From the IMG/VR virus record IMGVR_UViG_3300030419_007171, positions 1 to 37,828 of that record: a stretch of DNA of 37,828 bases. The stretch is one strand, 5' to 3'. Below the pieces are notes generated by a model, which ran no database searches, was not told the DNA's origin, and was given only the letters and a program-made list of their open reading frames with translations. The translations under genes were made by a program, and so were the position numbers. Source of the stretch: a virus. Positions 1 to 37,828 of this stretch are shown piece by piece (positions within the stretch are counted from its first letter, which is position 1; the number at the start of each line of letters is the position of its first letter).

Positions 1-219
1 TCAGTTAGAGATTTGTGTAAGTATGTTTTTAATAAACTCGATATGGATTACGAGGATTATGTTTTACAGAATCCAAAATTTATGCGCCCAGAAGAACTCA
101 GCTATTTAAAGGGGGATCCCTCAAAGGCAAGAGAGATTTTGGGATGGAGACCAGAATATACTTTTGAATCTTTGCTGGATGATATGATAGATCACTGGCT
201 TAAAAAATATAATAAATAA
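1..219 (+). CDS. gmd: GDP-mannose 4,6-dehydratase, C-terminal fragment (5' end outside window)
   Basis: The frame is open from base 1, so this is the last 72 residues of a longer gene; an internal TTG at 13 is not a convincing start. The family is a short-chain dehydrogenase that converts GDP-mannose to GDP-4-keto-6-deoxymannose in the cytoplasm. The fragment has the family's C-terminal signature: RPEE, then GDPSKAREILGW, then an F-x-x-L-x-x-D-M helix. It aligns with the end of the complete dehydratase at 1794-2783 (K-F-x-R-P-x-E, Y-L-x-G-D-x-S-K-A, L-x-W-x-P), so the two are paralogues. The catalytic half is not visible, so a related NDP-sugar epimerase/dehydratase is possible. An AAGAGG ribosome site for the next gene overlaps its end. 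Confidence 0.8.
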   Translation, partial: SVRDLCKYVFNKLDMDYEDYVLQNPKFMRPEELSYLKGDPSKAREILGWRPEYTFESLLDDMIDHWLKKYNK

Positions 220-230
220 GAGGTAGAATT

Positions 231-578
231 ATGGATATGAAATTCGTCCCAAAAGGATGGGGGTTTGAAAAATGGATAGTTAATTGTGAGGAATATTGTG
301 GAAAGCTGCTTTATTTTGTCAAGGGCAAGCGATGCTCTTGGCATTACCATAAATTAAAAGACGAAGTTTTCTATATACAATCCGGCGAAATGCTGGTAAA
401 ATATTCAGATCACGACGATATAGATTTGGCAGAAGAAACTATTCTTCGTAAAGGCGATAGCTTCCACGTATATCGAGGACTTAGACATCAAATGCTTGCA
501 CTGGAAGATACTGAATTATTTGAGTTTTCTACGCAACATTTTGACAGCGATAGTCATAGAATTTTGAAAGGAGATTAA
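231..578 (+). CDS. Small cupin-domain protein (sugar-phosphate isomerase-like)
   Basis: This is a 115-residue single-domain cupin. Motif 1 is visible as WHYHKLKDEVFY with metal-ligand candidates H38, H40 and E45. Motif 2 is around GDSFHVYRGLRHQM with H86. Such proteins are bicupin-half relatives of type II mannose-6-phosphate isomerases and sugar epimerases, usually cytoplasmic and metal-binding. The start is supported by AAGAGG at 218-223 with a 7-nt spacer. The stop is followed directly by the ATG of the HAD phosphatase, so the two are probably translationally coupled. The sugar-gene neighbours suggest a role in making or supplying a sugar phosphate for GDP-mannose, but the substrate cannot be read from the sequence. 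A purely regulatory cupin is the alternative. Confidence 0.75.
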   Translation: MDMKFVPKGWGFEKWIVNCEEYCGKLLYFVKGKRCSWHYHKLKDEVFYIQSGEMLVKYSDHDDIDLAEETILRKGDSFHVYRGLRHQMLALEDTELFEFSTQHFDSDSHRILKGD

Positions 579-878
579 ATGATATATTATGTTGATATAG
601 ATGGTACCATTTGTACCAGTACAGAAGGCGATTATGAAAAAGCAGAGCCTTTTATGAAAAATATAAAGAAAATTAATAAATTGTATGATGAAGGAAACGA
701 AGTCGTATATTGGACAGCAAGAGGTTCGGTCACAGGTAAGGATTGGACAGAATTAACAACAAATCAATTAGAAAAGTGGGGAGTTAAATATCACAAGCTT
801 ATGCTAGGCAAGCCTCACTATGAATTGTTTATATGTGATAAAGCGGTAAATTCAAGGGACTTTTTTAATGACAAATAA
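579..878 (+). CDS. Small HAD-superfamily phosphatase of a polysaccharide cluster
   Basis: At 99 residues this is a minimal HAD phosphatase with no cap domain. Motif I is DIDGT (D6 nucleophile, D8 acid/base). Motif II is WTAR with T46. The lysine of motif III is probably K78 in GKP. Motif IV is ICDKA, where homologues commonly have a DD pair, so only D87 remains. Small HADs of this kind sit in capsule and LPS clusters and dephosphorylate sugar phosphates. The gene starts at the base after the cupin stop and overlaps the fucose synthase gene by 11 nt, which fits one co-translated set. The substrate is unknown. The missing second acid of motif IV leaves some doubt about activity. Confidence 0.75.
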   Translation: MIYYVDIDGTICTSTEGDYEKAEPFMKNIKKINKLYDEGNEVVYWTARGSVTGKDWTELTTNQLEKWGVKYHKLMLGKPHYELFICDKAVNSRDFFNDK

Positions 879-1797
879 AATACTGGTTACTGGCGGCACG
901 GGCATGATAGGAAATGCTTTGCAAAAAATCCTTCCAGATGCCATTTACATTTCTTCTCGGGACTACAATCTCCTAAACCAAGAGGAAACCGAAGCGATGT
1001 TCGTAGATCATCGACCAGATTATGTCGTGCATTTAGCCGCGCGCGTTGGTGGAGTAAAAGCTAATTATGATTATTTGGGCACATTTTTTACTGAAAACAT
1101 TCGCATAAACACAAACGTTTTGGACTTCTCAAGAAAATACGGCGCCAAAAAAGTAGTCTCTCTTTTAAGTACATGTGTATATCCAGATAGTGTATCCTAT
1201 CCACTAACAGAGGATCAAATAAACTCTGGAGAACCTCATCATACTAATTTTGCATATGCATATGCTAAAAGAATGCTGGATGTCCAATCCAGGGCTCTGA
1301 GGAAACAATATGGTTGCAATTTTGTTACTGCAATCCCAAATAACCTTTTCGGAGAACATGATTATTTTGATTTAGAAAATAGTCATGTAATACCAGCAAT
1401 TATAAGAAAGATACATGATGCAAAGGAAAATGGCACGACACCTGTATTTTGGGGCGACGGCACACCAAGGAGAGAATTTACATATTCTCAAGATCTAGCT
1501 AAAGTTTTGTTGTTTTTGCTAGAAAAATATGATGGAAAGCATCCCATTAATATAGGAAATACAGAAGAACTTTCTATATCTGAGGTTGTGGATATAGTTA
1601 GCGAAATTTTGGAATATAGTGGACCAGTACAATGGGATGATACAAAATTAAGAGGGCAATTTAGAAAGCCGTCGTCAAACAAAAAATTATTGGAGCTTGG
1701 ATGGAAAAAAGAAATGTATACAAACTTTAAACAAGCGTTAACAAACACTTGTGAATGGTATATAATGAACTATCCAAACATAAGAGGCATAGATTGA
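868..1797 (+). CDS. fcl: GDP-L-fucose synthase (GDP-4-keto-6-deoxymannose epimerase/reductase)
   Basis: This 309-residue protein has the usual family length. It has an N-terminal Rossmann motif GGTGMIG and a VHLAARVGG strand-turn. The catalytic set is S101, C103 (in STCVYP), Y130-x-x-x-K134 (YAYAK) and H173 (SHVIPAIIRK), matching the Ser/Cys/Tyr/Lys/His set of the known enzyme. It takes the product of GDP-mannose 4,6-dehydratase, epimerises C3 and C5, and reduces the 4-keto group with NADPH to give GDP-L-fucose. The ATG lies inside the end of the HAD gene. The stop TGA overlaps the TTG start of the dehydratase that makes its substrate, so the two pathway steps are encoded back to back. Confidence 0.93.
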   Translation: MTNKILVTGGTGMIGNALQKILPDAIYISSRDYNLLNQEETEAMFVDHRPDYVVHLAARVGGVKANYDYLGTFFTENIRINTNVLDFSRKYGAKKVVSLLSTCVYPDSVSYPLTEDQINSGEPHHTNFAYAYAKRMLDVQSRALRKQYGCNFVTAIPNNLFGEHDYFDLENSHVIPAIIRKIHDAKENGTTPVFWGDGTPRREFTYSQDLAKVLLFLLEKYDGKHPINIGNTEELSISEVVDIVSEILEYSGPVQWDDTKLRGQFRKPSSNKKLLELGWKKEMYTNFKQALTNTCEWYIMNYPNIRGID

Positions 1798-2783
1798 AGA
1801 CAGCATTGATAACAGGAATTACGGGCCAAGACGGATCTTATTTGGCAGAGTTTCTCCTTGACAAAGGTTATAAAGTCGTGGGCTTGAAAAGAAGAACGTC
1901 GACTATCTGCACAGAAAGAATTAATTCTATATACAACAACGAAAATTTCAAATTGGAATACTTTGATCTTAATGATACCGGCCGGATATATGAGCTTATA
2001 ATACAACATAAGCCAGATGAGATATATAATTTGGCGGCGCAATCTCACGTTAGAGTCTCTTTTGAAATACCGGAGCACACCGTCGACGCCGTGGCCATGG
2101 GTACTTTGCGACTCTTGAACGCTGCCAAAATGGTTGGAAAATCAGACGTAAGAATTTATCAAGCTTCTTCTTCAGAAATGTATGGTGATAATCCAAACTA
2201 TCCGTTTAATGAGGAATCTAGATTGATGCCCGCCTCTCCTTATGCATGCGGCAAAGTTTTTGCTCACAATATTATAAGGAACTATAGAGAATCTTATGGT
2301 ATGCACTGTAGTAGTGGAATTTTGTTCAATCACGAATCTCCAAGAAGAGGGGAGACATTTGTGACAAGAAAAATAACCAGGGCCGCGGCCAATATAGTTT
2401 ATGGCCTACAAGACAAGTTGTATTTAGGCAACTTAAACGCATCAAGAGACTGGGGATATGCAGGAGACTACGTAGAGGCGATGTGGCTGATGTTGCAACA
2501 AGATGTTCCTGATGATTATGTTATTTCTACTGGAGAAACACACACAGTTCGGGAATTTTTAGAGGTGGTTTTTGACTTAGCCGGTTTAGGAGATCCGATG
2601 AAATATGTGGAAATAGATACTAAATTTTATAGACCTCATGAGGTACCTTACCTACTGGGAGACTCATCAAAGGCCAAAAAGGTGCTGAATTGGCAACCAA
2701 AAACAAGTTTTACAGAATTAGCCGATATAATGTTGGAGCATGATCTGGCTGAAGTAGCCAAAAGTTTCCAACCGGGGTATTAA
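1794..2783 (+). CDS. gmd: GDP-mannose 4,6-dehydratase
   Basis: From the TTG at 1794 the protein is 329 residues and begins LKTALITGITGQDGSYL, with the NADP-binding glycine motif at the N-terminus as expected. Further motifs are NLAAQSHVRVSF, SSSEMYG, the Y-x-x-x-K catalytic pair in YACGK, and a C-terminal GDSSKAKKVLNW. I chose TTG because AAGAGG lies at 1782-1787 with a 6-nt spacer and the TTG overlaps the upstream TGA. An in-frame ATG at 1755 would add 13 residues unlike the family start and overlap the previous gene by 43 nt. It supplies the substrate of the adjacent fucose synthase. It is a paralogue of the fragment at 1-219. Confidence 0.92.
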   Translation: MKTALITGITGQDGSYLAEFLLDKGYKVVGLKRRTSTICTERINSIYNNENFKLEYFDLNDTGRIYELIIQHKPDEIYNLAAQSHVRVSFEIPEHTVDAVAMGTLRLLNAAKMVGKSDVRIYQASSSEMYGDNPNYPFNEESRLMPASPYACGKVFAHNIIRNYRESYGMHCSSGILFNHESPRRGETFVTRKITRAAANIVYGLQDKLYLGNLNASRDWGYAGDYVEAMWLMLQQDVPDDYVISTGETHTVREFLEVVFDLAGLGDPMKYVEIDTKFYRPHEVPYLLGDSSKAKKVLNWQPKTSFTELADIMLEHDLAEVAKSFQPGY

Positions 2784-3646
2784 TGTATAAATTTAATTCT
2801 ATAGGGATTGTTGGCCAGGGTTTTGTCGGCACAGCAGTTAGAGTAGGTTTCGAAAACAGAGTCACCGTCGAAACATACGACAAATACTCCAGAGAAAAAT
2901 CAACATGCTCTACTTTAGAGGAGTTGGTTGAGAGAACAAAAATGTTGTTTGTGTGTTTACCGACACCAATGAATCCAGATGGATCATGTGATACCTCAAT
3001 AATTGAAGAAACCATACTTAAGATTGATAATGTTGGAACAAAAGATCATGTGGTGATAATTAAATCAACAGTACTCCCGGGAACGACAGAAAAACTTAAT
3101 GATCGTTGCACAAAAATACAAGTTGTATTCAATCCCGAATTCTTAACTGAAGCAAATTATATTGAAGATTTTAAAAACCAGGCAAGAATAATACTGGGCG
3201 GCCCCCGTCCCGGGACAACGAAGGTAAAAACACTTTATAAAAAAGTATTTCAGGAAACGCCGATTATTAAAACCGGATCGACTATAGCAGAACTTGTGAA
3301 ATATTTTACAAATTGTTTTTTGGCGTCTAAAGTGAGTTTTGCGAATGAATTTAAACAAGTCTGTGACAAAGTGAATGCAGATTTCGACAAAGTAGTAGAA
3401 TATGCACTATATGATAAAAGAATTGGAAAAACACACTTCTCCGTACCAGGCCCAGACGGCAAGTTGGGCTTCGGCGGATCATGCTTTCCAAAAGATCTAA
3501 ACGCTTTTATAAGTTTAGCAATTGAAGCCGGCATCAATCCAGCAATAATGTCTGCGGCGTGGGAGAAGAATTTAGAACTAAGACCAGAGAAAGACTGGGA
3601 AAAACTGCTTGGAAGAGCAGTAAATTTTGCAAAAAAGGAGAAATAA
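2783..3646 (+). CDS. ugd: UDP-glucose/GDP-mannose 6-dehydrogenase family protein, short form
   Basis: The family oxidises a nucleotide sugar twice, using NAD, to a uronic acid. Visible are G11-x-G13-x-x-G16 (GQGFVG), the VCLPTPMNPDG strand, NPEFLTEANYIEDF at about 117-130 (catalytic Glu region), a K-x-x-x-N helix near KYFTNCFLASK, and the catalytic cysteine C234 in GFGGSCFPKD. The protein is 287 residues, while family members are usually about 390-450. The N-terminal and central domains are present, but the C-terminal nucleotide-sugar-binding Rossmann domain is absent. The gene ends cleanly at a TAA followed at once by another gene, so this is not an obvious frameshift. Its start overlaps the dehydratase stop by one base (TAATG). 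UDP-glucose versus GDP-mannose specificity cannot be decided. Confidence 0.87.
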   Translation: MYKFNSIGIVGQGFVGTAVRVGFENRVTVETYDKYSREKSTCSTLEELVERTKMLFVCLPTPMNPDGSCDTSIIEETILKIDNVGTKDHVVIIKSTVLPGTTEKLNDRCTKIQVVFNPEFLTEANYIEDFKNQARIILGGPRPGTTKVKTLYKKVFQETPIIKTGSTIAELVKYFTNCFLASKVSFANEFKQVCDKVNADFDKVVEYALYDKRIGKTHFSVPGPDGKLGFGGSCFPKDLNAFISLAIEAGINPAIMSAAWEKNLELRPEKDWEKLLGRAVNFAKKEK

Positions 3647-3647
3647 A

Positions 3648-3851
3648 ATGCAATTTTCAGATCAAGCACTTGGGGCGGTAATGATGGCTCTGCAAAGATC
3701 CTTGTTGGAACAAAGCGATATTGTTCCAGTTTTAAAGGATTTTAATTTTAAACAAAACGAAGAAGGAGAACTTTTTGTTATGAATCCTCCACTGGTTCGT
3801 ATGCCGGAAGATGAAGAGGAAGCGCCAATTAAGGGTGAAATGGATCCTTAA
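3648..3851 (+). CDS. Small conserved-looking phage protein, unknown function
   Basis: I do not recognise a named family for this 67-residue protein. It has an amphipathic N-terminal helix (SDQALGAVMMALQRSLLEQ), a short middle with MNPPLVRM, and a strongly acidic tail (PEDEEEAP). The ATG at 3648 is chosen over a TTG 21 nt upstream because AAAAGGAG lies just before it and it follows the previous stop by one base. It is soluble and cytoplasmic by composition. It starts a block of small genes that leads into the late sigma factor, so a transcription or assembly accessory role is possible, but nothing in the sequence proves it. Confidence 0.7.
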   Translation: MQFSDQALGAVMMALQRSLLEQSDIVPVLKDFNFKQNEEGELFVMNPPLVRMPEDEEEAPIKGEMDP

Positions 3852-3852
3852 T

Positions 3853-4101
3853 ATGCCAATTTATTGTTACAAATGCGAAAAATGTGAAGTAGTTTTTGAA
3901 ACAATGCATTCCATGAAAGAGAAATTGGAGGATTGTAAAGAATGTTCATCAAAAAACACTCTTGTTCGCATACCTCCCGTAATGTCAAAGGCTAAAGTGT
4001 CTTCGAAGAAAAAAGCCGGCGCCATTGTTAAAAAATTTATTGAAGATACGAAAAATGATGTTCGCAAAGAAAAGAAAGATATGCGAAATCAAGAGTTTTA
4101 G
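3853..4101 (+). CDS. FmdB-like small zinc-ribbon protein
   Basis: The protein is 82 residues. It begins MPIYCYKCEKCEVVFE, and a second CxxC follows in DCKECSSK. The paired CxxC knuckles and the following V-R-I-P-P-V match the layout of the FmdB-type zinc ribbon (a few aromatic residues, two CxxC pairs, then a hydrophobic stretch ending in prolines). The C-terminal half is very lysine-rich (KAKVSSKKKAGAIVKK), which suggests nucleic-acid contact. The ATG at 3853 follows the upstream stop by one base and lacks a strong ribosome site, so translational coupling is likely. An upstream in-frame ATG at 3811 lies inside the previous gene and gives a non-family leader. A regulatory role next to the sigma factor is inference. 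Confidence 0.75.
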   Translation: MPIYCYKCEKCEVVFETMHSMKEKLEDCKECSSKNTLVRIPPVMSKAKVSSKKKAGAIVKKFIEDTKNDVRKEKKDMRNQEF

Positions 4102-4103
4102 TT

Positions 4104-4421
4104 ATGACAACATTTTTATTAGTTTCAGTTTTATTACTGTCAATATCTGCAAATATTATACTAGTTTGGTATATAAAACGCCTTTTCCAGAAGATATTTT
4201 TTATATCAGATAATATAGATGATTTATTGGGCAACCTTGAAGGTTTTGCAGAACATCTTGAGAAGATACATTCTCTTGAAACATATTATGGTGATGAAAC
4301 CTTGCAGGCGCTGATCAGGCATTCTCAAAATATTGTTGAATATGTTGAGGGTTATAAAAATGTTTATAGCTTCACGGAAGAAGAAAACGACATGGAAGAG
4401 GATGATGCCGAGGAAATCTAA
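4104..4421 (+). CDS. Single-pass membrane protein, unknown function
   Basis: This 105-residue protein has one clear hydrophobic segment at about residues 3-25 (FLLVSVLLLSISANIILVWY), followed by basic residues (K25, R26) and a mostly acidic, helical cytoplasm-side tail that ends in many Glu/Asp. No signal-peptidase site is evident, so it is more likely an anchor than a secreted protein. No lysis family is recognisable: it has no lipobox and no second helix. It begins 3 nt after the zinc-ribbon stop and overlaps the sigma-factor start by 17 nt. A role in tethering a phage protein to the inner membrane, or as an unrecognised spanin or holin partner, cannot be excluded. Confidence 0.72.
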   Translation: MTTFLLVSVLLLSISANIILVWYIKRLFQKIFFISDNIDDLLGNLEGFAEHLEKIHSLETYYGDETLQALIRHSQNIVEYVEGYKNVYSFTEEENDMEEDDAEEI

Positions 4422-5094
4422 AAAGAAAGGTAAGTATTATTTTACCGAAGAACACGAGCAGGCCGTAATTGATTATGCAACAACATCTGATAATCAATTA
4501 AGGACAAAACTATATGTAGAGTGGTTAGAGCCTGCCTTTAATGAAATGGTCGACAAGATCGTTTTTACTTACAAGTTTAACAATTTACCAAACATAGACT
4601 TGTTACGAGAAGAATGCAAGGTGTATTTAACAACAATTCTGGATAAATATAATCCCAACAGGGGGTCAAAAGCATTCTCATATTTTAGTGTCATAACAAA
4701 AAATTGGTTCATACACAAAGTAAAGAAAAACTCTCAGGGCCTACGTAGAGAAATAGATCTCGATAACATGTCAAAAAGGCATGAAGAAGAGTTTATGACC
4801 GAGCAGCATGCCTATGTTGCAGAGAGAGAAGAACAAGAATTCTGGGAAAATTTATGGACAGAAATAGAATCGTGGGAAGTTGAAAACATGAGACCAAACG
4901 AAAGAAAGGTTTTATATGCGGTTCAAGAGTTACTTCAAAAACGAGATTCCATTGAAATTTTTAATAAAAAAGCTATTTATCTTTATATGAGGGAGATGAC
5001 CGGGCTCAATACAAAGCAGGTTGTTAACAATCTCAATAAACTAAGAAAAAAATATAGGAATTTTAAAACCAAGTGGGACAAAGGGGAAATATAA
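4405..5094 (+). CDS. 55: Late-transcription sigma factor, gp55-like
   Basis: The protein is 229 residues from the ATG at 4405; ATG 4402 is one codon earlier and equally in frame. GGAAGAGG immediately upstream supports this pair over an ATG 72 nt upstream inside the previous gene. Residues about 65-110 resemble sigma region 2: a helix (LREECKVYLTTILDKY), then NPNRGSKAFSYFSVITKNWF, the pattern that in T4-like gp55 binds core polymerase and the TATAAATA-type late promoter. A second helical unit at about 165-225 (RPNERKVLYAVQELL, then MTGLNTKQVVNNLNKLRK) looks like a C-terminal helix-turn-helix. It would direct host polymerase to late structural genes such as those downstream. Confidence 0.82.
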   Translation: MPRKSKKKGKYYFTEEHEQAVIDYATTSDNQLRTKLYVEWLEPAFNEMVDKIVFTYKFNNLPNIDLLREECKVYLTTILDKYNPNRGSKAFSYFSVITKNWFIHKVKKNSQGLRREIDLDNMSKRHEEEFMTEQHAYVAEREEQEFWENLWTEIESWEVENMRPNERKVLYAVQELLQKRDSIEIFNKKAIYLYMREMTGLNTKQVVNNLNKLRKKYRNFKTKWDKGEI

Positions 5095-5402
5095 AAGATT
5101 TAGAGTCATATCTAGAAGAGGCAATAACCAACATTAGAGATGACCGCGCGGTAACATTTAATCTCTTAAAAGAGATAATGGCCCTCATAGCAGACGACAA
5201 GACTCAACATGAGAGAATCGGAGCGGTAGCAGCAAAATATGTTGAAACCCTGCAGCGCTCCAATGAGCAGTTGGTTAAAATATCAGCCCTTATTCAGAAG
5301 AATGAAAAAGGCATTGAAGGCTTGTCTGCACGAGACAAAGATGAAATATTTGATATTATAAAGGGCCAAGAAGATGTCACAGAATCCACCACAGGGGAAT
5401 GA
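5073..5402 (+). CDS. Small helical phage protein, unknown function
   Basis: This 109-residue, nearly all-helical protein is charged and has heptad-like leucines (ESYLEEAITNIRDDR, then ETLQRSNEQLVKISALIQK), suggesting a coiled coil. I do not recognise a named family. The only standard start is GTG at 5073, inside the sigma gene. A good AAGGGG ribosome site at 5081-5086 lies downstream of that GTG and points at an ATA codon (5091), so the true start is uncertain by six codons. It overlaps the hub gene by 29 nt. It could be a tail-assembly helper or a transcription accessory. Nothing visible discriminates between these. Confidence 0.68.
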   Translation: MGQRGNIKDLESYLEEAITNIRDDRAVTFNLLKEIMALIADDKTQHERIGAVAAKYVETLQRSNEQLVKISALIQKNEKGIEGLSARDKDEIFDIIKGQEDVTESTTGE

Positions 5403-8298
5403 AACAAAAAAGACTCAGTTTCACCCCGGGGACTTGAATCCCGTTGAGAGACCATTTATTAGAAGGAGTTATGATGAAGATCTCACTTCTGGAATGGAAA
5501 CTCTTGTTGAGGCTGCAAGGTCTGTTTTTGACTACAATGTATTTGAAAGTGTTTCGAGACCGTTTAGAGCGATTGTTTTAAGAGATGAATCAAATTCTTT
5601 ATCTATACCAATAGAGGCTCGGAACAGAATAAATTCTATTGTTGCTGCAGGTTCTAGTGATGATGTTTCTGGTGTGCCGCCAAATGTAAAGATGGTTAGG
5701 TGCAGAATACCAGAGATCCATACATCACTCCCAGAGCCCGAAGATTATTTAGCAGATGAAAGTCAGCCATTGATTGATTTATATCCGCTGTTTGTTGGTA
5801 TAGTTCCAGAAGAAGAAGCAGAAGTACAACTTACTCCAGGGCAAATTGTAGAAGTTGATTATGGAAATTTAGACAACTTATCAGATCCAATTTTTGTTCG
5901 CAGCTTAAGTGCGCAAACGCCTTCCGGAGGAAACAAGCCAAATGGTCCGGGCAACGCCCCAGGGTCTGGAGGCAGCACTGGAACAAAAGCATTCGCAAAC
6001 TCTTGCGGCGGCGGATATCCAAGCTCACATGCTCCTGGCGCTCCTCTAAAGCATGTTCCATCGCCGGCACTAGGCAATGTCGGCCCAAAAATAAAACCAA
6101 GATATGCTCCTATAAGCCCCGATTCTAGAAGAGGGCAACTACCACAAGGCAAGGGAATGTTTCTTCTTGGTTTCAGGGGCTCAACGAAGCGAGGTAAAGA
6201 GTTTATGTTAAAACGCTGCCAGTGGGCAGGTCTAGGTTTTGTTTGCATTTTGTCTGTATCTCAGAAAAAAGGCCAGAAAACACAAATAAAGCGCCCTGAG
6301 ACAAATCGAAAAATAGGGAATTATTTAGCAAGTAATGGCGTTCAGGTGTTTTTGTGGGGGTTTCCACACTCAACACCAAAGGGCCATGTCCCAACAGCTG
6401 ATAAGCCTGCGGACTATAGAGAACACGAGTTCGCAAAAGCAATGTGTGAAGAAGCTGTAGCATGCGGCGCTTCTGGCGTTATTACAGATCCAGAGGCCGG
6501 CTATTTTAAGGGAAAGGGCCCAAGACTTTCTGGTTATCACAACAGAGCGGAACTAGCAGCACAAGCAGTAAAACATATTCAGATAATGAAACAATACGCA
6601 GATAAATATGGGCTTTCTTTAGGTATAACGAGCTACGGTGGAACCCCAGCCGCGCTATCAAAGTCCTTTCCATTTGAGTCTTTTGCCGCCAAGGATCCAT
6701 CTGGCAAAACTTATGCAGACTTTGCAATTCCTCAAGTTTATGCATCGAGAGGTAATGCGTCAAATTCATGGGCATCTGATGCAGGTGTAAAAAAATCATT
6801 GAAATGGTGGGCAGACACTGGGTTTGTAAATGTAATTCCAGCTTTAGGTTCGTATGGAAAAAATTGGCAATTTGATCCTGGTGGCCAAAGTAAGAAAAGC
6901 CCATCAAGAATGGCCATGGAGTCTCTTTATCCGCAGGACGCAATTGAACAAGGAAAATATGGTGGTACCGAAGATGGGACTGTTATGTGGTGGGAATGGG
7001 GTCTAGCAGATGATCATTTAAAAGTTTGGGGCCCGAGAAAAAGGTGGGACATAATCAAGTCTTTAGGCGATACGGCCCTAGCTGCAGCAGCAGAAGTAGC
7101 TGCAGAACAATCGACAGCAAGGTCAGATGCCCCTAAAGAACCAGAAAAATCAAGCCCAGAGGGATCTTCAGTTTCACCGCCACCCGCGCCAAAGTTTTTA
7201 AATGAAAAAGATGCTGAAGAAATGCTCCAAAGAGCACAATCAGAATTTAATAAGGCAGATGCAGATTCTAAGAAAGATCCACCCCCTCATGAGTTTGAAA
7301 CAGCTCTTGAACGCGCTGAATTTGCACTACAAGAAGCGAAAAAGGTTTTGGAAAAGGTGAAGGCAGGCGAAAAGATACCGGACAAGACAATGCATGTGTC
7401 TGCTCCAGTTCAGCCATCTGCAAAATCCAGTTCTACGTGTTCTGCAACTGCCGGCCCGGCCGGCGGGGAAACGGCCGCTTTGGGCGCCGCAGGAAATGTT
7501 ACAACTAAACCAAAAATGAAGAGAGTAAAAATTCAATTGGATCGTCCAAGATACGGCACCCGGGGCGCCCGAGAAGGTTGGTGCGCAGAAACTGTAAGAA
7601 TGAGAGAAGACGTAGCAGGAAATCTCCAACAGATTGTAAATATAGTTCATGAATTGGGGGGAGTTTTTATATCCGCCGGCGCCGGAAGAGGATTAGGGGC
7701 GTCAAAGCCAAAGCCCGGAGGAGGAAGAGTTTTAACATCTTTTCACTATACAAACCTCGCTATTGATCTCCATACTGTTATGGCATGTTCAGCAAATACA
7801 GCACATACAAAGCCAGAAATTGATGAATATGTATGCACTTTCGATCCCGTTAAGAGAGGTACACACGGTCCATTATTTATTGTTTGGGCGAGATCGGATA
7901 AGCCGCCAGGAACTATCGTGACACGAAAGGGCCCAGATGGAAAAGAAATTAAATTCGAAGTACAAAGGCTAACTCTACCAGCGATTATTTCAAATAAGAC
8001 AAAGGGGGAAAAACCCTATACGAAAGAAATTACTGGCAATTATTTTAATTTAACTGCGATCATGAATTCATACGGATTTAGGAACATTGGTGGAAGGAAA
8101 GGATGGTATAAGAACAGCCGCGGCGCATCTGAATGGTGGCATTTTCAGGCAGATAGTGAAGCCACAGGTGTTATAAAAAACAAAACAACTTTTGGTGATG
8201 TTTTGGAAACGATGCACGAAAGAGAAGTTCTTTTAACAAAGCCGGTTGCAGAGGCCTTAAATTACATTTGGGTTGGTACTTATTTTAAAAAGAGGTAA
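5374..8298 (+). CDS. Baseplate hub-like protein with two predicted wall-degrading domains
   Basis: The 974 residues divide into parts. At about 55-185 is a beta-rich N-terminal domain ending GQIVEVDYGN and DPIFVRSL, resembling the gp5-type OB fold. At 188-255 is a Gly/Pro/Ser linker. At about 260-565 is a TIM-barrel hydrolase-like domain with strand GVQVFLWGFP, a D372-P-E374 acidic pair in VITDPEAGY, IPQVYASRG and VMWWEWG. At about 610-665 is a charged coiled coil, followed by an Ala/Gly linker. At about 715-974 is an M15-type peptidase with H791 and D798 (HYTNLAID, the HxxGxAxD pattern with Asn for Gly) and E920/H923 (EWWH). M15 enzymes are zinc carboxy- or endopeptidases of peptidoglycan. 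The likely role is to cut the cell wall during DNA entry. The barrel family is uncertain (GH25-like acidic motif only). ATG 5374 follows AAGAAG. Confidence 0.78.
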   Translation: MSQNPPQGNETKKTQFHPGDLNPVERPFIRRSYDEDLTSGMETLVEAARSVFDYNVFESVSRPFRAIVLRDESNSLSIPIEARNRINSIVAAGSSDDVSGVPPNVKMVRCRIPEIHTSLPEPEDYLADESQPLIDLYPLFVGIVPEEEAEVQLTPGQIVEVDYGNLDNLSDPIFVRSLSAQTPSGGNKPNGPGNAPGSGGSTGTKAFANSCGGGYPSSHAPGAPLKHVPSPALGNVGPKIKPRYAPISPDSRRGQLPQGKGMFLLGFRGSTKRGKEFMLKRCQWAGLGFVCILSVSQKKGQKTQIKRPETNRKIGNYLASNGVQVFLWGFPHSTPKGHVPTADKPADYREHEFAKAMCEEAVACGASGVITDPEAGYFKGKGPRLSGYHNRAELAAQAVKHIQIMKQYADKYGLSLGITSYGGTPAALSKSFPFESFAAKDPSGKTYADFAIPQVYASRGNASNSWASDAGVKKSLKWWADTGFVNVIPALGSYGKNWQFDPGGQSKKSPSRMAMESLYPQDAIEQGKYGGTEDGTVMWWEWGLADDHLKVWGPRKRWDIIKSLGDTALAAAAEVAAEQSTARSDAPKEPEKSSPEGSSVSPPPAPKFLNEKDAEEMLQRAQSEFNKADADSKKDPPPHEFETALERAEFALQEAKKVLEKVKAGEKIPDKTMHVSAPVQPSAKSSSTCSATAGPAGGETAALGAAGNVTTKPKMKRVKIQLDRPRYGTRGAREGWCAETVRMREDVAGNLQQIVNIVHELGGVFISAGAGRGLGASKPKPGGGRVLTSFHYTNLAIDLHTVMACSANTAHTKPEIDEYVCTFDPVKRGTHGPLFIVWARSDKPPGTIVTRKGPDGKEIKFEVQRLTLPAIISNKTKGEKPYTKEITGNYFNLTAIMNSYGFRNIGGRKGWYKNSRGASEWWHFQADSEATGVIKNKTTFGDVLETMHEREVLLTKPVAEALNYIWVGTYFKKR

Positions 8299-8302
8299 CA
8301 AT

Positions 8303-9238
8303 ATGACATCGAAACAATCTATTAACAGAACAGGGCAAGATAGAAAGCGCCTCGCAATACAACAACAGCGAGAACGAAAAAAAGATATTATGTTGAACGG
8401 CGTTGCTTGTGGAAAACTAGAAGAAGCAATACCAGTGTTTATTCAAGCTCCTAATGAAAAAGTAATATCAGGAAAGAATAACTCTCATATTGTTTTCGGC
8501 CGCGACCGCCCATCAGATCGTTTAAGCGGCTACGGTGGCAAGGGAGACACACAAGCCGGGATGATAGACTTGGTTGTCGGAAGAGGAGACAATAACGATC
8601 CCCGCCAAGTCGATGAAAAAAACAGGGCTGTTTATGTAAATCCGGATTTTACAAATGACTCTGCTAGGATATATATTAGTCAAAAGACAGATATTGATGA
8701 AAATTTTAAAATTACAGGAGGAAGTCTTGGCAACCAAAAGGCAAGATCGGCAATTGGAATTAAAGCAGATGCTGTTAGAATAATAGGTCGAGATGGAATT
8801 CAGCTTATAACAAGAACTGATTTAAAAAACTCTATGGGCGTACCCGCAGAGTCTGGCGTGCGAGGCATCGACCTGATCGCGGGAAACGATGATTCGGATT
8901 TGCAACCTATCGTCAAAGGCGATTCTCTTGTAGAAGCCATAAATCAGGTGATTAGGCATCTTAATAATTTAAATGGAATAGTTGATGGAATGTTAATGAT
9001 TCAAAGTGACTTTAATGAAGCACTACAGGACCATTGGCATTTTTCTCCATATTTTGGAATTCCAACTTCTGCATCACCAGTTGCACAAACAGTAGGAAAA
9101 GTCACGGCTATAAATCATTTACAAAAAACAAAAGAAGATTTATGGAAGCACAAGAGAAATTTAATAGGATTTAAGAAAAATCATTTAGAGAAAAGCGGCA
9201 AAAAATATATCTGTAGTAGATATAATAACGTTAATTAA
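8303..9238 (+). CDS. Probable hub-associated or spike-like virion protein
   Basis: This protein is 311 residues from the ATG at 8303. AAGAGG at 8290-8295 with a 7-nt spacer fixes that start over a GTG 30 nt upstream. The N-terminus is strongly basic (RTGQDRKRLAIQQQRERKK). The middle is beta-rich with short alternating hydrophobic strands (ARIYIS, SAIGIKADAVRIIGRDGIQLITR, GIDLIAGND), the kind of pattern seen in beta-helical needle or spike proteins. The C-terminal part is helical (LVEAINQVIRHLNNLNG) and ends basic. It follows the hub-lysin gene, which has no C-terminal beta-helix of its own, so this may be the piercing spike. That assignment is inference. I know only that similar genes occur near baseplate genes of marine phages. 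Confidence 0.65.
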   Translation: MTSKQSINRTGQDRKRLAIQQQRERKKDIMLNGVACGKLEEAIPVFIQAPNEKVISGKNNSHIVFGRDRPSDRLSGYGGKGDTQAGMIDLVVGRGDNNDPRQVDEKNRAVYVNPDFTNDSARIYISQKTDIDENFKITGGSLGNQKARSAIGIKADAVRIIGRDGIQLITRTDLKNSMGVPAESGVRGIDLIAGNDDSDLQPIVKGDSLVEAINQVIRHLNNLNGIVDGMLMIQSDFNEALQDHWHFSPYFGIPTSASPVAQTVGKVTAINHLQKTKEDLWKHKRNLIGFKKNHLEKSGKKYICSRYNNVN

Positions 9239-9244
9239 AATATA

Positions 9245-12200
9245 ATGGCAGAACGAAAACATAATATATCGACATCCGAAGAGAAACTTCCAACCCCGGG
9301 CCCAACAATGACCTCGGAAGAAGAGATCTCTGCAAGCGAAGAAGTGATAAATCACAAATGGAATTTAGACGAAGCGACAAATATATATAAAAACGCACGC
9401 AAGGCATTTACAGAAAAACATATCGAACCATCATCTGAAGGTATGGTTAAGCAACGAGCCGACTCAGATCTGTGGAAAGAAAAAAGATACAAAAATAGCC
9501 AATCCTGGGCGATTGTTTTTAGCAGGGATGCGGATGAAGTTGCCACTTTAGCAGTAAAATCATGGGCCGTCGAACAAGACATTTGGAAAGCATCTGGATT
9601 GTCAAATGACAAGATAAGCCTTTTGGAGGTTGGAGTAGCTTGGCGAACAGTTCGTTATATTGATCACCCTTTATTTAAAAAGCTTCTTCCGACAGTTTCT
9701 GAACCCGGGTCGGAGCCGACAGAAAAAAACGCTAATATACCAGAACAAAAAGTTGTTGGCCCTCCGATCATAACTAATCAGAAGGCTGTACCGGCCCCAC
9801 TCGCAAGCAAGGAAATAACTACTGAGACTGAAGAGGAGGAACTCCCAGGTCCTCCACCAGAGGCTAAAAGTACAATAGCTTATGGTTCAGAGCCTCAGAA
9901 AAAAACAGGAAAAATCATTTCAGATTGGACAAAATCCGGTGTTAACAAATTCACTCCATATTTTAATGCCATCAAGCAAGAATACAGATTGGCGATAAAA
10001 ACACAATATTCAGGCACTGGCGGAGAGGAAGAATCACCGGAGTATATCTCCAGGGCCCAAGAGATTAAAACAGGGGCCTGCGTGTGGCTGTTGGATTTCT
10101 TTTTTAAAGAATATGACCAGGAGCTTTTAACTAAGCTGGTGAAGTTATCAGATCACGAATACCACATAAAAAATCGACCAAATGCGAATATGAAGGCTCT
10201 TATCAAAGTACCAGCAAAATATTTTGATGCCATTCCAACAAGACAAGAGAATTTTGATTTTGATGATGAAAATATAACAAAACGTCGTGTCAACTTATCA
10301 AGCGCAGAGTTTGAGAGTCATATTAATTTTGTACATTCTGAATTTAAAAAATACAAACAGCTAGTAAAGAATTCAAATGTTGTTATAGAATACGGCCCAA
10401 TGTGGGATCATCCTGGTGCCCATCTTGATTATGAAGACTTAGCAGAGGGTGTACATGACGTGTTTGATGCCATTGTAAATTTATTTGAGTATAACAACTT
10501 AAAGATAAGGCCGGACAAAGACGACTTGATAGAGATTGGCTTTTCTCGTGGATTTAGAGAAATTACTTATGTTTTATACGGAGATTCGGACAAAGAGGTT
10601 ATTGAAATGCTTCCGCTTAGGTTCGGTTACAACGCCTTTAGCGAAGAATTACAAAAATATACATCTCGCGCGTCAAGAGGTATCATATATTATTTGCCAA
10701 AAATTATTGATCATGTTACCAAAAATCCGGGCAATGATAGATGGCACAAGATAACCTCAAGATTCATAAGGCCGAATGTAAATATCGTTCCTGGTGCCGC
10801 GCCTCCGGACCCCAAGGAAGAAACGACCGAAGAGACGGTAGAAAAAACCCGCAAACAAAAAATATCAGATCCAGAAAAAGTATATGTAACTCAAGAAGAG
10901 AAAATAATTGAAGACGCCGCTGTTGATAATCAACAAATAAGGGCCGACATTGAAAGCAAGAGAAAGGTTGAAAGCGATCCTGTTAGTCAGCCACCTCCGA
11001 GAGATTTAAAAACTACTGATGAAGAATATGTACACAAATATAGTCAAACAGAGTATGATAAAACAGCGGCATTAGCAATATCCTGCTTATTAAAGGTTAT
11101 GCCAGAAGCAGAACTTCTTCTAGCCTTAAAGGATACTATAGTACAAATTGAACCAGATTTTGATTTCTCTTCATCAAACTGGAGATCACGAGGCATCCGA
11201 ATAGCAATGCCAAAATTAGAAAATCCAGGTCTCCCCGCCATGGCGGAATGCTATAGCATGAAATGGCCATCCGGCCGAAACCCAAATTTGAATATACCTG
11301 ATATTGATTGGCCAAGTGTCAAATTGCCATCTTTAAAATTGCCAAGTTTGGATAAATTAACATGGTGCACGACGGATAACTCTCCGATGTTTAGTGACAC
11401 CCTAAGCGATGCCGCTGAAGATTTAGCAAATGCCCTAGGAGGCGTTATGGAATCCCTAATTGGCCTGGCCACATTTCCAGAGACTTGCGATGATTTAGAG
11501 CAAATGCTAAATGAATTTGGTACCATTTTAGATGAACTAGGAGAGTTGAGAGATAAAATATGCGCCGCATTGGAAGTAAAACTAGGTTTAAAACCAGGCC
11601 TCTGCCCGGACGATTTTGTTGACGATATGCTCGGTAGTCTGTCAAGAGATGAACTCAAGGATATGCTAGAGGGCAATGCGAGTGACGAAGCCATGGATCA
11701 TCTAGATGATTTGCTAGCCAAACATTCATTACCCTTAGAAAATCCGGGCCCGTTTTTTAAAAATCTGGGGAAGAAAATAGAACCCGATCTATTTCCTCAA
11801 GGCTTTGCCTGCTCCCCGGCATTTCAAAAGGGACTTTGCACAGACGATGCCTTTCAACAACTAATAAACAAAAAGCGAAGGTTGTTAGCCGGAGACGGAA
11901 CAACAGAGGATCAGATTAACAAGCAACTGCAGAAAGAGAGTGAAAACAGAATAAAATCTCTTAAGAATCTAGCTGAACTTTTAAATGCAGACAATTTGGA
12001 CCATCTTATGCCTCCAGACAAAGCATGCGAAGAAGATGCAGCTATTAAGGAACTGCATGCCGAGTTGAATGAGTCGGCATTGAGTCCTCCAAAACAGTCT
12101 CTTATATCAAAAGAGCCAGAGTCTATTTCACATATGACGGACAAGGTGATAAATCAGATATACGCCGGCACCGAAGCAGCATTTGATACAGATTGCGCGG

Positions 12201-15067
12201 CATATCTGGAGTCTCTAATCGTAACCCAGGAGGAAACTCATTCTAAAATTCCATACTATAAGTTATCTACAGATGGCCTAGAATTCGTCGATCCAAAGAC
12301 AGAAAATGTGGGCAGGGTAATCGATCCCACAACAGATCCTCATACAATTGGTTTAAGTGCGGGGGAACAGGTCACAACAACAGATTACGACCCATCAAAA
12401 AATTCTACTGGCGAAAATGGACTTATTATTGCACCAGAAAACCAAGAAACAATTCGAACTCAAAAGGTGCTTCCACACCTTAAACAAAGTTTGGTTAATT
12501 TTAGTAGTAACCATTTTAATTTTTCTGGATCAACATTTTATAATTTTGATGCTGATGTACCAGGCTTCTCTGAGCCGATCTTGACTTTTACCACTAATCA
12601 ACCGGACCAACAACAGGGAAAATTAGACACTTCGAAAATGACAGTTAAAGAAGTCATCTCTATTCCATTTACAACAGAACAAGAAGAAGAACAGCTAGCA
12701 AAGCCCTCTTACGGAGACCCAATAATATATGAGACAACATCAACCTCTCAAGCGCCAGTTGAATTCAGGGCGAAGATAGAAGAAATGGATATAATGCCGG
12801 ATTCTAATACTTTGGCTCCTCAAGCCCAGGTATTTTCAAAAATGTTATTGAAAAACATCCCTTCTGAAATCAAAAATGATACTATTAGAGGAAACTTGGA
12901 AAGTTTTTGGCCAGAAAACTACGCAGAATATCAAAGATATTTTGCTAGGCTGATATCGGAAGCAGATTTCTTTAATAAATCAGTTTTAGATAAACTCTCT
13001 CTTGTTCCTCCATCAGATTCTGAAAAAGAAATCGCTCCCTGCAAGGGAATTCCGAAAAAAAGTTTATTGGATCTTGATGGAATAAAAACAAAAGTGAAAG
13101 AGGCATATAACGAGGGTAAATCTTGCGATCCGGAACCAAAAAATATAGAAGAATCCAAAAAGATGTCCCCGCTCGAAAAAGCAGGTGTCGAAGGCGCGGT
13201 TTATACAACGATAAGATTATTTGTGGTAGAGGTCCTGCTGAACGCTGCCCCGGTATTTTCTGTCTTTAAGGCAGAAGATATTTGCAAGGACCAACTATTT
13301 CTGGAGTCGATGCTTAAAAGAGTGGCAGATAGTTTAAAGAATTTTGATGCAGAATTTTATGATGATTTGGCTAGCCAAGCATTAAAGTCGTTGAATAAAA
13401 AGCTTGAAAGAGATGGCGAACTAAAAGACCCGATAACCGAAGAAGACGTCGACTTAATCCGCGGAACGGACGCTATAAAATATATAATTAAACAACAGTT
13501 ATTGGCAGTGTCAGATGATATCGACGATATATTTGGCCCAGAAGTAAGTGCAGATTCACTCCTTAAAGATAAGATACTAAACAAATGGATCGGCCCAGAA
13601 CAAACAATACCAGAAGTGGAGCTTGATCCAAGAGGAACGGGCCGATATGTAACGCAACCAAGGTTCTCGAAAAGCGTTGGCGCCGACCCTAATTTATTCG
13701 GATATATTACTAAACAGGAAGAGGACCTGGATGAATTTAAAAACGGGCAATTTTTCTTGGAGAAATATTTCAAAATTGAAGAGAAAGACGGCGTATCTGC
13801 TTTCGATAGTGAAATTCCAGAATATTTAAGAGGCGTTGTCAACATAAAACAATGGCAAGAATGGGCTAAATGGAATATAAAAGATGATCATAAGTATGTG
13901 AATTTAGAGGGGAGGCTTAACATAAAGATGGGCGCCCGACTTATGTATTTGCCGCCAACAGAAGAATCTCCTTGGAAAACAACACAAGCAGAAATCTTGG
14001 CCATAGACGAACTTGGGGGCTGGTCTCAAGCGCAATTTATAGGATCTTATGACCTGAACACAGATGATGGTTTATTTCCTGGTAAAACTTTAGACGACCC
14101 AATTGCCCTACAAAATAAGGCATATGCCATTACTGAATTTAGGCAAAATGGACTTTCGGAAAAATTCAGCGATTCCGGCGATCAAATTTATGAACGTGAC
14201 AGAGAGCGCGTCGTAAATCCAATTCCGATTATAGTGGTAGAAAAATCGGCACACGAAGTCTTAGCAAAAGCAGGAATTGAAAATTTCGGAGATCTTAAGG
14301 ACAATGAAGTCGACTGGACAAGAATAACGATAGAAAATAATCCAACTACCGATTGGTATAGTCCAGAAAGCATAGAGGTTATTTCTGAATTTCTCGCACT
14401 AAAAGAAGAATTAAAAAACTCAGAAGAATTCGACATTGTATTTGATTATTGTTATAGTATGTCAAGATTATCAGCATTATTTACAGTGTATTGCATGGCT
14501 GTTACAAGATCCTCAGATATGACAATAAAATCAATTTTTGATCCCACGAAAGCAGCACTCAGAGAATTAATTTATACTTTAATGGAAGTAAGCTCAACAG
14601 ATCAATATTATTCTTATAAAACTCCGGACCAGGCAAAAAACGGATCCAATGCCGAAATGAAAAAAACAGTGGACAATGTTGTGTCAACTGATGGTCCAAT
14701 CGGATTTCCGATGGCACAACGAATGGCAGCCAACACAATTCCGATTATGATCAAGGGTTACGCCGAGCGTTCAGATCCATCTATTAAATTAATGAAATCT
14801 CTGGATCTACCAACGGTTTGGTCTTCTGTGCCATACGTTTTGCCAATGAATGTTTTCGGCCCACCTCCGTTCGGAATTGGCATTGGCCCGCCACTAACTC
14901 CATTAGGGTTTTTAACGCTAGGGTTTAATTTTAAGACTCCATATGAAAAATATAGAGAAAGAAATGAACCAGAAAGTAATTATTCTAAGAAGCTGCAGCC
15001 AATAAGTGAGACAGATCCACAGTCGGGCTCAGAATGCGATCCAGAAATTAAAGAGGAGCCAGAATAA
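9245..15067 (+). CDS. Giant baseplate-region structural protein, unknown family (1940 residues)
   Basis: No known domain is recognisable with confidence. The N-terminal part (1-145) is helical. An acidic Pro/Glu linker spans about 149-219. A folded region at about 225-510 includes YEDLAEGVHDVFDAIVNLF and IEIGFSRGFREITYVLYG. A second linker spans about 515-585. Next comes a short repeat, WPSVKLPSLKLPSLDKL (689-705), then a Cys-containing, very acidic helical region (710-940), a beta-rich middle, and a long helical C-terminal part ending in a hydrophobic Pro/Gly segment (VLPMNVFGPPPFGIGIGPPL). No signal peptide is seen. It lies between the hub/spike genes and gp25 and overlaps gp25 by one base, so it probably belongs to the baseplate. 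A tube-tip or tape-like role is possible. The ribosome site is weak. Confidence 0.75.
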   Translation: MAERKHNISTSEEKLPTPGPTMTSEEEISASEEVINHKWNLDEATNIYKNARKAFTEKHIEPSSEGMVKQRADSDLWKEKRYKNSQSWAIVFSRDADEVATLAVKSWAVEQDIWKASGLSNDKISLLEVGVAWRTVRYIDHPLFKKLLPTVSEPGSEPTEKNANIPEQKVVGPPIITNQKAVPAPLASKEITTETEEEELPGPPPEAKSTIAYGSEPQKKTGKIISDWTKSGVNKFTPYFNAIKQEYRLAIKTQYSGTGGEEESPEYISRAQEIKTGACVWLLDFFFKEYDQELLTKLVKLSDHEYHIKNRPNANMKALIKVPAKYFDAIPTRQENFDFDDENITKRRVNLSSAEFESHINFVHSEFKKYKQLVKNSNVVIEYGPMWDHPGAHLDYEDLAEGVHDVFDAIVNLFEYNNLKIRPDKDDLIEIGFSRGFREITYVLYGDSDKEVIEMLPLRFGYNAFSEELQKYTSRASRGIIYYLPKIIDHVTKNPGNDRWHKITSRFIRPNVNIVPGAAPPDPKEETTEETVEKTRKQKISDPEKVYVTQEEKIIEDAAVDNQQIRADIESKRKVESDPVSQPPPRDLKTTDEEYVHKYSQTEYDKTAALAISCLLKVMPEAELLLALKDTIVQIEPDFDFSSSNWRSRGIRIAMPKLENPGLPAMAECYSMKWPSGRNPNLNIPDIDWPSVKLPSLKLPSLDKLTWCTTDNSPMFSDTLSDAAEDLANALGGVMESLIGLATFPETCDDLEQMLNEFGTILDELGELRDKICAALEVKLGLKPGLCPDDFVDDMLGSLSRDELKDMLEGNASDEAMDHLDDLLAKHSLPLENPGPFFKNLGKKIEPDLFPQGFACSPAFQKGLCTDDAFQQLINKKRRLLAGDGTTEDQINKQLQKESENRIKSLKNLAELLNADNLDHLMPPDKACEEDAAIKELHAELNESALSPPKQSLISKEPESISHMTDKVINQIYAGTEAAFDTDCAAYLESLIVTQEETHSKIPYYKLSTDGLEFVDPKTENVGRVIDPTTDPHTIGLSAGEQVTTTDYDPSKNSTGENGLIIAPENQETIRTQKVLPHLKQSLVNFSSNHFNFSGSTFYNFDADVPGFSEPILTFTTNQPDQQQGKLDTSKMTVKEVISIPFTTEQEEEQLAKPSYGDPIIYETTSTSQAPVEFRAKIEEMDIMPDSNTLAPQAQVFSKMLLKNIPSEIKNDTIRGNLESFWPENYAEYQRYFARLISEADFFNKSVLDKLSLVPPSDSEKEIAPCKGIPKKSLLDLDGIKTKVKEAYNEGKSCDPEPKNIEESKKMSPLEKAGVEGAVYTTIRLFVVEVLLNAAPVFSVFKAEDICKDQLFLESMLKRVADSLKNFDAEFYDDLASQALKSLNKKLERDGELKDPITEEDVDLIRGTDAIKYIIKQQLLAVSDDIDDIFGPEVSADSLLKDKILNKWIGPEQTIPEVELDPRGTGRYVTQPRFSKSVGADPNLFGYITKQEEDLDEFKNGQFFLEKYFKIEEKDGVSAFDSEIPEYLRGVVNIKQWQEWAKWNIKDDHKYVNLEGRLNIKMGARLMYLPPTEESPWKTTQAEILAIDELGGWSQAQFIGSYDLNTDDGLFPGKTLDDPIALQNKAYAITEFRQNGLSEKFSDSGDQIYERDRERVVNPIPIIVVEKSAHEVLAKAGIENFGDLKDNEVDWTRITIENNPTTDWYSPESIEVISEFLALKEELKNSEEFDIVFDYCYSMSRLSALFTVYCMAVTRSSDMTIKSIFDPTKAALRELIYTLMEVSSTDQYYSYKTPDQAKNGSNAEMKKTVDNVVSTDGPIGFPMAQRMAANTIPIMIKGYAERSDPSIKLMKSLDLPTVWSSVPYVLPMNVFGPPPFGIGIGPPLTPLGFLTLGFNFKTPYEKYRERNEPESNYSKKLQPISETDPQSGSECDPEIKEEPE

Positions 15068-15462
15068 TGTCAGGTTTATCGCCAAAACTACCTTTACATC
15101 CAGATTCTTTAGACGGATATGCCCTAAATAAAAATTATAGAGAGCTTATTCAACAAAATTTAAAATGCCTTTTGCTAACAAATCCCGGCGAAAGGATAAT
15201 GGAACCAGAGTTCGGAGTCGGAGTGCTTAGATATATGTTTGAAATAAACGATCCAGTCACTTATGGAAGGATTGTGTCTAAGATTGAGGAGCAGGTAGAG
15301 ATATATATGCCATTCGTGCGCATAGTTAATCTTGATGCATCTCCCTCTCTCGGGCCAGACCTAGATCCGTCAAACTCGAATGCAATGAGAATAAAGTTGC
15401 AATATGAAATAATGCCATTAGGAATTTCAGATATTATAGAAATAATTGATAAATTGGCCTAA
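15067..15462 (+). CDS. 25: Baseplate wedge protein, gp25-like
   Basis: At 131 residues it has the length of the GPW/gp25 family, the wedge component that contacts the sheath and starts its assembly, and a relative of TssE in type VI secretion. The core helix-turn is present: NLKCLLLTNPGERIMEPEFG at about 31-50, with GER at 41-43 and EPEFG at 46-50, the counterpart of the conserved EPR-type motif, followed by GVGVLRYMFE. The C-terminal half has the beta strands of the domain (MRIKLQYEIMP). The start overlaps the giant gene's stop (TAATG), and gp6 follows after 26 nt. The T4-like gp25-gp6 pair identifies this stretch as baseplate core. Confidence 0.93.
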   Translation: MSGLSPKLPLHPDSLDGYALNKNYRELIQQNLKCLLLTNPGERIMEPEFGVGVLRYMFEINDPVTYGRIVSKIEEQVEIYMPFVRIVNLDASPSLGPDLDPSNSNAMRIKLQYEIMPLGISDIIEIIDKLA

Positions 15463-15488
15463 TTAGTGAAAGAAAAGGGTAAAATTTA

Positions 15489-17291
15489 ATGGCCAAGAAA
15501 AAAAACATACCTGTAAACTACACAAGTAGAGATTTCGATACGATAAAGAGCGATTTAGTAAACATCGCCACAAGATACTACCCCGACACATTTCAGGACT
15601 TTAACGAGGCTTCATTTGGAGCGATGATGTTGGACACAGTTGCTTATGTCGGAGATATTTTATCTTTTTATTTGGACTATCAAGCTAATGAATCTTTTTT
15701 AGATACAGCAGTAGAATATGATAATCTTCTAAAATTAGGAAAGCAAATAGGTTTTAAATTTGAGCAGACGCCGGCCTCTCACGGGTTGGTGGATTTATTT
15801 ATCTTGGTACCCGCCGCAGCAACAGGTTTAGGTCCAGATTCGGCTTATATTCCCATTTTGCGCCGCGGCGCTGAATTCGAGTCTGTCGATGGAGTCTTAT
15901 TTTCGCTAGTAGAAAACGTTAATTTTGCAGATTCTACAAACGAGATTGTAGTTGCGGAAGTTGATTCAACAACGGGAATTCCAACCCAATATGCAATAAA
16001 GGCTCAAGGCACCGTAGTATCCGGACAAATATCTTCTGAACAAATAACAATTGGAGCATATCAAAAATTTCTTTCTGTGAATTTATCCGATGGTTCCAAT
16101 ATAACAGAAATAGTTTCGGTGTATGACTCTGAAGGAAACAGGTACTATGAGGTGGATTATTTATCTCAAAATGTTGTTTATAAAGAAATCCTCAATAAAG
16201 GCGCCGATAACGAACAAGTTAAGTCATTAATGAAGCCGATGATTGTTCCAAGAAGATTTGTTGTAGACCAGAGCCTCGGAGACACAACACTTCAATTTGG
16301 TTATGGATCAGAAGCCACAACCACCAGCAAGGTTGTATCAGATCCTTCTTCTGTTGTATTGAAGCAGCACGGAAAAGATTATACATCTGACAGTAGTTTT
16401 GATCCATCTAAATTGATAGAGACTGATAAATTTGGTATTGCACCAGCAAACACAACGTTAGAAGTATTCTATAGATATAACACAGCAGGAAATGTCAATG
16501 TTTTCACGGGCATGTTAACAATCGTTGGATCTAGAAGTTATATTTTTCCGAACGAAGACGCAATCAACGCAAGTAAAAGAGGAGATGTTGTAACTTCTTT
16601 AGAAGTTTCAAATCCAGAACCAATTGTTGGAGATATAACATTTCCAAACACAACAGAGCTTAAACAAAGAATTTTAGCAACCAACGCTTCACAAAATAGG
16701 GCAGTAACAAGAGAAGATTATATAAATCTTTGTTACAGAATGCCGGCTAAGTTTGGAAAGGTAAAAAGGGTCAATATAATTCAAGATAACGATTCTTTTA
16801 AAAGAAATTTAAATTTATATGTTTTATCTGAATCCCCCAACGGAAATTACGCTCCGGCAACTGATACATTAAAGCAAAATCTTAAGGTATGGTTGAATAA
16901 AAATAGAATGATAAATGACACTGTTGACATTCTGGATGGAAAGGTTGTTAATTTAGGGATCAAATATGTTGTTCGATCCGATTCATTTTCAAACCCAAAA
17001 GATTTAATGACTTTAATAAATTCTATTTTGGCCAAATATATCGATGACCATAAGTATGATATTGGAGAGCCGTTTTCTATATCCACCATTTTTAAAGTTA
17101 TAGGGTCCGTAACGGGAGTTGAGGACATTGTTACCATTAAGGTTGAGCAAAAAACGGGATCAATTTATTCTGATGTTTTATTTGATATAGATGCCGCCAC
17201 TTCGGCAGATGGAAGAGTTATATATGCACCAGAGAATGTAGCATTTGAAATCGCCTCCACAGATGCAGATATTGAAGGAACAGTTAGGTAA
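15489..17291 (+). CDS. 6: Baseplate wedge protein, gp6-like (baseplate J family)
   Basis: The 600-residue protein begins NYTSRDFDTIKSDL, followed by a helix pair with FNEASFGAMMLDTVAYVGD and FYLDYQANESFLDTA. This is the characteristic N-terminus of gp6-type wedge proteins of marine T4-like phages. Near residue 405, AVTREDYINLC begins the C-terminal J-like domain, with the paired strands expected (KVVNLGIKYVVR). In T4, gp6 forms the inner ring that joins wedges around the hub. AAAAGGG in the 26-nt gap provides the ribosome site. The gene ends in TAATG, overlapping the next start by one base. Confidence 0.93.
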   Translation: MAKKKNIPVNYTSRDFDTIKSDLVNIATRYYPDTFQDFNEASFGAMMLDTVAYVGDILSFYLDYQANESFLDTAVEYDNLLKLGKQIGFKFEQTPASHGLVDLFILVPAAATGLGPDSAYIPILRRGAEFESVDGVLFSLVENVNFADSTNEIVVAEVDSTTGIPTQYAIKAQGTVVSGQISSEQITIGAYQKFLSVNLSDGSNITEIVSVYDSEGNRYYEVDYLSQNVVYKEILNKGADNEQVKSLMKPMIVPRRFVVDQSLGDTTLQFGYGSEATTTSKVVSDPSSVVLKQHGKDYTSDSSFDPSKLIETDKFGIAPANTTLEVFYRYNTAGNVNVFTGMLTIVGSRSYIFPNEDAINASKRGDVVTSLEVSNPEPIVGDITFPNTTELKQRILATNASQNRAVTREDYINLCYRMPAKFGKVKRVNIIQDNDSFKRNLNLYVLSESPNGNYAPATDTLKQNLKVWLNKNRMINDTVDILDGKVVNLGIKYVVRSDSFSNPKDLMTLINSILAKYIDDHKYDIGEPFSISTIFKVIGSVTGVEDIVTIKVEQKTGSIYSDVLFDIDAATSADGRVIYAPENVAFEIASTDADIEGTVR

Positions 17292-18805
17292 TGGCAATAT
17301 TAAGATATACAGCTAGCGCGGATACTACAATCACAAATGCCTATAAAGCAAATTTAACAACAAGAGGCACTGGGTCAAACATGGGCCTTGCCGATTCTTT
17401 AGAGGTCTTTTCTATATATGGTCAAGAGTCTTCCGGATCTTCAGAGCTTTCAAGAATTTTAATAAATTTCCCTGTTACAACTATGATTTCTAACAGAACG
17501 GCGGGAACAATACCCGCTAGCGGAAGTGTGGAATGGTGGCTCAGGATGTTTAATGTTAAACACTCACAGACTCTTCCTAAAGATATGATTTTAACTGTCG
17601 CAGCCGTCTCAAGATCTTGGTCCGAAGGCTCAGGATTAGACATGGAGGAATATACAGATCACGATGTGGCCAACTGGCTCACAGCATCTAGCGGCGTTGA
17701 TTGGACTAAACCAGGCGGCGATTACCACTCTAGCCCAAAGTACGATGTACTTTTTAAAAATGGCGAGGAAGACTTGCAAGTAAACATCAGTGATGTTGTG
17801 GAGCAATGGATTGCAGGGACAAAAGAAAAACATGGCCTGGGAATATATTTGACTGCAAGCCAGGAAGCATTCTTTTCTAGTTCCGTAGGAGTGACAAAGC
17901 AATCTGGCTCTGAAGGGATTCTCGATAATAGAGAAGGTGCTTATAGATCATATTATACGAAAAAATTCTCTGCAAGAGGTACACAATATTACTTTAGTCG
18001 TCCGGTGATTGAGGCCAGGTGGGACAAATCACTTCAGGATAGAAGAAATAACTTTTTCGCAAGTAGTTCTCTAGTATCAGCAGCCGATAACAAGATGACG
18101 CTGTATCTTTACAATTTCGTCAATGGTCAATTAAAAAATATTGCGAGTGGTTCTGATGGATCAATTCTTTTGAGTCTTTACACTGCCGCGGCATCAGGCG
18201 ATGCATTAACTTTGGTGGATTATGACGCAGGTGCTCTCCGATCCTCAAATCAAACAGTGATCACAGGAGGACTGCATCAGACGGGAATATATTCAGCATC
18301 ATTTGCTCTGGATACAACTTCTTCTGCGGTATACGATAGGTGGTTTAATCATGATTTAACAACCTGTTGGCATACTGGATCAGAAATAACAGTTAACACT
18401 CTGTCTGTATCGAATTATAATCTAGACATTGGATCTTCATACGTGACTAAAATAACTAATCTTAAAACACACTACACTAACCTAGAAAACGCTAGATTTA
18501 GGGTTTATACTCGCGAAAAGAACTGGAATCCAAATCTTTATACAACTGCAACTACTTCGACAGACACTACAATTATAGAGAAGGCATATTATAAAATAAC
18601 AAGAGCAACAGATAATTTAGAAGTAATTGCATATGGAACAGGCAGCGCCCAACATACTAAACTGTCATATGACTCTCAGGGAAATTATTTTGATGTCGAC
18701 ATGTCTTTGTTACAAAAGGGATATCAATATACGATCTCGTTCTTATATTATGTTAATGGCGTGTATCACGAACAGCCTCAGACCTTCAATTTTAGAGTAG
18801 AGTAG
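17291..18805 (+). CDS. DNRLRE-like virion protein, probable glycan-binding tail component
   Basis: Residues about 1-215 resemble a DNRLRE-type beta-sandwich: ASADTTITN, GLADSLEVF, a SRILINFP strand, WWLRMFNV, AVSRSWSEG, an acidic Asp/Trp loop (DWTKPGGDY) and VVEQWIAGTKEKHGLGIYL. These modules occur in large extracellular and phage proteins and are thought to bind carbohydrate or stabilise fibres. The remainder (215-504) is beta-rich and ends in an immunoglobulin-like strand pattern (YQYTISFLYYVNGVYHE). At 504 residues, it lies between gp6 and a 2863-residue protein. In T4 the wedge genes 7 and 8 would stand in this region, but I see no similarity to them. The function in binding is inferred. 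Confidence 0.75.
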   Translation: MAILRYTASADTTITNAYKANLTTRGTGSNMGLADSLEVFSIYGQESSGSSELSRILINFPVTTMISNRTAGTIPASGSVEWWLRMFNVKHSQTLPKDMILTVAAVSRSWSEGSGLDMEEYTDHDVANWLTASSGVDWTKPGGDYHSSPKYDVLFKNGEEDLQVNISDVVEQWIAGTKEKHGLGIYLTASQEAFFSSSVGVTKQSGSEGILDNREGAYRSYYTKKFSARGTQYYFSRPVIEARWDKSLQDRRNNFFASSSLVSAADNKMTLYLYNFVNGQLKNIASGSDGSILLSLYTAAASGDALTLVDYDAGALRSSNQTVITGGLHQTGIYSASFALDTTSSAVYDRWFNHDLTTCWHTGSEITVNTLSVSNYNLDIGSSYVTKITNLKTHYTNLENARFRVYTREKNWNPNLYTTATTSTDTTIIEKAYYKITRATDNLEVIAYGTGSAQHTKLSYDSQGNYFDVDMSLLQKGYQYTISFLYYVNGVYHEQPQTFNFRVE

Positions 18806-18813
18806 GTGGAAAC

Positions 18814-21800
18814 ATGAGCATTAAGGACTTTTTTAATAAAAAAAACAAGCCCGAGAAAATTTTAGTTTCTAAATCTCAAGAGACTCTTGGGGGAGAAGCA
18901 GAATCCGCAGATTTCAGCAGGGCACATAAAGAGGATAAAGAAAGATTTGTTCCTAATATTGATTTCTCTGATCCTTCTTATTTTGCACATTATGGTTCTG
19001 CAGAGACATATTATAAGACCTCTATAGAGAGAATATATAAAACCTACCCATACGACGGCTCTTTATATGAAAGAACGGCGTGGTTCAACAGTTCCTCATA
19101 TCTAGATCTCCATATTTTTGAAAACGAATATCCAAGGACAAATGGATTTGTTAGCTTTTCGCCAACAGGTCATGGTTCGATTGCTTCGATGCGCTCGTCT
19201 GGCTCCGGAGCGAGTCATGCAGATTATGGACTTCCGACAACAGTGGAATATATTTTAATTCAGGGCGGCCCACATAAAGACTCTACTAATACATCAAAGA
19301 AGGATATTTTTCCAGATTCTAAAAATCTGTTTTTACCAAGCGATAGTACTGGAAATGCTAATGTTTTTAGTACTGGATCAAACAACGAATCAAATTTAAA
19401 ATTTGACTTGAATGAGGGCATTACAGTAGAATTCTGGCTTAGAAAAGAAGCACATGTTTCTGTTTCTAACAGTGGATCATTTGAAACAATCTTTGATCTT
19501 TGGAACTCAACAACAGGTTCCCGCGACGAGCGTGGTCAATTGACCATCTTCACTCACACTAGAGAAACAGGAGCAACAGATGATCCTTTTAAAATTCGAA
19601 TTGTATCGGGTTCCACAGAAAAATTTATGACACCCTTTACGAATATTCAAACGCAAAACGCGTTTGATGGGAATTGGCATCATTATGCTTTTACTGCATA
19701 TAATGAAGGCGGAGCACTAAAATCTGAAGCTTATTTTGATGGTCAGTTTAAAAACATAGTTTCTTATCCAGGTCAGGCAATAAACGAGGTAACCGGCGCT
19801 CTGCAGGCAACTATCGGCGCCGTTATAACAGTAGATGGAGGCTCTAATCAAAAGGGTTACAATAAGCTTTCTGGGTCGATTGACGAATTTAGATTTTGGA
19901 AAACAAGAAGAACAGGAAAAGAAATCGGAAAGTACTGGTTTACTCAGGTTCATGGAGGAACAAATAAAGATTCTGCAAATTCAAAATTAGGGGTTTATTA
20001 CAAGTTTAACGAAGGAATCGCCGGAAGTACATCGCTAGATTCAAAAATACTAGATTATTCAGGGCGAGTTTCAAATGGTACATTTACTGGATATAATACA
20101 AATACAAGAAATGTTGGATCTGCTATGGTTCTCGCCGGCGCTGCCACTTCCGAATTTAAGGACCCTATTATATATTCTTCCCATCCAGATGTTACTTCTT
20201 ATAAAACAGAAAAGGAGACACACGGAAGGGAATATGATTTAAGAAATAATGCTAGTATCTTCTATTCTCTTCCAAGTTGGATGACTGATGAAGATGAAGT
20301 GAGAGAAGGCAATCATATAAGAAACTTGACTCAAATAATGGCGACGTACTTTGATGATCTTCATCAGCAAATAAAACAACTTCCCGATATAAAGAGTGTC
20401 AGTTATCCAAGTTCTTCTGTCACGGGCTCTGGAGCTACGCTCCCAAAGCCACAACCGTTTAATAAAAACCTTGTTCGCTCGACTGGTCTAACAACACATG
20501 ACCTCTTTGTAAACGCTACTGTACTGAACGAGTTAGCCAGCCGCGACGATAAAAGAGAGTTTAGTGAAAAACTTCACAATGTAAAAAACTTAATTTATAA
20601 GAACATATATAATAACATTTCTTATATTTTTAAATCTAAGGGAACTGAGAAAGCCTTTAGAAACGTTATTAGATCTTTTGGTGTTGGAGAAGAATTAGTA
20701 AAAATAAATACATATGCCAATAATACAACATATGAATTTAAAAATAACTTCAAGGAAACGTCGACAAGAAAAAAATATGTAGACTTTAACCATACTGATA
20801 GATATGGCGCTACCGTGTATCAAATGACATCTTCGGCAGTCACAAATTCCGTTTCTTTTATAACGGGTTCTGCCACTAATCAATATGAAGTCGAAATTGG
20901 CACTACTGTAGAGGCAGAAGTTGTATTCCCAAGAAAGGCAGATATAGATAAGTCTTTTTATATACCAACTCCATTTACTCAATCTTCTCTTTTCGGTGCA
21001 CATACGGTAAAAGTAGGATCTGCAGCCGGAGACACTACGTGGAATACTCCAGATCTGTATAATTTTCAGGTTTTCGCTGTAAGAGACAAAGAAGAATCTA
21101 AACACGCCTATTTCGTGCTCACTGGCTCTTATATTGGAGCAATATCCAGTAGTCTATATTGGGACGTTTATGATAATGAAAAGTGGAATTTTGCAGTCAG
21201 AATCAAACCAAATGCTTATCCATGGTCATCTCAGGTAACGGGAACACTTAATCAGATATATGATATAGAACTTCATGGTGTTAATATAAATGCTGGAATA
21301 GTTCAAAACGAATTTACTTTGTCTGGCACGGTTGCTAGCTCAACCGGCAAAGACATGCTCAAACAATCAAAAAGATTATATATGGGAGCTGAAAGAACAA
21401 ATTTCACGGGCTCCGTTATAAATCGAAGTGATGTAAGAATATCTTCTTTGAGATATTGGAACGATTATTTAGATAATGAAGTAATAAAAGCACATGCACT
21501 AGACGCAGAAAATTTTGGTACATTACACCCGTATAGAAATGCTTACTTATTTCAATCTGGCTCGAACCATTTTAATATTCCTCAAATAAAAACTCTCGCG
21601 ATGCATTGGGGCTTTAATCAAGTAACCAGTTCTGATGGCGGCTATTCGGGAGTTTCAACAGCCAATGACGCCGGTTTTGATGTTGCTGACTTGACCTCCG
21701 GTTCATTAACCAACGAGTATTATTGGCTTAAGCATATTCACAAAAAACACCACACAGGCCGCGCCTTCGGATTTTTACCCGGCCAAACGAATGTTATCAA

Positions 21801-24800
21801 TTTAGATTTCATACCTTCATATAAACAAACCTTACCAGAGATAGTTCAAAGTTCTGATATGATTAATGTTTTGCAGAGAGATGACGAAAAATTCACTCGT
21901 GACACAAGGCCTATTCATTATTATATGTCAATAGAGAAAAACATGTATCAGACAATATCCGAAGAGATGTTGAATATGTTTGCGACAATTATTGATTTCA
22001 ATAACTTGATCGGTGAACCAGTCCATAAATATAGACATCAATACAAAGATTTGTCTAAATTAAAAGAATTGTTTTTTGATAGAATTGGCAATACTCCAGA
22101 CGTTGATAAGTTTGTTGAGTATTATAAATGGATAGACAGTGCATTAAATGTTATTTTACAACAGTTGGTTCCAGTGTCCGCCGATGTTTCAGAAAACATT
22201 TCAAATATGATTGAGAGTCATGTATTAGAAAGAAGCAAATATCAGCACAAGTTCCCAACGCTAGAATTTCAGAAATCAGAACCAGAAGGGGCTGTAAAAG
22301 CCGTTAATGAGCTTAAATACAACTGGAGGCTTGGTCAACCCACAAATCTTTCTGGAGCTTCTCCTGTGTTCGGAACGGACTCTCCAGCCGGCGCAGCATC
22401 TCTAAATACCCTGTGGTATAAAGAACGCGCTGAAAGAGACGGAGTTAATCCATCGATTTCATCTGGAAATTCCATTGTAGATTCTGACAGAAATAGTCTT
22501 TTGCGAATTATCACAACAAGAGTTTCTGGATCTGATTATGTTACAAGATCTCTAACAAAGGTATATGACATCGAGGCCAACTTTTCTGGGGCCCTCACAG
22601 CATCCACCTTAGACCATGCAAATGGCCCCGGAAGAAACCCAAGGCCAATAATAAATAAGCTTAAAAATATAAAGCTGTCTTCTTCGGTGCTCATGAATTC
22701 AAACGGCTACAATCAACATCATGCATTTGGGCCGCACCCAGCACCAGGGATCCCCGGCGCAGGCACTGTTTTTGGTGGATGGAAACTTTCACGCCCAAGC
22801 GGCTCCATGTGGAATTATGTGAAGGATTATGAAATTGTACAGACAGCAGGTAGATCTGTCAATAACAAATACTTCGTTGATTCAGATGGCGCCGTTTCTG
22901 GCAACGTCAGTACCAACCTCGGGCCCGTAATTGAGGCTGCAGATTTTGAGCTTCCTGCCCGCGGAACAAAAGACTTCGTGTTTGTAAATAGATTCTCGGC
23001 TCCTGGTGGGCCAGAGGTAATGTCACGAGGCTTCCTTGACACTGCTGCAGAAGAGCATTCTGTATACAACTCTATGAATAATAGAAACTTAACGGTCAGA
23101 CTTCCTCTTAGAGAACTATTGTACAATAAAGCTGGTAAGTTTGGAGAACGAGACGCCGATGCGACTTATTCCAACACGGATGCGGCATATCATAAAGTAA
23201 ACAGAAATCCGCTGACCAGGCCAGATGTTAACGAAGGTTCGGACCCCCTTGACGGACGTTCGGACACAACTAGGATGACAACTTATGACAACGCATATGT
23301 TACTCATCAGATCCCAAGGTCTGATTTACAGTATGCGTGGATCACTGCTTCGGCCGAATCAATTATTTTAAGTGCTAGCACGGATAACGTAACAGCAGGT
23401 CATGAAGGCGCATATACATGGCACCTTGATAAGACCGCGAATATTCCGTTCGGGTACCAAAAACCAGATCGAAATCACGCCAGCTTGGCATCAACAGATA
23501 TTGTTTTTCTTAGCGCCAGCGACTGGGGAGCACATGGCGGTCTAGGTTCCACTTCGCGCGGCTCCCCCGCGGGCTATTTCGGCTGGCCCGCTAACTTTGG
23601 CGGCGACGTATCGTTCGATTATACACCGGTAGACTTTCTTGGCCTAAACAACATAATTCTTGATGTAGTTAGTGGTTCGGAAAATCAATTAGGATTCGCT
23701 CCAGACCACAATTTGCAGGCCCCGGGCGATGAGTACGGGGGCACCGACACCGCCCTGCATCTCGCCTCCGATGGTATAATGCTCACTAATGCTGTGAACT
23801 ATATAAACGCCAACCACATCAGATATATTGTTGGCGTACAAATAGACTCTGGGCAAACAGACACTGAGACTAGATATCCGCTGTTACATTCGATTCTTCT
23901 AAATCGTCATGGGCCTTATGGTTATCCTTCATGGAAACAAATAAGAACCGGCGAAACCCGAGTCGCAAGAGACCACAAGAAGAGAAATATATTATCAGTT
24001 CAAGATGTCCCAACTCAGGCTCAGTCTTCTACTGGAGAAGTCGTTGTTCCAAAAAGAGCGCCCGGGTTTAAGCATTATACTGATCCTCCGGTGACCTCTA
24101 GATCAAAACCAATCATTCATCGATTAGATTTGGGTGAGAATGAAAAGGGCAATAAAGAATCGCTCAATATTCGCCACACATATGGAAATAACCATAGGTT
24201 CTTCGGAAGCCAAGAATTAAACAACAAGCTGGCACTAAGACAAACCGATGGCCAGGCCTATGATGACATTCTTACGATGTACACTCAGGTAATACCACAA
24301 AATCCAGTTGAGGGGCTAAATTCGTTTACTTATAGCGAAACCGTTTATCCAAAAGAATCAAATGCTTACCTAGGAAAGACAAGAGGCCGCACATCGTATT
24401 CAGAATCAATGTGGGAAAAAGAAGCTAAATCTCATCGTACATTTTGGCACGATAACATAACAGATAGAAGAAGAGATGACTTATCTAAAAATTCAATGGG
24501 ATTTGATATCGGAACTGGATCTATAAGCGTGTGGCCGCTGGACAGTCCAAATGCACCTATAGTTACATTTACTGGTTCTATTGGGCTTAATCTTGCCGAT
24601 GGCCGAAACGCCGGCATTCAAAGAAATTGGTATTATACAAAATATGTTGCCGGTAGCGCCTCAAGCGGATTGGTATCATCTCAGCAAACAATTGGAGAAC
24701 TTAATTATAGCAATGTTGGAACTTTGTTTGGAGGTTTCCAACTCTCTGGTACTCTCATCGGCGCCACTCGTCTCAATGGAAGATACGTAACAGCATCGGT

Positions 24801-27405
24801 ACTTTATCAGAGGACTGAGCAGCCGGAATATGGAACCGGTTCTGTGCAACCTGGCGCCACGAACATGTTTGACACTCTTAATGTCTTTACTTCTTCGATT
24901 CCATATGAAACACCGACATTAGCTGGTAAAAATCCATGGTATGATTCATATGATGATTACGCAGCAGATGTTAGGTATATGGCGAAAGATCACACAATTA
25001 TTCCTGAGTTTAGAGTTTCTGAGCATATGGAATATTACATTAATAATGGATTTGAAGCACAGAACAACAAGTTCTTGACTATAGAGGGTGCAGCGCACCC
25101 TTCAAGTTCAGCGTCTGAAACAGCGGGAGTTTCGGAAGACTTTTATAAGGTTTATGCACATTCTGACTTTATGGAGCATTTTAGTAATATAAAATCTGAT
25201 CACAAAGATGTTGCTAGCGCTAAAAATATAACATTAAAATGCGAAGGCATCAAAAAGCTTCTTCCGTATAACGGCTTTTACCCGATGACAAGAACACTAC
25301 AAATCGGAACGTTATTATCAGAATCGGCAACTATATTAAATGCTAGCTCTAGCCGCCCGACTAATTCTGCTATCGGCGCCCTTTCCCCAGTTTACCCACC
25401 ATATTATCAAAATTATGAAGATCTTGGATTAGCGGTGCTTCTTAGGCCATTGATGTCACCAGGCCTCTTGTTTAACACAATTAAAGCAGGAGTTGCGTGC
25501 TCATATCCCATTTTCAAAGGCACGCCTGCTGGTGTATCTTCAAACGATGCCGGCCTAAAAACGATAGCATATGCCGCACCATCGGTGATCACATCAGATT
25601 TTGATTATGTACTTCCTTTTGAAACTTTAGTAGATCTAAACAAGCTCCCAATCGCTTCTGACGCTAATGATGACACAGCAAGAATATATCATGATGAGAC
25701 ATTTTATAATTGCCGACTCTCTAGTTCTAATGGCGATGTTGCCTTCCCTTATCATAGTGAGGCTCCATATGTCCAGTTTGGTGGCCAAAGAAGTCAAAAA
25801 TACGCACTAGCTATGCATAACTTCTTGGCGGAAGTACCAAATTTCTTCCTGAACAACAGGTCTTTTAAGACATTTACTTCAAAGCCCAGATCTGAATGGA
25901 AGCAAATGGACCCCGACAAGACATATTATATGGATGTGACCTTACATAAAACAAAAGACTTTATTCAGGCAGAAGGTTATGGTCATTCTGGGTCTTGGTT
26001 TGGCGACACGACCCGTGACGGCGGCCCAATCGATGATTTCCGAGGCTCTATTTATGGACCACCCACCATATGGTGGCCGGCCCAAAATTACATGGCAAAC
26101 AACAATAGTATATATGCCACTTGGGGGCCCGCATATGCACCGTATACCCCTCCTTACATGTACGGCAAGGCAAGGGCTAGAATAGCCGTTAAGGGGTCGG
26201 ATATCGATCAATATGCTGATTTAACAAGCGAATTTAGTTTAGATACTATACTGGAGCATGCGAGAAGTTCTGCTGAATATGCAAACCTTGGAACAAGTTC
26301 TTATGAATATCCGACTAAAGGCGCCGGCACACATTCAGGCCAAGCCGCGTTGAGAAACATGATGATGATTTCTTCATCAGTGAATCTTTTCGGAAAAACC
26401 AGAGTGAAGAAAGTCGGGTACTCTACAAACTTTGGACCAGATGGAAAATATATTCCAGTTTCCGTGGAAGACTCGTCAGGAGACGAAGCGGGATCTTTTG
26501 ATGTTTGGTCTATTAGTCCGAAATTCGAATGCCCCACGCTTAACTTTAGCTCTTCTAACAGCCAACGAGGCCGCGGAATGTGGGGAGGGTATGGATCATT
26601 CCCCGAAAGCACAGAAGGTATATTCTTATCGATAGAAGAGAGTTTCTCAGACGACACATTTGCAGAATCAGCAACAACGGGATCTTTGATAGATGTCCTA
26701 GGGTTTCAAGCAGACAGTAAGCGTATCGGTGAAATTGCTGATGCAAACACTTTAACAGAGGCAATCATTGCGATTCCATTTAGAGATCATAATGGAGATA
26801 GGCATTTCATTCAGCCAGTAAAATCTCCAGGATCAGTCATGAGGCCCGAAGACATTAGTCTAATTATTGACTCATTTAAGTCGACTGAGGCCGCAGATGC
26901 TCTTCCAGATAATTTTACTTCGATGAGACAACAGGTTAATTTGATGGCAAAGTATGTGATACCTCCACAATTTAATTTTATAAAAACAGAGCCGACTTTA
27001 TCTGCAAAAGATGACAAAATGCCAATTCTCATGTACATCTTTGAGTTTAGTACAAGATTGGATAGACAGGATTTGGCAGACATTTGGCAAGGGGTTATGC
27101 CAAAACCGGCAATGAAAGCTCAAAAACAAATTTCACATTTTACTCACCCTATCGAGATTTTTGGAAATCAACTCGACAATACTGGCGATTTAAGATGGAT
27201 GGTTTTCAAGGTAAAGAGACGAGCCAAGAAGAATTATTTCGCAGCAACTGCAGATTCTTATGATGACGACAGGTTTAAATTTCAATTTAACAATCAAGAA
27301 GTTGTGCCAGAATATAGTTATAACTGGCCATACGACTTCTGTTCGTTGGTTGAATTAGCAAAGATCGAAGCAAGTGTAGATTTTGAGGCTGAGAAAGAAG
27401 AATGA
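18814..27405 (+). CDS. Giant LamG-like tail or baseplate protein (2863 residues)
   Basis: This is the largest gene in the window. A first LamG/concanavalin-like domain spans about 195-375 (GITVEFWLRK, DGNWHHYAFTAY, LSGSIDEFRFWKTRR). A second spans about 680-900 (VEAEVVFPRK, then VRISSLRYWNDYLDNEV). Between and after these are helical blocks, including FKSKGTEKAFRNVIRSFG and, at about 1020-1095, RPIHYYMSIEKNMYQTISEE and KELFFDRIGNTPDVDKF. The rest is beta-rich with Gly, Ser, Asn and Tyr (for example RSDLQYAWITASAES). The C-terminal 200 residues form a mixed domain (YIFEFSTRLDRQDLADIWQG). It probably forms peripheral baseplate or receptor-contacting parts, because LamG domains often bind glycans. 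The stop TGA overlaps the next ATG (ATGA). Confidence 0.82.
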   Translation: MSIKDFFNKKNKPEKILVSKSQETLGGEAESADFSRAHKEDKERFVPNIDFSDPSYFAHYGSAETYYKTSIERIYKTYPYDGSLYERTAWFNSSSYLDLHIFENEYPRTNGFVSFSPTGHGSIASMRSSGSGASHADYGLPTTVEYILIQGGPHKDSTNTSKKDIFPDSKNLFLPSDSTGNANVFSTGSNNESNLKFDLNEGITVEFWLRKEAHVSVSNSGSFETIFDLWNSTTGSRDERGQLTIFTHTRETGATDDPFKIRIVSGSTEKFMTPFTNIQTQNAFDGNWHHYAFTAYNEGGALKSEAYFDGQFKNIVSYPGQAINEVTGALQATIGAVITVDGGSNQKGYNKLSGSIDEFRFWKTRRTGKEIGKYWFTQVHGGTNKDSANSKLGVYYKFNEGIAGSTSLDSKILDYSGRVSNGTFTGYNTNTRNVGSAMVLAGAATSEFKDPIIYSSHPDVTSYKTEKETHGREYDLRNNASIFYSLPSWMTDEDEVREGNHIRNLTQIMATYFDDLHQQIKQLPDIKSVSYPSSSVTGSGATLPKPQPFNKNLVRSTGLTTHDLFVNATVLNELASRDDKREFSEKLHNVKNLIYKNIYNNISYIFKSKGTEKAFRNVIRSFGVGEELVKINTYANNTTYEFKNNFKETSTRKKYVDFNHTDRYGATVYQMTSSAVTNSVSFITGSATNQYEVEIGTTVEAEVVFPRKADIDKSFYIPTPFTQSSLFGAHTVKVGSAAGDTTWNTPDLYNFQVFAVRDKEESKHAYFVLTGSYIGAISSSLYWDVYDNEKWNFAVRIKPNAYPWSSQVTGTLNQIYDIELHGVNINAGIVQNEFTLSGTVASSTGKDMLKQSKRLYMGAERTNFTGSVINRSDVRISSLRYWNDYLDNEVIKAHALDAENFGTLHPYRNAYLFQSGSNHFNIPQIKTLAMHWGFNQVTSSDGGYSGVSTANDAGFDVADLTSGSLTNEYYWLKHIHKKHHTGRAFGFLPGQTNVINLDFIPSYKQTLPEIVQSSDMINVLQRDDEKFTRDTRPIHYYMSIEKNMYQTISEEMLNMFATIIDFNNLIGEPVHKYRHQYKDLSKLKELFFDRIGNTPDVDKFVEYYKWIDSALNVILQQLVPVSADVSENISNMIESHVLERSKYQHKFPTLEFQKSEPEGAVKAVNELKYNWRLGQPTNLSGASPVFGTDSPAGAASLNTLWYKERAERDGVNPSISSGNSIVDSDRNSLLRIITTRVSGSDYVTRSLTKVYDIEANFSGALTASTLDHANGPGRNPRPIINKLKNIKLSSSVLMNSNGYNQHHAFGPHPAPGIPGAGTVFGGWKLSRPSGSMWNYVKDYEIVQTAGRSVNNKYFVDSDGAVSGNVSTNLGPVIEAADFELPARGTKDFVFVNRFSAPGGPEVMSRGFLDTAAEEHSVYNSMNNRNLTVRLPLRELLYNKAGKFGERDADATYSNTDAAYHKVNRNPLTRPDVNEGSDPLDGRSDTTRMTTYDNAYVTHQIPRSDLQYAWITASAESIILSASTDNVTAGHEGAYTWHLDKTANIPFGYQKPDRNHASLASTDIVFLSASDWGAHGGLGSTSRGSPAGYFGWPANFGGDVSFDYTPVDFLGLNNIILDVVSGSENQLGFAPDHNLQAPGDEYGGTDTALHLASDGIMLTNAVNYINANHIRYIVGVQIDSGQTDTETRYPLLHSILLNRHGPYGYPSWKQIRTGETRVARDHKKRNILSVQDVPTQAQSSTGEVVVPKRAPGFKHYTDPPVTSRSKPIIHRLDLGENEKGNKESLNIRHTYGNNHRFFGSQELNNKLALRQTDGQAYDDILTMYTQVIPQNPVEGLNSFTYSETVYPKESNAYLGKTRGRTSYSESMWEKEAKSHRTFWHDNITDRRRDDLSKNSMGFDIGTGSISVWPLDSPNAPIVTFTGSIGLNLADGRNAGIQRNWYYTKYVAGSASSGLVSSQQTIGELNYSNVGTLFGGFQLSGTLIGATRLNGRYVTASVLYQRTEQPEYGTGSVQPGATNMFDTLNVFTSSIPYETPTLAGKNPWYDSYDDYAADVRYMAKDHTIIPEFRVSEHMEYYINNGFEAQNNKFLTIEGAAHPSSSASETAGVSEDFYKVYAHSDFMEHFSNIKSDHKDVASAKNITLKCEGIKKLLPYNGFYPMTRTLQIGTLLSESATILNASSSRPTNSAIGALSPVYPPYYQNYEDLGLAVLLRPLMSPGLLFNTIKAGVACSYPIFKGTPAGVSSNDAGLKTIAYAAPSVITSDFDYVLPFETLVDLNKLPIASDANDDTARIYHDETFYNCRLSSSNGDVAFPYHSEAPYVQFGGQRSQKYALAMHNFLAEVPNFFLNNRSFKTFTSKPRSEWKQMDPDKTYYMDVTLHKTKDFIQAEGYGHSGSWFGDTTRDGGPIDDFRGSIYGPPTIWWPAQNYMANNNSIYATWGPAYAPYTPPYMYGKARARIAVKGSDIDQYADLTSEFSLDTILEHARSSAEYANLGTSSYEYPTKGAGTHSGQAALRNMMMISSSVNLFGKTRVKKVGYSTNFGPDGKYIPVSVEDSSGDEAGSFDVWSISPKFECPTLNFSSSNSQRGRGMWGGYGSFPESTEGIFLSIEESFSDDTFAESATTGSLIDVLGFQADSKRIGEIADANTLTEAIIAIPFRDHNGDRHFIQPVKSPGSVMRPEDISLIIDSFKSTEAADALPDNFTSMRQQVNLMAKYVIPPQFNFIKTEPTLSAKDDKMPILMYIFEFSTRLDRQDLADIWQGVMPKPAMKAQKQISHFTHPIEIFGNQLDNTGDLRWMVFKVKRRAKKNYFAATADSYDDDRFKFQFNNQEVVPEYSYNWPYDFCSLVELAKIEASVDFEAEKEE

Positions 27406-28502
27406 CGTTTTTTAATCCAAAAGAAGATGTAGTAGAATTACAACTGACCCAATATGGTAAGTTTCTCTTGTCTATGGGCAGGTTAAAACCAGAATATTAT
27501 TCATTTTTTGATGACGATATATTATATGATGTCGAATACGCCTCGGGAAAAGAAAATCAAAATGAATCCAAGGGAAGAATTACCACGAAAACACCAAGAT
27601 TAAGAACTCAATATGTTTTCAGAGGGATCGAGACCGAGGTGCATAAATCAAATAGATTAACTCGCTATGGTGAACAGATGATAGAGGATGTTCTATATAA
27701 AAGCGACCTTTTAAAAGGCGCCAGAATCCAGCAAACGGCCGATAAAAACTATGCTTTGTCGGCGCCTATTGGAACATCAAACTTTGTTTCTGATTATTTG
27801 CCATCATGGCGCCTGGGGTTTTTGAAAGGAGAAATGCAGAGTGCAAATACGACTGTTACTGGCTCTTATCAAACAGTAAAAATACCCCAAATCGAATCTC
27901 AGTTGAAATATAGGATCTCTGTAGAACAAGAGGAAGCCTTACCACAAGAAGCAACAACTCTAGAAGATGTAGATTCAGCAGTGGTTGGAGATCCGAACGC
28001 AGCAGGCTCTGGTGTAGATTCAGCACTCGCCGCCGAACAACTGCCGGATGGAACTGTCATAAAAGTTGAGGAAGAGTATATATTACTTCAAGTTGGCGAG
28101 AATAATACTGAATTTAATCCAAAAAACTTCGATATAGAGGTTTTTGAAATACAAACAGAAGTAGATGAAAACCTGTCAGATGGATCAAAAGAAGTTTTGG
28201 TGCCATTATTTTTTCATAGAGAGCCAGAAATGATCGTTGACGGAATATTACTTGATAAGAAAGATATAGAAAAACAATATGAAAATCAAGAGTTTGACGC
28301 AACTTATGTCGACATGTTTTTTGATGTTTTAGTTGATAACGAGATCCCGGAGGATATATTTTGTGCTGCAAACCAAATAGGTGAAAAGACCGATGAGATA
28401 TATTTTGGGGTGGATTTTGAGTGTCCGGACAAATTAGAGAAGATTGGAACTAAAGATATGTACAAGCCTGTACTAAAAGAAGAGGATTTTGATAACTGCT
28501 AA
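27402..28502 (+). CDS. Structural protein sharing an N-terminal module with the 34309-35259 protein
   Basis: The 366 residues begin with a distinctive module: L-T at 15-16, G19, L23, G26, F35-F36, D37-D39, I40, Y42 and Y46. The same spaced residues recur at the start of the protein at 34309-35259. After residue 180 come an acidic, Ala/Glu-rich linker and a strongly acidic C-terminal region with three cysteines (DIFCAANQ, DFECPDKL, and the final C). No enzyme motif is visible. It is coupled to the giant protein by ATGA and to the next gene by TAATG, so it is probably made in stoichiometric balance with them. The likely place is the baseplate or tail tip, by context only. Confidence 0.72.
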   Translation: MTFFNPKEDVVELQLTQYGKFLLSMGRLKPEYYSFFDDDILYDVEYASGKENQNESKGRITTKTPRLRTQYVFRGIETEVHKSNRLTRYGEQMIEDVLYKSDLLKGARIQQTADKNYALSAPIGTSNFVSDYLPSWRLGFLKGEMQSANTTVTGSYQTVKIPQIESQLKYRISVEQEEALPQEATTLEDVDSAVVGDPNAAGSGVDSALAAEQLPDGTVIKVEEEYILLQVGENNTEFNPKNFDIEVFEIQTEVDENLSDGSKEVLVPLFFHREPEMIVDGILLDKKDIEKQYENQEFDATYVDMFFDVLVDNEIPEDIFCAANQIGEKTDEIYFGVDFECPDKLEKIGTKDMYKPVLKEEDFDNC

Positions 28503-31500
28503 TGGCTACGTGTGACGCAAATAATATAATAGGCTCTTTCCTTCCTAGGGTTAATTTTAAGAGAATTATACTAGAGCCAGCCGGCGATCAATTGATTGTT
28601 ACGGTTGATGTCGTCATAAAAGAGATTCTAGATCCACAAGATTTAGTTTCCTCTTGGTATGAAAAGCAGGATTTTTCTAAGTTTTTGGATATTGGGTTGC
28701 TACAAGTAACAACAAAACAATCTATCGACAATCTTTCGAAAAATAGATTCGCCTTTATGAAACAATTTAAGGACGAACATGCTAGTTTAGTCGAAAATGA
28801 TTGGAATATGGCCAATAACGATATGACATACAAGAAGATTCCCCTAGTGGACCAAAAACAAGTTCCTCTAGAGGAAATGTCTTATGTCACAGACGATGAT
28901 GGCAACAGAGTTTATACTGTAAATTATCAAACTCAGTTTGTTGTCCCTACGGTTAATCCTAGTCATTTGGCATATTTTGCCGATGTTATGCTTGATCTAG
29001 ATGCTATAAAAGACGAATTTAACTTAAACGAAGATCTGGATTTCGAAGGAAATAGTAATCCAGCATCAGAGATAGTAATTGAAAACGGAGAAATTAAATC
29101 AGTTACACACGTCTTTCTCACTGCAGATGGAGATTTATGGCCCGGGCCTGTGCACTATCATGGCGCCGAGAATCCAGCGCCCGATGGATATATCGGGTGG
29201 ATGGGTGGATTAACTCATGAGCCGGGCAAAAATCAGCCAAAATTGACCATGAAAGCTGTACCGAACTATGTTGTTCAGGATTTTAGATCAGTTGAAAGAA
29301 TAGAAAGAAGGGCTTTAGATTTGAATCTCCTCTCTAAGCCGGGATCTAATACACTTAAGTTTATTAAGACATTTATATCCGGCCAAGAATATAAACATCC
29401 AGCAGAAAATTCTTATTTTACAAAATTATATCATTCTAGAGATCTATCTGGCAGAGCAAGGTTGGTGTTTGGCTTAGATGAAAAAAGTTTAATTACGGAT
29501 CGCTCACAATACGGAGCCCTTTATAGTGGCGGAGATTACACAGCATTGAAATCTTCGGGAGTGACTCTAAGATCTATGAAAATAATGAGAAATAGAGTTA
29601 AAAAATATGAACCCGGCGACGCGCAATCAAGTCTTTTTGACCATACGGAGTCAGACGATCCTCACGTAGAGGATAAAAAGACAATTAATTTTGAAGTTGC
29701 AAATTTATTTTCAACAAAGGCCGCGAGTAAAATAAACGAACTGCCACAAACAATTATTAATTCAAGTGGCAAAAGATATTTTACTGCTACAGATGACGAT
29801 ATCGCACTAGAGGAGCGTGGATATTATCAATACGGGGTAGAATTAGAATATGTTGATAATACTCTTGACTATTTTAAGGAAAAAATAAGTGATTTGGATC
29901 TTCTAATGAAGGAGTTCAGATTATATCACGAAGAGTCCAAAAGAATTGGCATGACACAATATTATCAAAAAGTTTCCGACCCACACATCGACTCTCCACT
30001 AGAAGTAGAACAAATTCCGGCCGGCGATCTGAAGCCTGCATTTAACACGGTATCTAATCGATTCAATAAATGGTTTATTGATGATATAAAAAATAGATAT
30101 GATTTTGGGTCCAGGCCAAACTTTAAAGCAATTTATGCTTTTTTCGAGTTGGTCATGGACCTTGGAGGTTTCCCGCAGGGCTCTGATTTTCATCACGTAA
30201 TCAGCACGATGTTTTACATGTCAAACCCAGAGCAAGGCTCCCCAGGCGGCATTTCCAAGGTTATAGCAACTATTGAAACAACGGTTCAACAGATAAGAAC
30301 TTTACTTGGTTTATCTTATGCTAATTTACCTGGAAATGACACTAGTGCCCTTGGAGTGAATAAAAGTTCCATATCAAAAAAAACAACAAGCAAAAAAAGA
30401 ATAATTAAAATTACAAAATGGTTTAGGGCAGCAGAAGAAATCTTCGATGCGACTGATAATGTTGGAGTTGGCTATGATTTTTTAACACTAGCGACCAAAA
30501 GAAACTCTGTTGAAAGGAATATCGTGGGTCCGATGATCATACAATCAGATACATACGTAAAAAGAGTAAATCAAGAAACTTTCAAATACTTTAAAGAACA
30601 CAATGATAGCATAAGTTATCCAGGGAAGCCTAATATATCTGATAATCTAGAATATTCTAAATATTCTTATCTTTCTCCATCATGGATAAGGCTGGGAGGC
30701 ACCGGAGGAGAATATACATATAAAAATTCTTACGTAATGAATAGTATCGCCCCAGAGGCAAGTGAACAATTTTATAACAATATAGGATCTATGATTCTTA
30801 TGAAGAACGCAACTGATAAAGATGTAGGCGAGATATTAAATCTTGTTCAAGGAAGCACCAACGGAAGCGTCACCCCGGCTGGAGCAGCCTTAGCACATGT
30901 TTTCGCAGACAGAGGCTGCACCGTCGTTATGAGTGAAACTAGTCCAGAATTTACAATGACTGAATTTACTGATGTTGGTTTATCAAAAGAAGCTGCGTCG
31001 GCGGATCAGCTTATAAGCAATGCTCGAAATTTTGAGATCCAGAAAGGCGACGAGGGAATGAACGCAGAATCCGAAAAAGTTTTTCAGAGTATGGCTATAC
31101 CAGCTTTCGGAGGATATACGCCAACATTAAGTCCGTTTAATCTGGGAAACCTGAATTCGGTTAAAAACAACGATTTAACAAAAAACACAATTAATGCAGA
31201 AGCACTTAAATCTGCAACACCAGAGGATTTGGAACAGCCCGATGAGGCAGAAATAGTCGGAGGATACCAAGCCGGCGCTAAGAATCTTCCAAATCACCTT
31301 AAATCTGTTATTGGGAATGCTGCGTCCAAGCGCATTGCTCAGTTTGCATCTATTGGTCTGATGGGGAAATATAACAGCCCACAAGCCTTGCCAAAGTTTT
31401 ATATGAATTATGAAAATTTAATGAAAGTTGAATATTTATCAATGTTTGAAGATGGCCAAGTATTAAATCCCATCTGGGTTCCGCTGAGAGCGAACAATTT

Positions 31501-31864
31501 CTCTGACGCGTCCCCAAGAAAAATGTTTTTGTGCAGACTTAAGAGATATGAAAATAAGCAGTATAATATAAATGAAAATACTGCAATGAAATTACCAATT
31601 TATCATGAATATTTTATTATTCAACATGGAACACCAGATCCTCCACAGCAAGAGCCACGCGGAATCGCAGCCGACAACACACAACAAAATCCAATTGCCG
31701 CAGAAAATTCTGAATATACAAACAGTAATCCACAGATGTATGTAGAATCCGAGGCTCCGCCAAGTGAATCGGCCCCACAGGCAGCAACTACCGCACCCCC
31801 AGAAGATGAAAACCAGGCAACTGGAGCTAGCGGAGATCAATCTAGCGCCGGCGGAGGATATTAA
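28502..31864 (+). CDS. Large tail or baseplate structural protein (1120 residues)
   Basis: No named family can be assigned with certainty. The N-terminus is beta-rich (NFKRIILEPAGDQLIVTVDV). At about 208-225 is DLWPGPVHYHG, then GWMGGLTH, followed near 258 by NYVVQDFRSVERIERR, a recurring pattern in large structural proteins of marine phages. A helical segment at about 500-610 contains FFELVMDLGGFPQGSDFHHV, and helix-rich regions continue to about 940. A conserved-looking segment (SMFEDGQVLNPIWVPL, RKMFLCRLKRYENK) precedes a low-complexity Pro/Gln/Ala/Gly tail in the last 75 residues (PPQQEPRG, APPSESAPQAATTAPP). The tail suggests a flexible, surface-exposed end. The start is coupled by TAATG, and an AAGAGG lies about 16 nt upstream. 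Confidence 0.72.
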   Translation: MATCDANNIIGSFLPRVNFKRIILEPAGDQLIVTVDVVIKEILDPQDLVSSWYEKQDFSKFLDIGLLQVTTKQSIDNLSKNRFAFMKQFKDEHASLVENDWNMANNDMTYKKIPLVDQKQVPLEEMSYVTDDDGNRVYTVNYQTQFVVPTVNPSHLAYFADVMLDLDAIKDEFNLNEDLDFEGNSNPASEIVIENGEIKSVTHVFLTADGDLWPGPVHYHGAENPAPDGYIGWMGGLTHEPGKNQPKLTMKAVPNYVVQDFRSVERIERRALDLNLLSKPGSNTLKFIKTFISGQEYKHPAENSYFTKLYHSRDLSGRARLVFGLDEKSLITDRSQYGALYSGGDYTALKSSGVTLRSMKIMRNRVKKYEPGDAQSSLFDHTESDDPHVEDKKTINFEVANLFSTKAASKINELPQTIINSSGKRYFTATDDDIALEERGYYQYGVELEYVDNTLDYFKEKISDLDLLMKEFRLYHEESKRIGMTQYYQKVSDPHIDSPLEVEQIPAGDLKPAFNTVSNRFNKWFIDDIKNRYDFGSRPNFKAIYAFFELVMDLGGFPQGSDFHHVISTMFYMSNPEQGSPGGISKVIATIETTVQQIRTLLGLSYANLPGNDTSALGVNKSSISKKTTSKKRIIKITKWFRAAEEIFDATDNVGVGYDFLTLATKRNSVERNIVGPMIIQSDTYVKRVNQETFKYFKEHNDSISYPGKPNISDNLEYSKYSYLSPSWIRLGGTGGEYTYKNSYVMNSIAPEASEQFYNNIGSMILMKNATDKDVGEILNLVQGSTNGSVTPAGAALAHVFADRGCTVVMSETSPEFTMTEFTDVGLSKEAASADQLISNARNFEIQKGDEGMNAESEKVFQSMAIPAFGGYTPTLSPFNLGNLNSVKNNDLTKNTINAEALKSATPEDLEQPDEAEIVGGYQAGAKNLPNHLKSVIGNAASKRIAQFASIGLMGKYNSPQALPKFYMNYENLMKVEYLSMFEDGQVLNPIWVPLRANNFSDASPRKMFLCRLKRYENKQYNINENTAMKLPIYHEYFIIQHGTPDPPQQEPRGIAADNTQQNPIAAENSEYTNSNPQMYVESEAPPSESAPQAATTAPPEDENQATGASGDQSSAGGGY

Positions 31865-31866
31865 AC

Positions 31867-34233
31867 ATGACATTCGCAAAAGTAAAATCTAAAAATACCT
31901 ATACGGAATCAGATGTTCTCATAGAGTATCTTCAAGAAGGGAGATTTAAAAGCTACAATATCATTGACACTTCCAAAGTTCCTCCAGAAGGATGGTCAGC
32001 CGTCAGGGTTCATTATAACATCGACAAATCTCATGATTTTTGGACGAAATCTTCAGGAGAATATAACCCTATAAAGGCCGGCTTTATTTTTGGCAAGGAT
32101 TTATCTAAGGGGTCCGTCAGGGGGTATATTCAGGAATATGAGGGAAATACTCCGCTAAATCAGGGTCTAGTTCTTCCTTATATAAATTTTGACACACCAC
32201 TATATTTTTCGGAAAAAGAAATAAGCTCTCTTAACGTAGCTGCAGTCAGGCCACCGTATGCTTCTTTGACGGCAAATTATAATTTTTTTCATGCAGAACA
32301 CCAACATTCGGTAGCTAATCATCCAGAAACTATTGCTCCAAATTTGTATGTCGTATTAGAGGCAGCAAAAAAATCATCAGAAAATAATCTTGATGAATTA
32401 AATGATAGTATGGCGCAACACGCAACTATGGCGGGAAGCGTAGAAGTAGGTGCCTTGGAATCTGTTAACAACTCTTCTGTGCAGGGCATGTCGGCAAATG
32501 AAAATATATATTATGATCCGCTAGATCAGATCTCCGGAGGCAACACTATATTTTTAGATGATGTTAGCCAGGCCATTCAGAATCAGTCTGTTAATAATCA
32601 GGAAGCGTATTTGAACCTTGTTGAATCAGGGTTCAATATAGTCTTCGCTTATGCGGATTCGAAAGATATGGATCAATACAGCAAGAGAAAGAATGTGTTT
32701 CCTATGGACATTAGCGTTAAATTTTCCAGGTCAGAATCGACAAAGTTCGCGAATATGTTTAAGGAAGTTGGTCTGCAGGAAACTTTTATAAAAGACTTTA
32801 TTGCTGAAACTATACAATCAAGCGAACAAATTTACGTAACGGAGGAAACGACGACTATATCTCAAAAAGAAATAGGTGGAGCGTTTGAAACTGTGGTGGA
32901 TACAAGCCCAGAGAAGGAAATAACAATTGTAGATATGGATGCTATGGTTAGTGGCATATTTGAATCTGCTGAAGATCAAAGTGAAATAGATAAAGCTATA
33001 TTTGTTTTAGGAAATGACAGTCCTGTGATTTTTTCTTGTGAAAACAACCTATATAAAACATTGTTGAAGCTGGCCTTCGATAGTAAATACAATAGCGCCA
33101 TCAAAGAAAATTCACCGACATTCAAAGATGTCTTAGAGAACAAAAAGACATATTCGGAGACACTGATGTATAAGGTTTCTAAGTTTTCAACTGATGACGC
33201 GGGAGATATAATAGGAAATCCAATTCAGAATTTTTATTTTTTTAATAATGATGAGGACGATATTATTGAATTTGTCGATACCCAGGTGAAATATGGTAAA
33301 AAGTATGGTTATAGAATTTATGCTCATGATATGAATATAGGCTTGGAGTATTATTACGATAGTTTTGACGATGGCCCAACAGGCTTAGATGCTCAAGTAG
33401 AATTTTTGAAAAGTCAAGACTGGATAGCTAAAATATTCTTAGATGTTATTTATAAGCCAAAAGTAAGTCTCATTGAAACGTTGGTGTACGAATCGACAGC
33501 CAGAATAATGTCGCGACCACCTTTGCCACCAGAGGCTACCATGGTCCCATATCGCGCCGTCGCAGACAAGATGTTGATTTTGATGAACCATACGACCGGA
33601 AAGCGAAAGATGCAACCTGTTCAAATAGAAGATTCAGATATACAACAAATCGAGTTTTTAAGAGATAGCCAGGATTTAGAACCTGGAGATCCAATTGAAT
33701 ATGCTGGCGATGATATTCCTTCTTCATATGATATATTTAGAATACAAAGCCACCCTGAGTCTTACGCAGATTTTAAAAATAATAAAATTGCCACAGTCTT
33801 GGGAAATCAAGCAGCAAGTTATCTACAAACAGGATTGAGGACCAACACCAAATATTATTATACGTTTAGAGTAACGGATATTCATAATATGGTTTCAAAT
33901 CCATCACCGGTGTTTGAGTTAGAAATAGTTGAGAATAGCGGCGTAACATATCCAATTATAAAAGTTGTTGAATTCAAGAAATTTGAAAACAAAGTTTTAT
34001 CTAAAAGTATGAAAAAGTATATTTATATTAAGCCGGCAGATGCTCAGGGGTTTGTTAATTTAGAGCAATCTGGGTTGGTGAATGCAGATTCGGCCCTTAA
34101 TAAAAGTATTGTACTGGGAGTTGAAGATGAAAGTGTCTGGAATAAAAGATTTAAATTTAGATTTACCTCTAAAGACACTGGTAAAAAGATCGATGTGAAT
34201 GTAAGGTTTGTACAAAAGAACCTTCAGACTTAA
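31867..34233 (+). CDS. Tail structural protein with a FnIII-like C-terminal domain (788 residues)
   Basis: The N-terminal 150 residues are beta-rich with aromatic residues (YNPIKAGFIFGKDLSKG, GLVLPYINFDTPLYF). Residues about 165-330 are Ser/Asn/Gln-rich. A central helical-plus-beta domain contains YADSKDMDQYSKRKNVFPM and a repeated acidic patch (FFNNDEDDIIEFVDTQ). Near 595-700 is a fibronectin type III-like beta-sandwich (SSYDIFRIQ, LRTNTKYYYTFRVTD, NPSPVFELEI). The C-terminal 90 residues form another beta domain. GGAGGA just upstream of the ATG at 31867 is a good ribosome site. It ends the long co-directional structural run, because the next gene follows the only promoter-sized gap. A fibre or baseplate-periphery role is inferred. 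Confidence 0.72.
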   Translation: MTFAKVKSKNTYTESDVLIEYLQEGRFKSYNIIDTSKVPPEGWSAVRVHYNIDKSHDFWTKSSGEYNPIKAGFIFGKDLSKGSVRGYIQEYEGNTPLNQGLVLPYINFDTPLYFSEKEISSLNVAAVRPPYASLTANYNFFHAEHQHSVANHPETIAPNLYVVLEAAKKSSENNLDELNDSMAQHATMAGSVEVGALESVNNSSVQGMSANENIYYDPLDQISGGNTIFLDDVSQAIQNQSVNNQEAYLNLVESGFNIVFAYADSKDMDQYSKRKNVFPMDISVKFSRSESTKFANMFKEVGLQETFIKDFIAETIQSSEQIYVTEETTTISQKEIGGAFETVVDTSPEKEITIVDMDAMVSGIFESAEDQSEIDKAIFVLGNDSPVIFSCENNLYKTLLKLAFDSKYNSAIKENSPTFKDVLENKKTYSETLMYKVSKFSTDDAGDIIGNPIQNFYFFNNDEDDIIEFVDTQVKYGKKYGYRIYAHDMNIGLEYYYDSFDDGPTGLDAQVEFLKSQDWIAKIFLDVIYKPKVSLIETLVYESTARIMSRPPLPPEATMVPYRAVADKMLILMNHTTGKRKMQPVQIEDSDIQQIEFLRDSQDLEPGDPIEYAGDDIPSSYDIFRIQSHPESYADFKNNKIATVLGNQAASYLQTGLRTNTKYYYTFRVTDIHNMVSNPSPVFELEIVENSGVTYPIIKVVEFKKFENKVLSKSMKKYIYIKPADAQGFVNLEQSGLVNADSALNKSIVLGVEDESVWNKRFKFRFTSKDTGKKIDVNVRFVQKNLQT

Positions 34234-34239
34234 TATTTT

Positions 34240-34267
34240 TTGTAAACAAATAGAAATAATGTATAAT
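34240..34267 (+). promoter_or_regulatory. Candidate promoter in the sole promoter-sized gap
   Basis: The 75-nt gap 34234-34308 is the longest noncoding stretch in the window. It contains TTGTAA (34240-34245), a 16-nt spacer and a perfect TATAAT (34262-34267), followed by A-rich DNA and AAAGAGGAG as ribosome site for the gene at 34309. The -10 match is exact and the -35 matches 4 of 6. The same TATAATTT also matches 6 of 8 bases of the T4 late box TATAAATA, so it may be a gp55-type late promoter instead. I cannot separate these readings. Confidence 0.5.
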
Positions 34268-34308
34268 TTAAAAAAACAGACTAATTACGAACAAAGAGGA
34301 GTATAATA

Positions 34309-35259
34309 ATGGCCTTTCTTGACAATAGTGGGGATATAATTTTAGATGCGGTGTTAACTGACACCGGTCGCATGAGACTTGCAAAGGGAGACGGTAGTTT
34401 TAAAATCGCCAAATTTGCAATTGCAGACGATGAAATCAATTATTCCGTCTATAATAAATCTCATGCCAGTGGCTCTGCGTATTTTGATCTAGAGGTTTTA
34501 AAAAGTCCAGTTTTCGAGGCTTTCACAAACAACACTTCTACTATGAAATCTAGATTGATTTCTATTCCACGTACAAATCTACTATATTTACCAGAACTGA
34601 TCTTAAATGAAAAAATCTCTAGCACAAAAAAGAATGCAAAGGGATATTTCCTTGTTGCGGTAGATAAAGACACTGAAGCGGTCGTTGCCAATGATACGAC
34701 AGGATATATGAAGGGTGCCTCTATAACAGAGACAAATTCATCGCAAATTATGATCGACCAGGGCCTGAACACTACAGAAATCAGCGCAGGGTTTGTATTG
34801 GATGCCGATCTTAAAGAGACACAATACGTTATTGAAATAGATAATAGACTAGGTTCTATTATAACCGCCGGTACGAATTCGACAGCGCTTCCTGTATCTT
34901 TTATTGATGATGATCAAATTGCGAGCTATTATGTTACTACCGCTACTCCCGGTAATGTCGTCGCAGATATTCCGAATGCGACAGATACTGATGGAAACAA
35001 CACATCTGCGATCACAGGGCCCAGAGGAACGCGAGTTTATTTTCAAATCAAGGCCTCTCTGGAACTGAACAGTAGTGCCTTCCTGTTTAACCAATTAGGA
35101 TCAAGTACCACAACGGCAATTGCCACGCTTGGACTCGGCGCACAATCAAACAGCGGGACGGAGTATACCGCCCTTTATGTCGATTCAAACGTCAGAGTTA
35201 CGGGCATTACAACTGGGTCGAGAATTGATATACCCATCAGATTTATAAAGAAGAACTAG
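34309..35259 (+). CDS. Structural protein with a conserved N-terminal LT-G-DD module
   Basis: The 316-residue protein begins MAFLDNSGDIILDAVLTDTG, then RMRLAKG, a KFAIADDEINYSVY stretch and a hinge. L-T at 16-17, G20, L24, G27, F36, D40-D41, I43, Y45 and Y48 match spaced residues in the protein at 27402-28502. The remainder is beta-rich, Ser/Thr/Asn-rich and without enzyme motifs, ending in a basic KKN. It is the first gene behind the candidate promoter and has a strong ribosome site (AAAGAGGAG), so it may be an abundant virion protein. Proteins with this start are recurrent in uncultured marine phages, to my knowledge without a defined role. A distal-tail or baseplate position is inferred. 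Confidence 0.75.
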   Translation: MAFLDNSGDIILDAVLTDTGRMRLAKGDGSFKIAKFAIADDEINYSVYNKSHASGSAYFDLEVLKSPVFEAFTNNTSTMKSRLISIPRTNLLYLPELILNEKISSTKKNAKGYFLVAVDKDTEAVVANDTTGYMKGASITETNSSQIMIDQGLNTTEISAGFVLDADLKETQYVIEIDNRLGSIITAGTNSTALPVSFIDDDQIASYYVTTATPGNVVADIPNATDTDGNNTSAITGPRGTRVYFQIKASLELNSSAFLFNQLGSSTTTAIATLGLGAQSNSGTEYTALYVDSNVRVTGITTGSRIDIPIRFIKKN

Positions 35260-35274
35260 TAAAAGGAAATAAAT

Positions 35275-36351
35275 ATGGCAACCACTTATAAAACATTTCT
35301 TAATAATGACGTAACCACAACCAGGACGTTATTGCATGAATCAGTTCCGGTGACAGGAACGCTCATGTCAGGAACATATGGAGCATTTCAATCAGAGACA
35401 AATGTTAAAACTTTTTCTCATGGCATGTTCATGTCTGTTTATGATTATCCACACTTAAGTTCTTCAGCGAACCACATTCTTGACGTAACTATGGGCTTTT
35501 CATCGAATTCCAACATGTCACAGTCATCTCCAACGTCTGGCACAAAACAAGAACAAAAGATAAATATTTATAATCAAATGGCTCAGATGCTCGTTGGTCA
35601 TGATGTAAGCGGATCTATTAGAGAATTTGATCAAGATGGAGATCTTGGGTCTGGAACAAAAATGAGAGAGTGTATTTTTATTCCACTCTCTAGATTGCTT
35701 GTAAAGGACGAGATCAAAAAAGGAACATTTGAAATTAAATTGCTTACCGGTGCAGATTTCGACGCTCCAGGCGGCGGTCTTATTACGGTTAAGGATTATA
35801 ATGCAGCAAATGATTTTAGAGTGAATTCTCCAGCGGGTGAATATGGACTCTTGTTAACATCTTCAACAGCGGCAACTGACACTGCGCTGGGCTTGATTTA
35901 TTATCAGGCGGGCGTATGTGTTCTGACTGCTTCTGTATTCGATTCTGGCTCTGCTGGCCATACTGCCGATGCCGCCATAATGACAGATGCTGGCGCAACT
36001 GGAGGTGGTAATATTGTTGCGGTATTCACTGGATCTAATATTGACGCCATGGGACATGCAGTTAGACACAGAATTCACAATCTTACCTTTAATAATACTA
36101 CTGAATTGAATTCGACAATTTATTTCTGTAGAGCGAATCATAATGAGTTTAATTATAGCTCCAACCCAACTTATCTTTCCGGAAGCAAAATTAGAGTCAA
36201 GAACGTTTCTACAGACGCTCCTGTTACTTATATGACAACAGTGGGTCTTTATTCTGCAGACAATGAGCTTCTTGCAGTAGCAAAATTGAGTGAACCTCTT
36301 AAGAAAACACCAGAAAACGAATTAACTCTTCGTGTTCGGCTTGATTATTAA
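35275..36351 (+). CDS. Structural protein, paralogue of the next gene
   Basis: The 358-residue beta-rich protein has many Ser, Thr, Gly and Asn. A central segment (IPLSRLLVKDEIKKGTFEIKL) and a following strand (YYQAGVCVLTASVFDSG) have counterparts in the next protein. The C-terminal 67 residues, from NYSSNPTYL through TTVGLY, LLAVAKLSEPLKKT and the final R-V-R-L-D-Y, form the clearest shared module. The ribosome site AAAAGGAA lies in the 15-nt gap before the ATG. The pair may be two versions of one tail-tip or fibre component. No catalytic residues are evident. Confidence 0.72.
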   Translation: MATTYKTFLNNDVTTTRTLLHESVPVTGTLMSGTYGAFQSETNVKTFSHGMFMSVYDYPHLSSSANHILDVTMGFSSNSNMSQSSPTSGTKQEQKINIYNQMAQMLVGHDVSGSIREFDQDGDLGSGTKMRECIFIPLSRLLVKDEIKKGTFEIKLLTGADFDAPGGGLITVKDYNAANDFRVNSPAGEYGLLLTSSTAATDTALGLIYYQAGVCVLTASVFDSGSAGHTADAAIMTDAGATGGGNIVAVFTGSNIDAMGHAVRHRIHNLTFNNTTELNSTIYFCRANHNEFNYSSNPTYLSGSKIRVKNVSTDAPVTYMTTVGLYSADNELLAVAKLSEPLKKTPENELTLRVRLDY

Positions 36352-36362
36352 TAATTTGCTCC

Positions 36363-36374
36363 ATAACTAGTTAT
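36363..36374. repeat. 12-bp perfect palindrome ATAACTAGTTAT
   Basis: It is an exact self-complementary 12-mer with no loop in the 30-nt gap between the two paralogous structural genes. Symmetry ends at the flanking bases (C on the left, A on the right). The next gene starts 8 nt after it without a visible ribosome site. It could be an operator-like dyad or chance in AT-rich DNA. Confidence 0.6.
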
Positions 36375-36381
36375 ATTTGTT

Positions 36382-37581
36382 ATGACACTGTACAAGTTTA
36401 AACGAAATGATGTATTCATAAATCGTATAAAAACTCACCCACAATGCGATTTCCACATATATGACGGACATATTTATTATAATAACGACGTCGTTATAAG
36501 CGGGAGCAATACTTCTAATGTAAAGGGTGTTTCATCTGGGCACATTAGCCTGTATGAAATGAATATTGATAGATTAGCTAGCCAATATATTTATCCATTC
36601 GTCACAAAAGAAGGAAGTTTAACTTCAATGGCGACGGTATCAACAGATTCTTTTAATCAGGACTTTAATTATGGCGACGTTATTTCAGGAAGTTACCCAA
36701 TGTCGGCCAGTATATCCAGGCAATTATTTTCTCTTGGGCCAGCAATAATAAACAATGTTCCTCAAAAAAGAAGAATAACCGCTCTAGAGAATACCTTGAA
36801 TCACTATATTCCTTTAAGCAGGCATCATCAGTTTTCAGGAACACTCGGAGACAAATCTTATCATGAGCTAAATTTGGTGAGTATTCCTTCTATATTTTAT
36901 GGCTCATCAATTAAAAAGGGATCCGTACAGTTAGACATGTTCATAACAGGGGCTTTGGTCGGTAGAGTTCAGGATATACATAGGAACGGGGAACTTGTAC
37001 AGACATTGCCATATGGCTCAACAGGCTCTGGCAGTGTTGCAGGCGTTGTGCTTTATAATGAAGGTTTCTTAGTGTTGACAGGTTCTTGGAATTTGACCAC
37101 CACAACTTTTAATTATATAGCAGATCCATCTGATAAGAAAAATACTAAATGGCTTTATTTTGGCGCCGGCGCAAATGACGCAAACGCTTCTCTTGGCGGC
37201 GGAGATATACCGTCTGCCAGCTTTGGTATGAGTTTTAAGGGCACGAATTATATTCCAACTTTAACTATGTTTGCAGATGCCCCACGCGGCGACTTAAATT
37301 TCTCGAATAATCCGACTTATACTGCAAACAGCCACACTAGCTCCATGAACACTCCTTCAACAGGTTCTAATTATTACGTTGAAGATAGAACGCTATCAGC
37401 TAAGAATGTTGTTAGTAGTTCTTATTCAAATCATACTGCGAGTTATGAAAAGACGACATATATTAGTAAAGTTGGCGTATACGACAAGGACAGAAATCTG
37501 ATTGCAGTTGCAAAATTAGCAAATCCGGTAAGAAAAACGCAAGATAAACAATATACATTTAAATTAAAGCTTGATATATGA
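36382..37581 (+). CDS. Structural protein, paralogue of the previous gene
   Basis: The 399-residue protein opens YKFKRNDVFINRIKTHP, then FHIYDGHIYYNND, a start I associate with structural genes of marine phages. Its body contains IPSIFYGSSIKKGSVQLDM and VVLYNEGFLVLTGSW, parallel to the previous protein. The C-terminus, from FSNNPTYTANS through TYISKVGVYDKDRNLIAVAK, LANPVRKT and the final K-L-K-L-D-I, is a diverged copy of the previous protein's last 67 residues, with about 28 extra residues between the two halves. No Shine-Dalgarno sequence is apparent before ATG 36382, so expression may depend on coupling or leaderless initiation. The position suggests a distal tail or fibre protein. Confidence 0.75.
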   Translation: MTLYKFKRNDVFINRIKTHPQCDFHIYDGHIYYNNDVVISGSNTSNVKGVSSGHISLYEMNIDRLASQYIYPFVTKEGSLTSMATVSTDSFNQDFNYGDVISGSYPMSASISRQLFSLGPAIINNVPQKRRITALENTLNHYIPLSRHHQFSGTLGDKSYHELNLVSIPSIFYGSSIKKGSVQLDMFITGALVGRVQDIHRNGELVQTLPYGSTGSGSVAGVVLYNEGFLVLTGSWNLTTTTFNYIADPSDKKNTKWLYFGAGANDANASLGGGDIPSASFGMSFKGTNYIPTLTMFADAPRGDLNFSNNPTYTANSHTSSMNTPSTGSNYYVEDRTLSAKNVVSSSYSNHTASYEKTTYISKVGVYDKDRNLIAVAKLANPVRKTQDKQYTFKLKLDI

Positions 37582-37593
37582 TATAGTATATAT

Positions 37594-37828
37594 ATGATCC
37601 TTGGATTAGATATATCGACCTCAATCGTCGGAGCTACTGTGTTAGATGATGAAGGTGAAATTGTTTACTGTGAAGCGTGGGATCTGAGAAATAAAAATCA
37701 CTACCCGACACTTTTTGATAAGGCTCAGAGAGTCAAACAGAAATTAGCGATTTTATATGATGTAAAAAAATACAGATTTAACTCAATATATATAGAACAG
37801 TCTTTGATGGCATTCCGCCCGGGCTTTT
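37594..37828 (+). CDS. RuvC-like Holliday-junction resolvase, N-terminal part (3' end outside window)
   Basis: The first 78 residues are visible. They begin MILGLDISTSIVGATVLDD, with the catalytic aspartate D6 on the first strand of an RNase H fold, and continue to YIEQSLMAFRPGF with E68. Spacing between D6 and E68 is like that of D7 and E66 in RuvC; the final two aspartates lie beyond the window. Phage members of this family resolve branched recombination and replication DNA so it can be packaged. The ATG lies 12 nt after the previous stop, without a ribosome site. Other RNase H-fold nucleases are an alternative. The gene marks a change from structural to DNA-processing genes. Confidence 0.75.
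   Translation, partial: MILGLDISTSIVGATVLDDEGEIVYCEAWDLRNKNHYPTLFDKAQRVKQKLAILYDVKKYRFNSIYIEQSLMAFRPGF

Follow-up and report, generated by a model that had tools for sequence, protein, structure and literature searches.

A Probable Baseplate Hub Protein Carrying a Predicted Glycoside Hydrolase-Type Barrel and an M15-Type Peptidase Domain in an Uncultured T4-Like Virus

Introduction

The closest described counterpart of the protein studied here is gp5 of phage T4, which lies in the baseplate hub and is built of an N-terminal small beta-barrel, a wall enzyme (a lysozyme domain) on linkers, and then a needle (PMC3004832). The OB domain of gp5 is five-stranded, and a protease cleaves the single chain between Ser351 and Ala352, within the linker that joins the lysozyme to the needle (PMC3004832). 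In related marine myophages, the gp5 of pelagimyophages was found to be highly divergent, which was taken as a probable adaptation to the host wall; the available text of that paper holds no domain analysis of the gp5 clusters, no split needle and no multi-enzyme hub (PMC7029224). Virion lysins with two enzymes are also on record. One example is CwlP of SP-beta, which appears in the reference list of PMC5380687. In such lysins, glycan-cutting and peptide-cutting domains are joined in one virion protein, as in the protein reported here, but the enzyme families are others and the protein is not a gp5-type hub with an OB-like base.

With regard to the enzymes themselves, Cwp19 of C. difficile is a lytic transglycosylase that acts on peptidoglycan and has a GHL10 domain (PMC6016235; PDB 5oq2, 5oq3), and the GH18 motif is defined as DxxDxDxE with a catalytic Glu (PMC4373397). 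An earlier reading of one viral gene (the original prediction) had proposed a hub protein in which an OB-like domain, a barrel hydrolase and an M15 peptidase are joined, so that both the glycan and the peptide parts of peptidoglycan would be cut. The present analysis bore out this proposal in part: the architecture, the hub assignment and the M15 signature stood, and catalysis by the barrel was left at likely.

Results and Discussion

Genomic Setting of the Hub Gene

The window analyzed was the whole virus record IMGVR_UViG_3300030419_007171 (37,828 bases), which may be only part of a larger genome. The features considered are given in Table 1. The hub gene had a stop-free translation, and its product is called P0001.

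Table 1. Positions of the hub gene, its domains and motifs, and the neighboring genes in the window.
Feature	Position	Strand	Remarks
gp55-like late-transcription sigma factor	4333..5094	+	Upstream synteny marker
Small helical protein	5073..5402	+	Conserved, directly 5' of the hub gene
P0001, probable hub protein, 974 aa	5374..8298	+	OB-like domain, GH-type barrel and M15-type peptidase domain
Domain 1, residues 1-185	5374..5928	+	Conserved hub domain, predicted OB-like; homologues and AlphaFold
Linker, residues 186-254	5929..6135	+	Gly/Pro/Ser-rich, predicted disordered; pLDDT 31-38 over most of it
Domain 2, residues 255-570	6136..7083	+	Predicted (beta/alpha)8 barrel of glycoside-hydrolase type; AlphaFold model mdc4cebcc8bef, Foldseek, VIA
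End of strand 4, residues 368-374, GVITDPE	6475..6495	+	Contains D372 and E374
Linker between barrel and peptidase	7084..7515	+	Two predicted helices (about 611-634 and 639-663); pLDDT mostly 64-80, alignment-free AlphaFold
Domain 3, residues 715-974	7516..8295	+	Predicted M15-type (LAS clan) zinc peptidase domain
Putative zinc-ligand motif 1, H791 ... D798	7744..7767	+	Invariant, 39 sequences
Motif 2, E920-W-W-H923-F-Q	8131..8148	+	Putative catalytic Glu and third zinc ligand; invariant, 39 sequences
Probable needle protein, separate gene	8303..9238	+	ORF 8273-9238, probably starting at ATG 8303; profile matches the C-terminal region of single-chain hubs
gp25-like baseplate wedge protein	15067..15462	+	
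gp6-like baseplate wedge protein	15489..17291	+	

P0001 gave no significant match against Pfam, NCBIfam, PHROGs or the PDB sequences. The PHROGs scan of the hub and needle proteins was empty, and no record matching the hub or the needle was found in a collection of 50,697 phage genomes. Direct searches of viral contigs with the whole of P0001 or with its single domains were empty as well, and relatives were reached through alignments of gp6 and gp55 instead. Relatives of the sigma factor included a gene of Ochrobactrum phage vB_OspM_OC annotated as RNA polymerase sigma factor for late transcription. The gp6 of the window shared 30-32% identity with its counterparts in Microcystis phage Mel-JY01, Flavobacterium phage immuto and one uncultured phage; with those in uncultured virus contigs, identity was about 50%. 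The gene order in these contigs was sigma factor, small protein, variable protein (~250-1350 aa), conserved ~320-aa protein, very long ORF, gp25 and gp6. P0001 is the variable protein of this order, and its gene lies in the baseplate operon near gp25/gp6, the position of a T4 gp5-type hub. An ORF of 1940 aa belonging to no known family occupies 9245-15067, between the needle and gp25, and its counterparts in relatives range from ~930 to 3200 aa. Upstream of the tail genes, at 231-3646, sugar-nucleotide genes (two epimerase/dehydratases, UDP-glucose/GDP-mannose dehydrogenase and phosphoheptose isomerase) were present together with a cysteine dioxygenase gene.

The Conserved Base

The domain 1 region (P0001 ~20-178) was common to about 145 distinct proteins in an iterative profile search, which was needed because pairwise BLAST often barely links these homologues. 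The carriers were uncultured T4-like viruses, and the genes were mostly found at the same site, between the gp55-like late sigma factor and the gp25/gp6 genes. Conserved features included the hydrophobic strand AIVLR, RIPExH, a Pro-x-Pro turn and PGDxVxVDF.

AlphaFold run on the whole of P0001 without an alignment reached a pLDDT of only 36, and the model used here was built with 47 sequences and covers residues 1-575, i.e., domains 1 and 2. The pLDDT of domain 1 in this model was mostly 77-95 from residue 10 onward, and five beta strands were predicted (64-71, 104-111, 139-144, 158-165 and 170-177). The OB domain of T4 gp5 likewise has five strands (PMC3004832), and an OB-like fold is predicted for domain 1. 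The fold-search lists for residues 1-575, from which gp5 was absent, were filled by barrels and hence are uninformative on domain 1; a PDB sequence search with domain 1 gave no notable match. Taken together, homology, synteny and the model of residues 1-575 supported the hub assignment and the architecture (small beta-barrel, predicted TIM barrel and M15-type domain), and the three-part layout goes beyond chance.

A Separate Gene for the Probable Needle

Two results went beyond the original prediction: the needle is a separate gene, and P0001 is a member of a large family with exchangeable enzymes. The needle gene directly follows the hub gene and is conserved in the lineage; the name "needle" for its product is a probable one, suggested by domain order and sequence character. 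The needle profile matched the C-terminal part of the single-chain hub-position proteins L054, L061, L062, L064, L069, L075 and L083 (E 3e-16 to 1.5e-23), and the N-terminal part of these proteins showed weak similarity to domain 1 (E 0.02-0.34). According to these matches, hub and needle form one chain without a recognized enzyme in distant relatives, whereas in the lineage of the window the base with its enzyme and the needle are encoded by two genes. In T4, the needle is in the same chain as the rest of gp5. Judging from domain order and sequence character, the gene split probably lies at the place that corresponds to the gp5 cleavage junction. A short hub-position protein of 255 aa, apparently without an enzyme, was also observed in a relative (L042, 1973-2737).

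The Barrel Domain

In the AlphaFold model, domain 2 is a beta/alpha barrel in which most strands are confident and residues 496-533 are weak. A structure prediction and a comparison of residues 260-565 with glycoside hydrolase families had been proposed as a check, and these gave a TIM barrel with Cwp19 and GH18 chitinases as the best matches. Cwp19 was the best Foldseek match in the PDB (E 1.6e-8) and the top match of VIA-align against the PDB (Z 17.8, 266 residues aligned, 4.2 A). The GH18 chitinases followed within one unit, with VIA Z values of about 16-17.5 over 244-273 residues, and SleL was also among the best PDB fold matches. By fold comparison, the predicted barrel is thus both of GH18 type and similar to the GHL10 barrel of Cwp19. 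As the scores are about equal, GH18, GHL10 and other GH barrels are inseparable by fold alone. Although Cwp19 is the closest solved structure, it is only 11% identical to the P0001 barrel, and in Cwp19 the barrel is part of a surface protein that also bears CWB2 repeats. No Pfam match was obtained for the barrel alone at E values up to 10, whether GHL10 (PF02638) or GH18, and searches of the PDB with the domain 2 sequence, or of phage records with domains 2 and 3, were empty or not meaningful.

The named residues D372 and E374 are in place in VITDPEAGY (from 369). Strand 4 covers 368-371 and is immediately followed by D372-P-E374; GH18 enzymes keep their acid after strand 4, and a D-x-E acid pair at this site is shared with GH18 chitinases and SleL. 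However, residues 367-374 (S-G-V-I-T-D-P-E) read SxxIxDxE, so that P0001 has two of the four acids of DxxDxDxE and differs from the full GH18 motif. Homologues of domain 2 were confined to other hubs, namely L197 (E 4e-19), L154 with its near-copies L165 and L166 (E 1e-7), and L094 (weak). Further scans recovered only the same hubs, and a scan of genome contigs gave no bacterial relative of domain 2.

The Peptidase Domain

Domain 3 contains H791 and D798 in HYTNLAIDLH and H923 in EWWHF (from 920), as originally read. In 39 aligned sequences, R772, S789, H791, A796, D798, E920, W921, W922, H923, F924 and Q925 were invariant. The metal and catalytic set H-x6-D and E-x2-H of M15 and LAS-clan enzymes is therefore present, and VanX and other M15 enzymes have the same spacing. 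The M15 signature put forward for H791, D798 and H923 is strongly supported at the level of sequence; domain 3 would accordingly be expected to bind zinc and to act as a peptidase.

The closest viral homologues of domain 3 were found in two other hubs, L198 (E 3e-22) and L224, and a genome scan gave homologues at 55 bacterial loci; those examined by Pfam consist of PG_binding_1 and domain 3. No Pfam M15 match was obtained for P0001, L198 or the bacterial homologues. Thus, domain 3 shares the invariant H(x6)D and E-W-W-H set with VanY, VanX and LysB4, but falls below Pfam M15 detection and belongs to a bacterial PG_binding_1 family. The bacterial peptidases of this type (L234-L288) are spread across many phyla, with PG_binding_1 where examined, and their catalytic part has no Pfam match. 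A PDB profile search with domain 3 gave weak matches (E 0.27 and up), nearly all to hedgehog, plus the endolysin LysB4. Hedgehog and LysB4 belong to the same fold class as M15 peptidases. Orthology with hedgehog was rejected, as the matches reflect the HYxGRAxD motif common to the LAS fold.

Exchangeable Enzymes in the Hub Family

Pfam was applied to 102 proteins from the hub position; this set may include a few that are neighbors rather than hubs. The matches were VanY (16), Amidase_2 (10), M23 (6), M15_4 and SLT (4 each), Phage_lysozyme, Phage_lysozyme2 and DUF2272 (2 each), and Muramidase and M74 (1 each). Most of the domain 1 proteins that could be classified end in recognized wall hydrolases. 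Local profiles added further members as well as GDSL/SGNH-like domains in 14 hubs, and left 69 of 148 proteins unclassified. By the same profiles, at least two recognized domains were present in nine hubs: M15 and amidase (4), SGNH and amidase (2), SGNH and SLT (1), barrel and amidase (1), and barrel, amidase and M23 (1). GDSL/SGNH-like domains lay beside an amidase or SLT domain at residues 351-519 of L096, 303-507 of L169 and 245-429 of L195; in L195, GDSL and SLT were also detected by Pfam, GDSL below the curated cut-off. Such domains possibly strip acyl groups from sugars before cutting. In the hubs L087 and L153, a long unclassified region lies after domain 1 and before an M15-type domain and appears by eye to be alpha/beta hydrolase-like (GHSNGG in L087).

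The combination of barrel and M15 domains seen in P0001 occurred in no other hub of the set. The nearest was L094, with a barrel and a Pfam M15_4 match, although its M15 part is not of the domain 3 family. When hub pairs with 50-90% identity in domain 1 were compared, the remainder was without detectable similarity in 44 of the 64 pairs, which indicates domain exchange. From these comparisons, the tail tip resembles a socket into which different wall-cutting tools can be plugged.

Domain 1 genes between the sigma factor and the needle numbered one in 110 loci, two in seven (L110, L117, L149, L195, L204, L215 and L225) and three in four (L097, L103, L107 and L192). Tandem copies within a genome shared 46-74% identity in domain 1 in the listed pairs, and the remainder was mostly without detectable similarity. 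The tandem hubs of L192, for instance, carry one amidase, one M15 domain and one unrecognized part. Since gp5 of T4 forms a trimer, which is bound to gp27 in the virion, a trimer of mixed subunits would be an attractive reading of these genes. VgrG heterotrimers are mentioned in the available text of T6SS papers. It may tentatively be proposed that the gp5 gene was divided to give an OB-like base and a needle as separate products, that nearly every kind of wall hydrolase can be mounted on the base, singly or as two to three consecutive enzymes, and that in some genomes duplicated or triplicated bases form a heterotrimer with different enzymes in one spike; we hold this broader picture to be possible, with the odds somewhat against it.

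Proposed Mechanism and Alternative Explanations

As a whole, the results are probably explained by P0001 being the central cell-puncturing hub subunit, with two linker-borne wall enzymes, of an uncultured T4-like contractile-tailed virus. P0001 would then correspond in function to the first two thirds of the T4 gp5 chain, located in the virion and presumably trimeric. The OB-like domain 1 would dock in the baseplate hub above the needle, which has a gene of its own, and the two enzymes would hang from this base on flexible linkers. In the original prediction, the linkers might also release the enzymes. The first, the GH18/GHL10-type TIM barrel, would cut the glycan strand of peptidoglycan, and the second, the M15-type zinc peptidase, would cut the stem peptide or a cross-link. 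On tail contraction, the needle would pierce the outer membrane of the host, and both domains would open the wall locally for DNA entry. Against this explanation, P0001 has no direct sequence match to gp5, to GH18/GHL10 or to the Pfam M15 models, it has just two of the four DxxDxDxE acids, and E374 is missing from two distant barrel homologues. In place of the lysozyme of T4 gp5, it has a predicted TIM barrel and an M15-type peptidase domain.

Two rival readings concern the barrel. D372 and E374 had been read as a catalytic signature; the pair does lie at the GH18 acid position, but it is kept only in the closest homologue, L197, since L154 has EPT, with E and T at these sites, and L094 has neither. 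We lean towards a catalytically active barrel and predict activity as the likelier state. The hub and the peptidase could also be right while the barrel is non-catalytic, or a former glycosidase that binds glycan strands or a surface polysaccharide and positions the peptidase. The change of E374 to T in L154, the loss of the motif in L094 and the retention of only D372/E374 out of DxxDxDxE favor such a binding domain, as does the presence among the best VIA rows of the chitinase-like imaginal disc growth factor 2, AgBR1 and Ym2, all of which we take not to hydrolyze. Since L197 retains not only D and E but also the PQxY and strand-8 WWEW motifs, and L154 has two further wall enzymes and could tolerate a lost barrel activity, we regard a non-catalytic barrel as rather unlikely.

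A barrel that is active on capsule or another surface polysaccharide instead of peptidoglycan, in which case the hub would remove an outer layer ahead of wall cutting by the peptidase, appears less likely still. Many GH families match the fold about equally, and the GDSL/SGNH domains of sister hubs could remove esters from surface sugars, but the top fold match, Cwp19, is a peptidoglycan enzyme, and by analogy with T4 a hub deep in the baseplate would reach the wall rather than the capsule. Finally, P0001 might be an endolysin lying by chance in a tail operon, given that wall-enzyme domains are present and that wall-binding domains accompany domain 3 in its bacterial homologues. This would be very improbable in view of the conserved N-terminal domain and position in more than 100 loci, the adjacent needle gene, and the proteins of distant relatives in which hub and needle form a single chain; synteny and the common N-terminal domain led us to reject an endolysin.

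Conclusions

P0001 is a variant of the gp5-type hub, and multi-enzyme virion lysins are already known elsewhere. The original prediction knew of no description of this exact arrangement. In agreement with it, a literature search that covered few subscription journals, and is weak evidence to that extent, found no paper with an OB base, a GH barrel and an M15 peptidase together, or with a split needle.

The likely hub role of P0001 suggests that a contractile-tailed virus could retool wall breaching by swapping or stacking enzymes on one base, and so track the wall chemistry of its host. In the hub family, uncultured viruses provide a catalogue of enzymes that cut the wall. It also provides a natural test of whether the maturation cleavage between enzyme and needle in T4 may be replaced by a gene split. 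Furthermore, because the bases of the tandem hubs are similar and their enzymes unrelated, a viral spike of mixed subunits becomes directly testable.
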